In this document: positions 1 through 64,000 of the stretch, piece by piece
How the letters are laid out: each line of letters opens with the position of its first letter
Numbering within the stretch: position 1 is the stretch's first letter
Source: Grifola frondosa
Lineage: Eukaryota > Basidiomycota > Agaricomycetes > Polyporales > Grifolaceae
Assembly: GCA_001683735.1 (NCBI GenBank)
Contig: LUGG01000002.1
Coordinates: 930,001 to 994,000 of the forward strand
DNA length: 64,000 nucleotides
Reading direction: 5' to 3'
Notes under the pieces: model-generated
Database searches by the model: none
Told to the model about the DNA's origin: nothing
What the model saw: the letters and a program-made list of their open reading frames with translations, nothing else
Made by a program: the position numbers and the translations under genes

Positions 1-510
1 GGGACGGCAGCCTGAAGTAAAATAGGAGCTAAGCCAGCAACCATCCCGACGTTCTGCGCCTGCGTGGCGTTGGGCAGTGGAGGGGGTGTGGGTGTGCACG
101 CATTGATTGCGCGCACCCCGCATACTGGGGGATCGTGGACTAGGCCTTCCATTTCACAGGCACGGTATGGTCGCACATCGCGCATACTCTTTTTGAAGCA
201 GGATGAAATGTGGGCTCCTTCGTTGGATTGAGGAGCCGACAGGCATGCATGCGGACGTTGTAGCTTGATAGCATTCCCTCCATACGTACTTTGACTTGCA
301 CCACCGCGCAAAGAATATGATACTAGTCCGAAGGGACCACATTCATACTGGATGTATATTCATCCCGCCTCCTACGATGACACCGGGGGACCCGGAGCGA
401 GTGCCGGTGGAAAAATCGTCACGCCCGCAGCATAACTCCCGACTGGGCCAACTGGTCAAGCGCGAAACATACCCCCCCCTTACCACATACCCCCTACCGA
501 CGACGAGGCC
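1..510. other. No gene recognised
   Basis: This stretch lies upstream of the KDZ transposase relic. Only short overlapping open frames are present and none resembles a known family. A C-rich run precedes the first credible start codon at 511. It may be the 5' part of the KDZ element, but I could not identify a terminal inverted repeat. Confidence 0.5.
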
Positions 511-3500
511 ATGAGTCGCTCCCATGGGAGCGCACGTTTCACGCTGAATGCTGGTTTTCGAGCGAAAGTACCCGTCTCAGCCAGTGGCGCACTAGACTCA
601 ACATGGGATGCATTTGCCAGCATGAAAAAATGCCCAGCGGGGAGCGTGGGCGCGGGCTCATCAAATGCAGGATCCACAGGTGCGAAACCCTTGAGCGGGC
701 CAGAGGAGAAGAACGTTCGCACGAACGCTGACAAGAAACCTCGAGTGAATAACACGATCGTAAGCACGCGTTTTTTGGATGTTCCCACAAGTATGCAAAT
801 TCAGGCTGATGCTCTGTGTCAGCCTCCATCTGTGCGGATGTCCCAGTTCCTGGACGAATGGGCCCCTCAAGCCCTGTCATCGTGGATTTCTCGGGAAGCC
901 CCACCGGGCACACTCAAGTGCGGGCGCTGTCCATCGAGCACTGCGACGATGGCCCCCCAAGTCAACCTACATCGATGCGCGGATTGTTACACTGGCGGCT
1001 TGCTATGCGGCCAGTGCATAACAGATTGTCATCGATGCAATCCGTTTCACCGTGTGGAGAAGTGGAATTTTGACGACCTTTTCTGGCAACAGGTATCACT
1101 GGGTGATCTGGGCTTGGTGTTGAATTTGGGACATGCGGGCGACCCGTGCCCGATCGCCACCTCTACTCGCTCCATGACCATCGTGCACGAACATGGCATT
1201 CACACGTTCAATGTCCGCTTTTGCGCATGCCCCGTCGTCACCGAGGAGCCCTTACAGCTGATTCAATATGGTCTTTGGCCCGGCTCATGGAGTTGTCCGC
1301 GCACAGTGTTCACGATCAACACCTTGCGGAACTTCCACCTGTTGTCCTTACAAGCCCAGATGAGCGCGCATGACTACTATACATACCTGCGGCGATCAAC
1401 AGACAATGTATGTGCTGATGAAGTGACGGTACGTCATCGGATGTACGGGAGGTCCATTCTCTCACTGACGAAGCTGGATAGGATCGATACCGAGAATTTC
1501 TGACAGCGACTCGTGAATTCATATTTGTGCGGGCGGCCAAGCGAGCGGGTGTTGAACCGACTCGCAACCTGGAACCCGGCTCGCTCGCGGTCTTATGTCT
1601 GGCGTGTCCTCAACCTGGGATCAATATGGATCCGCACTGGAAGGAACCCGACCCATTTACAGTACGCACATCCCTTTGGTCCTTTAATGATTGCTGAGCC
1701 TGGTCAACAGATACCTCGACGCTCTCTTCCACACAGTCGACGGCAATTTCCATCAAAATCAAAAGATGAAGCCGACTGATCCAAACGATTTCCGCTGACT
1801 TTGGGTGCTGGTTATTTTGCCAATGAAGATGACTTTGAGCGATTTCAGAAGCATCTGGGACCGCTAGAGCCTGAGGCATGGTATCTCATGATTAACATGC
1901 ACTATCATACTAATGTACTGCCTGTCCCAGCCGAGTACGTGCCACAAGTTTGGTGCGATGGGATACGGCGGGTATTGGGCGAAGGTATCAGGCACGGTGG
2001 GACTCTCTTGCGGAAGACATATGTTCGTGTTTCCCTGCGGTGGCGTCGATCTCCAGAAGGGGGAGAGGTATGTACACATGTCGAATCGGGGTGTGATCTG
2101 ACGCAGGGTCCCAGATTCGCCAACGTGGACTTTGCAATCCTATCTGGGCTACAGCGGTATATGGGACTTTGGCGCCACGTATCGGGATATGACATCAATT
2201 GTCAATACCGTATCAACCTCGAAGCACGCCTGCGGTGGATGCGGGAACATGTGACGGACCTAACCACAATTAGGATCAAGTACTTTCCTTGGACAATCGC
2301 GGCCGTGGGCAAATTCCATCTTCCAGCGCATCGACCGGAATGTCGTTACAAGTTTTCATATCATTGGCTGCCGGGAGTGGGGGTGACGTACGGCGAGGCA
2401 CCCGAGCGAATTTGGGCATCTTTGAATGCACTAGGCAGTCGCACGCGAGAGATGTCGTCAGGGCATCACCACGATGTCATTAATGACTATCATTCCGACA
2501 TGAATGTGAGAAGGGTGCATAGTATGGGTGCGTGCATGTCTTGCATATGCCGCAGTCTCTAACCAATGATGAATTGTAGCCAATGGGTTAAGCAAGAAGC
2601 ATACAGCCGCTGTGGGCCACTTGCGTACGGCAGAAGTGCATTTGGCTGACATTGAAGGCAAAATTCCGTCCCTGAAGCTAGCGGAATGGCGCGCTGAGGA
2701 GTCAGCATGGAAGAAGAAAGTAGTCAATATGAAGGAGCATAAAAACTTGCCCAACCCATACGAACCACGCAAAGAGAGCGGTACGTTGCACTTTGTTGGA
2801 TAGAACCCGATGCTAAGTTGTCCCAGCGCTATCTGCCAAGGACATCACTGCACATCTCGACCAATCCCCGGATGCCAGTGGAAGCAACAGTGCGGGCCTG
2901 ATGGGAGTGATTGAAAAAGGCATTGAGTTGCAAAGCTTGAAGTATGTGGGGCATCATCCGCCGTGGTCGTTGTTGGGCTAACGGATATAGTAGACATTCA
3001 CTACTGACGGATCTGACCGGGGACGACGTGACTGACGGTGACCCTGATGTGAAGAAAAGCGGTCGAAACTGTTGGCTGGAGTCGAAGCGTGGAGGCCGAT
3101 GCATGCACGATATATTGTGCCTCTAGTGGACGAAGCCGCACTGCAGCTGGAGCAAACAGGGATGGGGAGCAAGTTGATGGAAGTCCCTCGCGCGTGGCGG
3201 ATGAAGGCGAAGGCATGTCGGATGAGGACGATAGCGACAGCGATGACGAGGGCGACGACGGCCCTCGTGCAGATATAGCGACGGCCACGACTTCCGGAGG
3301 GTCAACGCCAAGTGCGCCCAAGCGCAAGTCGACTCGGCAAGGAGGTCGGTCGCGGACGAAGAAGGGGGCAGGATGGAGCGAAGTCAACAATATCACAATC
3401 GACCTTCCATCGACATACCCTGGCATATTACTTGCGCAGCCCTCGTTGCGAGCTGCGACGGCGTTGGAGATGAAGTTCCGCCAGCAGGAAGCCGACGCCG

Positions 3501-4230
3501 CACTGGACGACACACGCACCCACCTGATCACGGTGTTTTCGTTCAAACACCAGCGGTGCCATGTGTCGGGGCAGATCCAGAACACCAGGGCCATTCAAGA
3601 GATAAGGAGGAAGCAACAAGCGGTCGGCCGTGCCGCAGACACCTATCGTCGTGCGCGTCACGCGATGATTGCGCTGGGGATGCCAGAGGATGACGTTGGC
3701 ACCGTGCACTGAAACGCACAGATGTTGTGCCCTTTGTGATGTACACGGAGGAGCAGCAGCTTGGGGATAGCCGCAAGGTGCCGTCTTGGATATGGGGAGA
3801 TTTCTCATTTGTGGAGAATCAATCGGAGGGAGCAATATAAGAATTTTCTGGCTGATGGTGAGTATGCAGCCTTTCTGTCGCAGTCCGCTTGATGTGATCC
3901 CTTTCTTTCCAGCGATGCGGGCGCACTGGTTCTGACGGAGCACTTTGAAGTCTCGGTGGGAGGAAGAAATTCTTCTCGTGGAAGAGGAAATGAGGCGAAC
4001 GGTGCGGTGGTTTGGATGATGGCAAAGGCATTGGAAGGGGGAAGCTGCCGCAAGGGTGAAATCGGGCGTGCAGGCAGAGGCGGTGTACGCGCGAAAGTGA
4101 GTATGCTTTGCTTCAACCGTGGAAGATGCGTTGACGATTAGAGCGGGAACCTCAGGCAAGCCGCGCGCTATGGAAGGTTGCTGAGCCGGAGCATGGCGGC
4201 TTTCAAAGGCACGGTCAAGTTGGTATGTCC
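511..4230 (+). pseudogene. Decayed KDZ (CxC2-type) transposase
   Basis: This is a relic of a Kyakuja-Dileera-Zisupton DNA transposase. From 511 to about 1430 one frame carries the CxC2 cysteine cluster (CGRC, CADC, CGQC, CHRC spacing) followed by the family-typical FHLLSLQAQMSAHDYYTYLR stretch. About 1500-1800 contains CLACPQPGIN and a TVDGNF segment; about 1900-2500 contains GGYWAKVSG, CGRHMFVFP, SGYDINCQY and a late GKFHLPAH block of the RNase H-like catalytic region. Coiled, charged C-terminal pieces continue to about 4230. The blocks lie in the family order but in different frames, with stops (for example a TGA near 1797) and several places where simple introns cannot restore the frame. 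Some breaks could be introns or sequence errors, but the number suggests a dead copy. Termini and target duplication were not found. Confidence 0.8.
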
Positions 4231-4397
4231 TTGTTCCATGTGTTTCGTAGTTTGGTTCTGAGCGGTCTCTAGGAGGACGCGTTGTTGCCGTCAAACACGG
4301 GGGACATGAAGTGGATTAGTGTACAAGATGTAGATTTCAAGTTATGTAGTGCTGGCTGGGTCCACGGATACATCGCAGGCGCAAGGATACATGTCCT

Positions 4398-4435
4398 CGC
4401 ACGAGGATACATCCTCATATATGTATCCTCGTGCG
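4398..4435. repeat. Perfect 15-bp hairpin
   Basis: Arms 4398-4412 (CGCACGAGGATACAT) and 4421-4435 (its exact reverse complement) are separated by 8 nt. The arm contains the GGATACAT motif that fills the surrounding repeat block. Confidence 0.85.
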
Positions 4436-4496
4436 AAGCAAGTTGTTGCGCATTATGATAGAACACCATTATAACTTGCATTTGATGAACAAATAT

Positions 4497-4580
4497 TACA
4501 ATGTTGTTCAACGGTAGCTAAGTCTCACAACCTGGATACATGGGTTTCGCGTGCATTGGTTCGATTCCTGCCTGCGCACG
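4497..4580 (+). other. tRNA-like sequence with T5 terminator
   Basis: A near-consensus RNA polymerase III B box, GGTTCGATTCC, lies at 4558-4568. An A-box-like TAGCTAAGTCTC lies about 40 nt upstream, and TTTTT follows at 4581-4585. The acceptor stem does not pair convincingly, so it is unlikely to be a working tRNA gene. It reads as a tRNA-derived module of a repeat element. Confidence 0.45.
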
Positions 4581-4877
4581 TTTTTCCTTGGGCCCATTAT
4601 TAGCGTGGATGACATGTATCTGTTGCTGTGACGGGATGTATCCATTGTGGAGGAGGGATGTTATCCGTAAGCACTAGGCCTTTATTAGCATGTATGACAT
4701 GTATCTCTTGCTGTGATGGGGATGTATCCGTTGTGGAGGAGGGATGTATCCCTAAGCACAGGGATGTATCCCTTCAACAGCAATATTACATTGGTTTGAC
4801 GGTGTAGTATTACATGTCAAGGATGTATCCGTGGAAGGTCTATTAGTACTCGGTATGTATCGGGGGAACTGAATCTC

Positions 4878-5285
4878 TACCGGTTAGAATTATTTTGCGC
4901 AATTGCTCTATTTCTGTGAAGAGAGCCATGCAGTCGGTATCCTGACCATTCAATTGCTCACTCATACCTTCTGAAAGTGTTTCTCCGCTACGAAGCCGCA
5001 TGTACTTGTTACTGGGTTCAAACGGAAGGTTAAAGTCTCACTAAACAAGAACACGCGTTCAAGCGCGACCACGTGACTCATAAATTCCGGCTCCTTTGTG
5101 TTTCCCCCATGCTCACTGCCAATTCAAATTTCGAGCTTCATAGCTGTGAGAATCACGCTATCCGTACATCTCTCCGAGTTATGTGCGCAGCCAAAGACAT
5201 CGTCGACGTTGCGATCAGTCGCGATGTGGATGCGAATGTGCACGTGGCACAACGATCGAAGTAGTGGCGCCGTTACGAACTCTCC
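4878..5285 (+). repeat. Dispersed 0.4-kb repeat, copy 1
   Basis: This sequence recurs in inverted orientation at about 41283-41691. Both copies run from CCGGTTAGAATTATT to GGCGCCGTTACGAAC, then the flanks diverge abruptly. They keep a parallel reading frame of about 60 codons (starting MTHKFRLLCVSPM at 5073 here), but the frame is short and unrecognised, so its conservation may only reflect a recent common origin. Clear terminal inverted repeats or a target duplication were not seen. Confidence 0.8.
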
Positions 5286-5650
5286 TTATCCTGGGGCTGT
5301 GGTGAAAGTACGTCCAGCCAAATAGTGGGTCACGATATGGTGGCGGTTTGTTGCACAAAATTCAAGATCAAGCAAGCTCGAGTGTGTATGGGCTGTTGGT
5401 GGAAGAGACTCGCGGACCGAAAGTATTATTACTCTGTCTTCTACCGAGGTCATGCCCTACGCGACTCACTCCACATGCAGCTTCGCCTATGCCCTTGGTC
5501 GGGTCATCACGTAGGGCCAGCGATTCTGATGGACCATGTGACGCAATCCTCGTATCTTGTATCCGACTCGGGACAGCCTCGGGTGGACATTGCAGCTATA
5601 CAATGAACTTGGGGGTTCCTTCAAAGCCATCCACGTGTACTCCTGTCTCG

Positions 5651-5659
5651 CATAAATAC
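5651..5659 (+). promoter_or_regulatory. TATA-like box of the lactonase gene
   Basis: CATAAATAC lies about 45 nt upstream of the ATG at 5701, in an otherwise coding-poor stretch (5286-5700). Confidence 0.4.
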
Positions 5660-5700
5660 CCACAGCGGCCGCACTAATCTATTCTGCACTGCACTCCGCC

Positions 5701-6970
5701 ATGGTAAATTTCACAATTCTGGCAGGTGGTTACACCTCCTTCGTCGCGTCGTATCTCTTCAATTCAGATACGAGCGCGCTCACACTCCTCAACCAGTCAC
5801 CCACTGGTGCGAACCCGTCGTGGATATCGCTGCATCCAACAAACAAGAGTATACTTTAGTGAGTTTCTGTCATGCTGACTGTTCATGGAGTCGCGTTCTG
5901 ATTGTCCAGCGTATAGTGCAGTCAATGAGGATACACCTGGCGCATTACAGTCATTCACCATTGGGCATGAAGGCGCACTCACTGGGCCCATAGGCCAAAT
6001 CAGCTCCGACGGAAACAGCCCCGCTTTTACTACACCACTTTGACTGGCCAAGTGGCTATCATGAATGTGAGTCTCTTATGTCCAGGTAGCGTTTTCCTAG
6101 TCACTGAGTCTACCGCAGTACGACTCAGGAAATGGTCTGATTGTGCCCACCGGGGAAGATCCTCTTGAATTCTCCACATCGTTCACGCCCATCACGTTCC
6201 CTGCTCCAGTTTCCCACCCCACATGGTACTCGAGCAGGGTTTCGAAGTCTTCGTGCCAGACTTGGTAATTCCTCCACCAGTCGCTTCGTTCCGTTCTTCT
6301 GACATGCTTGTGAACGTATCCAGGGAGCAGATAGGATCTGGCGCCTCGTCGAGGACGGTGCTCCAGGAACCTGGAGGATTCAGGGCCAGATCAACCAGCC
6401 GTTAGGCAGCGGACCGAGACACATCGCCACACGAGGTCCGTACAGTCCCATGGACTATTACTGTCATCACATCAAACTTTAGCCGTCCACAGGGAACATG
6501 CTTTACACTCTCCACGAGCTTGCCAGTACCCTCACGCAGCAGCTGATCCCGCCTGCACCAAACGGCACTACGCCGCTCATCGCCAACTTCTCTATCCTCC
6601 CGCCAGGCCTGCCCGAGGGCGCAGCAATGGCGGCAGCCGAGATCCTGGTCGCAGAGGCCTCATTGGACTTCCCTGCACCGTACATCTACGTGTCGAACCG
6701 TAACACTGGGGTGCAGGATCCACGTGGAGACGCGATCGTCACTTCCAAGTCGAGCCCGAACTCAAGCTGCTCAAGTACGTGTACACTGGACTCGACCAGA
6801 TCCGTGGGATGCAGCTCGGTGGCCCGCAGAAGGAGTTCTTGATCGCATCGGGAGTGGCGGGCGACGCCGGAGTTATCATGTTACGCAGGACTGAAGGTGG
6901 CGCGGATCTGGAGTTGCTGACGGGGAACTTGGATGTGCCCACACGCACAAGTTTCGTTTGGTTGGATTGA
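5701..6970 (+). CDS. Lactonase-type seven-bladed beta-propeller protein
   Basis: The spliced product resembles the fungal 6-phosphogluconolactonase-like or carboxy-cis,cis-muconate cyclase-like lactonases (Lactonase family, PF10282). These are beta-propellers that open lactone rings, usually in the cytosol. Visible landmarks in order are MVNFTILAGGYTSFVASYLF at the N-terminus, the SSDGNSPAF and GQVAIMNYDSGNGL blade motifs, SGPRHIATR, GNMLYTLHELASTLTQQ, a PYIYVSNRN blade and the terminal GVIMLRRTEGG. At least four short introns interrupt it; the first has donor GTGAGT near 5859. A TATA-like box lies 45 nt upstream of the start. Near 6030-6043 the frame breaks once: SPAFTTP continues one base out of frame as TLTGQVAIMN. 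A missing base in the sequence is likelier than true inactivation, because both sides are well conserved. Substrate unknown. Confidence 0.75.
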
Positions 6971-7343
6971 GGGATTCCCGAGTACGCGCACAAATAACTT
7001 CTGTCACCAACCCGAAGTTGCTCCTTGCCGATCCTCGTATTAACTAGAAATACGTGTACGTGTCATGGAGCATGGATAAATGAAGGTGATAAAATGGATA
7101 CGGACTAAACCCTGAGTATCTCCGGTCTTCGTAGAAGACGTGGAGGAACTAGCAAATGAGTCTACAAGTCACTTTACCTGAACGAAAGCATAAGGGTAGC
7201 GCGTGTGTCTTGATCAAGAGATGATGCCAGATATCCCCGAAATAAAAAACCTTACTAGAAGTTAGGTAGCTGAGAGAAACATCTTACATACACTTATAAT
7301 AAGCTGATCATACTTCCTACAGTGCTCAGACGCCGACTATTAT
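6971..7343. other. Convergent 3' intergenic region
   Basis: This lies between the ends of the lactonase gene (+) and the lysophospholipase gene (-). It is AT-richer than the flanks and contains no credible coding frame. It presumably holds both 3' untranslated regions. Confidence 0.5.
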
Positions 7344-9470
7344 TCAGCTCCAACAATACTTCGCTAAACATTTCGTACACACCCCACTCCTCTCCTCTCC
7401 GACTTTGCTCCTCGCCCGATCAACAACTGCACAAGCCAGACACGCTGGCCACTCCGGGTCCTTCTCCAAAGCCGTCTGGCAGTTTGCGCTTGGGAGTGCA
7501 GGTTCTGCCGGAATGCCCTGTGTGGCGATGTCGAATGTCTGTGCCAGCATCGCATTCATCTGATCGACTGGAATTGACGACTGTGTCGTCGAGATGTTCG
7601 TGACGGGATGCTGGCCGAGGGCGCAGCACCGTTCGCAAGGTAAATGAGAAGAGGTGCAGAGAGATCAGTGTTGCAACCAAAGAACGTAGGGTATTTGGTG
7701 AGATTCTGGGAGAGGAATGTGGAGGGGGAAGTAGGAACGGGTGGGAAGGAGTAGTATGTTTGGAACATCGACACGCGCTGCTGAGTTGCCTGCATGAATG
7801 CATTTCAGACATTACGAGCAACTGTCAGGACCGCGAAAAATCACATACAATTAGAGAGGTGCCATCGGCGAAATTGTTGCTTATATCCGTCTGGTTAGCC
7901 TGGCAGAGTATAATCAACATATTTAGTGTATCTTCACAAAGTGAACGTACTGCGTCGATGACCAGTATGACGTCAATTCCGCGCGCCTTCACAAGGAGTG
8001 GTTGGAGGGGCACCATCTCGCCATTCAAACTGCCATCCCCGAGATTCAGGAGTGGCTCGACAGCGTCGATGAATGTACCATGCGCAACCCCAAAGAAGGG
8101 GTTCGGAATCAGCGCGGTGGGAACGGCTTGGTTGGGGTTTGGCGGTGGGTCTGGGTCGGAGGATCCTATAGCTAATGCTGAGATGGTAAACTGCAAATTG
8201 TATGTAAGATGTCTATCCACTCACGACCTTGTGTCTCGATAGTCTGTCCCGCCACGGCCCCTTGAGACGAGGACGCAGACTCAATAAACGACATTTGGTC
8301 AAAATTAGTTACGCAAATGCTATTGTTAGGAGATCCCAGATATTTCATCGGAGTAAAGGCGGACAACATCGGGTCAAATGAACCCATCTCGACTGAGGCG
8401 ATAACATCAGTTCTGAAATGAAGTGAAGTTTTAGCCATGCTCACAAACATTGAATTCGTAGACGGGGTTAGATAATGGCACAACGACATCTGTGAAGTTG
8501 AGCATCGCCGAGGTATTCACGTCGACGGACAACGAGTCCGCAACAAGTATAGGAAACGGCTGCATGTGTGCTCGAAATGACGATCTATAAACAAAACACA
8601 GGTCAGCAAGCACACCGACCACGAACACACGCTATTTCAATAACAAATTCCTCACGTATCCGCCACAGAAGAGAACGTGACCCCTGCACCATGCGTCAAG
8701 TCCAGATCTAAAATATTCGTCACGTTTGTGCCGTTGACAAAGTGCCTCGAATACAGCCTCGCCAGGGAATCCGAAAGCGTCACTGGGAACCCCAGAGCGT
8801 ACTTCCCCATCCCTTCGTCCACCGCAGCCTGCTCATACGCCAGCGTTACGCTGGCGTTCGTAGATACTTCTACAATGTCGATCTCAGCCAGCCAGCCGCC
8901 GAACCCATTCGGGCCCACGTCCGAGGCGCCGAAGACGAGGTCCGGGATGGTGGGGAAGTTAGCTTGGGCGAGCGAGCCCACGAGCCACGAGCCGCCAGAC
9001 AGTCCAGACAAATACGATGCGCCCTGCAGAAGCCCGCCTGTCCCAGCCGCAGCAGACGAAGAGTTGCGCCCGTCCAGCGCGTGCAGCACCCCCGCACCGA
9101 AGACCGCGGCTCTGTACCCTCCGCCACTCACGGCTATGCCGAGATTCGGGAACGCGTCCGCGCCTTGATACCCGGTAAGGATGTCGTGCACGTATGAGGG
9201 TAGTTGTGCATCGGTGGCATGCACGACGTTGTCGAGATACGCGGAGAAGGCGGCGGGGAGGACGTCGCGTCGTCGGGTGGAAATATAGGTGGACTCGTCG
9301 GCGCTGAGGGACTGACTCTGATTGCCGGCGAGTCGGACAAGCTCTACACCAGGAGGGCAAGGTGCAAGGACGGGGGTATATGCAATTGCTGCAGCAGACT
9401 GCGACATTACTGGAACAAAACTCCAGCATAGGAGGATGGAGAAATATACGAGAGAACGATCAAAGCCCAT
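7344..9470 (-). CDS. Secreted lysophospholipase (phospholipase B)
   Basis: This is a fungal phospholipase B or lysophospholipase, which removes acyl chains from (lyso)phospholipids outside the cell or at its surface. Exon 1 (9470-8656) starts with a hydrophobic signal peptide (residues 1-23). It carries the oxyanion-hole motif SGGGYRA at about residue 115 and the nucleophile motif GLSGGSW at about 156, with Ser158. A later exon holds LGDGSLNGEMVPLQPLL, matching the region of the catalytic Asp. The C-terminus has the family-typical PEWPACLACAVVDR. Several N-glycosylation sequons are present (NGTNVT, NSS). Introns are short, for example after VADT. A TATA sequence (GGGATATATAAC on the minus strand) lies about 50 nt upstream of the ATG. 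One frame break near 7617-7622 inside a C run separates IYLANGAAP from GQHPVTNIS and looks like a missing base. No GPI signal is obvious. Confidence 0.88.
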
Positions 9471-10650
9471 GCTGGTTGAGCACGCCTGATCATGAGCGAA
9501 TTGGGTGGTGATACGAAGTTATATATCCCTCCACCTCGGAAGCCATGTAGAGATGTAAGGACCACATTGACACCGCAAAGACGCCATGTCCGTATCTGCA
9601 TTTACAGAGACCTGACTATGTAAACTGCCACACGTGCATTCTAGATAGTATTACATACCATTAATGGACCGTCGGGTCTGCGATGATGGCTCGGATGTGA
9701 CGTCGGAAATTGTGGTGCAGAACGAGAAGAAATTTCCGAGCAGCATCCGTTCACAGAACCTAGCGGCAAAGAGCATGGTAATATGATGAGCATCAGCATA
9801 TGGGTCGTAAACTCAGAAGTAATACTTCACCTTCTCCGGCATCTTCAGGCCTGAGCACAAGTGGTTCGAGGTACCTGTTCAAGAACCGTTCCATAATGCC
9901 CATGCTCCGAGATGCGGTATCTTCACCTCGCTTAACGCTGAACAATGAGATACCGAATCTTAGAAGACCATCCGTGGCGTTGCGGAGACATGCACTGTGA
10001 ACAGAAATTCCTGTGCCTGATATGTGCCGGCAATGTTTTGGGCATCAGCAATCACATAATCGGGCGGTATGCGTTCTGGCGTACCTATTTGAAGTCTGCT
10101 GAGCCCACGATAAGGACTTGGACAATCGAAACATTGAGCTGTTCAACCCCGGGCGTTCGACAGTATCTCGTGATGGGGCGTATTTGAACTCAAGGTACTT
10201 ACTCTATCCTTATGAGGGCCAGGAGTGCGAGACAAAATTCGAGCGGGGCCGCAAGGCCCATTGGTCGCAGCGCGCCATTCTGATAGCACGAATGGACGCT
10301 CGCCGTTTTAACTGCCACTGTTTGAATTATTCAGGAACGAGCAAAATCGAAAGCGAACCTTATGATCAGTGGTATGTGACGTGAGGCGATACGGCAAAGG
10401 CTACGTACTTTGATAAAGTAGAATAGTATATGACGCGACTCTGAAAGAAAACCACCCGCGTCTACACCGAGTCACGTCCCAGACGGTAGAATATCGTATC
10501 ACTGGCAGCCATAGACCAAGCATACGTCGGATATCGTATACTAGGCTCGCTGACGAGCCTCTAGTATCAGGAAGAAGAAGTCCATCTGAATTTTGAAATA
10601 GTGATCTGACGAAGTCTTTCTCTGCGAACACGATCCTACACGATCGCAAG
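9471..10650. other. No gene recognised
   Basis: Beyond the lysophospholipase promoter there are only short frames. One on the plus strand around 9945-10380 is cysteine-bearing (WRCGDMHC, CLICAG) and another contains YEGQECETKFERG. Neither matches a family I know. They may be remnants of an old gene or transposon. Confidence 0.4.
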
Positions 10651-10787
10651 GCTCGTTCGCCAGCCATTAATATACTTATGTGGTGCCCTTAGCATTGCGG
10701 AAGACAGTCGTTCCCGGAGACGGCATGCATGTACGAACCGGATTCGAGCACGCGTCCGCGCGCGATACCTTCGCCCAAACTGCTTGC
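10651..10787 (+). repeat. Direct repeat R1, unit 1
   Basis: This sequence of about 137 bp is repeated 0.3 kb downstream (10963-11105). Shared landmarks are CATTAATATACTTATGTGG, TAGCATTGCGGAAGACAGTC, ACGAACCGGATTCGAGCA and CTTCGCCCAA. The spacer carries four AAGTGAG motifs. No coding function is evident. Confidence 0.85.
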
Positions 10788-10962
10788 CGGGTACGACTAC
10801 CCATAGAGCTCGGCTTCCACGAGTGAGCGACGGTTGACATTTTCACTTTTTGCATTCAGTTCTTCGCAAGTGAGATCAAATGAGCCCAAGTGAGCCTACC
10901 GTGCGTGCAGTGGCGGCATTGCGGCAAGTGAGAAAAGTGAGCGCTAAAGGTTACTTTGTACA

Positions 10963-11105
10963 GGCTCGCTCGCGCCAGCCACTGGCATTAATATACTTAT
11001 GTGGTGCCCTTAGCATTGCGGAAGACAGTCATTCCCCGACACGGCACGCATCTACGAACCGGATTCGAGCAAGCGTCCGCGCGACACCTTCGCCCAAGCT
11101 GCTTG
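10963..11105 (+). repeat. Direct repeat R1, unit 2
   Basis: This is the second unit of the pair starting at 10651. Scattered substitutions and small indels separate the two copies, so the duplication is not fresh. Confidence 0.85.
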
Positions 11106-11822
11106 TCACGAGAGAAGACGCCACGAAGACTCGTAGTAGAATGGAACGCCACCTGGACTCGAAACTGTCATCCGGGTAATGTCGGTGAAATTTTCGATGC
11201 ATAGGTGCCGCGTTCGAAGTCGCCAAACTTAGGACTCCGCGAGCCGCGACCAAAAAAAACAAAACAAAACAGAACACACAAGTAAGTATATGCGCGGGTA
11301 TCAACGACTGTATTTTCTTGTTCACTACTCCGTGCACTATTTACGGTGGTATACGCTACGTAACAACAAGTCTACAAAATTATGTACCATACTTTGTATA
11401 TCGATCGTCCGATGCCCAAAACAGAGCAAAGAGAAAAAGAGAAAAGAGCAGCACGAATGAAAAGGTAAGGGATGCAAACGATGCAGCCGGCAGGCAGGCG
11501 ACAAAGTGGTATCAGAGTGTATACCATATATGCAATGCGACGTATTTGAATGCAGATGAAGATAGATAGATCGTCAAAAGTCCCAACATGCAAAACACAA
11601 ACGAGAAACGGAGGAAAAAACCGAAAACCGAAAACCGAGCGAACGATAGCAGCATGCAAAACAATAGATAGCCCCCTCACACGGCCGTCATCCGCCGCCC
11701 CCGGCGAGCTTCTCCGGCCTATCGCGACCTCCGGCTCATACGCCACCCTCGAGCTCCGCGCCGCATCCTTGCGCGAGCTGAGGGAGACACTAGCAGGGGC
11801 AACCACCGAAACGCCTAGATCC
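11106..11822. other. 3' flank of the F-box gene, A-rich
   Basis: This is purine- and A-rich plus-strand sequence (AAAAAACAAAACAAAAC near 11254; AAAAGAGAAAAGAGCAGC near 11435). It probably includes the 3' untranslated region of the minus-strand F-box gene. No credible gene of its own. Confidence 0.4.
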
Positions 11823-12817
11823 CTAGGGAACAACAGGCACAGGCGCCGTGTACGTCACCGCACGGGCACGCATCCCGGGGGTGCCTGCACGGACGAGCTC
11901 GATGAGGCGCGCATGCTTACGCGCGGCAGAGAGGAAGAGATTGTCCGCGGCACGGGGCGGTGGAGGCTCGAGTGCGATGCGCTGGAGCGCCGGGTTCGCT
12001 GCGGGCACAAGCAGTGCTGTGTTCCACACGGCGGGGAGCGCGGTGCGCAGCGTGTGCAACCGTGGCGCAGAGGCGAGCGCAGTCGTAAGATGGGTGGTAG
12101 CAGGGGAAGGAGACAGGCGGAAGGCGATATGGACGGTTTCCTGTAAAAGCGAGCATCAGCATCACACACACGGCCATCAGCGAAAATTTTCGATGCACTC
12201 ACGAGATTCTTCCAAGTGGAGATTGCCTTGCCCAAGTGCTCGAACACGAGCGTAGGCCGCGCCTGGGTGAGGTAGGCGTACTTGTGGACGATCAGGTGTC
12301 GCACGTCGGGTATGCATCCGAAGCTCTCGCAGAACTGCGCAACGCGCTCGTCTGCTTCCCTATCGCCTTCACTGTCACTCTCCTCCGAGCTCACCGATCC
12401 ACAAGCGCTCCCGCCCAGTTCTCCGTTGTCCACGGTCAACTCGAGCGTTTCAAGAAGCGGGCAGTAGCGCGCAACGTCTGCGAACGCCGGGAAGGTGCCT
12501 TCGACACGGATCGAACGGATACAGACACCGAGCGCTGGGTCTGCACGAAGGGTCGCAGCAAGGCGGGCGGTGGCGCGCGGTGTGCGAAGGACAATGTGGC
12601 GGTATTGGATGGGAGTAGCAATGCGAAGCCATGTCCGGGAGACCAGAAGGGGAGCCAGGTGAGTGGGCGGTAGGGGCGAAACGGGAGGCTGTCGGGGGTA
12701 TGGGTGCCATGAAGGGCGGGGCACTAGCTCTGAATGCTTGGGAGGGGGCGAAGCGAGGACAAGCTGGAGGACACGCTCCAAGAGTTCTTCAGGAATGGAG
12801 GCAAGCGTGGCGGGCAT
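11823..12817 (-). CDS. F-box domain protein
   Basis: The N-terminus MPATLASIPEELLERVLQLV, followed after a proline-rich insertion by APLLVSRTWLRIATPIQYRH, has the spacing of fungal F-box proteins. These act as substrate receptors of SCF ubiquitin ligases by binding Skp1. The rest has leucine-patterned segments (ARYCPLLETLELTV, DVRHLIVHKYAYL) of the kind found in degenerate leucine-rich repeats. One intron is clear: donor GTGAGT after GKAISTWKNL and acceptor TTTTACAG, about 12203 to 12143. It joins to ETVHIAFRLSPSPATTH and ends VTYTAPVPVVP with TAG at 11825-11823. An acidic, serine-rich stretch (SSEESDSEGDREADE) sits mid-protein. Agaricomycetes carry hundreds of such genes; the target is unknown. 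Confidence 0.72.
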
Positions 12818-13125
12818 GGTGCGGAGTTGCGGGCTGGTGGGAGAGATGGTGGGTGGTCGAGAGGGAGATTGGGAGGTCGCGAACAGATATAGAGACGTGC
12901 GGGAGAGAAGGGCAGCACGTGTATCGCTGAGGACAGCAGGAGTGGACCAGCCGGCGGGATCTGCACTAGGTGATTTATAGTGGCGTCCTAAGCGCTTTCG
13001 GAATAAGAGCTGTGCAAAAAAGCAACAAAGACTGGACTTGATGCGGTGCAGACGGGGAGCTCGGAGAGGATTAGTACAGGCAGATAGATAGCACAGCTCG
13101 GGGGCGTATTTGTCAATGCTCGCAA
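12818..13125. other. Promoter region of the F-box gene
   Basis: This is the 5' flank of the minus-strand F-box gene. A poor TATA match (GATTTATAG near 12970) is the only visible element. Confidence 0.3.
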
Positions 13126-13410
13126 TTAATGCTCACAATGAAGGGTGAGTACAAAAGAGAGGCGAGGGGTGGGTATGGACACAGGTGGCGGTGTCGGAGG
13201 CCTGGTTATACTTATAGGACTGGCTCGGACTGAGGCTCGGTCGTCAGACGGGGTCAAAGAGAAATCGAAGACGGGTGTGCTGGCAAGGAACGATGATGGC
13301 ACCAGAACCGAACTCAATGAGTCTCGCGACCCGGTGGCTGACCCCGCGCTGCCCTCCCAAATCAGGTAGTCCTCGTCCAAATCAAGCATCATCTCACTCC
13401 CACGTCCCAT
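13126..13410 (-). CDS. Possible small acidic, serine/proline-rich protein
   Basis: This uninterrupted 94-codon frame starts MGRGSEMMLDLDEDYLIWEG and is rich in Ser, Pro and Thr (PPTPPPVSIPTPR). The biased, low-complexity composition looks more like a protein than a random frame, and it lies upstream of the F-box gene on the same strand. It could be a small gene or the last exon of a longer one. I do not recognise it. Confidence 0.25.
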   Translation of the reverse strand: MGRGSEMMLDLDEDYLIWEGSAGSATGSRDSLSSVLVPSSFLASTPVFDFSLTPSDDRASVRASPISITRPPTPPPVSIPTPRLSFVLTLHCEH

Positions 13411-14640
13411 CTCCGATCTCCGATTCGATTCCCACCTTCCTTTCCGGGCTTACCGCCGGCTACCAACACCTGCGCTTGCCGCCATCATCCTCCCCTGACT
13501 TTATTTTTTCTTACTGCCGCGACGTTCTGATAAACGCATGCTTCTGTTCCATCATACATATTGTCCCCCGTATCCCTAGCGATCCCTCGTCAGAAATCGC
13601 GAGAACATTGCCATTCGCATCCCCGTCCTGTCTCCGTTGTCCGCCTGCTCGCGCGCTTGACTACGACAGCCGCCCTTCAATTCACCACAACCCGCCCGAA
13701 CGTAACACCGCCGTTGTCAATCTACCTCTTGTCGCGCTCGCGACCACCGAGGCCAGCAATTGCACCCCCATATCAGACTACAGACTGCTTGAAGCGCGTC
13801 GCGCGTTGCCCACGACCGAGTACAATCCTGAAAAGCCCGGTCTTGGTACCCAATACTTACTCGCTCCCCGCTGTGGAGCTAGTGAGTCGACGTTCAGAGT
13901 AGCTTGTATTGTCGTCAACGTGAAACTTCCCGCCGAGTACCGCCTACACCTAGAGGAGGAATACGATATGCAAAGACAGTCAGTGGATACCGTTACCCCC
14001 CGCGGGACGTCGCTGCGTTTCAGTCCTGGTAGAACTGACCCTGTACGACATCGCGCACGCTGTCCATGGAGTTTGGGGGGTTTTGATCATGCTTTCGACG
14101 CGAATGTTAGTCACCTTCTATCGGCCGCCCGTGCAATCTCCCTCTTCTCGCAAACGACGCGAGAGCTCTTGTTCTGCTCTGATGCTGCCAGACTATCTGA
14201 TCCGCTACCCTTCTGCGACACAATTTCTCAAATCCACCTCGGAACTCCGGAGTTTGCTTGTATTGGTCATCTTGACCCGTGCCCAACCTACATCGCTCTG
14301 GACAATACGCCCTCGGCGTGTTGGAACATTAGAGAGTTAGGGCACCGCTCGGCGCTCACCGAAGGAATTCTGTGAGTCGATCGTCTCCCATGGTCGGGCC
14401 GCCACCATGCCGGCGCGGCAGGGTACAAGACCAACACAATTAACACGCCCGATCCGAGTCTGTGTATAGTGTGTATTGTGTGTCCACATGTACGCGCACG
14501 ACCAGCCCGAGGTCTCAAGGTACTGTATCGGGGACGCAGCTCAACCCCGCGGTGTTCCCCTAATCCGAAACTCGGATTGAACCCCGATGGAAGGTCAATT
14601 TCCATCGGTGCAAGTTCGTTGCTGCCTGCGTGAACTTGTT
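13411..14640. other. Long open frame of doubtful coding value
   Basis: A plus-strand frame stays open from 13275 to 14375, but its translation has no family signature and is rich in Ser, Pro, Arg and Cys. A second frame around 14030-14340 contains a hydrophobic stretch (AHAVHGVWGVLIMLS), which could be part of a spliced membrane protein. A CT-rich tract at about 13480-13515 would suit a plus-strand promoter. I cannot assemble a convincing gene. Confidence 0.3.
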
Positions 14641-14662
14641 GACGCGATCATATAATGTGCGT

Positions 14663-15111
14663 CGAGACCTATGTAATTATGGCGGATCCAGAGCGGAAGC
14701 TGCAAGGGCGCTGTGCGTCACGACACGTATTAGTTGTACGCATGCACGATCGCGTATAGCCTGGATGTGGCTGCGGACTGTGCCCTGCACATTTATTGTT
14801 GAACTGAGTATGCATGCATGCGTGCGTGCGTGATCGTTGCTCAATTGTTTTATGGAATTTAGACCGCGCGTGGAGTTTGGATTTCCGCGTTCGTCCTCGG
14901 CTTGAAGCTTGTCTAGGAGAGTACACCTCAGGATCCGACGTTGAGCCATAAATGATCTCGCCCTGCACATCGGGAGTCGGGAGGCTCGATGACGGACTTT
15001 GCGGCGCATCAATGAATCAGAGTCATCGACTGTGCAGGCGAGTCCCTGCATGTCTTCGATCATCATGGCGCCGATTCGGATAACCAGGGACTGACGATAC
15101 TAAAAAAATAG
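14663..15111 (-). repeat. Direct repeat R2, unit 1
   Basis: This unit of about 450 bp is duplicated at 15125-15498. Both begin with TCGAGACCT and end in an A-rich ...AATAGAC. On the minus strand both encode a similar short peptide: SLVIRIGAMMIEDMQGLACT here and SLVVRIDATMIEDMQELACT in unit 2, followed by a shared RHRASR. It may be the duplicated exon of a small unknown gene, or only a duplicated non-coding segment. Confidence 0.8.
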
Positions 15112-15124
15112 ACTCTGCACATTC

Positions 15125-15498
15125 TTCGAGACCTGTTGCGGCGAATCCAGAGATGAAGCTCGAGGGCTGTGCATCGCGACACGTAGCTGTGCGCATGTAA
15201 GATCACGTACAGCCCGGATGGTGGCTGCGGACAGTAGTACTGCCCTAGGTGGGCACATCTATTGTTGAAGTATACATCATAGCTCGGTAGAGTACATACA
15301 CCTCAGGATCTGACGTTAAACCACAAATGACCTCTCTCCCCTTTGGAGCCTGCACCTCGGGAGGCTCGATGACGGATTCTGCAGCACATCGATGGGTTAC
15401 AGGCATCAATCAACGTGCAGGCGAGTTCCTGCATGTCTTCGATCATCGTGGCGTCGATTCGGACAACCAGGGACTGTGATACCAAAACAAAATAGACA
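15125..15498 (-). repeat. Direct repeat R2, unit 2
   Basis: This is the second, shorter unit. Compared with unit 1 it lacks the stretch containing GCATGCATGCGTGCGTGCGTG and nearby sequence. The 60-codon minus-strand frame (15485-15303) starts MVSQSLVVRIDATMIEDMQ. Confidence 0.8.
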
Positions 15499-15939
15499 AA
15501 AAGCTATTTATCCATGTAGTGGCGACAGGGATGGCAGCCACAAGGTAAGTGTCTTCGTGGCGCGCACAGGTGACAGAGCATATGCACGATCGAGCGCGGG
15601 ACGGCAGCCACTGCGGTACCTCGCCTCACGTCCTCTGGGCCCGGGACGGATGAACGAGACTAAGTAGTGTTATGGAACGGCGGTGGCACCCCGGCCGTCG
15701 ATGTATGATGCATGGGATTCGTCAGATCACGATTGGCATGCCATCGGGACGGCGGCGTTCCATTTTCCCTATTGTGAACAGTGTGTTGCCCGATCTGGTT
15801 CGTGTTATGCGGGGTTCTGCCAGAGCAGTAATATTGCTGCGAGGACGGGCCGTTAGGGAAGCTGTAGCACAACAAGGTGTATTGCGACGTAAAATCGCGA
15901 TGCGAATTTATCGATTATCCCGCGAACGGACACTTCGGA

Positions 15940-16925
15940 GATGTATATTGGGACGTATCAAGAATGGACCTGGACGGAGTTGTGCCACTCCCGGCCCCGA
16001 TCCACTCTGTTGAACGTCGACCACTGACAGTCTGTCCAAGATACACGTTCGAAACGAAGTACGAACGGGACGATCAGGGGGAGATAAAACTGGAGGCCAT
16101 GTCTTTCCGAGTCTCCCGAACACGGGCAACCCTTGCAATGGGCGAGGGCAGCGCATTCGGAGTCGATCCTAAATCCCAATCCGAGATCCGAGAGGAGCTC
16201 ATCGCATGCATGCAGAGGTGACCATAAATCAGCAACGCCGCATGCGTCTTCATTAACATTCCGTCTTGGTGATGCACAGGGTTCGCGCGGCGCATCTGAT
16301 GGGACTGCTTCGGTGCGGTTGTAACCGATAAGTTCGATAGTATCAAGAAGGGCCCTGAGATCGTACGCACCTCCATTGAAAGGCGACATTCTGGCCTACC
16401 AGTGACATATGGCAAGGTCCGACGAAATGTTCCCACCCGGGCCTGCCACCGTGCCGGAGATGTTGGTTCGCAGATCATTGTGCAAGACCTGTGCAAGGTC
16501 ATGTCATCGAACCTTCAAAGTGGCTGTATCGACGTGGATTCGGAGGAGACAAGCGCTTACGCAGCCAAACTCGTGAATCCGGCTCTGATCTAGTCAAGTA
16601 TATCTATGTCATTGTCCCGTAAGTACCATTTGAGAAGTAGCGGATTATACATTGACTTGTATTCTGTAGCTCACGACAACGCGGTTAGTATCGCCCATGT
16701 CCTCCACCAAGATATCAGCGACGTAAGCGTGCCCGTCTTCAATATTTGATATTTGAAAACACAACTGCGTGGACGACGGAAGCTGTGAAATGAGAGGCAA
16801 TGGATATCGGCGCAATACCATTGCTCAAGCGCTCAATGATGAACTCCGGTTTTCTGGTGATGATCAAACCCGGTCGATCCGCTGAACGAGCTAAGTTGTC
16901 GTAGTTCCATGGACAATATTTTGTA
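15940..16925 (+). pseudogene. FunK1 kinase relic (copy 1)
   Basis: Scattered pieces match the other FunK1 genes of this window in order. FGVDPKSQSEIREELIA resembles the N-terminal helix of the copy at 41827; WDCFGAVVTDKFDSIKK corresponds to WDRSGAVVSEKFDLKK there. ESGSDLVKYIYVIV is followed by an intron-like GTAAGT...TGTAG and then AHDNAVSIAHVLHQDIS, which corresponds to the catalytic HRD region but with Gln replacing Arg. Near 16840-16910, LNDELRFSGDD and FHGQYFV match the C-terminal part. The activation segment between about 16730 and 16840 is missing and stops interrupt the frame. This is an old, internally deleted fungal protein-kinase (FunK1) pseudogene. Confidence 0.75.
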
Positions 16926-16929
16926 GTGA

Positions 16930-19900
16930 CGCCGTGAATTGTACTCCTCCGATATACGCATGCGCGCTCCTAGGAAGTCTTTCAATTAATGGAAGATGAT
17001 GTTCGACATGGCGACACATGTCGGGGCGATGAGCTAGTTGAAGAACCGTACACTAGTTCCTTGCGGATGTAGCGGTGCACAGTGGAATTTAGACAGTCGT
17101 GGCGTAATTCACAGATCGCTACAACAACAGATCACTCATTATGACTGGCCAGTGGAAGACACGTTCTGAGATCGATTGCCAAAGGACTAGGGCAACAAAG
17201 ATGCGGCAGTGGCATGGCCTTCAAATCTCTGTCTGCTCGCTGTTAGCATTTCTATTAACATCGTACTTGTGTCGCTTGTATCTTGGCATTCACATGTGTT
17301 GTATACTACGTAAGGTGTACCTATAGAGCCAGATGTACATGCCACGCCGGAAGTCGTGGCGCATGCGATATCCGCCGTGAGCTTCTAATGAGGATGGCCC
17401 GGCTTTTCTGTGAGGTAAACAAACCTGGAATCGACGGACACCCACACAGAAAAGCTCATTTGCGGGCGTCGGCGGCATGGCTGCCGCCGCACACTGCAAG
17501 TTCGTCATTGGATCGCTCCTCGCCGTCTATGCCGTCGGTAGCGAACCAGATGCCGAACGCCTCTATGGGCTCCTTCTCCTGATCGACGCAGTGCCATCAC
17601 TACAGCATGTGTAGATGTTCCGAACACGCGACTCCTCCGCCTTCTGCTGCGCAGTCGAGAGGTGATAAGATTCTGTGTGCGAGATAGATAAAAATGGGCC
17701 GGAGCGTCAGTGTGCTCAATTATTAATTATCCGTGAGGGTTTTTGTTCTGTCTCAACTGGTGCCATCTGCTACACACGTGCATGTGAGATATTCATGCTG
17801 AGCATATCGTCCTGAGGCGGCCAATCCGGCCTGAGCTTGGCTCTTCCATGCAAAAGGACCCCACACGATATCGAGAGATGACGTGCCGCTGTCTGGAGGT
17901 GGAAACTAAGCCATGAGTAAGTTTGAAGAAGTGAACGCAAGAAGCTGACACCGAAGGCATGAATGAGCAAAAATAATGCAAATGCGAAATTCGAGATCGT
18001 GTGAGATCAGTCAATCACCCAGCTGTGCAATCTCTCAGTTTCTAAAACCACACACTCAAAGACGGAATGCGCACCATCGTCAACTAACCATTAGCGTAGT
18101 CGATGGCCTTGAGACCTGAACCTCCTCACCGACGCCGACGATGGCTGCCCGGGGCTAACCACCTCAGCAGATTTGTGGCCATCAGAGAGTTGCACAAATG
18201 ACATGGGAAATCCAGATTCTATCCATATCGCATAGTCTTATGGCATGAAAAGACAAGCACAAGCAAGTGTTGCCAGATCGCGACTCGGAGTTGGCCACAT
18301 CTATTCCAAGGTTCTTCAAGGGGAAAAAATGACGATCAAGGCCGCTGTTTGAAGAGCGAACATAAGAGTAGATCATTGATAGCGGCAAGAAAAAGTAGAT
18401 TGGATTTGGATGTATGCACGATTGATGCATGAAGCGTGTGGGATGAACTCGAGTTCAAGCAGGTCGCGCGTGTCGGAGATGGCGTGACCTGGTGCGGAGC
18501 GCGACCCTCCTTCCTCGCCACAACGGTCGCCACTCCAGCTTTCTCATCTCTTGCTGCAGCTATTTGGTCTCGACAGTTGGTGTTTCTCCCGGTACATAAC
18601 GCGCAGACATTCTGTGGCCGGATCGCCCTATTTTCGTTTGCGGTCAAAAACGTCTGGGAATTTCATGGCGACCTCTTTTGCTCATGGCACATTTTCCTAC
18701 ACATCGACGCCGTCGTTATCTGGCCGGACACAACGATTGCCTTATCCCAATACATCGCGGTGCAATGACCGAATTTCGGGATGTTCATTTGCGGCCAAAA
18801 AGTGCTAGATCTTCCTCAGTCACTTCATCTCGTTCCTCTGTGCATCACCACCTCGCGTGGTTTTCTGTCTGGATCAGGATGGACATCAGAATTGAAAAAA
18901 CTCTGGTCTCGATATAGTAACCACAGGAATTACAGACAGCATACTCAACTTGCCACATTCATCATTCCGCTGGGTGACAAGGCGTTGTATTTTTCGCGGA
19001 CTGAGACGCAACGACGCGGGTTGCATTCACGCCGTTGGATGCGTATAGGCTGCAGGGTGGGGGCACATCTTGAGAAATCAAGTAGCGGTGTGTCTACTTT
19101 GTTGTTGCGGTCTCACACTTTTCACTGGTATGTGGTTCATTGTGGTTTGCTGGTCCTTCTGGGCTGTATGCCGTGGCGTTTGAGGTTGGTCCGCTGTGCG
19201 CCGTTGGTGCCCGCCTTCCTATCTCGAACGGCTTCGGGACAGGTGGGCTTGGGAATCTTGAATTTGTCTGGAATGTGTTGCATTCTCTTGACCTATTTGG
19301 TTGCTTGACTGCACTCATATTCAAGCATTTCATGAACAAGGAGGTCTATCGAGAGTACGAAAGTCACGCACCGCGTCCTCCTGGATTGTGATGACCACGT
19401 GACAATGGTTATGCCTGCGGTCACACTCGGTGACACATGTCGTGTCGGGCATACGGCTGGATATTCGAGCAGGGCTGCAGTGCCAGGGTATCTGACGGGA
19501 TCATGCATATAAATGAACGTTGCACATAGGTGTAAAGATGTGCATGACACTCAGAGGTTTCTCTCTGCATTTGTGCTCGTGCTCGATTTGTGGCGGGTGG
19601 GTCGAGTGTCCTTGGGGCGGGATGACTCACGTCTTTTTCTGGACCGACGAATATTAAAGCTGAAATGGCCGCCACTATATGTGCGCGCATAATGAATCTC
19701 CGTTTCCATGTCTCCTCTTTGACAAGAAGCTCGAAAATGGCGTACATGGAATTATCTAACCCGCCTTTTAACGCCCCTAGGCCTGAATCAACCCCGTCGA
19801 CATGAGCTGCTCCTTCTTTGCGATAAGAAAGGCTATAGAAACCAACGGAGTTTTGCTTCAGTGAAGATCAGGTCGATTCCAGTCGAGATCGAATCACAAT

Positions 19901-20194
19901 CGCGGAGGTAATTCCTGCAAGACACGGGGAAAAGATCAAGAGCGCAGGGCCGCCGCGTCGGTCACAACAGGTAATAACCGACCCTGATGTATCTCTCACC
20001 AGCCCTTGAGACCGTCGCTTCTTCGAGAAGCTCCCCGCTCTATTTAATGAATTTTTTCATTCTGTTGTTCTTTCTCCTCTTCTCCCATCTCCCCTTGCTC
20101 CCATTCTTTCATTCTATACCTTTTCTATATTGTACTGCACCTCTTGTCCAGTACACCGCATCAAACAAGATTATTCGAGTTCCCTCTATCGTTT
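16930..20194. other. Gene-poor region, nothing recognised
   Basis: This is about 3 kb of short frames on both strands. A few have protein-like composition: AAAHCKFVIGSLLAVYAVGS at about 17470-17600 (+), and GPSGLYAVAFEVGPLCAVGA at about 19145-19205 (+). None extends, splices convincingly or matches a known family. A strong CT-rich tract at 20065-20150 is the promoter of the next gene. Confidence 0.4.
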
Positions 20195-20848
20195 ATGCAA
20201 GGCGTCAGGCCACCGTACCCCTCATTCACCCTCGTAATGACCTCCGCCGGTTACTACCCCCCATATTCCTCTCGTTTACCATCCTATCGTTTCGGTCATG
20301 CGGAGAGATATCATCCGTATCCGAGGGTCTCGCGTCCCCTCGATGACCGTCTGATGGTGAGTTCAACACACCTCCTTTTCGTGATGGGGAGATTTATCGC
20401 AATTGACTGAACCACAATGATGGACGCATTGACAGAGAACGGTCGACTATCGGTACGTGGACGAACCAACGTTGGAGGTGCCCCCATCCGCAGCGCGCTT
20501 AGTATGTCGCCACGTTCTTTCTTCATGGCCTGCTCGTTCACGGGTGGTTTGTTGATATTCTAAGCGCCCCGTAGCCAGCTGCGAGGAGGATCCCGATGGA
20601 GATGTGTCCACACTCGCACTGGACGGCGAGCCTATCGCTGAGAATGCACAGGCAGAGGATGATCTTCGCGCGGAACGTCGTTCGAAGTTCGCCCGGGTTT
20701 TCAGGGTCAGTCAGTAACTGATGCATTTCTGTTGCATTGACTGACAATTTATCTCCAGGTGCTGCTTCTCTTGCTGCAACACAAATACCTCTCGCTCAAA
20801 GTCGTAAGAGCTCCAGCAGACGATTCTGAAAAGCATGTGCTTGGATGA
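20195..20848 (+). CDS. Small four-exon protein of unknown function
   Basis: Four exons (20195-20356, 20436-20501, 20565-20705, 20759-20848) join in frame across three short GT-AG introns into a protein of about 152 residues. The first exon is Tyr/Pro/Arg-rich (AGYYPPYSSRLPSYRFG, HPYPRVSRPLDDRLM). The third is acidic (SCEEDPDGDVSTLALDGEP, AQAEDDLRAERRSKFARVFR). The last begins with a leucine run (VLLLLLQHKYLSLK) and ends after DDSEKHVLG. An internal Met (MTSAGYYPP) is an alternative start. The gene follows an unusually long CT-rich tract, typical of well-expressed basidiomycete genes. No domain is recognised. The exon structure, not homology, is the evidence. Confidence 0.5.
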
Positions 20849-22244
20849 GTTCACTATCTTGCCTGTGTACTGCACAGTCCCATAAAAATTCGGGCCTAAC
20901 AGCTCGACCACCGTTGCGTAATATGAAGATGTATAACATTCTTGCTTGTATCCGTTGTGCTCACGAGTTTGGTGTGTGTAACATAGACTTTGTATCAAAA
21001 AAGAAATACACCCACTCCCCGTACAACCTCCGTAGGTTGAATAGCAAGCATCACTGAACATCTGTACGACTACCTACAGCAAGGATGCTGCGCTCGTGGT
21101 CATTCATTCATAACACTTCGTTCCGACGCTCTGCATGCTGCTGCTGATAGACCCACCGAGCCCGAAAAATGGCTACCAGCTTAAGCACATTTGCCCACTC
21201 CGTTGATGATCGAAGGGGCCGCAGCGTTTGTACAGGGCATCGCTCAGTTTTGGGAAGGCGTTGCGGAAGAGCCGTGAAAGGCGGTAGGGATTTGCGGGCT
21301 TCAAGTCCTGCTCGTGTGGCACCTAGATTTCATAGGCCCAAACCACAGGCTCTGCAAATTGTCCGACTAGATTGAGACGTCCTTCACAACGTCCTCGGAC
21401 GAGGAGCCACCATCCACAGAAGGAAGTAACAGCCGCGTCGATCTCGGGCAGCGACGAGTGAGTTGTGCGAGAACGAATATCGATGGGCGGACAGTAAGAT
21501 CGCCGTCAGTTTCAAGGGTCAGTCACGAGAGGAGTCCTGGCCATGCAGTTTATCTTCGTCAGAAATAGATGTGTCGATGTTGTTGAGATATATTTCGAGT
21601 CGTTTCAGCCTATGTGAGCAGTGAGATAATCACCCAGTGGTTTCTCTGCCTCATCAGCCTCACTGTATTTGAGGCTGTCATATGCAAAAAACAGTCTACA
21701 CAACGAGTCGGCGCAGGTCAATGACAGTGTATCCATGAGAGAGCGGAGATGGTGTAGTCTCCAAACCGTCCGTGCGCAATTTCAAAACCCTCTCAACGCA
21801 AACGACTGATAACGATCATGAATCGGGTGACTTGTGACTCCTGGGCATCAGAGATCCTCAGGTGTTCCAAGGATGGTAGGTGGTGGTTAGAAAAGTCGTG
21901 GTCGTGTTCGCCTAGGCGAACTAGTTATTCCAGCGTTGAAATCGAATGCAAAACGATAAGGGACCACCCGGGGCTTCCTCACATCGTTGTTCCGGATATT
22001 TAGATATGTCCAACGAACGATGAACAAACCAAAGCATTTCGGTTACTGACTTGTTCAAAAAAAACCCCAATATTTCGACGGAAACATAGCCAAGCATGTT
22101 ACTTGGGAACCTTTGATATGTAGATATCCTAATCTTTGCAATTAAGATTGATTGCGGAGCGAGCTAGTCCGCTGTACTCGTGCATGGCGTACCTTGACTG
22201 TCATCTTCCCAGCAAGGGACACCGACCACTCGACAAATAATAAT
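20849..22244. other. Intergenic, nothing recognised
   Basis: Short unrelated frames on both strands; no family motif and no repeat seen. The AT-rich part near 22000-22150 lies directly downstream of the alcohol dehydrogenase gene and probably contains its 3' end signals. Confidence 0.4.
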
Positions 22245-23572
22245 TCAAGGGATTATCACAGCCCTGAACCGCGCCGAGCTGCGACGGTCGAACGCCTCCT
22301 GAGCTTTGTCCAGCGGGAACCGCTCAACCATGCACTTGATGCCGTGCGCCTTCGCAAATGTGACACAGTCCTCACTGTCCTTCGCGGTGCCCGACGGCCA
22401 TCCCCGCAGCGATAGGCGCTTCGAGATTAGTGCAGCTATATTCCAGATTGCTAAGTACTTTTCCGGATTTCGTGAGTGACAAGACACCTACCCGGGGGAA
22501 GCTGAAGTTCTCCCAGGCCAACGCGAGCAGAACAAGCTGCCCATCAACGGCAAGCCCCGGAATGAGAGTCTCGATAGCATGCGGGTTCGGCGCAGTGCAC
22601 AGAATCACCTTAGCCCCGCCGAGAGCGCTCAGTGCCTTGCCCTGGTCGACTTTTGACCCGTCAATGTACTCATGTGCACCGAGGCTGCGCGAGAGCTCTT
22701 CCTTGGCAGAGGAAGATGACAACGCGACGGTACGGAAGCCCATATGACGTGCGAACTGGAGTCCGAGATGGCCAAGTCCTCTGTATGTAGGCATGAGACT
22801 GGAGTAAATTAAAAGGCTATCACGATCACGTACCCAATGCCTTGCACGGCGACATACTCCGGAGGCTCGACGCTCATGTTACGAAGTGCATCTGAGTATC
22901 GGGAGAAATTAATTAGATGTGATTGGAAGCTGCGAAGCGTTACTTACTGAACGTAGTAATACCAGCGCACAGGAGCGGCGCCGCCTCCGCGGGGTCGAGA
23001 TCGTCAGGGATGTTCGCGCAAGCCTCAGACCTCAGTGTCACGTACTCTGCGTACCCGCCGTCTGTGAATATGCCTGCCGGACCAACATTCAGTGAGGTTC
23101 TGATTACGATGTACGTAATATACACGAACCATTGATTCCTTCCTTTTCGCAAACCATGAAGTCTCCAGAGCGACAGCTGTTGCAGACAAAGCAGTGACCA
23201 CCGTGCCAGCCGGAACCGATGCGCTGTCCGACCTTCCACAGTTTCTCGGCGGGCGACACCGCGATTATGTCGCCGATGATTTCATGTCCAGGAACACGCG
23301 GGAGCCCCGTCGGCCAGGGCTGTTCTTGCACGATTTCGTCACTGATAAAAATTTTAGCAGCTTCAAGCAATATAAGGGACCATTGGGAACACTAACCTGG
23401 CGCAGACACCGCAGGCGAGGACCTTGACGACAATCTCGCCTGCCTGGGGATCTTTCCACTGGACGTCAATTTTCTGAAGCTTTCCTTCCTTCTCAATAAA
23501 TGCGTATGCCGTGTAGGAGGCAGGGTGGGGAGCTGAGAGGGGCGACATGATAGATTGGTCTTCTGATGACAT
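22245..23572 (-). CDS. Zinc-dependent alcohol dehydrogenase (CAD-like)
   Basis: This is a medium-chain, NAD(P)-dependent zinc alcohol dehydrogenase that interconverts alcohols and aldehydes. Six exons assemble cleanly: 23572-23397, 23341-23130, 23073-22948, 22891-22834, 22780-22488, 22435-22245. Landmarks are CGVCASDE (catalytic zinc ligand), GLPRVPGHEIIGDI, GSGWHGGHCFVCNSCRSGDFMVC (the cysteines of the structural zinc lobe), GGYAEYV and the cofactor motif GIGGLGHLGLQFA, which is formed only after removing the intron at 22781-22833. The C-terminal part has LRGWPSGTAKDSEDC and FRAVIIP. The order resembles the cinnamyl/mannitol-type alcohol dehydrogenases. The fifth intron uses donor GTGTCT. 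A fragmentary copy with the first and last exons lies inverted at 40984-41280. Confidence 0.88.
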
Positions 23573-24088
23573 CGCTCATGCCTGCCTTATAAACAAGAGC
23601 AGTATGTTCTGGCGCGCAGCGCTACACGCATGCAAGGTTCGGGTAGAATTCGTCGTTAAAAATAAATAGGACCATGCATGCACGTCTTTAGGAGCGGAAG
23701 TGGCTTACACAAACGATCGACTACTTTCTCAACCTATCAGGAGGAGACAGTGGCCACCTTAGGGGCAAATTGACCAGTTTGGGAAGAGACAAATGCACGC
23801 TGGACGCCATGGAAAGCCAAGACGGAGGAACTGTTGGGCGCGTATCTATGCTTTGAGTCAGCTAGTCGGGCAAGATAGGCTTGTCTGAGACAGGATGCGC
23901 ATCCTGTCAGGCGAAAGTGCACCATACCTTAAACTAACCATTCGCATTCGACGGTTCAGAGAAGAATCGGCGATGGGCACAATCATCCACATCCTACATC
24001 TTCCGCAACACTCCACGATGATCATAGAAAGAGATTCATCAAGATATCAATACAGCAAAGGGACAGGACGAGTGTTATTGCACATCAC
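23573..24088. other. HNH-ADH intergenic region
   Basis: About 0.5 kb between the 3' end of the HNH gene and the start of the alcohol dehydrogenase gene, both on the minus strand. Parts of it recur in the inverted copy at 40480-40983, for example GATATCTT near 24040 and TGCTC(A/T)TGTTTATA just upstream of the ADH start. Confidence 0.55.
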
Positions 24089-25186
24089 CTACATCGCATC
24101 CTGCGCGACCCGATGCTCGAACAGCCTGTTTGCTAGCTCCATTTCTAACCGCTCCTTCCCTTCCTCGGTGCCCACACACCCAATTGCGACAAGTCAAATG
24201 CACCCTCTCCGAACGTCTCCGAGTAATCCCAACCACGCTCACCCACGCCCCTGACATGCCGCAAGAGGCCCTGTAGAAAGTGATCGCGAAACAACTCGTC
24301 AGGTGGGCGCAGCGTCGCATCGGTGATGTGGTCAAGCTTCAGCATTCGCCCATTGACGTCTCCTAGGCCGCCGACAAACGCCGTCACGCGGTACCCGTCC
24401 TTCAAGAAGCAGTCAGAGCACATTCATGAGAGGATGACACAACACGCACGTCGGGGTCCACGCCGAACTCGTATTCATCCCAAGCCCAGTGCAAATCTGA
24501 TCTAAGCAGCACGGCGTTCTGCACAGACCCAATCTTCGAAGGGCCGCCAATTTGAGCCTCAAGCGCAGCGTCGGTTATGAGCGCCGGATAGCCTTTCCTA
24601 TTCCACTGCAAAAGACATGACACAGCGAGTGGCCACACAACTTAGCAAACGTACTTCGACATAGTGAGCCCTCGGAAATATGTGAGCTGCCTGTAACCGG
24701 CTCCAAGGAGCGGATTGCTGCCCAAATATCATACACCGACCATCTCTCGCGCGGACTCTATTGCGGAAGCTCTCCTCCTGCGGACTGAGCCTCGGAGGGG
24801 TCGGCTGCCGCCTCCTAGCATGCATGGAAGTCAGAACGGCACATAACGGACGCCGATCTGATGAAACAGTTCTTCAGTCTTGATACAAGACGAAAGGATC
24901 CAAGGCATGCATGCCTGCTGAGAGCAGAAAATATGTCCCTGGAAGCACTATCGCGTCGCTTGAAAGATATTCGACGGCTGCGTGGCGGTCATCGTTGTAA
25001 ATCGACCATGGTTCACAGGTCAATATCAGAACCCTCAGCCAAGCGTAGAAGGTCCTCCAAGATACCGATCCGTATTGGAAGAATCCTATGGTATCGCAAT
25101 GCAGAACAGAACCAGGCATAATGACAGAATCACCAACCGGCAAGGACGTTGCCATTGCAGTCTTTGAGCTCGACGTTGCGTCCCAT
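24089..25186 (-). CDS. Fungal HNH nuclease-domain protein
   Basis: This belongs to a basidiomycete-expanded family with an N-terminal region and a C-terminal HNH-type domain (HNH_2-like). The start MGRNVELKDCNGNVLAG joins, across a 52-nt intron with unusual donor GTTGGT, to FFQYGSVSWRTFYAWLRVLIL. PGTYFLLS follows. Further exons carry FRNRVRARDGRCMI, LQAAHIFPRAH (the first catalytic His region), IGSVQNAVLLRSDLHWAWDEYEFGVDPD and a late FLQGLLRHVRGVGERGWDYS. These landmarks match the core in which N and H residues coordinate the metal. Near 24171 the frame breaks by one base: GVW is followed one base out of frame by TEEGKERLEMELANRLFEHR, ending QDAM at 24089. This may be a sequence error or recent decay. 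Its biological role is unknown in this family. The last 25 codons recur at 40404. Confidence 0.75.
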
Positions 25187-25681
25187 TGTAATCATCGTGT
25201 GGATCACCGCCTCAGCAAGTCAAGAAGAGGTTGAAGTCAGAGCATATACAGAGCTCGAATCAGCATACAGCTTCAGGAATTCGATTCGCAACTAAGGTTT
25301 AGTCAGGAGACGGCAGAGTGTGAGACTAGACTTTGCGATTTGGGATCAGACCAAGGCCTCCAAGCTAATCAATCACGTTCGCCAGATGCATAATCCAAAG
25401 ATAAGACGAGAAACCTAAGGAGCACATCCCAAGACAGTTGGCCATTGCGCAGTTTGTTGAGGCGAAAAAAAAAAAACTGGAGAATTTGCTTGGGAGTTGT
25501 GAAAGGAGCGTGGCAGAAGACAAGAGAAGCTGTCCAACTTAAGCGCCGGCGAGCGCGCGCTCTGTGCATCGCTTCCACCGTTCCACGTCGAGTGCACCGT
25601 CTTGAGGCACTCCTTCTCGCATCTTGTATATCCACTGGCGATCTTCTGCTCAGCAGAGCCGACGTCGGACACTCAGTGAAG
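25187..25681. other. Divergent promoter region
   Basis: This separates the HNH gene (-) from the VHS/GAT gene (+). It contains an A11 run near 25466 and no clear TATA box. Frames crossing it do not look like protein. Confidence 0.4.
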
Positions 25682-27614
25682 ATGTTGTCACCGTCCGCAT
25701 CAGCCTGGATGGCGAATGTTTCCCCTCTGGACGTCCTAATCACACGGGCGACGAACCCATCCCTGCCAGAGCCCAACTATGCTCTTCACCTCGAGGTCGC
25801 GGAGTACATCAACCAAAAGAAGGCTAACACGTATGTCGCGCACGCTCTGAGACTCGTACATCCATCTGACCCTGCTGCCAAGTCCACGCGAGGCGGCGAT
25901 GCTCATCGCGCGGCTCGTGAACCACCGTAACCCACATATCGCGATGCTCGCCCTCGCGCTCCTCGAAACCCTCGTGCAGTCGTGCGGGTACGCCTTCCAT
26001 CTCCAGATATCGACCAAAGAATTCTTGAACGAGCTTGTCCGTCGCTTCCCCGAGCGCCCCCCTCCATTCCCCGGACCTGTCATGTCGCGCATTCTCGAGC
26101 TCATCAACAGCTGGAAAGAGGGCATTTGCATGGATTCACGGTGGAAGGAGGATTTGGGGAATATTAGGGATATGCACAGGCTGCTGACGTTTAAGGGATA
26201 CCGATTTCGTGATATGCCCCGACAACAGTCCCTAGCATCCGCTTCGGTGCGTTAAATTCTTTCAGGAAACGCCTGCGAATGGTGCACAGCGCCCTTATGT
26301 TCTGATGCTGCCATTCCATACATCCACCATCATGCTGATATTTCCTACGATAGAATCTGAAATCCGCCGAGGAGCTCGAAGCGGAAGATCGCGAAGCCCA
26401 GGAAGCCAAGCTCCAAGAACTGATCCGGCGGGGAACACCGCGCGATCTCGCAGCAGCGCAAGAGCTCATGAAGACACTTGCTGGAGCGAATCCAGACGCG
26501 AAGCCCGATTACCGCACACAAGCACTGACAGAGCTTAACAAGCTCGAGAGCAAAGTCATCCTCCTGAATGAGATCCTGGATAATGCCGATACAACGAAAG
26601 GAGAGAAATTTGTCACGGGTGATGTATACGATGTGAGTGTTTACAGTGATTCAATGGGGATTCTAGTTGATCATACCTCGGCGGACAGCAAGTGGCTTCT
26701 ATCCTCACCGCAGCACGGCCAAAAATTCAAGGCTGGATATCGAACGCTGAAACCGATGATCCAGAGTCACTAGGTGAATATCATCGTTATGTTGATGCTC
26801 CTAGGCTCTAATCAGTTTCCCGTAGATACCTTCCTGCAGATAAACGACCAGATCAACACCGTCCTGAACCGCTATGAATCATACAAGAAGGGCGATTACG
26901 CCGCGGCGGCAAACCCAATACCCGCTGAGCTAGGGCGCGGGCCGAACGATATGTCGCTCATCGACTTTGACGATTCGGCGCCGTCTAGCTCTGCTGTTGG
27001 GGCTGCGAGCGGTGGGGCAAACGCGATCGACGAGCTAGCGAGTTTGTTTGGGCCTGCTGCAACGACGAACAACCCCGCGCCACCTCCCGCTAGCACGGGT
27101 ACGAATGCGCGGACGGGGATGGGGATGGGCAGCATTGGTATGGGGGCAGGGTTCGGGACGAGCCGAGGGTCTGGCATGGGCATGGGCATGGGAGCCGGTA
27201 TGGGCGGCATGGGGATGAGCATGAACGCACCGTCACCTTCCTATTCATCCAATCCTTCGACGCCATCAAATGGCCTCGGCATGTCCTCGGGCATGGGCAT
27301 GAACGCGGGCTTCCCTCCCATGTTCAAACAACGCAACGCGACCTGGCAGCGCCTCGCCGCCACACACTGCACCGTTGGGGTCAATACGGCTGGGCACACC
27401 GCAGCCAAACCCGCAGTCGCAGCCGCAGGGGCAGTGGGCACCACTTGCTCCCGATCATTCTGGGTTTGCGCCGATGGATGCACAGCATGCGCAGCACCCA
27501 GTGCAGCCTCAACAGCAACCATTACAACAGCAGCCACCAAGTACTAGCACACCTGCGGCGGGAGCCCCGGCGCAGGGGAAGGATCCCTTTGCAGATCTTG
27601 TCGGACTTTTCTGA
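25682..27614 (+). CDS. VHS/GAT-domain trafficking adaptor (GGA/Lsb5-like)
   Basis: The N-terminal VHS domain (ATNPSLPEPNYALHLEVAEY, then MLALALLETLVQSCGYAFHL and RILELINSWKEGI) and a following GAT-type helical region (RRGTPRDLAAAQELMKTLAG, LNKLESKVILLNEILDNAD, FLQINDQINTVLNRYESYKK) mark a clathrin-associated adaptor. Such proteins bind ubiquitin, Arf or endosomal cargo at the trans-Golgi or endosome. Introns are clear, for example donor GTATGT at about 25829 and GTGCGT at 26247 with acceptor ATAG at 26351-26353. A DLIDFDD-like acidic segment is followed by a Met/Gly-rich stretch (about 27115-27235) and a Gln/Pro-rich tail ending KDPFADLVGLF. The tail lies one base out of frame with the preceding exon. 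The break is near 27325-27328 in a run of A and is probably a missing base. Confidence 0.8.
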
Positions 27615-27936
27615 AGCCTCTATCGGCTTGAGCATCGGCACCAGCAGTGGGCATTTTCAGAGGGACGTTGGTGTTGTAGGTTAGTCGAATATCTATGTAG
27701 GCGGAACGGTATTGTAGAACATAAGCACATCTTGATACCTCTTGCATTTCTTCGGTTGAGATCTTCTGCACTGGCAGTTTGCTACGACGTAGGATACCAT
27801 AGACGCTGCGCTTAAGCCAGTGCCCCACGCGGAGGCATGGTTGATGTGCGGTTCTGCAATAGTGATAATATTGTACAATTCGTTTACTCGTCGTAGTCCA
27901 AATGTCCGCTGCAAGTCGGGTATAGCCAACCGGAAA
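27615..27936. other. Convergent 3' intergenic region
   Basis: Shared 3' flank of the VHS/GAT gene (+) and the V-ATPase subunit E gene (-). No gene seen. Confidence 0.5.
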
Positions 27937-28944
27937 TTATGTGTAAAATTTACGGTTCTCGTTGGCCCCAAAGAGGTCGTGTCTGATCTCGGGCAGCATC
28001 TAGGGCAGATGGAGATGAGATGTGGACTAGAAATATTGTAGCAGAGGGCATACCCTATCTTCCAGCAGTCGCAAACGCTCATCTAACGTATTGTCGACGG
28101 TTATCCGCTGGTGCCGCTGATGAGCTTCACACCGCCAGCACTGTAGGAAGTCATACGAAGACATTATACACAGCATCAGCATAATATACTGTTCAATGCC
28201 TAACAACGCTGAGGGTTGAGAGTGTGAGCACGCACATGTCATTACTCAAGGTCCCCTGAGGAGTCACATTGACCGTCCGCCCACTAATATTGGTGTATTG
28301 CTTGGAGGCGCCTTCGACTGCCCGCTGCAAAACACTCGCATCCTTCTGGCGTGCGTAAACGGTGACATCCGGCTCGAGCAGCTGAAGGAAGCCTTGCACA
28401 ATGACGCCTTCGAGAAACTGAACGTATCGCCCCTCATCATTTGCAAGAGTTACAATTGAATCACGGGCGGTAGAAAACAAATCCTGAAGATGTTCCTCGC
28501 GCTGCTGGAGCAGCTTCAAGCGTGATTTGTTTGTCAAGGTAGATTGGGCGCTGGAACAGGTTGCGCATCAGGGCCGAAAGTGCACTGTATACAATTGAGA
28601 ACAAAATATGCGCACATCTTCTGGGCAACCTCTGCTCCTTTGCGTTTCTTCTCGTATTGTGCATCAATTGCATGTTGTTCTTGCTTGACCAGCTTTGCCT
28701 GTAACAAGCCACATGGATATCATCAACTCCGCGACGAATAGCGAGACCTTATTGACCTTCTCAATAGCAAACTCCTCATCCGCCTTTACTCTAATCTCCC
28801 GTGCTTTCTCAAGTGCCTCCTGCTTGATGAACGCGACCTACAACCTTGATGTCAGGCCCGATCGGCCCTGCATATTCGCCGAATACTGACCATCTTGTTC
28901 ATCTCGGTAAGCACCTCATCGTCGTTCAAAGGTCTGCTCGACAT
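27937..28944 (-). CDS. V-type ATPase subunit E
   Basis: Subunit E forms the peripheral stalk that holds the catalytic V1 head to the membrane sector of the vacuolar proton pump. Six exons are visible. MSSRPLNDDEVLTEMNKM starts it, then VAFIKQEALEKAREIRVKADE, KLVKQEQHAIDAQYEKKRKG, LTNKSRLKLLQQREEHLQDL and DVTVYARQKDASVLQRAV follow. The intron after GTLSND joins to IAGGVKLISGTSG. The last exon gives MLPEIRHDLFGANENRKFYT. Length and ends fit the family. Between ISGTSG and ITVDNTLDERLRLLE (about 28104) the frame is broken: the coding strand reads AGCGGATAACC, which puts TAA in frame. Because this subunit is normally essential, a small deletion in the sequence is more likely than loss. The gene is divergent from ERG25. 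Confidence 0.9.
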
Positions 28945-29331
28945 GCTGGTATTTGCACACGCTCGGGCTAGTCACTAGATGTAGCGGAGAACAAGCCAAG
29001 CGCCCGAGGAGGAGTGTCACATTCAGGGCCAATGCTGTGACAATATGTGATCGATAACGCGTCACAGGTATGGGAAGAAATCCACGTGGCAGGGGTCTGG
29101 GTCTGAGACTGGGCTCCCAAATTGGGATGTCCAGAGGGTCTGGTCTCGAGACGGCGTGTGGGACGATTAGGTTTAGTGGAAAGACTCACATCGTACCATC
29201 CCCCGCGCCGGGCGCATAAATATACGAGAGTTTACGTGAATTTTGTCAACGACAGCCCTCTTCCATTCGTCTCTGTCACCTCCAGCAACGCAGCTGGCTG
29301 GTGCTCAATTCCCTGATTCTCTACTTCAGCG
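28945..29331. promoter_or_regulatory. Divergent promoter, V-ATPase E / ERG25
   Basis: This is a 387-bp bidirectional intergenic region. A TATA-like CATAAATATAC lies at about 29215-29225, some 107 nt before the ERG25 start, and suits that gene. No comparable element is obvious for the minus-strand gene. Confidence 0.5.
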
Positions 29332-30540
29332 ATGAATTCCACCGCCCCAATTTATCAAGCTGCGGAGGTGCTCTATGCCAACACTGATTTTAGCAAGCTG
29401 AGCTGGCTGGAGACACAATGGGCGGCGTGGTACTTGTGGATCGGCAACCCCATCATTGCTACTGGTCTTATGAGTTTTCTCCTCCATGAAGTTTGTTTAT
29501 TTCTCTTTGTTGCGAAAGTGGTGCTGATCGTATCTCAAGATCGTGTACTTTGGTCGCTGCATTCCGTGGATCATCATAGACGCTACGCCCTACTTTCAAC
29601 GATGGAAGCTGCAGCCAACCAAGGTACCCACCGCTCAGGAGCAATGGGAGTGCACGAAGCAAGTGCTCTTCTCACATTTTACCGTCGAGTTGCCTGCGGT
29701 AAGTCCGAATGTGTTCGCATGATCGAACGGTCTTTTATTAAATTATATTTCATGTAGATCTGGTTGTTCCACCCTATGGCGGAGACTTTTGGCATGTCGA
29801 CGTGGCAAGTCCCATTCCCGGAGTGGAAGCCTATGGCTGCCCAAATCGCGTTGTTCTTCGTGTTCGAAGACATGTTCCATTACTTTGGTATGCTTAATTA
29901 TTGTTCGAGGTCTTGATCATCGTCTAACTCAATGCAGCACACCAGGCACTCCACTATGGTCCACTATATAAGTACATTCACAAGATTCACCACAAGTACC
30001 CTGCGCCATTTGGCCTTGCTGCCGAGTACGCTCACCCAGCGGAAGTCTTCATCCTCGGCACTGGTACCATCGGCGGCCCTCTGCTCTACTGCTACTTCCG
30101 CCAGGACTTGCACATAGTCACTGTGTACCTGTGGATCACCCTGCGACTCTTCCAGGCTGTCGACTCTCACAGTGGTTACGGTATGTTTAGATCAACAGTG
30201 TTTCGTATCACGGTTATTTGACCATTCACACGTAGATTTCCCTTGGTCACTGCAGCACATCATTCCATTCTGGTCGGGCGCTGAGCACCATGACTTCCAC
30301 CATATGGCTTTCGTCAACAACTTCTCGACGTCCTTCCGGTGGTTTGACCGTCTCTTCGGTACCGATGCCAAGTACCGGGAGTACCGTGCTCATATCAAAG
30401 CTATGCGGAAGTCTGGCATGAGCAAGGAGGAGTTTGCCGCTCAAGAGCAGAAGCTGATGGACCAGGCTGAAGCTGAGGGCCTCAAGGCTGAGGCGGAGGT
30501 GGAGGCGTACCGGTATGGTGTGAAGTCAAAGGTTGCCTAG
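29332..30540 (+). CDS. C-4 methylsterol oxidase
   Basis: ERG25 removes C-4 methyl groups of sterols in ergosterol synthesis, as a di-iron, multi-pass enzyme of the endoplasmic reticulum. The reading frame assembles without breaks across four short introns, the first after GLMSFLLHE with donor GTTTGT. The three histidine clusters of the fatty-acid-hydroxylase superfamily are present: HQALH, HKIHH and HHDFHH. Hydrophobic segments ([28 protein letters not shown]) frame them. The C-terminus is a charged Lys/Glu/Ala helix ([19 protein letters not shown]) ending VKSKVA. Length (about 330 residues) is normal for fungal ERG25. Confidence 0.92.
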
Positions 30541-31130
30541 GTTGGGATGATCATTACGATGCTACATGATCATCGAAGAATAGCTACGAAGTATATTAGT
30601 ATCTGCTATTAGGCATCTATAAAATACCCCCATTCTTGACGCCAATGACTTATCGTTAATTTGACATGGTATCAATGGATCGTAGGCATGGGAGTTGCGT
30701 TAAAGCACTCGTAGATTGAAGCAAGTCAATATCCAGACGTCATGTATCTGTAATCAACCTGCCGAATTTGCCGTCCTGACAATGGTGTCACCATGGTGTA
30801 TTCGGCATACGGCGAGTAACAGCTTTGCTGATAGACGTTGTCATGATGGACAGGTTTTTGATAGTTTTGTGATAGATCCGAGCCCGCGCATCGTCGTGAC
30901 CGGAAACGGTCGACATGGGTCAGCGATTCACTGCTCCTTTTGAGGCCGACCGTCATCTCGTTGAACTCTCGGTTCCATCCCTATTCTTCCTTTGGACTCG
31001 GTGTATTTGACGTTTCCCATATCGCAGGTCGATTGTACATCTTTTTCATTCACACAATTCTTCAACTCCGAGTCACGACTTCTGAGAAGCTTTCAGCTGC
31101 CTTATTTCACGTATTTTTCTTCACGACACC
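30541..31130. other. Intergenic
   Basis: Contains the 3' end of ERG25 and the promoter of the next gene. A pyrimidine-rich stretch (TTCTTCCTTTGG, TTCACGTATTTTTCTTC) precedes the ATG at 31131. Nothing else seen. Confidence 0.4.
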
Positions 31131-32333
31131 ATGATTTCTGCTTCTAAGCCTTCGCAAGTCCCTAGTTCACAATCCGCCCACTCTTCCTTCGAACAGGTTA
31201 CAGCGTCTCATGCTTCATTGCGCTCTCGACAGCGTTTCGCGGAGTCGACGGCCAGATATGACGAGCTTGACCTTTCTGGTCGTTTGGTTTTAGGGTGAGT
31301 CCACGATTCTACGCCGTAACTTTGTATGGCGCCATCAGCTCTTTTTGAACCACTGTCTGCGTAGCTCTAATGGTTACGCGAATTTAGCACATGAGCGTGC
31401 TCCCACACTTGCCATAGCCATCCCTAGGAAGGGGGTGAATAATAATGATGCGGCAGAGGTTGCAATGGCAATCGCTGAGGAGGTCGCTCGCCTCAGCCAC
31501 GCAGCACAGCCTGTCGCGCTTGACTCCCCCCTCAAGCTTTCTGGTATGAACGCTGGCACGATGGTCAAGCTCCGTTCATGGTTAAAGTCTTCTTATGATT
31601 ATGAAGAGAGTTTAGACAGGTTGATGGATGATGGCGTCACACCGGAGGTCTTGGCTAGTGATATTCTCGGTTTGTATTTCAAGTCAAATCGTTTCAAGCT
31701 ATTAACCAACACATTCTTCTTTTCTTACTAGCGTCTCCGAAGAAACGTCAACCGCACAAGGTCGTTTCTCAAGTCATGGAGCAAGAGAGACAGTCTCCGC
31801 CTCAAACAGTGGGATCTGGTTCGCCTCCTCGCTCCAAACGCGTCCGTCTCATGCCAAGGACATCAATTTCTGTCGACGTCGATTCCGAACCGGAAGAAAT
31901 TCCCATGGTGTCTACGTCTACCACTAGACACCAAGTGGCATCTGAAATTGGCATGACCTCATATGAGTCTTGGGCTGGCAAGAAGGCGGGGTATGTGGTG
32001 TTTCTCCCGTCCTAATATCTAGCTGACCTGATTAGCAGACTGATGGTCGGCCTGCTCGCGTTTGGTCTCATGGGTTCCCCGGCGTCTCCATCATTCCGAT
32101 CTGTGCAGTCGCCTCACCATCCCTCCGCGCTCAGTTTCAAACCGGTCTCACCACTCGCTGATGTCCGCGCTCCCATGCCCTCCCGCACGCCTATCTTTGC
32201 ATCCTGGCTTGACTCTCTCCGCTTTCCCGCGCTGGAATCGGTGCAGTCGCCGTGGATCGCGGACTCGGACAAGCAGTACGCGAGTCTGGACGGCTTGTGT
32301 CTGTCTTTCCCTCAGACCCCTCGCTCGTTCTGA
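31131..32333 (+). CDS. Uncharacterised serine-rich protein
   Basis: The start MISASKPSQVPSSQSAHSSF is followed by a helical segment (FEQVTASHASLRSRQRFAES). After an intron near 31295-31364 comes an Ala-rich, coiled region (NNNDAAEVAMAIAEEVARL) and KLSGMNAGTMVKLRSWLK. A basic patch (SPPRSKRVRLMPR) could be a nuclear localisation signal. The last intron (31991-32038) joins SWAGKKAG to LMVGLLAFGLMG, and the protein ends in a Ser/Pro-rich tail (PSFRSVQSPHHPS) at PQTPRSF. Consistent splicing and protein-like composition support a real gene of about 340 residues. I recognise no catalytic domain. The KLSGMN segment and helical parts suggest a structural or regulatory protein, but that is a guess. 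Confidence 0.55.
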
Positions 32334-32945
32334 GGAGTTGCTGAACTGTTGTGTTTGTTGACTTTGTTGACGACGGGGTCATCTCATTGTACGTTACCCT
32401 TTGCTTCTTTTTCGACATTTCGAGTTTAATAGCTGTGATCTATCTCCTGCAGGCATGATGTATGTATTAATCACTTGATGTAAGTAAAGGAAACACTCAA
32501 ATACATTTGGGAATCCATTTTCGACAAGTGTAATAAGCAGGCTCTCATACTGAGGCGCTGACACTCGAGAACATGACTGAGCTGCACGACCCACGACAAC
32601 CCTGATTATATTCTTATCAACATTGTCAGTCCCTGGTCAACTACATGGAGGCTGAAGTAAGTCTTATGGACTTTCCGACAGGGAAGTTTTCGTCAATTGT
32701 GAGTGGTAGGTATATTTCCAGGAACAAGAATTCTATTCCTATATTTATTTTACAAACAATTTTTTTGCGTTGCGTTGTTCCGTCGGGCCGTCGGGATGTC
32801 GATCACATTATCTATTTTGACAGTGTGATGGGAGTCCCAGATTGGTAAGCGCTGAAGTTGAGTCACGTCGCAAATTTGCGATTTTTCATCTGGTGCGGCC
32901 GGGTTCACGAGAGCCACGGTGCTCACCTCCGTATCCTTCGACATT
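32334..32945. other. Intergenic
   Basis: Lies between the unknown Ser-rich protein and the MFS transporter. Includes a long T run (TTTTTTT near 32760). No gene recognised. Confidence 0.4.
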
Positions 32946-34787
32946 ATGGAGGCAACGAACAAAAAGGCCAGCACAGAGCTTGAGTACGAGATGCCTGTCA
33001 TTCGGCAGAGCGACTCACAAACAGGACTGACACTTCCTTCGCCGGACTCGGTATCACTGGAGGCGTCATCTACATTTCAAGGAGAGCCGCAGGAGGGCGC
33101 CAACGTCCAAGAGCTACCAGCTGTTGACAAGGGCGTCGGAGCGTGGATGTTCTGCATATGCGGATTTTTTGTGGAAATGATGGTTTGGGGATTTGGGTTC
33201 AGGTAAGCCTGTTCGGTCAAAAACCATGAGTGAAATAACGCCGAGTAAGATATTCTTTAGCTACGGTATCTTCCAAGGTAATTTTTCTTTTTCCCTTTCG
33301 TATACACTTCTTATTGATATTGTTTTAATGTAGATTATTACACGTCGCATCCACCTTTCAATAAGTCGTCCGGTATTACCATCGCAGCAGTGGGCACAGT
33401 CTCGCTCGCCATCCAGTATGGCGAGGTAAATTACACTATTATCGACGCTTTTATATGAATTCTCATACAATGCTTTCTTCCTTAGGGCTTGTTCCTTTCC
33501 CTCATTTTTGGGCGATATCCCGATTTTATGAGACTTGGAATGTGGGGAGGTTTAGTACTTTATTTCCTTTGTCTCTTCTTCTCCAGCTTCGCAAATAAGG
33601 CAGGTCGGATCTTTTTTTAGTTGCTCGCGCACTTATTTTTTTTTCATGTAAGGACAGGTCTGGCAGCTCATCTTGCTCCAGGGTATAGGTGTAGGTGTTG
33701 GTGGCGGGCTTCTCTATATGCCCGTTATTTTCCTGCTCCCTCAATGGTTCTCCCGACGTCGCGGCCTTGCGGGGGGAATCATCTTTGCGGGTACCGGTGT
33801 TGGCGGTAATCATCTGAATTCCTCCTTTAGCAACTCCCAAAACGATTGACACTAGTTTCTTCGCAGGTTTCGTATTTCCATTCATTTTGAATGCACTGTT
33901 AGAAAACGTCGGTCTTAGATGGACGCTGCGCGTTTGGGCTATTGGCACTTCCATCGTAATCGGTATCGCCCTCTTGGGAATGCGGCGTCGCGTTCCTGTT
34001 CCGAAATATCAGCCGGGCATGAGGAGACCCCGATTTATCCCGCCTCAGATGCAGTTCTTGAAGACTCCGCTCTTCTGGAGTTTTGTGAGTTGCAAGCGGT
34101 GATTTTTTGGTGACAGTCCTCACGCATCTGGGTCTTATATAGTCAATCACAACTGTCCTTCAAGGTCTCTCGTACTTCCCGGTCTCTCTGTACATTGCCT
34201 CCTTCACCAAAGCTATCTCGACGTCCTTATCTGCGACAGTCGTGCTTTCTCTGTTTAACTCATCTGCTGTCGTCGGGCAAATCGTTATGGGCCACTTGAG
34301 TGACCGTTTTCCATATCCATGGATCATGGTCTTCAGCGCACTTGGCAGTGGCCTGGCTGCATTTCTTCTGTGGGGCTTCTCGGAAGCTGTCGGGCAGATC
34401 TACGCATTCGTCGTCATCTTCGGAGCACTTGTGAGTTATTTTTTATTCACAATTCCACGTAAATTGTGCTCAAAGCAAGCGCTTCTTGCGTTCTAGAGTG
34501 GCGGTTTCTCGTCGATGTGGCCGGCTGCTGCCGCAGACTGCGCAGGAAGTCATCCCGAGCTCGTTGGGGTCACCTTCTCCTGCACCGCACTCGTCAAGGG
34601 CATTTCTGCCGTGGTGGGACCGATTCTCGCTGGTGTGCTGCTCGAGGCGGGAAAATCGAGTTCTATGGGAGGGGTATATGGACGGTTGGGGTATGGGGCC
34701 GTGGAGATTTTTGTAGGATCCACTGCGATAGCCAGCGCGGTGGGAAGCACGGCTGTTGCTATTACAAGGCAGAGCGTGATGAAATAG
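32946..34787 (+). CDS. MFS transporter, monocarboxylate-type (MCT-like)
   Basis: This is a twelve-helix major-facilitator protein of the fungal monocarboxylate/riboflavin-transporter-like (MCT) group in the plasma membrane. A long, acidic cytosolic N-tail (ELEYEMPVIRQSDSQ) precedes helix 1 (GAWMFCICGFFVEMMVWGFG). Family signatures are GVGVGGGLLYMPVIFLLPQW with FSRRRGLAGGIIFAGTGVGG, PKYQPGMRRPRFIPPQ before helix 7, GLSYFPVSLYIASFT, and GQIVMGHLSDRFPYPW between helices 8 and 9. GALSGGFSSMWPAAAADCAG marks helix 10. Several introns of about 50-70 nt are removed, and the frame stays open to the stop at 34785. The cargo cannot be read from sequence: short-chain carboxylates, riboflavin and related solutes are all possible. 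Confidence 0.88.
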
Positions 34788-35500
34788 AGGTTGGACGATT
34801 AGATGAAACAAAAGCTGAACACTTACGTGGTAGACCTAGAAAATTGTCATTTACGAGTAGAGATTCAAGTACATATTTAACACTATCAATGTTGTCTCAA
34901 TAAATCTTAGAACTCTATGTTTTACTCAGAATGATTTAACCGCCGCGATCGCTGACCGTCCCGCGCCACAGACGCGTCTGTGTCACCAAATTTGTATTAT
35001 TCACAGCGGTGACCCATGGAATACAAGAGCGTTATACATAACAGGCTTAGGCTCAAGCCTTGAGTTGTTGAGGAACGCGCCACGGTCGCCGGGACGTTTA
35101 GTAAAGGTGGATGACGGTCGCGGTCGCGGAACACGACGCGTTTCCGTCGCGGACGCTGCATGTGACGCACCATCCACTGCATCATCATAGATCATCAAAT
35201 ACTGCACTGTGGCGGCCCTTTCACTCAATGTTTCCGCCGCCCGTCTCGCCCGATTCTCCGTTTTCTTGTCATTTGAATACATTCGGAATGGTTTCTGTTT
35301 GAAACGCATCTGGCACTGGCAGCGCCAAACTCGTACGCAATTCCTGCCGCTGACGCCAAATCTTCCAATCTGGGTCTTGCCTATTGGGCTTTACTTCAAC
35401 ATTGACCTCTCAGCCACATATTTCCTTTGGTTTCATATCTTCCCATCTCGGTTTCTTGAACTGTGTACTGATTTGCAGTCGTTGATTCTGTGGTGCGGAT
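34788..35500. other. Intergenic
   Basis: Holds the 3' end of the MFS gene and the promoter of the FUSC-type gene. Contains GC-rich GGTCGCGGTCGCGGAAC near 35116. Frames in it look accidental. Confidence 0.4.
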
Positions 35501-38500
35501 ATGGACGACTCTGAGAAGCAGAATGGCCGCACCACCACGCACCCCGAGACAGCTACCGGCCCCGCCGGACGCACATTCTGGAACAAGCTACCGCCATGGG
35601 TGACATCCAACTTGCGCTCGCGGAAGTCTTGGAAGATGTTGGTGAGGTGCTGGGCAGCGTCGTGGGTGTGTCTCGTTATCATGCTCCCGAACAAATCGCT
35701 GGCCACCCTAGGCAACACGTATGTGCTGCTATCAGTTGTCACATTCTGTCCCAAACCTAACAATCGGAGAACAGGGCGTTCTTTGCCTTGCTAGTCAGCG
35801 TAATGGTACCACCCAACATGCCAGTTCAGATATTCATCTTTGTGAGTCTCGCTCCCATTCCGTCACCGTAGAGCAGGTCTTCGAACGTTGCAAGGCTCAA
35901 GGCGTCGGTTCATCAATATTGTTCCACTGGTTTGCGATAGCTTGGCTTGGACGATCTGCGACCTTTGACCTACCAATCTATTGATCAATCTGTGTATCAC
36001 GCATGCATCACACTGGGGCGGCCTCTGGTACGCACTGCAGATAGTCTTGTATCATGCTTGCTTGGAAATTTGAACATGCTTGGTGGTGAAGATGCAGTTC
36101 GTTGCAATGATCGAGCATTTCATGGGGCTTGCCAAACGCTGCATGGACTGTTCGTTCGCGTGATGTTCCACAACATTGCATTATTGCCCGTGACAAGTGC
36201 GTGCTAGATGAGATTGGGCTCCAGATGAGATTACCGGTGCATCCTCCTTCTTGATGACCTCAATGACTTGACTTTTTCTCGGCATATGCTTGTCTAACTG
36301 TCAGCATCATGCACCAGACGTTGTCTACGTTGGTCGCAGGCTTGCTTCTAGGCTGGGGAATAGGTTGTGCAGCCATGCGAGGGGCACTCGCAGCTCGTAA
36401 CCAGCTACTCCTCAAAGAAAGTCTGCAGAAGGAGGCCGAAAGGTATGAACACGGTCAAACATTTTTTGGCATTCGTCTATAATATCCCTGTTAGTGCCGC
36501 TGGTCTAGCAAATCCCGATGCTCTATTTCGAGCGGACATATTCCAAGGCAAATTCCTGGACACCCGGTAAATATCTCAGAGTCTGGCGTCTCTCGCTCTG
36601 CTGCTCACAGAGACCAGCTCCACGATAGTGTTTGGCTGTTTTTTTGGACTCGCCATATCTTTTTTCGGTTTAATTAGAGCCTACGTTCCCAAGCTCATGA
36701 TCATGAGCGTGTTCGGCACCATCGCTGTGGATATCTTCTGTGTGAGTTCCTCATCATGTATGTCAGGTGCCGCGTTGACCGACATTTTGTAGAGTTTTGG
36801 TCCCCTGTTCCCCTTCGCCCAATATACGATTCTGAACTCGTTACTTACGTCAGTTGCATGCTATATCGCCATCGCACTCATTTTCATTATTTGCGTATTT
36901 CCGGAGACGATGAACCACTCTTACCTCGATTCTACGTCGGAGTTGATCGGGAAGTTCAAGGGACTGATAGATATGCAGAAGGACGTATTGGCATCTAGTC
37001 CACAGGACCTCTCTCCGGGCTCTCCCTTGGTAATGCGCATACAGGGCGCACGCGCTGCGGTGATCCAGCATTTACATCGGCGTGAGTCTTGCTGTGAACG
37101 AGTCCGAGCACATGGCACTGATGCACCGTACAGTAACTGCGCAGAAGGGGTTCTTGAATCTCGAACTGAGCTGGGGGCGATGGAACGGCGACGACATCAT
37201 CGAGCTCATGGATCCGCTCTTCATTGTTGCGAGCCGGATTTGTACGCATTCTCACTGATTCAAGGGCAGAAATGCTTATACTCGTTTTCTCAGCTGCTTT
37301 GAACAGCTTCGCGAAGCTGCTGGGTCATCCGCTCTCTATGAATACGGATGGTCTCCCGCATACAGACACAGATTCGTCGACGGGCACGGCGTCTGGCAGT
37401 GCAGGCGATACGCTTCTTCTCCGGCAGTTTCGCGAGCACAGTCATACCGCGGAGGCGGAATTCAGTGTGCGCATTGTTGATGTTCTGCCTGTGATAGAAG
37501 AGGCGACGCTCGAGCTGCGCGAAGCGTGCTCGGCCGCGCTCGCGGCGACGCAGGCGCTGGTTGTATGTGTGAACACGAAGCGATACAAGCGCGGGGGCAC
37601 GGAAGCGGAGCAGCACTTGCAGGACGTCGAGGAGGCGAGCGCGAACCTCCGCCACGCGATGGAGGCATTCAAGCAAGAGAAGCGTCTGTTGCTCCTTGAA
37701 CCATTCCAAAGTGTGTTTGCCGCCGCCGACACGATGAAGATGCCCCCGATGCGCTCGTTATACGCTGCGTACGTGTTCGCGGCGAACTTGATGACTATCG
37801 GTAGTGGAATCTTGGTGCTCTCTGATGCGATCTCGACGACGGCTCGGAGGCGCACGCACACGCGCCTGTGGCTTCCGAAGGGCCTGCGCGCGATCGGGAA
37901 GCTACTGAGGTCTCGAGGACAGTCAGGTGATAGGGCGGTGGGAGAGGAGACGATGCCGGAGGAGGGCGGCGAGAGCGAGCGGGAAGAGCAGTCATATAGT
38001 AAGTACTTTGGCCCATATCACAGCTATAGCTAAACACGCACAACATTAGAACGAGATCCTGATAGTCGACCACCAACAAATGTCATGCAACGGTTGGCGT
38101 CCTTCGTACACAAGGCGCTGCTGTGGTGCAGAACGCCGGAAGCATTGGTATGTTTCTGGAAGTGTGTACGAAGAGTATGCGGATGCTCATCTTTTCTGCC
38201 AGTTTACGTTCAAATATGTTATTGTCAGCATTGCACTCTGGATTCCTAGCGTAGTCAGAACTAGTGCTCGTGAGTAAATGACGACCAAAATTTTCATTCT
38301 GTTCAAGATTAGTAACGTCGTATATAGATTTTGTCTATGCGGAGCGGGGAGTCTGGTATGAATGGTTCCACAGTTGAATTGCGCGAGGTTAACTTCTTAT
38401 AATCCTTCAGGGCCTTGATCATGGCACAAACTACTCTGAACATTTATGCGTCGGATCAGATCTTCAAGTACGAATTCGTTATTTCATTGATAGATATTCT

Positions 38501-39934
38501 AAGCGCTTCCTGCCCAGTTACGTGATGCGAATTGGAGGTACGTTCGTAGGGGCTGTCGTCAGCATGCTGTGCTGGTATATTGGTAGGATGATGCATCCTG
38601 CTTTGGTCGAAGTGCCTCTAATCAGTGTATATTCATAGGAGCTGGACATGGCACTGGAAACCCATATGGACTGGCAACTATTACTGCTGTGATTCTTTTG
38701 CCTCTTATGTTCCTCCGAATTTTCGCACCTCCTGAATATTTAATTGGCATTCTCCTGAGCGGGGTGGGCTTTGTTTACAACTCTTTTCACTGGTCTACTC
38801 CTCTAATGCTAGATGGAACTTAGGCAACATTTGCGCTTATCGTCGGATACTCGTGGATAGATGGCAACCTTCCCGGGATATTCGGGAGTGTTGGCTTCGG
38901 CTGGTCAGTAGCTTGGAGAAGATGGGTGCTGGTCATGATTGGTATGGAACAGCCATGTGTGACCTATTTATTGGTAATATTTCTCATCCACACGACAGGT
39001 TGCGCGGCTTCTTTCATTATGATGTTGTTGCCGGCCACATCTGGTCGCAAGGCCGTCCGACTCCGGAACGCCACCACTATCGCTGGACTTTCGTACCTCT
39101 ATTCTCATCTTATGTCAATCTGGTTGGACAAAGAGCTCAGCCCTTCAGACGATCCAAAGAATAAGCCGCAATGGATCGTTCATTTTCGGGAGAGATCCAT
39201 CGGCGTCGCCGAGCAGATCCAGGACCTGAAAGTGCGTACGGTCATGTCCAAGTGGGAAGGGAGCATACGTGGTACTTGGGCTTTTGAAGAGTACAACAAC
39301 CTGGCGACAGTGCAGTCCGATATTCTAGCCAGTTTGACATTGGTGCGATTCTCCTTTCATACTTTTGAGTTGTGACTGAAAGATGCCTTAGCTTGGCGGT
39401 TCCTTGATTCAGCTCGATCCCGAGCTTCGTGTTGCTTTCCATCCACATACATCCGTCTTAAACCCTCACTTCGTACGTGTTCCTTGGGTTGCTTAGAGAC
39501 TCAGTCTGATCGTGTTCTAGATTAGCGATGTTATTTCCATTTTCTTTCTTGTGTCGCAGTCCCTTCGCACAGGCGAGCCGTTGCACCAAGCTCAATATCA
39601 AAACCTCTCAGATAGATTGCACTATCACGGCGAGATGGCGAATTCGGCTTCGAAGGGCTCGACCACCGGTCCGCGAAGTCTCGCTCGTCAAGAACATTTG
39701 CGCTCGATAACAAGCTATGAGTACATGTTCTACGCGACAGCGGTCGTTGCTGTGTTGCAAATGGCACAAGTGAGTTGGTTTATCAGTGAGGCTACTCATG
39801 CAAAGTTAACGTGGGCCGGACTTCAGGGGTTGAATGAGTTGCGTAAAATCACGGCGGAACTGTGCGGGGAAGTTCCTTTGCATGGGTTTGAACGATGGAG
39901 GGACGAGTACGATCGCCTACATGTTTTGGTCTAA
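35501..39934 (+). CDS. FUSC/ArAE-type multi-pass membrane protein (DUF2421-like)
   Basis: This is a large fungal protein built like the aromatic-acid-exporter (FUSC) superfamily: an N-terminal six-helix block, a long cytosolic middle, a second six-helix block, and a C-terminal DUF2421-like domain. The first block begins PPWVTSNLRSRKSWKMLVR and LVIMLPNKSLATLGNTAFF. The middle contains QEKRLLLLEPFQSVFAAADT and helical segments with many Glu and Ala. The second block opens FTFKYVIVSIALWIPSVV and includes RGVWALIMAQTTLNIYASDQ and VGAVVSMLCWYIGAGHGTGN. The tail shows RERSIGVAEQIQDLKV and ends YDRLHVLV. About ten short introns interrupt it; I did not resolve every boundary. Substrates in fungi are not established. 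Export of organic acids or brefeldin-type sensitivity are only family-level suggestions. Confidence 0.82.
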
Positions 39935-40403
39935 TCCACCCGAACTTCGTCCGGCATTAGTATTCGCTCGTTTGCGTTTTCTTCCGGTCTAATCTCCCAT
40001 CTCCATGATATGCAATAATGGAGTGTTTGCGTGAGTGTGGAAAAAATATCTCGCTTGTCAAGTAATGCATTGATTTCGTCTTCGATGACCGTCTGTTTGG
40101 AGCTTTTTGCTGCGTGCACGCTGTGTATCACTACGTGCAGTGGTATGTAGTATGCCACTCCCGTACAGGCCAACTACCAGTAGGTCTCAACACACGGATG
40201 TCTCTGACCTGTTTGTGACTACTCATCTGCAGCGATATTGATATGTAATGTACGTATCTTAATTCCAACTTCTTCGCCGAGGTTACTAATACTGTAATCC
40301 AGTGACAAGAATAGTCGTTACACCAGAGATGAGACTTCGAAGTCATGCAGTAAATAAGGACATCAAATGTCAACACCTGTCACCTGCTGCGATTCAACGC
40401 ATA
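39935..40403. other. 3' flank and edge of duplicated segment
   Basis: Follows the FUSC-type gene. A minus-strand frame ending at 39931 (VIEDEINALLDKRDIFSTL) has fairly protein-like composition, but it overlaps the 3' end of the plus-strand gene and has no recognisable relatives. The duplicated HNH-ADH segment begins at or just before 40404. Confidence 0.35.
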
Positions 40404-40480
40404 CGTTAGAAGTGGAACTCGCAAATTTGGTATTCGAGTATCGGGTCGCTCAAGATGCGATAAAGGCGGTGTACATTCAC
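40404..40480 (+). pseudogene. HNH gene 3' fragment (inverted duplicate)
   Basis: The frame LEVELANLVFEYRVAQDAI matches the C-terminus of the intact HNH gene at about 24165-24089 (LEMELANRLFEHRVAQDAM). The original stop codon is mutated (GCGATAAAG replacing GCGATGTAG), so the frame runs on. Only the 3' end is recognisable. It marks the start of an inverted segmental duplicate. Confidence 0.75.
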
Positions 40481-40983
40481 ACATGGTATGGTAATGATAT
40501 CTTATGTATCTCCTTCCATGGTCATCGAGGAGCAAATTATCGTGGCCGATGAGGAGTATGTTGGCTGCATCTTCGTACACCTCCAATGCAAATCGTCAGC
40601 CCATTGAAATCGACGGTCCATTTTGCTGAACTATCGCGCTATGAGTATATTTTGTATCCTTGCTGCCGAAATGCATACGCGTCCAGTCTCAAATGCCCCT
40701 TTCTTCTTTTGCATTGCTGACTGTGACAGACACGGTGCGTCAATCATTAAGAAAGAGCCACTAGATGCGTATGTGCGATCTGCGTGTCTAATGGTTTCTT
40801 CCTTAACATGCACCCAATAGCTGTCATACACGCATCCTATAGTATGCTCTTTAGTTGCTAAGCGCGGAGGTACTCACTCAGTTCAACCACGCTTAACCTT
40901 GATAGGATGAGCAATCAATCGAGCATATGTGTAAGCCTTTCTTTCCCAAGTGCTTCCGCTTGCGCCACGGGCTCTGGGCGTGA
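40481..40983. other. Duplicated HNH-ADH intergenic sequence
   Basis: This is about 504 bp long, against about 516 bp in the intact locus. Short matches survive at both ends: GATATCTT at about 40496, and GACACTGCTCATGTTTATAGG just before 41020. The middle has diverged. Confidence 0.6.
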
Positions 40984-41280
40984 ATGGCACGCCAGAAGAC
41001 ACTGCTCATGTTTATAGGACGGGCCTCAGCCACCGCTCCGAAGAGCATCGTTAGCCTACCTGGCCACGTTGAGTCCACCTATGCACCACATCCTGCCTCC
41101 TACACGCCTTATGCATTTGTCGGGAAAGGAGGAAAGCTCCAGAAAATTTGTGTCCTGTGGAAAGACTCCCAAGCCGGTGAAATTGTCCTCAAGGTGCTCG
41201 ACTGCTGCATCTGTGCCGGGTTAGTGCTTCCAAAGGCCCATCGTAGCTCGGCGCGGTCTAGGGCCGTGATAATTCCTTGA
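40984..41280 (+). pseudogene. Alcohol dehydrogenase copy with internal deletion
   Basis: The first exon of the alcohol dehydrogenase is recognisable (APHPASYTPYAF, GKLQKICVLWKDSQAGEIVL against APHPASYTAYAF, GKLQKIDVQWKDPQAGEIVV). It runs into the first 20 or so bases of intron 1 (GTTAGTGCTTCCAAAGG) and then jumps directly into the last codons of exon 6 (RSSARSRAVIIP). About 1.1 kb is missing. Because intron sequence is retained, this is a genomic duplicate that later lost its middle, not a retrocopy. The cofactor and zinc-lobe regions are gone, so it cannot make an enzyme. CVC is CIC in this copy. Confidence 0.85.
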
Positions 41281-41693
41281 ATTGTTCGTAACGGCGCCAT
41301 TACTTCGATCATCGTGCCACGTGCACATTCGCATCCACATCGCGACTGATCGCAACGTCGACGATGTCTTTGGCTGCACACATAAGTCGGAGAGATGTAC
41401 GGATAGCGTGATTCTCACAGCTATGAAGGTCGAAATTTGAATTGGCAGTGAGCATGGGGGAAACACAAAGGAGCCGGAATTTATGAGTCACGTGGTCGCG
41501 CTTGAACGCGTGTTCTTCTTTAGTGAGACTTTAACCTTCCGTTTGAACCCAGTAACAAGTACATACGGCTTCGTAGCGGACGAAACACTTTCAGAAGGTA
41601 TGAGTGAGCAATTGAATGGTCAGGATACTGACTGCATGGCTCTCTTCACAGAAATAGAGCAATTGCGCAAAATAATTCTAACCGGACGTGCCA
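41281..41693 (-). repeat. Dispersed 0.4-kb repeat, copy 2 (inverted)
   Basis: This is the reverse complement of 4878-5285, joined a few bases after the stop codon of the ADH fragment (CCTTGAATT, then GTTCGTAACGG). Differences are scattered substitutions (for example SNFDLHS here, SNFELHS in copy 1), so the copies are closely related. Just beyond it lies the FunK1 promoter. Confidence 0.8.
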
Positions 41694-41826
41694 CGCCTGC
41701 GCCACTTCACTAAAACTTAAGCGACATCCTCACCACTTTGACCCTGGCCACTTGTGGCTCCCGTCATACATATATAATTGGTGTCGTGACCTAATGTGAG
41801 CCACCTCACCTTTCCTCTTCCTCGCC

Positions 41827-43339
41827 ATGGATTCCTCACGAGCAGATGACGAATTTGCAGCCCAGCAACTTCAAGCCGCTCCAAATTATATACGAGGAGG
41901 CACGCCCCTCAAGATCTGCATGCCGACATTATACAAATCACCATCTGACCACCCACCTCATCCACGATGCATGATTCAACGTCGACAACTGGCGTATGAC
42001 ATGAGTGGCAAATGGGCGAAGATGACCACCGAGCTCTTCTTGGCGGCCATGCCAGTTCGATGCGAGAGGACGATGAGGCGACACCCCAAATGGACCAATA
42101 TGTTCAGCAAAATTCCCAAAACTGTGGTGCCCGAAGTTGAGTTGTATCCGGTCATGGTAAGTGCCGCTCCCATGCTTATTCCCATTTATTGGTCACTGAT
42201 ATTGTATGCAGTCGATGCTCTCACAGAACGAAAGGCTTGTCCGGGATATGTATTCAAACAGTGCGACACAAAGCCTGATCTGGACGACCCAGACTGCAAC
42301 AAGGTGGATCTCGCAATGTACAAGTCCGACGAGGCGCCCAAGGACGGCCGACCCCATTGGGCTTGACAGCGCATCTGGATTGAGTTGAAGAAGGATGGCA
42401 ATGATGACGACCCGTGGAGCGACGACAAGGACAGCGCATTTGAAGTCGATGCTGAGAACAAGGCCAAAATTCGAGGACAGCTCATCGCGTATGCAGAGAT
42501 GGCCATGAATCAACAGCAATGTACGCACCTCTATTCCGTGTTGGTAATGCACCACTTTGTGCGGCTTATCCGGTGGGACCGCTCTGGTGCGGTCGTCTCT
42601 GAAAAGTTCGACCTCAAGAAGCATCCCGAGACTCTCGGCATGTTCTTCTGGCAGTTTGCACATGCAACGGACGAGGGACAAGGATATGACCCGTCTGCAG
42701 AACTTCTGGGGCCTCGTACAAAGTTTTACCGGCTAATGGACAAGATGGCGGAGACAGAGCTAGATTACCCTTTTGATTACATCCAGGAGTTGTTCGACAA
42801 ATCGCTCACTGACAACTGGCCTTGGTACAACCTAACTGTCGAAGACGAGGAGAAAGGGACTCATTACTATTTGGTCGGGAAGCCGCTGAGTGTTGCACCT
42901 GGTCCAGTCGGTCGTGGAACTCGGAGCTATATCGCATGGAATGTAGAGGAAGCGAAGTTCGTGCACCTCAAGGCCAGTGGCGGTAGTCTCTGATCTTACG
43001 GATGAGGATGGAGCTCCACAAGGGGCGAACGAACAGCGCACGAACAATGTGGGCCAGGATGAAAAGCTCCAACCCGAGGAGCAAATCAGGACCAGGATGA
43101 GGAGCATGACCAGGAACACGACAAAGATCACAACGAGGACGAGGATCAGGATGAAGAGAAGCGCTCTGATAAAGAGCCCAACGAGGCGCAGGAAGAAAGA
43201 GCGGACGCCAACGGACGATGGGCACCCATTGGGAATGCGCAAGCTTCACTTGGAGGGGGAAATCTTGGCCTACCTGAATCACTGCAAGGTCCGAAACGTT
43301 CCCACCCTAGTTTGCCACGGAGATGTGGGTACACAACAT
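41827..43339 (+). pseudogene. FunK1 kinase, N-terminal half (split by element A)
   Basis: This is the 5' half of a fungal FunK1 protein kinase (Pkinase_fungal, PF17667), a family expanded in mushrooms. A TATA box (CATATATAA, about 41770) precedes the ATG. Landmarks: PGYVFKQCDTKPDLDDPDCN, KDGRPHW, KIRGQLIAYAEMAMNQQQ, FVRLIRWDRSGAVVSEKFD, an acidic Asp/Glu-rich linker, then EGEILAYLNHCKVRNVPTLV and CHGDVG. There is an in-frame TGA at 42364-42366 between PHWA and QRIWIELKK. One-base breaks also occur near 42210, 42975 and 43010-43150. The coding sequence stops abruptly at 43339, exactly where element A starts, and resumes at 58634 in the same frame: TQH joins EITVTQDIW. Confidence 0.85.
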
Positions 43340-43624
43340 CAGCAAAAGTGTCGAACTATTGGCTGACTTGCCAAGTCGCGGCCACAACTGCAAGGGAATT
43401 GCCGGGGAGGCGCGCGCTTGCCTAACTAGGTAAGTCCTTTGACATAGAGGTAGTATTTTGCCTAGCTTTGGAAGCATTTGCCATGTAGATAGCAGTTTGG
43501 AAATATATATATATTATTACCAGCCAGATCAAATTTGAATATGTATACAATCAATTGTCTGTTGGGCAGTAGTGCACGCGCTCAAGTCTGAATTCGATTG
43601 ACATGAAAACATAAGTCTGATACT

Positions 43625-46600
43625 TTACAGTCGCGCAAAGCCTTCCGTGCCGTACTCATCCTCTTGCCCATCGTCCTCGCCATTTTCCTCCCCATCTTCC
43701 ACATCCGACCTGCACTTATCCTCGTCCTCATCGCTGTTGCCGTCCTCACCATCGTCGGCATCCTCATCCGTAGGCGGCTCGCTGTCCGCGTCTTCATCCG
43801 TCTCGCCGTCCGCATCATCTTCATCCGCATCGGCATCCACATCTTCATCCGACGCGTCACTTCCCTTATCTTCTGTGTCGCCATCTGCATCTTCATCGGC
43901 ATCGGCATCCTCATCTCCCTCACTCTCCGAATTTTCGAGGACTGAAGCAATGTGATCGGAAGGTGGATGGATATTGAGGCCCATGCCTTTGTGGCCGACC
44001 CCACCACCATGGAACCGCATGAACATGTCGCGGTCTACAAACCTGGTGGAGTAGAATTAGAATATCATTAGAATAAAATGACTGTGGCCCGGATTACTTA
44101 CATATTCACGTAGTAATAGATCCAGTCCGACTTCGCTTGATTTGCTGAGCGCGATAGAGTGCGGAAGGGGTTCCTCGGCGCAACCGTGAGCAAACGCAGG
44201 AATGAGGTGGACTCCGCGAATCACGTCCGCAGGATCCACAAATCCAAAAGGGTCCAGGTCATCGACGTCCACGAATCCTATGCGAGGGAGGCGACGCGAT
44301 GAGAAGCCGCCGGGTGCTGTGAAATCGCGTCCGAACCATCGCACCCAGAGGAAATGCATTCTTTCCTCGGTTTCCACTCCTGATTGAGGGTGCATGAAGC
44401 ACGCGTTGACATGGAAAATCCCAATCACACGCGCATACCAGAATGGATGCGCGGCGACGCCATCTTGTTCCTCCTCGTTGGCAAGAAGCATGATATCGGC
44501 ATGCGTGCGGGGGTTGATCAAGTCTTGGTCGCACCGCAAATCATATGTTGTGTAGTTGATCTGCACCACGCGATGGCGGTAGATCCGATTCTTGGAAAAC
44601 CTGAGATTGTTCCGGGTATCACTGGAGAAGCTGTCGTCAAGCGGGGGTCCCATGAGCCATCGCAGCAAATGGTTCTTCAACCGAGGGATAAATGCCTTGT
44701 GAATAGATGTTAGCATTCAGAAATATAGTGACGAGTGAAAATTTTACCTTGAAAGCCGGATCCGCCTTGTTTTTGGGGATCCAAGAGGCTATATCCTCAT
44801 ACACGCGCTGTGAATCCGAGATATGATAACGATCTTGTGGAGAGCTGAAGGGAAGCTGGTCTTCAGGGTTGATGTCGTCGTCCGAGTCGCCTAAGTCCTT
44901 GTCCGCCAATGAGCTCTGAGCATCAAGTTGTTCTGTGGCCCTCGTCTGCACTTCGTCCACCCTTGATTTGATGCGACGCAATATTGCTGCACGCCGCTGG
45001 TGCTTTGCGATCTGTGAGGCAAAGCCGTTCTTGTTGGTGCGTATGTAATAGCGCTTGACATGCCGATGCTCTAGTTTGCCCTGGACCACCAAGGTTAATT
45101 AATTGCATCCGTTATCGAAAGGAACACTTACTATCTGGGTTGTGTAGTTGTCCGTCGTGCCGAACATCCGTACGCAGTTGGGATAATCAGCGAGAGCGTG
45201 ATACTTGTACGTCTCTAAGTTTAATTGTTTGATCTTGGGCCCGCCGGGGCTTTGCATTTCACAGCGGCTTTACTTGGAGTACTCTTGTTCGCGAGTGCGG
45301 CTGTTCGACGCCCACGGGCAGCTTCTTCTTTGGGAAGTTCACGGGTAATGTATTTCTTGCACGTCGTTTTCTTGAATCGGCGAACAGCGCTGCTGAGGGT
45401 GAGTACGGCGTTGTCGAAGGATGTCAAGGTAATGTCCATGTGTAATTGCAGCTTGGCAAGTCCATGCCATAAGGTGAGTTCGAAGAGAAGTGATGTGATT
45501 GCGGCGTTGTCCGCGCGGGGCAGCAGATCCTCAAACACGGGTAATACACACTGTAGTATGTGTCTGTAAATATCGGTGGATCGGGTATTCATGAACGGAG
45601 ACTTGCCTGAAGAATATCTTCATAGTCCCGAGCAGCGAGCTTCTTGAGCGCGGACACGTTGCCGCTGAATCGCCGAATTGTATCCCGTCCAAATGTGGGC
45701 ACAAGGCGAAACCTTGAAAGTGTCAGTGTAATTCTGACAGGATGAATATAATAGGTACATACCGTTTATTCATCTCCTGGATTTTATCCCCCAGCTGCGT
45801 ACAAAATACGAAGAAGGTGTATGAAAATTGATTTCCATACACCCAACTCGAATTCATGCATCAGATCCGGCACAAACATGGAGTAGAAGTTGAATCCATG
45901 TTCAGCAAGGTGGATGGAGAAGGCACTCTACGTGAGCAAAATCATCAGTTCAGTCAGGCTCGTCGCACAGGAATACATACCCTTGTAGGCATCAACGATT
46001 TTGCCGCTAAAACCCTCGTGATAACCATGCTTGTAAGTTTGCATTTCTTCTCGAATATCCATCCGCGTGTCAGGTTGATAACTCGTCGGACCTCCTCGTC
46101 GTCTTCTCGCGTCTTCGCACGTCGATACATATCCGCTGTGGTGCCCATCGCGGAGATTTTGGATTTTGGCATGAGGCAGCGAGGACATGGGCATGTAGAC
46201 ATGTATTTGATACATGCGAGGAGGACTCTGGTGGGCGCAAGCAGTGTCAGAAGGGAAGGATCAAGAAATATATATATTTACTCACTTCTCGGGATAATCT
46301 GCGGAGTATATAAAGAATCGCGGGAAGAGACGGCGAAGAATTCCGTCGCCACACAAGATAATTATACCGTGCACATAGGCGTGCATGAATTTTGGATCTA
46401 GAAGAAGAAGCCAGATGGCCTGCATTAGTTCACGCTTGCAGAATGTCCAAAATGCCGACGTCGCGCTGTCGCCATGTAATTCAGCGTAAATATCTTGAAG
46501 TTCATCTGGTAGCTTGGGGAAGCCTTTAGCAAATGCGTGATAATAAAATAAGCAAAACGGCATACCACAGGTATGTAAGCGAGGTGCTCAGCGGCAAATG

Positions 46601-48028
46601 ACGTTGGTTTTCCGCGGGTATACTTGGACAGATTGCCAAAATATACGTATATTGGCCACAGAGATGCCGTCCCGAAACTTGCGAGGTGAGTCGAATCCGA
46701 CCAAAGCATCACTGGGGCCACCGCGTACTCGAGCGCGGGGTCGTCTCCAGGCTCCCGAGGCAGCGCTTGAATTTCCGCATCCTCTTCGATCATCGCGTTC
46801 GAATTGTAGACTTCGGAATATATTCGAATGGGTGAATCGCACCCAGTCTCCGAGTTGGGCTGCCAGAAGAGGTGGTGAGGGACGAAGTGATATCCACAGG
46901 CAGAGGGGTGCTGGAACGCCGCACATATGACTTCCAGAAGAGGGCGATAGTGAATGCCACGAACTGTGACCAGCGGGGCCGCCGCTTCGTTGAGGTAACT
47001 GTGGCCTTCCTTCGGGAGACGGATCTGAACGGATCCATCCAGCCAGCCATCGTCCGCAGAGAAAGGAGAGCATGTCTTCCCATAGGCGTCAAGGCGCGCG
47101 AGCTCGCAGGTAACACTAAAATTGCGCAAGTGCGCAGGATCAAAATCAGGCTCCTGCATAATGTCGATTATGCTCATTAGGTTGGCCTGCGATTTTGTGT
47201 TTAAATCGTTATACTGCCAATTCATCATGCGGAAGGTGGTGATGTTTTCAAAAGGAGCGAAGGGGGGATGTTCGGATTCAGAGGTGGATGCTGTGGAACC
47301 AGGGTTGGTGCGACTTTGTAGGGGCGCACGCCGAGTGGAACTGATGTGGCTGGAGGTAAGTGTAGGGGCATCGCAGAGCTGGACCAGATCAATTCTTGCA
47401 TCAGGGTCCAGCGGTGGTTGTCTGGTGTAGCATTTGTATAGTCCGAATGAGTTTGGTTTGGTATCGAAGTGCATTGGCGGGTCTTCAGGTGCATTAGCCT
47501 CCTCGGGTGGTGGGGAAACGTGTGGTGTGGGCACATGGGTGGAATGAGGATCCTCTGCGGCATCAGGAGCAATAAAATGCCCTCTTCGTGGACGCGGGCG
47601 GGCGGGCCTGTTTATATGCGCAGCAAGACCGCCGACAGAAGTTGGCAAAAAGTCTTGCAATGCTTTGGGAAATATGCGCCTGCAACCAGCGCGGCTAACT
47701 GTGGCAGGATCTACAGGTACGTCCTGCTGAATGTCAAGCTCAGGCTCGACATCCAGACACTAAATCATATATAATAATTAGAGACGCCCCCAAAAAACCA
47801 TAGATAAGAACACACCTCATTATGGACTTCTATAGCATCATTTATATCATCATCCTCATCCGTTCGTCGCAATTTAGCTGCTCTGGAGTTGTCTGCGTCC
47901 GCCTGGCGTTTTCGGTGCAACTTAAATGTATTTGACGTGAAGTTGCGAGATCCCTTGCATGTCTTGCTGTGAACTCTGAGTGCCTTGGTTGTCTTGAACT
48001 TTTCAGAGCATCCTAGACAGCCGACCAT
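43625..48028 (-). CDS. Plavaka-family transposase of element A
   Basis: This multi-exon transposase gene belongs to the Plavaka clade of fungal CACTA-like elements. The N-terminus MVGCLGC...H...C (residues 4-24) is a C2HC-type zinc finger, probably binding DNA. Conserved blocks follow in order: NITTFRMMNWQYNDLNTKSQ, LRNFSVTCELARLDAYGK, YHFVPHHLFWQPNSE, VMLWSDSTHLASFGTASLWP (the region of the catalytic core), RRLFPRFFIYSADYPEK, ACPRCLMPKSKI-like text, MHEFELGVW-type text, GELEHRHVKRYYIRTNKN, IYRHRVVQINYTTYDLRCDQ, WYARVIGIFHVNACF, and DMFMRFHGGGVGHKG. The tail is a long Asp/Glu/Ala-rich stretch ending YGTEGFARL. Around ten introns are needed; I did not map all of them, so activity cannot be judged. 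The 3' end lies 285 bp inside the element's left terminus. Confidence 0.8.
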
Positions 48029-48322
48029 GACCAGAGAAGCCAGAATTATGCAACGAAATGAATAGTCTATATGCGCGACACGACATGCAAGTCATGTGCA
48101 CGACTAAATGTCACACTCTATACGCGTTAGGTCACATTCACATGACCTAACGCGCTCTTGATCTCTAAGTCCTTCCTGCTTACCCTCTTCTTTGTGCCGT
48201 GACATCCATCTCATATTCCTATTCATAGCTTGACTCAAATTATATTCTTCTCAAAGTCCTTTTTTCTACAGTTGTACCACTCACATCCTTCCGCTTGCTT
48301 TTCTGTTACTTCACAACTCACC
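48029..48322. promoter_or_regulatory. Divergent promoter of element A, with hairpin
   Basis: These 294 bp separate the transposase (-) and DUF6698-like (+) start codons. A perfect 12-bp hairpin (CGCGTTAGGTCA at 48123-48134, complement at 48143-48154, loop 8 nt) lies within 100 bp of the transposase start. A TCTTCTTTG pyrimidine tract near 48185 could serve the plus-strand gene. Confidence 0.6.
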
Positions 48323-50166
48323 ATGCCCCGCCACCAGCGTGCAATGGCTTCTATGCCGAAGAGAAGAGTCGGCAATCCTATTCCCGCTCCCGTTCCCGCT
48401 CCCGCCGCTCGTGCCCCCAACCAGCTCCCCTGCCTGAAAACTCTCTCTCTAGCAGTGATGATGACACAGAACCGGAAGGTAAGTGCATCATAAATTGCCG
48501 CATATATGCACTTATATGCACTTACCTTTATGCTTTGAAGAGCCCGCAGAGCCAGAATTTTCTGGCTTTAGCGGAAAGCGTCAGCATTCTCATGAAGTAC
48601 CAGAGCCCACACCCAAATGCGGCCGTACATCTCGAATCATCGCTCAGGTGGCTAACGCACTTAAAAAGTATGTCTTTGTTGTTTATATGCGCGGATGCCG
48701 TGAATTACTAATATAATATTCCGTAGAGGCACTGCAAACAAGTCAGCGCAGGCCTTGCGCAACGCCGCACGTCTTATTCCACGATCGATTGATCCATTCA
48801 TCCTCTCCCTGCAGGTATTTCAAGTCGGCATGTGCCCCGATGATTACATTTCTAGGTCTCCATCACCTGTCGATGAAGATGAGGATGACGTCATTGAGCA
48901 GGAAAAGTTGTAAGTGCGCATATATTCAACACATTTCTTACTAACTACAAATCTATGCTAGGTGCGCCGAGAAACGCACTGAAATGGAAAGACAGTACAA
49001 CATGCTGCTCACCCTAATTCCAGGGTTGAAAAAGGAGATCAAGCGACTCGAGGATGATGAGCCTGATGCGCTCCATACCCTCGCGGACTTTGTGAGTGTT
49101 CCTTAGAATTTAGACTGTATTTACCTTATTGCATTTTAGCTTGACGATATGGCGCACAAGGCGCGTTCTGACGACGTGGGTGCGCTACGCTACATGGTCC
49201 TCAACTACCTTCCCAAAGGCCCGAAGTATCCCCCGTTGGACACGGACTTGAAGGACAGGCGCGGATTCGAGAACGTGACGACTGGACGATTGCTCTGCCC
49301 CAGGACTCATTGTCCGACTTCGATAAGGACCCTGATGTGTACCTACTCAATACAAGATTCATTCGATACTGACCTCGTGGCATAGATTTTGCGCTTCCGT
49401 TCGTGACGGGGACACTGAAGTAACCGCTCACGACTACCCTTCCTTCCTATACGATCAAGAAGAATATGACCCGGAGGAAATGGACAAGGGTTTCCTTCGC
49501 AGTGCTCTCCTCGCGATGGTGCGTTTTGGCCTTCATTCTTAATTCCTACTCATGATTACTTCTAGTGCTTCAAGTCCCTTTTTCTCGGGCCCCGAAATGC
49601 GAAGAAGCGTGCAGGCGAGAAGGAGAATGGGCCCGGCAAACCGCCCTTGGCGCAGAAGTACAACATAACTTCCGTTACCCCTCGGCACATCGCCTATGTT
49701 GCCGTCTTGGTAAGTTTCGTGTTTATTGTTGAGTCTCGAGCTGATTTCTTCTGTTGGTAGGTGCGCTTCATTCTGAACAGCCAAGCGCAATGGGCCCAGA
49801 TCGACAGCAACTTCGATGCCAGCGAATTCTTCCATATCCTCGTCGGTCTCTTCGAAGGGCCTTCAAGTGATCCACTGTGGAGTAAGGCTACGATTGCCTG
49901 GTGGAACAAGTAAGTGTCCGTTGTATCCTAAGCTTGACATCACACTGACATTTGCATGTAGGGAGATATTCAACAAAGCAACATTACAGAAGGGCACCCG
50001 AGAGAATGGCTCTCACTCACGCAAGTCTGCACACGAAAAACTCGCTGAACAGCGTGCAGCACGGGCTGCAGCGCTGACACGGACCGGAAGCTCTAACTCA
50101 GGTAAATCATTGAACTTGTCGACGAATCGACCAGAACATTTATTGACACTTCTTCTAGCGGCTTAA
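48323..50166 (+). CDS. DUF6698-like accessory protein of element A
   Basis: The product resembles the Agaricomycete DUF6698 family, proteins of unknown function often found beside transposon genes. Exons are separated by 50-60 nt introns. Blocks are RLIPRSIDPFILSLQV, CAEKRTEMERQYNMLLTLIP, ARSDDVGALRYMVLNYLP, SFLYDQEEYDPEEMDKGFL, SVTPRHIAYVAVLVRFILNS and FFHILVGLFEGPSSDPLW. A basic C-terminus (HEKLAEQRAARAAALTRTG) ends SNSAA. The Asp/Ser-rich N-terminal part (SLSSSDDDTEPE) is one base out of frame with the MPRHQRAMASMPKRR start, and the break falls in a C5 run near 48415. It lies head-to-head with the transposase and inside the same element, so it is probably an element-encoded helper (compare TnpA of plant CACTA elements), but that role is inference. 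Confidence 0.72.
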
Positions 50167-50179
50167 ACCTCTCCTTCAT

Positions 50180-50908
50180 CAGCGAAGTCCCTCCGCTGTT
50201 ATCTACAATTATATGTAAATACATACCCCAAAATTGAATCTAAGACCGCGTGATCCTTGTAAACGCCTCAAAACCTGACATATGGGTTGGCAACATCTGC
50301 CAGCCAATAGAATCGATCACCGAGCGCTTGTACCCGGATGCAATATCTTGCCGACCACATATCCTGCTATTACCAATGTTGACAAGAAGCACAATATATT
50401 CAGGTAAGGTTAGGCACCAGATTTGAAGAACCCGGTACGTATCTCCTAATCATATCTAGGGCATTTCAAATGGCCGGTGCATGATTTCCAGTGGTCAGAA
50501 GTGCTTCTCATGTTTTGCGGCTCTCGTGTTTTCATAGATTAGAATACCAATAATACGTTTCATTTTATCCGGAGCTCCGAGTATGTAATTACAGCTACAA
50601 ACATGCAATTACCTACAATCTAAGTGAGCAATTGAAGAAGTAAACGAGGCGCGAGCATGCAGAGCAAAGTCAGTGAACCGCCAGCGTGGGGAGCGGGAAG
50701 TGGAACAGGGAGAGCTTCAGAGAGGAGCGACGGGCAAAGCGTGAGCAAGATCGCAAAGTGTGAACAAGAGAGCGCAGCATGCACAAAACAGCAAAGCGTG
50801 AGTAAACAGTGTTGCAGAGAGGAGCGAAGAACAGAGCGAGACAGGACATCTGAGTGAATATATTTCAGTGAAGCGCGAGACGGACGGAGAGTGCAAAAAA
50901 CTAACTTA
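50180..50908. other. Left subterminal region of element B
   Basis: About 730 bp without a gene, between the element terminus and the 3' end of the DUF6698-like gene. Includes GTTGGCAACATCTGCCAGCC and a purine-rich stretch (about 50650-50880) of repeated GAGCGA, AAGCGTGAG and AGCAAAGCGTGAG motifs. Confidence 0.5.
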
Positions 50909-52991
50909 CTAGGCTTCCGGGCTCTGCGCCGGCTCGATGTCTTCCTCAGAGCGCTCCCCTTCGACGTCCTCATCCTCATGGGGGGATACATAGCCATAAT
51001 AGTCGTCGTCGTCATCGTCGTCGTGGTCCAGCGGCTGTACCTCTTAAGGTCCGCTGTGTCTTCATCGTCGCTGGCGACACCGTAGGGAGAGCGCATCTTC
51101 GCGTAATGCCTCTCCGCTGCTTGCTTCTTCTGTCGGGCAGCGCGCTGAGCGGCAATGGAGGCAACTTGATTGCCACCTGGGCCATCGTCGTTGTCTGAGT
51201 CGTCGGTGTCTGAGTCCGCACAACCGAAGACTTGCCTGGAGCATATGTTAGTTAGTAGAATGTCAGTGTAGCTACGATACGTACAGATTCCACCATCTTA
51301 ACATTGCTGCCGCCCACTCCGCATCATCAAATAAATTGATGATGTTCTTGTAGAAGTCGGCTCCGATAAATTTGTTGTCGTTGGCACTCCAACCGTCTTG
51401 ATCATTCAGAATGAAGCACGCCTGGTAAGGAAGTTGGTGAGCAAGCGTTCAATGCGAATACTTGTATGTACGAGCACCGCGATGTACGCAATACTTCGCG
51501 GAGTGACCGTCGTCATTCCATTCAACTCCGAGATCAGTTTGCGTCCGCCCTTCACCATCCATGTAGGTGCGGACATGGCGGTGCGCTTGCCCGTGTACAC
51601 ATGACAGAAGCACTGTCAAAGGGAATTATAAGTAGTCTGGATATCAAAATATGAAAACGAGAACTCACCCGGATGAGATACTCCCCCATGCAGAGCCCCG
51701 CGTCCATGTTGTTCAGATCAAACTGACCGTCGGCATATAGGAAAGTGGGGAAGTCGTTTGCGCGGATCCTGATGTTGCCCTCCCGAACCTTGTGACGAAA
51801 CCTAGTCCACATGAAGAAGTAAGTCCACGATTACACTATGGAAGGACTCACAATTCGGGATCGTCATCGTACTGGTCCAGCATCTGGCGTGGACATAGAA
51901 GACGTCCGGTGGCCGGGTCTTTGAAGCCGCGGTAGGTCTTCTGATTCCCGGCCATGTAGCGAATAACTTTCCCTCCCGAAGGGTTACATCCTCGATGTAC
52001 TGCATGGAATCGTACCTCAGCGCACCCAGATCATCCGAGCGTGCGAAACGTGCATGAGCGTCGAGCTGGCAAAAGGTATTAGCAATAACGTAGGAGTAGA
52101 AATCAATATGAAACAACTTACGAAGTGGCTGAGCATAAATATCCCAGTCGGGCTCTTCCTGAGGTCATCAAGAAGCTACCCATGAACGGAACCTTCTCGC
52201 AGAGATCGGCGAAGGCAGCCAAGAGTGCCACGATCTCTGCCACAACACTAGTGCATGAACAGGTTAGTATTGGTCCAAATGGGAAGATGAATTTACGCAC
52301 AACTGTTTGAACGCAGGCATCTCCAGCGGGTGGCCACAGGGTCATCGTCGTCGTGCAGGTTGACACCAAGGGAGATTACATGGAAGATGGGGAGGAAGGG
52401 GCTGTGCACGCGAAAGTAAAACCGTCCGGCGTCCTTGAGCACTGCGCCAGGTGAACAAGTCTCCCTGACAAAAAAGGTAAGCATACATGCACATATATTG
52501 GGAGAACTCACGTCAGGCTCCACCCCTTGCACTTGGAGATGCGAAGTTCGCGCATCACCTCGCGATAGAAGGGGTCGTATGTCGGGTTCCGATCATTGTA
52601 GGCGGCGCGATGCTCTCAGGGTCGGATAGCTCCGCATCATCTTCGCGGCGGCGGTGCATCGAAGCATTGCGGACCGGAGAACTGGGTGAGGTATCAGTCT
52701 GGCTTGAGGAAGTGGGAGGGCCGCCTGCAGGGAGGCGGGGACTGTCTGAGCGACGACGTCTTCCAAAACGTTCTGGCATGCATCCACGATGACCGGTATC
52801 TGAAGGATTGGGAGAGGGTTCTTGGGGCGCTCGACGAGGAGGAGATTCCACGCGCCTAAACCAAAGTGAGTAACCCGACATCTGCGGGGCAGAATGCGGG
52901 GAAGCTAATCTTGAATCTTCGCGTACCTTGCGCATCGATCAGCACCTGTGTAGGCGCTAGGCTTGGCTTTCTTGTTGATGCGGGAGCTCAT
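50909..52991 (-). CDS. DUF6698-like accessory protein of element B
   Basis: This is a paralogue of the element A helper, in the same position relative to its transposase. The start MSSRINKKAKPSAYTGADRC is followed by several exons: LCEKVPFMGSFL, ARFARSDDLGALRYDSMQYI, DFPTFLYADGQFDLNNMDAG, GLCMGEYLIR, TPRSIAYIAVLVHTS with a diverged following exon, and ILNDQDGWSANDNKFIGADF with YKNIINLFDDAEWAAAMLRW. The C-terminal tail is basic then strongly acidic (DDEDTADLK, SEEDIEPAQSPEA), stopping at 50909. The shared order of DDLGALRY, SFLY/TFLY and TPR(S/H)IAY blocks shows common ancestry with the A protein, but the sequences are well diverged, so the two elements are not a recent duplicate. Confidence 0.72.
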
Positions 52992-53290
52992 GGTGTTGGC
53001 GTCGGAAGAGGTGGAGAAAGCGTCGGATGAGGGCGGGATGAGAGCAAAGAGACGGCGGGGAGTTAGCGTACCAAGTCTCGTTGTATCCCAGCTTTTATAG
53101 CGTCAAGACATGTCAAAATGCATCTGGGGAAACCTTAAAGCATGCATCACGTGGACGCGATGCGTCTTGCTGGGGTTTGGGGTCCCAAAAGAGGAAGGCA
53201 TATATCCAAAGAATGCCTTCCTCTTTTGGGCATGACGGTATTATGCATCCTCCTTCATCGTTCATCGTGGTCTCGCTGCTATTAATTTTC
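52992..53290. promoter_or_regulatory. Divergent promoter of element B, with hairpin
   Basis: These 299 bp lie between the two divergent start codons. A perfect 18-bp hairpin (arms 53184-53201 and 53213-53230, beginning CCCAAAAGAGGAAGG; loop 11 nt) lies 60 bp from the transposase ATG. Confidence 0.65.
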
Positions 53291-56200
53291 ATGGTACTCA
53301 CCTGCGAGGGCTGCAACAAGCCTTTTGCCAAAGATGGCGCGTTGAAGCATCATCGGCCGAACTGCAAGCCATGGCAAAATCTCCTCAACGGTGGACTCAA
53401 GCGCGACCGAGAAAAAGCCAAGGCAGGAATTTTGCAGAGGAATGAGCACCTGCATTCCCTCAAGCTGCGTCGCATTGAGGAGGAAAAGGCAGCCGAAGAG
53501 GAATGGCAAAGGGCGCGCGAGGCGCGCGAATTTGAGGAGGTATGTAACGCATGTGGTGCAGCGTATATGCGCACTGAAATAAAAATAATATTTGTTTTAG
53601 TTACATATCCCTCCTGTTGAGGTCGTCCCAGAGCCAGAGGGAACATTCAGCAGATATGGTCGCAGACGAATCGCTCCCATCATGTTCAATGACTATCTGC
53701 CGACAAACCTGCGCGGCCTTCCTGCTCACATCACTCGTCCACCTCCTAAGCCTAAGTGCATCCGTGTCACTAAAGTTGCCCAGCCAGAGCCTCCAGAAAA
53801 TACGCCTCCTCGTCCAGAGTCCCCGACGCACGCTCCTGATCACATTGACTCTGCGCCGAATAACTTCGGAGTCTTCCGGCGCTATTTTGTTCGGCCACGC
53901 TCCGACCCGGAGGACGACCTCTCCCTGGATTCATTCGTGGATGCGCCCACACATGCAAAGGCACCTCGTGACCCAAGAGAGGTTGACCCGCTTTCTGGCT
54001 TTGGTTTCTCTGTCGGACACGCGCTCGACAAACTCAAGACCTCATTTGCTCCCTTCCTCAACGTTACTACATTCCGCTTAATGAAGTGGTACTATGCTTC
54101 TCCACACAAGTCTGCTGCCGACCTGGATCGTCTGGTCCAGGAAGTCCTCCTCGCCGATGACTTCGACTCCACGCACCTCAAGCATTTCAGCTCCACCCGA
54201 GAGTTGAAACGCATTGATAATTTCACTCAAACTGATGCGGCGTTCTCTGCGGCTGATGGCTGGCACGAGGAAATTATCAACGTCAAATTACCGAAGCGCG
54301 GAGAACACTGGGACTCCGAGACCGTGGCTCCCACCTTCGAGGTTAGAGGAGTATTTGTGCGCCCGATCATTGAGGTCCTCAAGGCATCCTTCCGTAATCT
54401 CTCATCTCGCCAGTACCACTGGGTCCCGTTCGAACTTTTCTGGCAGGCGGACTCCCCTTCTGGCACCACCCTCCGCCGGAGCACATTTATACTGATACGT
54501 ACAACTCGGACGCCATGCTCGAGGCGGACAAGGAAATACGTGCGCAGCCTCGAAACCCCGATGATTCCCCCGACGTCGAGTATTGTGTAGCCCCCATCCT
54601 AGTTTGGTCCGACTCTACACATCTTACTAGCTTCAGTTCCGCATCACTCTGGCCAATATATGCATTCTTCGGCAATCTCTCCAAGTACATGCGCGCAAAA
54701 CCAAGTTCATTCGCAGCACAGCACCTTGTGTACATTCCTAAGGTATGTTCCTCTACTTCGCTGACCATTCACACATACTGATGTCCGTCTCAAGCTGCCA
54801 GACTCTTTCCAGCAATTTTACCAATCCGTTTACGACTCGCCCGCTACCGTTGCTGTCATGCGCTTCGTCCGACGAGAGCTCATGCATGAAACTGGCTGTG
54901 CATATTGTCACCAGAATTTATGCATGCCTACGTGCATGGCATTCTCCTCAAATGCGGAGATGGAGTCTTGAGGCGCATGTTCCCCCGATTCTTCACTTAT
55001 TCGGCAGATTACCCAGAAAAGTGAGTCCCATTTGTTTTGAGCGGCTGTGGATTGGATCTGACATTTGCTTATTCAGAGTCTTAATTGCATGCATTCGCTA
55101 TTTCGCAGCGTGTCCTTGCACAAGTGCCACATCAAGAAATCGTATGTTCCCGCTATGGGGACATTTGTGGATTCACAGCGCCGCGCAAAGACTCGGCGCG
55201 ATGACAGACTTGTGCACCACAAGATTGCCCTTGTGCGTAAGTGGATTTTCGAAGATGGTTTGGACGTGGAGAGCACCGCGGTCAATCGTGCCTTGGCAGA
55301 GACGTCGCTCGCGCCTACTCGCGTAAGTGCTCAATTTTAATGCACGTCTTCCTGTATTCTCATATAACTGCAGAGTGCCTTCTCCATATGACTTGTGGAC
55401 CACGGTTTCAACCACTACAACATGCTTGTGCCCGACCTCATGCACGAGTTCGAGCTCGGGTCTTCAAGGCAATATTTACCCATAATCTGTGCCTTCTCAT
55501 TGCTCTAGGAGGGGACATCCTACAAAAGTTTGATGCTCGGTAAGTGCTTCATTGAATTATATTTACCCAGACTGATGAACTCCCCACAATGCCGCAGCTT
55601 CGTGCAAGTTCCTACGTTCGGGCGCGCACAATACGCAAATTTGGTGCCAATGTATCTGCAATGAAGAAGCTTGCTGCTCGGGACTTTGAGGATATATTAC
55701 AGGTGCGCTACATTCATTTATTCAACGTTGTCTCACTCCAACCTCGAATGTGCAGTGTCTTCTGCCCGTCGTTGAGAGCCTTTACCCAAGTGGCAAGCAC
55801 AACCGAATCGTCCTTGACATGTGCTTTGATCTTGCAGTTTGGCACGCGCATGCCAAACTGCGGCTTCACACAGAATCTACCCTCTCCCTTTTCGAGGCCG
55901 CCACAAAATCCTTGGGCGCGAGTGTACGTACATTCAAGAAGGTCGTCTGCGAGGCCTATGCCACCAAGGAGTTGCCTAAGGAAACTGCCGCAAGACACAG
56001 ACGCAGCGCCGCGCTTTCTGCCAAGGGCAAGGGGAAGGGGAAGATGTCCGGAGCTAATCCGAAGACCGTCACTCTGAATCTCGTCACCTACAAATGGCAC
56101 CGACTGGGGGATTATGTGCGTACGATCAGGCGGTTCGGGACCACACAATTATACCACTCAGATTGTAAGTGTGCCCAGATTTTCATTGTTTGATCAGGCT

Positions 56201-57819
56201 TATAATGCTATATTATAGGGCGAGCTGGAACACCGCCGGGTCAAGAAGTTTTACACGCGTACGAACAAGAACTTTCAGTTCAAATTCCAAATAGCAAGAC
56301 ATCAATGCCGCGAGGCTTTCTTACACAAACTGCAAGAAGAGGAAGCTGCCGTCCATGCCAATACCGTGACCGAAGAACAGGCCGTACATGTGAAGGCCCG
56401 CTCTAGCAAGAAACGTGGTTGCAAGACACCGCGGCGGGGAAAACGAAGCCAGATGCGCCTTCGATTCCAGGATTCGGAACCTCTGCCTGCTACCTCCCCT
56501 CGCGTTCACCACCACATCGCTGAAGATCAGCGCCACCACGTTGATATCAGCGGATTTGCAGCCGATAATGAGGATGACCCTGCATGCACAGTGCGTCCTA
56601 TCTCTCATCTGCGCTTCATTGAATAAACTGAGAATTTCCAGGACTTCGTGCGCAAGCTGGAGGAACATCTTCTCGCACGAATGACGGGAACTCTATATGA
56701 CAACCCTCCTCAACAATTCACGGACCACGAGCGCGACAGTATCCGCATTGAGCGGAATTGAATGTACATACACAAGGTGGTCCGCATCAATTATACCACC
56801 TACGACATGCGTCGTGCCCAGGACTCCATCAATCCTACTTCTCATCCCGACATCATAGACAGCCACCCTTTCCTCTATGCTCGAGTACTCAGCATCTTTC
56901 ACGTGAATGTCTCACGCATCGCAGTTGATCTACCACGGGAACCCGAGCCGGAACGCTTCGAGGTGTTATGGGTGCGCTTCTTCGAGCTGGACACTTCAGC
57001 GCCGGGCGGTTTCAACGCAAAACGACTTCCTCGCGTCAAGTTTGTTGACTATGAAGATGATGGCGCGTTTGCTTTCTTGGACCCTCAACAGGTCTTGCGT
57101 GGCGCTCACATCATTCCGGCCTTCAAATATGGGCGAACGGATGAATTGTTACCGATGCCCAGCATTGCACGGCAAGAGGACGAGGGCGACAAGGACTGGT
57201 ATTTCTACTATGTTGGCATGTACGTGATTTCTATGCCGCACTAATTATGACTATTCACTGACGCGCTATGACTCCTAGGTTTGTAGATAGGGACATGTTT
57301 ATGCGCTACAATGGTGGCGGAGTCGGCCACCGGTCTGGAAGTATCTACTCAACCGCAGCAAATCCACGAAATCGAGAAGAAGAACATCAGCAAAATGTCA
57401 ATTTGACTTACCATACTTTTGTGTCTTAAACGTACTTAAATGCACTTATTTGGGCGGCTAAAAACCCTTATGAGACCTCTTTTACGTCTTAATCGCTCTT
57501 ATTGGTGATAATTAAGAAAAAAAAAGAGAAATAAGACCTAAAAGTAAGTTCATAAGGGTTGTTTAAGAGCCATAAGTCAAATCGACGTTTTGCTGATGAA
57601 GGAGCGGTGGATGAAGAAGGAGAGGAGGAAGAAGAGGTGCTCGAGGAGCCTGTGGCTGAAGAGGGTGAGGAGCGCTCCGGTTCTGAGACGGAGGAGGAAG
57701 AAAATGACGAGGAGGAGGAGGACTCAGAGCATGAGCCATACTTGGGCCCTGAAGATGGCGAGGATGTAGCATGCGATGAGGACAACGACTGCGATGCGCA
57801 CGGTTTCAGTGCTCTGTAG
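53291..57819 (+). CDS. Plavaka-family transposase of element B (MITE-interrupted)
   Basis: This has the same domain order as the element A transposase. The N-terminal finger MVLTCEGCNKPFAKDG...HH...C is followed by a charged helix (KLRRIEEEKAAEEEWQRARE). Core blocks: FRLMKWYYASPHKSAADL, YHWVPFELFWQADSP, ILVWSDSTHLTSFSSASLWP, RRMFPRFFTYSADYPEK, MKKLAARDFEDILQ, LVTYKWHRLGDYVRTIRRFG, GELEHRRVKKFYTRTNKN, VVRINYTTYDMRRAQDSINP, VLWVRFFELDTSAPGGF and DMFMRYNGGGVGHRSG. The acidic tail ends GFSAL. A one-base break near 54465-54480 separates ADSPSGT from EHIYTDTYNSDAMLEADKE. A 208-bp MITE (57388-57595) cuts the C-terminal acidic region and introduces a stop; without it REEEH joins EGAVDEEG in frame. 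Confidence 0.8.
57388..57595. mobile_element. 208-bp MITE with CAGCAAAA termini
   Basis: It has inverted ends CAGCAAAATGTCAATTTGAC (left) and CAGCAAAACGTCGATTTGAC (right, inverted), identical at 18 of 20 positions, and AT on both sides (57386-57387, 57596-57597). The interior is AT-rich with no coding potential. Terminal motif and target duplication match elements A and B, so it is probably a non-autonomous element mobilised by the same transposase family. Confidence 0.82.
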
Positions 57820-58074
57820 TGCTTGTACTTGCAGTGCCGGCAATTAATTAGATTTGTTTCGAGTTCAAATAGTATTTAAATATATTCTGTGCTACGTGAT
57901 TACAAAGTGCCGCCTGCATAATATACGCAATAGCATACACGCACAAGACAAACGCGACTTGATGAGTGCTTACCATATCTGGTATGACGCTCAGCGTCTG
58001 GTAGCCTCATGGCTTACCTGACAAGAGGAGCACGTGTCTTGTAATCCTTATCCTAGGTACGACTTTTCGCTGAT

Positions 58075-58631
58075 GTTCTTGCCGCCTCATATATTCTTGT
58101 CCCTCGCTTCTCTGACCACGGCCTTCAATCTTGCTCAGCTCTCATTTTCGTGCGCTCTCGCCGCTATGTGCCTTTCTCCACTATATCACTTTATCATGCT
58201 CCGCTGCTTGTTCCCTGTCTCCCACTCCGCGCCATCGTTGTCTGCTACCATGCGCACTACTTATTGCGCTTCTCGTGCCTGCTATGTATTATACGCGTCA
58301 ATAAATATACTGCATATTGTGTCATTTAACAGTGTGATGCAAAAAAACACCTACCTTTGCCAAATCAGCCTCGATGGCAAATCCTCAGCTTTCCGGCATA
58401 TTTTGCAAACTCCACCTTGCATTGGAAGCCTTTGCAATGTTAGCCTTGCTTGCAAAAGGATGCCTCGGTTGCACGGCATCCAAAGCCTTGCACGTCATGT
58501 GATTGATTGTATGTTATCATAGGTGCCTTATCGGGCCTGGCAAATTCACTCCCGCACTTGTCAAATTTGCACCGCAAGATTAAATTTACATTTGTATGTA
58601 AAGCTATCTAAGGTGCGTGCACAATTTGCTG
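58075..58631. other. Right subterminal region of element A
   Basis: This is the part of element A beyond nested element B. It has no gene. TTGCC, TTGCAA and GGCAA motifs recur at about 58360-58550, mirroring the TTGCC cluster at the left end. Confidence 0.55.
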
Positions 58632-58633
58632 AT

Positions 58634-59329
58634 GAAATCACTGTAACGCAGGACATCTGGAGGGACATGCCACTGAGCCTTCGAAGTGCCTGTATTAGTG
58701 AGGATTCGGAGGGTGACAAGCGCTTTCCGCCCGTTAAACTCATCCACTACCGTATGGTCGAAGCGGAGGTCGGGAAGCCATTGGGCGAATTCGAAAGCGG
58801 CCGTGATCTGGTCAAATACATACACGATTGTGTCGTCGGTAAGTCGTCATTCCAGAAGCGCTGGATCGTACGCTGATTTGTACCTATAGCTCACGATGAC
58901 GCTGTGAACATCGCTCGTATTCTACATCGTGATATCAGTTCTGGAAACATGCTCATGTTTCCTCTCAAGTGCACATATGTGAATGGCTCGAAGAGGTGGC
59001 TGTGGAAGGGGCTATTGAACGACTGGGAGCTCTCGAAACCCATCGCTCAACCAGGAACAGCCGCAGAGGCTCGGAGGGCCGATCGTACGGTGAGAATACG
59101 GTTTCCTTGCATTTTCGCACTCACACTCATCTTATGGATGTCGTCTAGGGAACTTGGCAATTTATGTCAAAAAGCATCCTCACCGACAAATTCCGGGCTC
59201 CTACGGTCCAGGACGAACTCGAATCGTTCTTTTATGTTCTCCTCTACTTCGGAGTCCGCTACTTGACGCATAACTGTGTGGATGTCGGAAATTTCGTTCG
59301 AGACTTCTTCGACAACTTCACGTTCAACA
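58634..59329 (+). pseudogene. FunK1 kinase, central catalytic part
   Basis: This continues the kinase begun at 41827. GKPLGEFESGRDLVKYIHDC ends an exon at about 58840. After a 51-nt intron comes AHDDAVNIARILHRDISSGN with the catalytic HRD, then LLNDWELSKPIAQPGTAAEA, where DWE stands in the DFG position as is usual in FunK1. A further intron (GTGAGA...GTCTAG) joins ADRT to GTWQFMSKSILTDKFRAPTV and DELESFFYVLLYFGVRYL. The exon breaks at DNFTFN exactly at the left end of the next insertion (59330). Confidence 0.85.
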
Positions 59330-59507
59330 GTAGAGTTTCAGTTCGACGGATGCATCCGTCACGTAAGTCCAATGAGGAATGGATGCATTCAGCACATTAC
59401 ATTAATGAGTCTGTTAGGCACTTACCAGATACATCCATTGCTAAACAGATACATCTGTTCGTCACAGATGCATCCGTCTCATTGATTATATAATCTCTCA
59501 ATAAAAA

Positions 59508-59592
59508 TGCAACTAGCAGGGTTGGAACTTGTGACTCTTCAAATCACATAAACATAATGTAGTATTGAGAGTAACCATTACACCATATAAGT
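59508..59592 (-). other. tRNA-like unit, left arm
   Basis: On the minus strand it reads ACTTATATGGTGTAATGG (A-box-like) to GTTCCAACCCTGC (degenerate B box), ending TTGCA, followed by TTTTT (59507-59503). It has a 4-bp pairable variable-arm segment (GTGA/TCAC). Its length, 85 nt, is identical to the right-arm unit. Confidence 0.55.
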
Positions 59593-61463
59593 CATAATTT
59601 ACACTTACCTGTATATAATATGTCATATGTTCGGAAATATATGATATGTTTTGGTTTCAGCCACTGTATGTTCCTTGCTTTATTTCTCCCTCAATTGTCC
59701 ACATATTGTCTTCACCTGAGCGTTTCTGAAAGTGATCATTTAGTAGAACTGGAAGATATATATATCATCTTATGTTATTACAATAGAAACATACCATTCT
59801 GGACAGTCCTTCCAGAATGTTCTGCTGAATTCCTCCCCCAAATATTCACCAAATATCTTTGTTTCTTTGTTTCTTTGGTCACATATATTTTCTAATTTAA
59901 TGTTTTAATTTCATTCAACAGAATGTGTCATGAAAAATATATTATTTCTAGTATATCCAGGCTCAGCCACACTGAAATTCTTTCCCCTGCTCCTCCATCA
60001 ACTTTGCATAGATTATCTTCATTTAACATTTGTCTTACTCCTAGATATCTACCCTTTTATAATCTGTGTAACACAGTACTTCATAGAATGATACAATTTT
60101 GTTTCTTCCTACTCTGCTGTCTGATATTCATCCCAAGTTGAGAAATATATACATTGTTAATTGATGTGCCATAGAATATCTTTGAATGATGAAATTTGTC
60201 CAAATAAGATGCTTTTTATATTAAATAATCTGTTCATTTCTCACTTCACAACACACAAAGCAATTTTCAGAGAGATGATAGAAATAATTCCTCCACTGTT
60301 TTGAGATAGAATTTGACTCTAATTTTAAGCGGGTTATTGTAATCTATGGGTATCAATTGAGGCTTGAAAATGAGCTCTCAATGATGCTTATCAGAGAAGA
60401 AATGAGATACTAAAATCCTTATCAGTTTCACCAGTTGATTACACAATTCTACTATTAAATCAAAGTAAATAAAAGATCAAATTATAGTGCCTAATTAAGA
60501 AACAGTATAGCTTCAAAACAAGCTCAAGAATATAAGATTTGGTGAGGAACTGGGGGGGCAATTGATGGATCAGTGTATCTTGCATCTGATTCACTGTACA
60601 GGTGACTTGAGCTCGGAATAGCAGCATTCAGCCACAATTGGATGTTCCAAAGGTAATCTCTTCATATCTCATCCACTTTTTCATGGATTCTTCTGATTTT
60701 TGTGGTATATTGTAGGGGTGTATTTGTAGTATGTTTTAACATGATATATAATTTAATAGCAGCTATAAATATTTCTAGGAAGGAAGCATTGCAAATGAGT
60801 GATTCTATTACACTGCTGTGACCACAGTGAATAACAAGAACATGGAGAGCTTATTTTGATGGCATAAGACACATAACATTGTGCAAAAGAGAAAACAAAA
60901 AGCAAGTAAATGTACACAGAGATATTGCAAGATCAGTGTGAGAACTATCATCTAGGGTTATTCTGCACATTGTAAAGTGAATATGAGCCAGATTCATTTC
61001 ACATAAATGTCATCATATTCAGACATAATGCATCTTTCAGATGATGCCTCATGCATATGGATTGGTTGAGTATTCACTTCAAAATTTGGGGTGGATCTCA
61101 ACTAGTAAAGTGGGGCAGATAAAATATTATTGCTGTATGGAGCTCTCTGTTATATAGATTATAAAAGGAAAGACATTTAGAAGTAAGGAGAATCTGAAAT
61201 AAAGATAAACCATGCAGAATTGATGGAGGAGCAGGGAAGGAATTCTAGTGTGGCTGAGTCTGATGACATATCAGAAATGATATATTCTTCATGGCATATT
61301 TTATTAAACAAAATTTAGAACATTACATAGGAAATATATGTGACCAAGAGAACAAAGAAATCAAGAGATTTGGTGAATATTTGGGGGAGGAATTTAGCAG
61401 AACATTCTGGAGTGGCATGGTAAATATGGATGTTATAATGTGTGCATATCATTAAAATACAAA

Positions 61464-61548
61464 GCCTCTGTGGTGTAGTGGTTAGTTGCATGAATGTATT
61501 ATGTTGATGTGTTTCAGCTGGTCCTGGGTTCAAGTCCTGCTGGTGGCA
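61464..61548 (+). other. tRNA-like unit, right arm
   Basis: It reads GCCTCTGTGGTGTAGTGG (A box) to GGGTTCAAGTCC (B box) and ends TGGTGGCA, then TTTTT (61549-61553). Positions 1-7 (GCCTCTG) pair with the 3' TGGTGGC at six of seven positions including wobbles, and the T stem pairs partly. The internal part does not form a clear anticodon arm, so it is probably tRNA-derived rather than a working tRNA. Confidence 0.6.
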
Positions 61549-61681
61549 TTTTTAATCATTAATTATATAATTCATACGGATGCATCCTTCTTTCATGTAG
61601 TTTGGATGCATCCTGATGCATCCATGTCTCATTGGACTAATGTGCCGGATGCATCTGTCGAACTGAAGCTGCTCTTCAACA

Positions 61682-62275
61682 ACAGTGAATATATTGCGGA
61701 TTGGCCAAGCAATTGGCGATGACAAGTGGCAAGGTTACATTCTCCAATGAGAAGGAACTTCAATTTTCTGGCGACGATCGGGTCGCACACAACCCCTTCA
61801 ACGAGCTCATTGCTACGATGTTGTCGTGGTTCCATGGACGATATTTTGTAGAGACGCAGCGGCGGCGGCCTGATTTGTCATCTGGCGGTACACTCATACA
61901 GACTCCAGATTCGGACCAGCTACCTATCGACAAATACGACATCGTAGGGGACCAAACACTGCAAGATGAGGATGAAGATGAACCGCCGGCGAGACCTTCG
62001 AATCTCCCGAAGAATTTGAGAGGACGCTCGCTACCAGGAAGAAGGCTGCTGCGCAGTTGGATGGACATCGCGCAATACGCAAATTGTTGTCAAAAGCCAT
62101 CAGACGAAAGGATTGGCCAGTCGAGGACAAATTTGGAGATCAGCTGCCAAAGAACTATTGTCCTACAAGGACACGCAAGAGCAAGGACGAACCCAAAAAT
62201 GCGAAACGGCCTCGGGATGAGCTTGCTGATGCTGACGCGGAGTATTTTCCGAGGAAACGTCGCAGAGGAGGGTAG
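61682..62275 (+). pseudogene. FunK1 kinase, C-terminal part
   Basis: It resumes after the insertion as NSEYIADWPSNW, in frame with DNFTFN upstream. KVTFSNEKELQFSGDDRVAH, MLSWFHGRYFVETQRRRPDL and a Glu/Asp-rich linker follow. ERTLATRKKAAAQLDGHRAI leads to a basic tail (KDEPKNAKRPRDELADADAE) ending PRKRRRGG, a probable nuclear localisation signal typical of FunK1 C-termini. One-base breaks occur near 61720 and 62020. With two large insertions and an early stop the gene is inactive as it stands. Confidence 0.82.
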
Positions 62276-62880
62276 CCTCCAAGCCTCTGTGTTCGACCGC
62301 TGGCCTCTATGCTATCGGCGGCGAACTAGAGATCTTCCATAGACTCCCTCTCCTCCCATCACGCCTTGATTAAGTTGGGTCTGCCCTCTGCGTTCAGTCA
62401 TCCTTACTATATTATTGCTTGCTATCATGTATTCTTACCTGATACCACACGAAGCTTTCCTCTAGACGTTGTTCCGACCGCATTGCTTGCATCTTATATC
62501 CATAGTACGCGCTCTACTATATAGTAATACTGTCGGAATCATAGAGTAGAATACACCCCATAATTTAATTTTTCTTCTCAAGGACGTTGAGGAACTGTGT
62601 ACCGCTTATAAGTAACTCGGAAGCGCCGACTGCTTCTGCGCGGTAACGAATATTGGCAAAATTAATATTGTGGCAATCGACAGCGATATCTGTCATCGTG
62701 TCCTAGTATACTAGTACTTAGCAGTTGACAAAACTAAGTTAATCCGAAAACTGGACGGGCGTACCAATACTCCATGCACGCACATCCTGTATGTGATCTT
62801 GAACTTTCTACTGAACGGCGCAAGCCACTAATCTGGAACAGTTTCGGTCAGTAAGTATTCACCATTAATCTGCTGTCACC
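62276..62880. other. Intergenic, nothing recognised
   Basis: AT-rich flank downstream of the FunK1 pseudogene; no gene or repeat seen. Confidence 0.4.
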
Positions 62881-63200
62881 CAGGTGTTCCCTTCCTTCCT
62901 CGGTTCAAACCAGCGCGTTGGACGGCGCGTCCGTGCAGTACGAGCTGCATGCACACACCATCCACGGCGGGTTCGGACTTACCCACTGCGACTTCACTGC
63001 GACGCACTCGATAAGCATCATGCGCGGCTTCAGCTCGGAGGCCCTCGAGTGCCAGCAGATGCTGGAAATCGAGAACACCCAGCTGGAGAAGATGATATAC
63101 TCGACCATAATCCTACACAAGGCGTCGACGGCAGGGGGCGCGCGACGGCGGTCGTCAAAATTTCGCCGCTGGTCAATGGTACACAGTCGCTGCAATGCTG
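62880..63200 (+). other. Possible gene fragment, unrecognised
   Basis: The frame starting near 62918 (DGASVQYELHAHTIHGGFGL, SSEALECQQMLEIENTQLEK) has protein-like composition, but after about 63130 it turns into low-quality sequence. It may be one exon of an unknown gene or a relic. I recognise no family. Confidence 0.25.
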
Positions 63201-63399
63201 AACGACACGGTGAAGCTATATGCGTGGACAGGCATGCAGAAGAACAAGCAGATCGTATCAATCGTATCAATCCTGAATATATGTGGGATCAAGACTGCAT
63301 GCGCACCGAGAAACTTGTCGACTACGGGCCCCGTCAAATCGATGCAGTGCCAGATGCGGGTTTGAGGTGGTGTCCGTGCGCTGAACCCGCCTGAGCACT

Positions 63400-64000
63400 T
63401 CGTGTCTGGCGCCTGCCAGTGGCGGAGAGTAGGGTTACCGTGCGTGTCTGCGCGAGCGAACTGGCCCCACGGCAGCAGGCGTTGTCGCGGTTATTTTGTT
63501 CTCCACACGTGTATGCGCCCACCTGCGAGCCCACCGAGGCAAGTCCCGCTGGCAGCCGCCCGCCCTCGCAGCACAGCGCCACCCCTCGCACGCGTCCTCC
63601 AGCACGGCCCCCGTCCCGCACCGAACTACTACGTCTCTGCCCGGCGCGTTCCCTACCCGTCCGCAGCGCCGTAGATATAGCAAGGGGACGGGGCACACGA
63701 GACGGTGCGCACTCGTCCGGCGCCCAGCCTGCTCCGTGTTCCGTGCATGCGGGGTTCCTCGCGTACGGCGCGCCAGGACGACGCACACTGGACGCACGTA
63801 ACCATCTGCGCGTACGACTGAGATGGCGCGCGATCGCGTCTGCACTGCGTGATGGGCGGCATTATTGTTCTTTGGGATGCCGCGCTAAATGGTATGTTGG
63901 TGCTGTTGGATGGGAGCAGGACGCCGGGCCGCCGCGCTCGCTTTGCTGCGTATCGGGCTCTAGCTGACATAGATAGTGCATGGTAAGGGGAGAAATGGAG
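63400..64000. other. GC-rich end of window, nothing recognised
   Basis: All six frames are partly open because of high GC, with Arg/Ala/Pro-rich translations that look accidental. No motif or repeat seen. Confidence 0.4.

What the first reader, a model, noticed from the sequence alone, without database searches (positions are those of the whole stretch)
41827..62275. Four transposons stacked in one FunK1 kinase gene, with the order of insertion readable
The kinase is cut at 43339/58634 by element A and at 59329/61682 by the inverted-repeat element. Element B lies inside A, and a MITE lies inside B's transposase. At three of the four junction pairs (A, MITE, inverted-repeat element), dropping the insert and one target duplication rejoins a protein frame on paper: TQH-EITVTQDIW, REEEH-EGAVDEEG, TFN-NSEYIADW. 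B sits just behind a stop codon. Insertion order must be A, then B, then the MITE.
Basis: partly seen in the sequence, partly recalled or inferred. Interest (0 to 1): 0.85.

Follow-up and report, generated by a model that had tools for sequence, protein, structure and literature searches.

The report
Nested transposons in a dead kinase
In the edible mushroom Grifola frondosa, a decayed kinase gene holds two separate insertions, one of which is a three-layer stack of related Plavaka-type jumping genes; the stack is real but ordinary, and its most useful by-product is a likely second protein for this transposon group.

Summary
Four real insertions lie in a FunK1 (PF17667) kinase pseudogene of Grifola frondosa. 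Relatives in the same genome show each empty site. Boundaries: A 43337-58634, B 50177-58075 (inside A), MITE 57385-57598 (inside B's transposase), inverted-repeat element 59330-61674. A, B and the MITE end CATCA..TGATG with 2-bp target duplications, the published PlavakaB signature. The inverted-repeat element is unclassified and non-coding, with 7-bp duplications in 6 of 7 full copies. The order A, B, MITE is the simplest reading but not forced: B could have carried the MITE in, or A carried B. The inverted-repeat element cannot be ordered. The kinase also carries point lesions. New point: A and B each pair a transposase with a divergent DUF6698 gene. In this genome 39 of 66 DUF6698 loci lie within 3 kb of an A-type transposase (38 divergent), against 0 of 66 for 47 hand-picked other Plavaka loci. 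DUF6698 is probably the second PlavakaB protein; its role is unknown.

The parts
41827..43336 (+). FunK1 kinase pseudogene, 5' part (last AA is the A target duplication)
   Evidence: PF17667 E 3e-12 on 42367-42993; in-frame TGA 42364-42366
43337..58634 (.). Element A, PlavakaB-type transposon, 15298 bp with B inside (7397 bp without B and one TT)
   Evidence: termini CATCAGC..GCTGATG, TSD AA; empty site in L069
43625..48100 (-). A transposase region (Plavaka, PF18759); ends approximate
   Evidence: D, D, C(2)C, H(3)H, E in order at 46703-45841
48323..50166 (+). A second gene, DUF6698 (PF20414), annotated A0H81_01957 (P0001)
   Evidence: stop 50164-50166
50177..58075 (.). Element B, PlavakaB-type transposon, 7899 bp with the MITE
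   Evidence: copies on C3, C6, C7 at 95-97% over their main match; TSD TT; B-empty A-relatives
50912..52992 (-). B second gene, DUF6698; ends are my reading of the frames
   Evidence: PF20414 E 1.3e-9, genome rows at window 51278-51803
53292..57819 (+). B transposase region (Plavaka), cut by the MITE; ends approximate
   Evidence: PF18759 E 3e-10 on 54398-54781
57385..57598 (.). Plavaka-type MITE, 214 bp
   Evidence: family matches run 57385-57598; 2-bp TSD in 10 of 12 full-length copies including this one
58635..59329 (+). FunK1 pseudogene, middle part (58635-36 = second AA; 59323-29 = first TTCAACA)
   Evidence: PF17667; L069 alignment
59330..61674 (.). Inverted-repeat element, 2345 bp, no long ORF of its own
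   Evidence: 7-bp TSD in 6 of 7 full-length copies; arms
61675..62275 (+). FunK1 pseudogene, 3' part (starts with second TTCAACA; 1-nt frameshift near 61693)
   Evidence: L069 alignment

Best explanation
A decayed member of the FunK1 kinase family was hit independently at two places by cut-and-paste DNA transposons. At the first site a two-gene PlavakaB element (A) inserted with a 2-bp target duplication; a second PlavakaB element (B) landed in A 10 bp past the stop codon of A's DUF6698 gene; a 214-bp PlavakaB-type MITE, presumably moved in trans by a Plavaka transposase, landed in B's transposase. At the second site a non-coding inverted-repeat element inserted with a 7-bp duplication. Shown: boundaries, duplications, empty sites, family membership of the inserts by termini and TSD. 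Inferred: the order A-B-MITE, trans-mobilisation of the MITE, and that DUF6698 works with the transposase.
For: Empty sites for all four. Termini CATCA..TGATG and 2-bp TSDs for A, B, MITE, the PlavakaB signature in PMC12730594 (passages read). Pfam Plavaka and FunK1. Nearest-copy divergence fits A old, B younger: A left part K2P 13-24% to six relatives (right end 4-16%, three relatives), B 1.3% to the C3 copy. No composite copies in the fetched loci. DUF6698 linkage.
Against: Nearest-copy divergence is only a bound on insertion time; the MITE's nearest copies (2.4%) are further off than B's nearest (1.3%), so divergence gives no separate support for MITE last. All evidence is from one assembly, no reads. 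The C6 B copy has one changed terminal base (CTTCA); one IR copy (L004) has no TSD; 2 of 12 MITE copies lack a clean TSD. The direct junction searches for composites did not complete.
Confidence: 0.9

Rival explanations
1. Same four inserts but a different history: B with the MITE already inside moved into A, or A with B inside moved into the kinase.
For: Nesting is equally compatible; a MITE-bearing B could be mobilised in trans by other Plavaka copies (inference).
Against: C3, C6, C7 copies of B lack the MITE; 0 of 29 fetched MITE copies are flanked by B and none of 9 fetched loci with B sequence is flanked by A at the B site. Genome-wide junction searches did not complete.
Confidence: 0.12
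2. Assembly artefact: halves joined from different loci or collapsed repeats.
For: Repeat-rich region, single assembly, no reads available.
Against: All four inserts carry matching target duplications and family termini; flanks match one paralogue in order.
Confidence: 0.02
3. A and B are one composite or symmetrical element with two transposase/DUF6698 pairs, not two nested elements.
For: The gene order is mirror-symmetrical (tnp- DUF+ DUF- tnp+).
Against: B occurs alone with both termini and TSDs on C3, C6 and C7, and A-relatives read across the B site.
Confidence: 0.01

Closest known systems
PlavakaB DNA transposons (CMCT clade; PMC12730594, passages read)
   Same: Termini 5'-CATCA..TGATG-3', 2-bp TSDs, Plavaka transposase with D, D, C(2)C, H(3)H, E in A.
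   Different: Carry DUF6698 as second gene; the word DUF6698 does not occur in that paper's main text. A TET/JBP gene was not specifically searched for in A or B.
FunK1 fungal protein kinases (Pfam PF17667)
   Same: Pieces match the profile; a relative with long open frames lies on C6 (L070).
   Different: Broken by two insertion sites, a nonsense codon and two frame changes.
Two-gene DNA transposons such as Nuwa of the PHIS group (transposase plus Myb/SANT protein; passage in PMC12730594) and plant En/Spm (TnpA/TnpD, recalled)
   Same: Transposase plus a second protein inside one mobile unit.
   Different: DUF6698 has no convincing relative among solved structures by sequence (best E 0.026, a designed protein) and its model has no PDB fold match at E <= 0.001.

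Membership tests
PlavakaB | Termini CATCA..TGATG | tested here: met
   A, B, MITE in the window; the C6 copy of B has CTTCA at one end
PlavakaB | 2- or 3-bp TSD | tested here: met
   AA, TT, AA in the window; B 4 of 4 copies (TT, GA, TG, GT), MITE 10 of 12 copies
PlavakaB | Plavaka transposase | tested here: met
   PF18759 over cut-off in A (43.7 bits) and B (40.3 bits)
PlavakaB | C(2)C and H(3-4)H between second D and E | tested here: inconclusive
   All in order in A; in B the C(2)C between D and E is not found in this copy but CTQC/CSQC is seen in the C3 and C7 copies
PlavakaB | Position in transposase phylogeny | not tested
   No tree built; the best Plavaka loci of the genome score up to 431 bits, far above A and B, whose own places are not among the rows listed
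FunK1 kinase | PF17667 match | tested here: met
   E 3e-12 for one piece; three further pieces 5e-4 to 9e-4, below the curated cut-off alone; three other pieces no match
MITE | Short, non-coding, multicopy, TIRs shared with a transposon, TSD | tested here: met
   214 bp, 40 places scored including this one, some partial, CATCAGC TIR, TSDs
hAT (for the inverted-repeat element) | 8-bp TSD | tested here: not met
   7-bp TSD in 6 of 7 copies
Kyakuja (for the inverted-repeat element) | 7-bp TSD with CA..TG termini and no TIR | tested here: not met
   7 bp met, but ends GTAGAG and CTGCTC and long TIRs
hAT7 (for the inverted-repeat element) | hAT transposase | not testable with these tools
   element is non-coding; no autonomous partner was identified; the 23 end matches were not examined one by one

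The most novel reading that the evidence does not exclude
DUF6698 is the dedicated second protein of PlavakaB transposons: an almost all-helical protein of no known fold, encoded divergently from the transposase inside the mobile unit, perhaps acting like the DNA-binding partner proteins of other two-gene transposons.
Probability: 0.7. Interest if true: 0.45.

Novelty: new member of a known kind. Interest (0 to 1): 0.3.

Why it matters
Nested transposons in a pseudogene are, to my knowledge, common in fungi, so the stack itself is ordinary. It does give a clean worked case with all four empty sites in one genome, and it yields a testable function area for DUF6698, a Pfam family of unknown function for which a search of the held library found no paper. 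At least one of these genes is annotated as a host hypothetical protein (A0H81_01957), so the link would correct gene annotation in mushrooms.

Tried and rejected
tRNA-like motifs in the inverted-repeat arms (box A/B look-alikes recognised from memory): ARAGORN with introns and Rfam found no tRNA, dropped. hAT or Kyakuja membership for the inverted-repeat element: rejected on TSD length or termini. Termini of further PlavakaB families from loci in hand: ends not found in the loci. DUF6698 by sequence against solved structures: best E 0.026, a designed repeat protein. Fold search: nothing at E <= 0.001. An alignment across the B site against L025, taken in the wrong orientation, was meaningless and was replaced. 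PMC9674265 (passage read) mentions one Plavaka deletion, not relevant here. Searches for nested transposons and for FunK1 with transposable elements gave listings only.

Full report
Source. The window is G000:C2:930001-994000 of a 39.06 Mb genome in 64 contigs. The DUF6698 protein of element A matches A0H81_01957 of Grifola frondosa on a contig of 3,563,620 bases, the length of C2, so the window is from this edible mushroom.

The kinase. Of seven kinase-region pieces scanned, four match Pkinase_fungal PF17667 (one at E 3e-12, three at 5e-4 to 9e-4) and three do not. Related loci are many: 89 matches to one piece in the genome. The closest is C2:913101-913709 (83% aa; 86.5% DNA over 1059 bases), fetched as L069, and a relative with long open frames on C6 was fetched as L070. 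The window copy has an in-frame TGA at 42364-42366, a frame change between the pieces at 42367-42993 and 42947-43366 (one frame in L069), and a 1-nt deletion near 61693 against L069. It is a pseudogene apart from the inserts. L069 is itself damaged (see noticed).

Empty site of A. L069 reads GGTACACAGATCACTG; the window reads GGTACACAA, then A, then AAATCACTG. One AA gives the register of L069.

Empty site of the inverted-repeat element. L069 has TTC AGC AGT GGC GAA TAT; the window with one TTCAACA has TTC AAC AAC AGT GAA TAT. Seven full-length copies, this one included, are in the fetched loci; 6 show 7-bp duplications, L004 does not; L008 is cut on the left and was not counted.

Empty site of B. 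Copies of B lie on C3 (97%), C6 (95%) and C7 (95% and 98% in two pieces, with an internal gap). A-relatives L036 and L035 align straight across 50176/58078, and L024 across it with small gaps further on.

Empty site of the MITE. The C7 copy of B reads GAGAAGAAG-AAGGAGCGG without the insert; the C3 and C6 copies also lack it. So the peptide is REEE-GAV.

Family. A, B and the MITE share CATCAGC..GCTGATG ends. TSDs: window A AA, B TT, MITE AA. All 4 B copies have a 2-bp TSD (TT, GA, TG, GT), the C6 copy with CTTCA instead of CATCA at one end; of 12 full-length MITE copies, 10 have one. Kojima 2025 (PMC12730594, passages read) gives CATCA..TGATG and 2 or 3 bp for PlavakaB. A's transposase has the D, D, C(2)C, H(3)H, E motifs in order; in B the C(2)C between D and E was not found.

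Order. Nested position gives A before B before MITE only if each jumped into its present host at this locus. Composite copies elsewhere were not found: 0 of 29 other fetched MITE loci (of 39 other places scored) have B flanks, and 0 of 9 fetched loci with B sequence have A next to the B site. No row listed spans these borders, but that list also lacks the window's own place, so it may miss long matches. Junction searches did not complete. Divergence to relatives: A left part K2P 0.13-0.24 over six loci, A right end 0.037-0.16 over three, B 0.013-0.038 over three, MITE 0.024-0.049 over ten. B's nearest copy is 1.3% away, so B and its MITE most simply came here after that split. The inverted-repeat element is 94-98% identical to its six other full-length copies and cannot be ordered by nesting. 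The K2P values printed for it mix in off-diagonal repeats and are not used.

Second gene. B's minus-strand gene matches DUF6698 PF20414 and A's plus-strand gene does too (rows at window 49149-49916). Each element is therefore a divergent pair. Over the genome I clustered 150 listed DUF6698 rows into 66 loci, 98 transposase rows found with A's transposase into 61 loci, and 47 other, high-scoring Plavaka loci as control. Within 3 kb: 39 of 66 DUF6698 loci have an A-type transposase (38 of 39 divergent), 0 of 66 have a control Plavaka. Within 6 kb: 44 and 1. Within 10 kb: 51 and 1. Within 15 kb: 56 and 5. Against: 10 of 66 have none within 15 kb, lists were truncated, control loci were picked by hand, and that the A-type loci are PlavakaB rests on likeness to A, not on a tree. 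B at C2, C3, C6 and C7 has DUF6698 rows inside both termini; for other families the ends were not reached.

DUF6698 protein. 16 proteins including the window's own P0001, all from basidiomycetes by the names shown (taxonomy recalled). AlphaFold model of P0001: mean pLDDT 72, 280 of 454 residues at 70 or more, almost all helical, residues 1-84 below 50. No PDB fold match at E <= 0.001. A search for DUF6698 in the held library gave 0 papers.

Verdict. The stack is real, carefully read by the first stage and ordinary in kind. The corrected boundaries and the PlavakaB identity explain the inner stack; the inverted-repeat element stays unclassified. The DUF6698 link is the part worth following.

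Noticed in passing
L069 (C2:911200-914500, minus strand): The nearest FunK1 paralogue has its own insert of about 374 bp with an 8-bp duplication CACTGAGC and TAGTGTTGC ends (hAT-like by recalled features), and a retrotransposon-like stretch upstream.
   Followed up: partly
L008 left end: A copy of the inverted-repeat element is cut next to sequence with the same GCAACACTA end as the hAT-like insert in L069.
   Followed up: no
L071 (C7:1138500-1141200): A relative of the inverted-repeat element (72% over 289-2085) has inverted arms of about 915 bp that are 99.6% identical, and they run to the edge of the fetched stretch.
   Followed up: partly
window 59500-59600 and 61465-61550: Both arms of the inverted-repeat element hold motifs that look like RNA polymerase III box A and box B (recalled motifs); no tRNA was called.
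   Followed up: yes
G000 C2:896582-900230: Another FunK1 gene appears split (rows 896582-896791 and 899832-900230), with a stretch matching the inverted-repeat element (896868-897258) between its pieces.
   Followed up: no
G000 C6:1063000-1490000: A large cluster of FunK1 matches.
   Followed up: no
C3:1747887-1750460: A stretch of 2.6 kb bounded by A's two ends with AA on both sides, probably a deletion derivative of A.
   Followed up: partly
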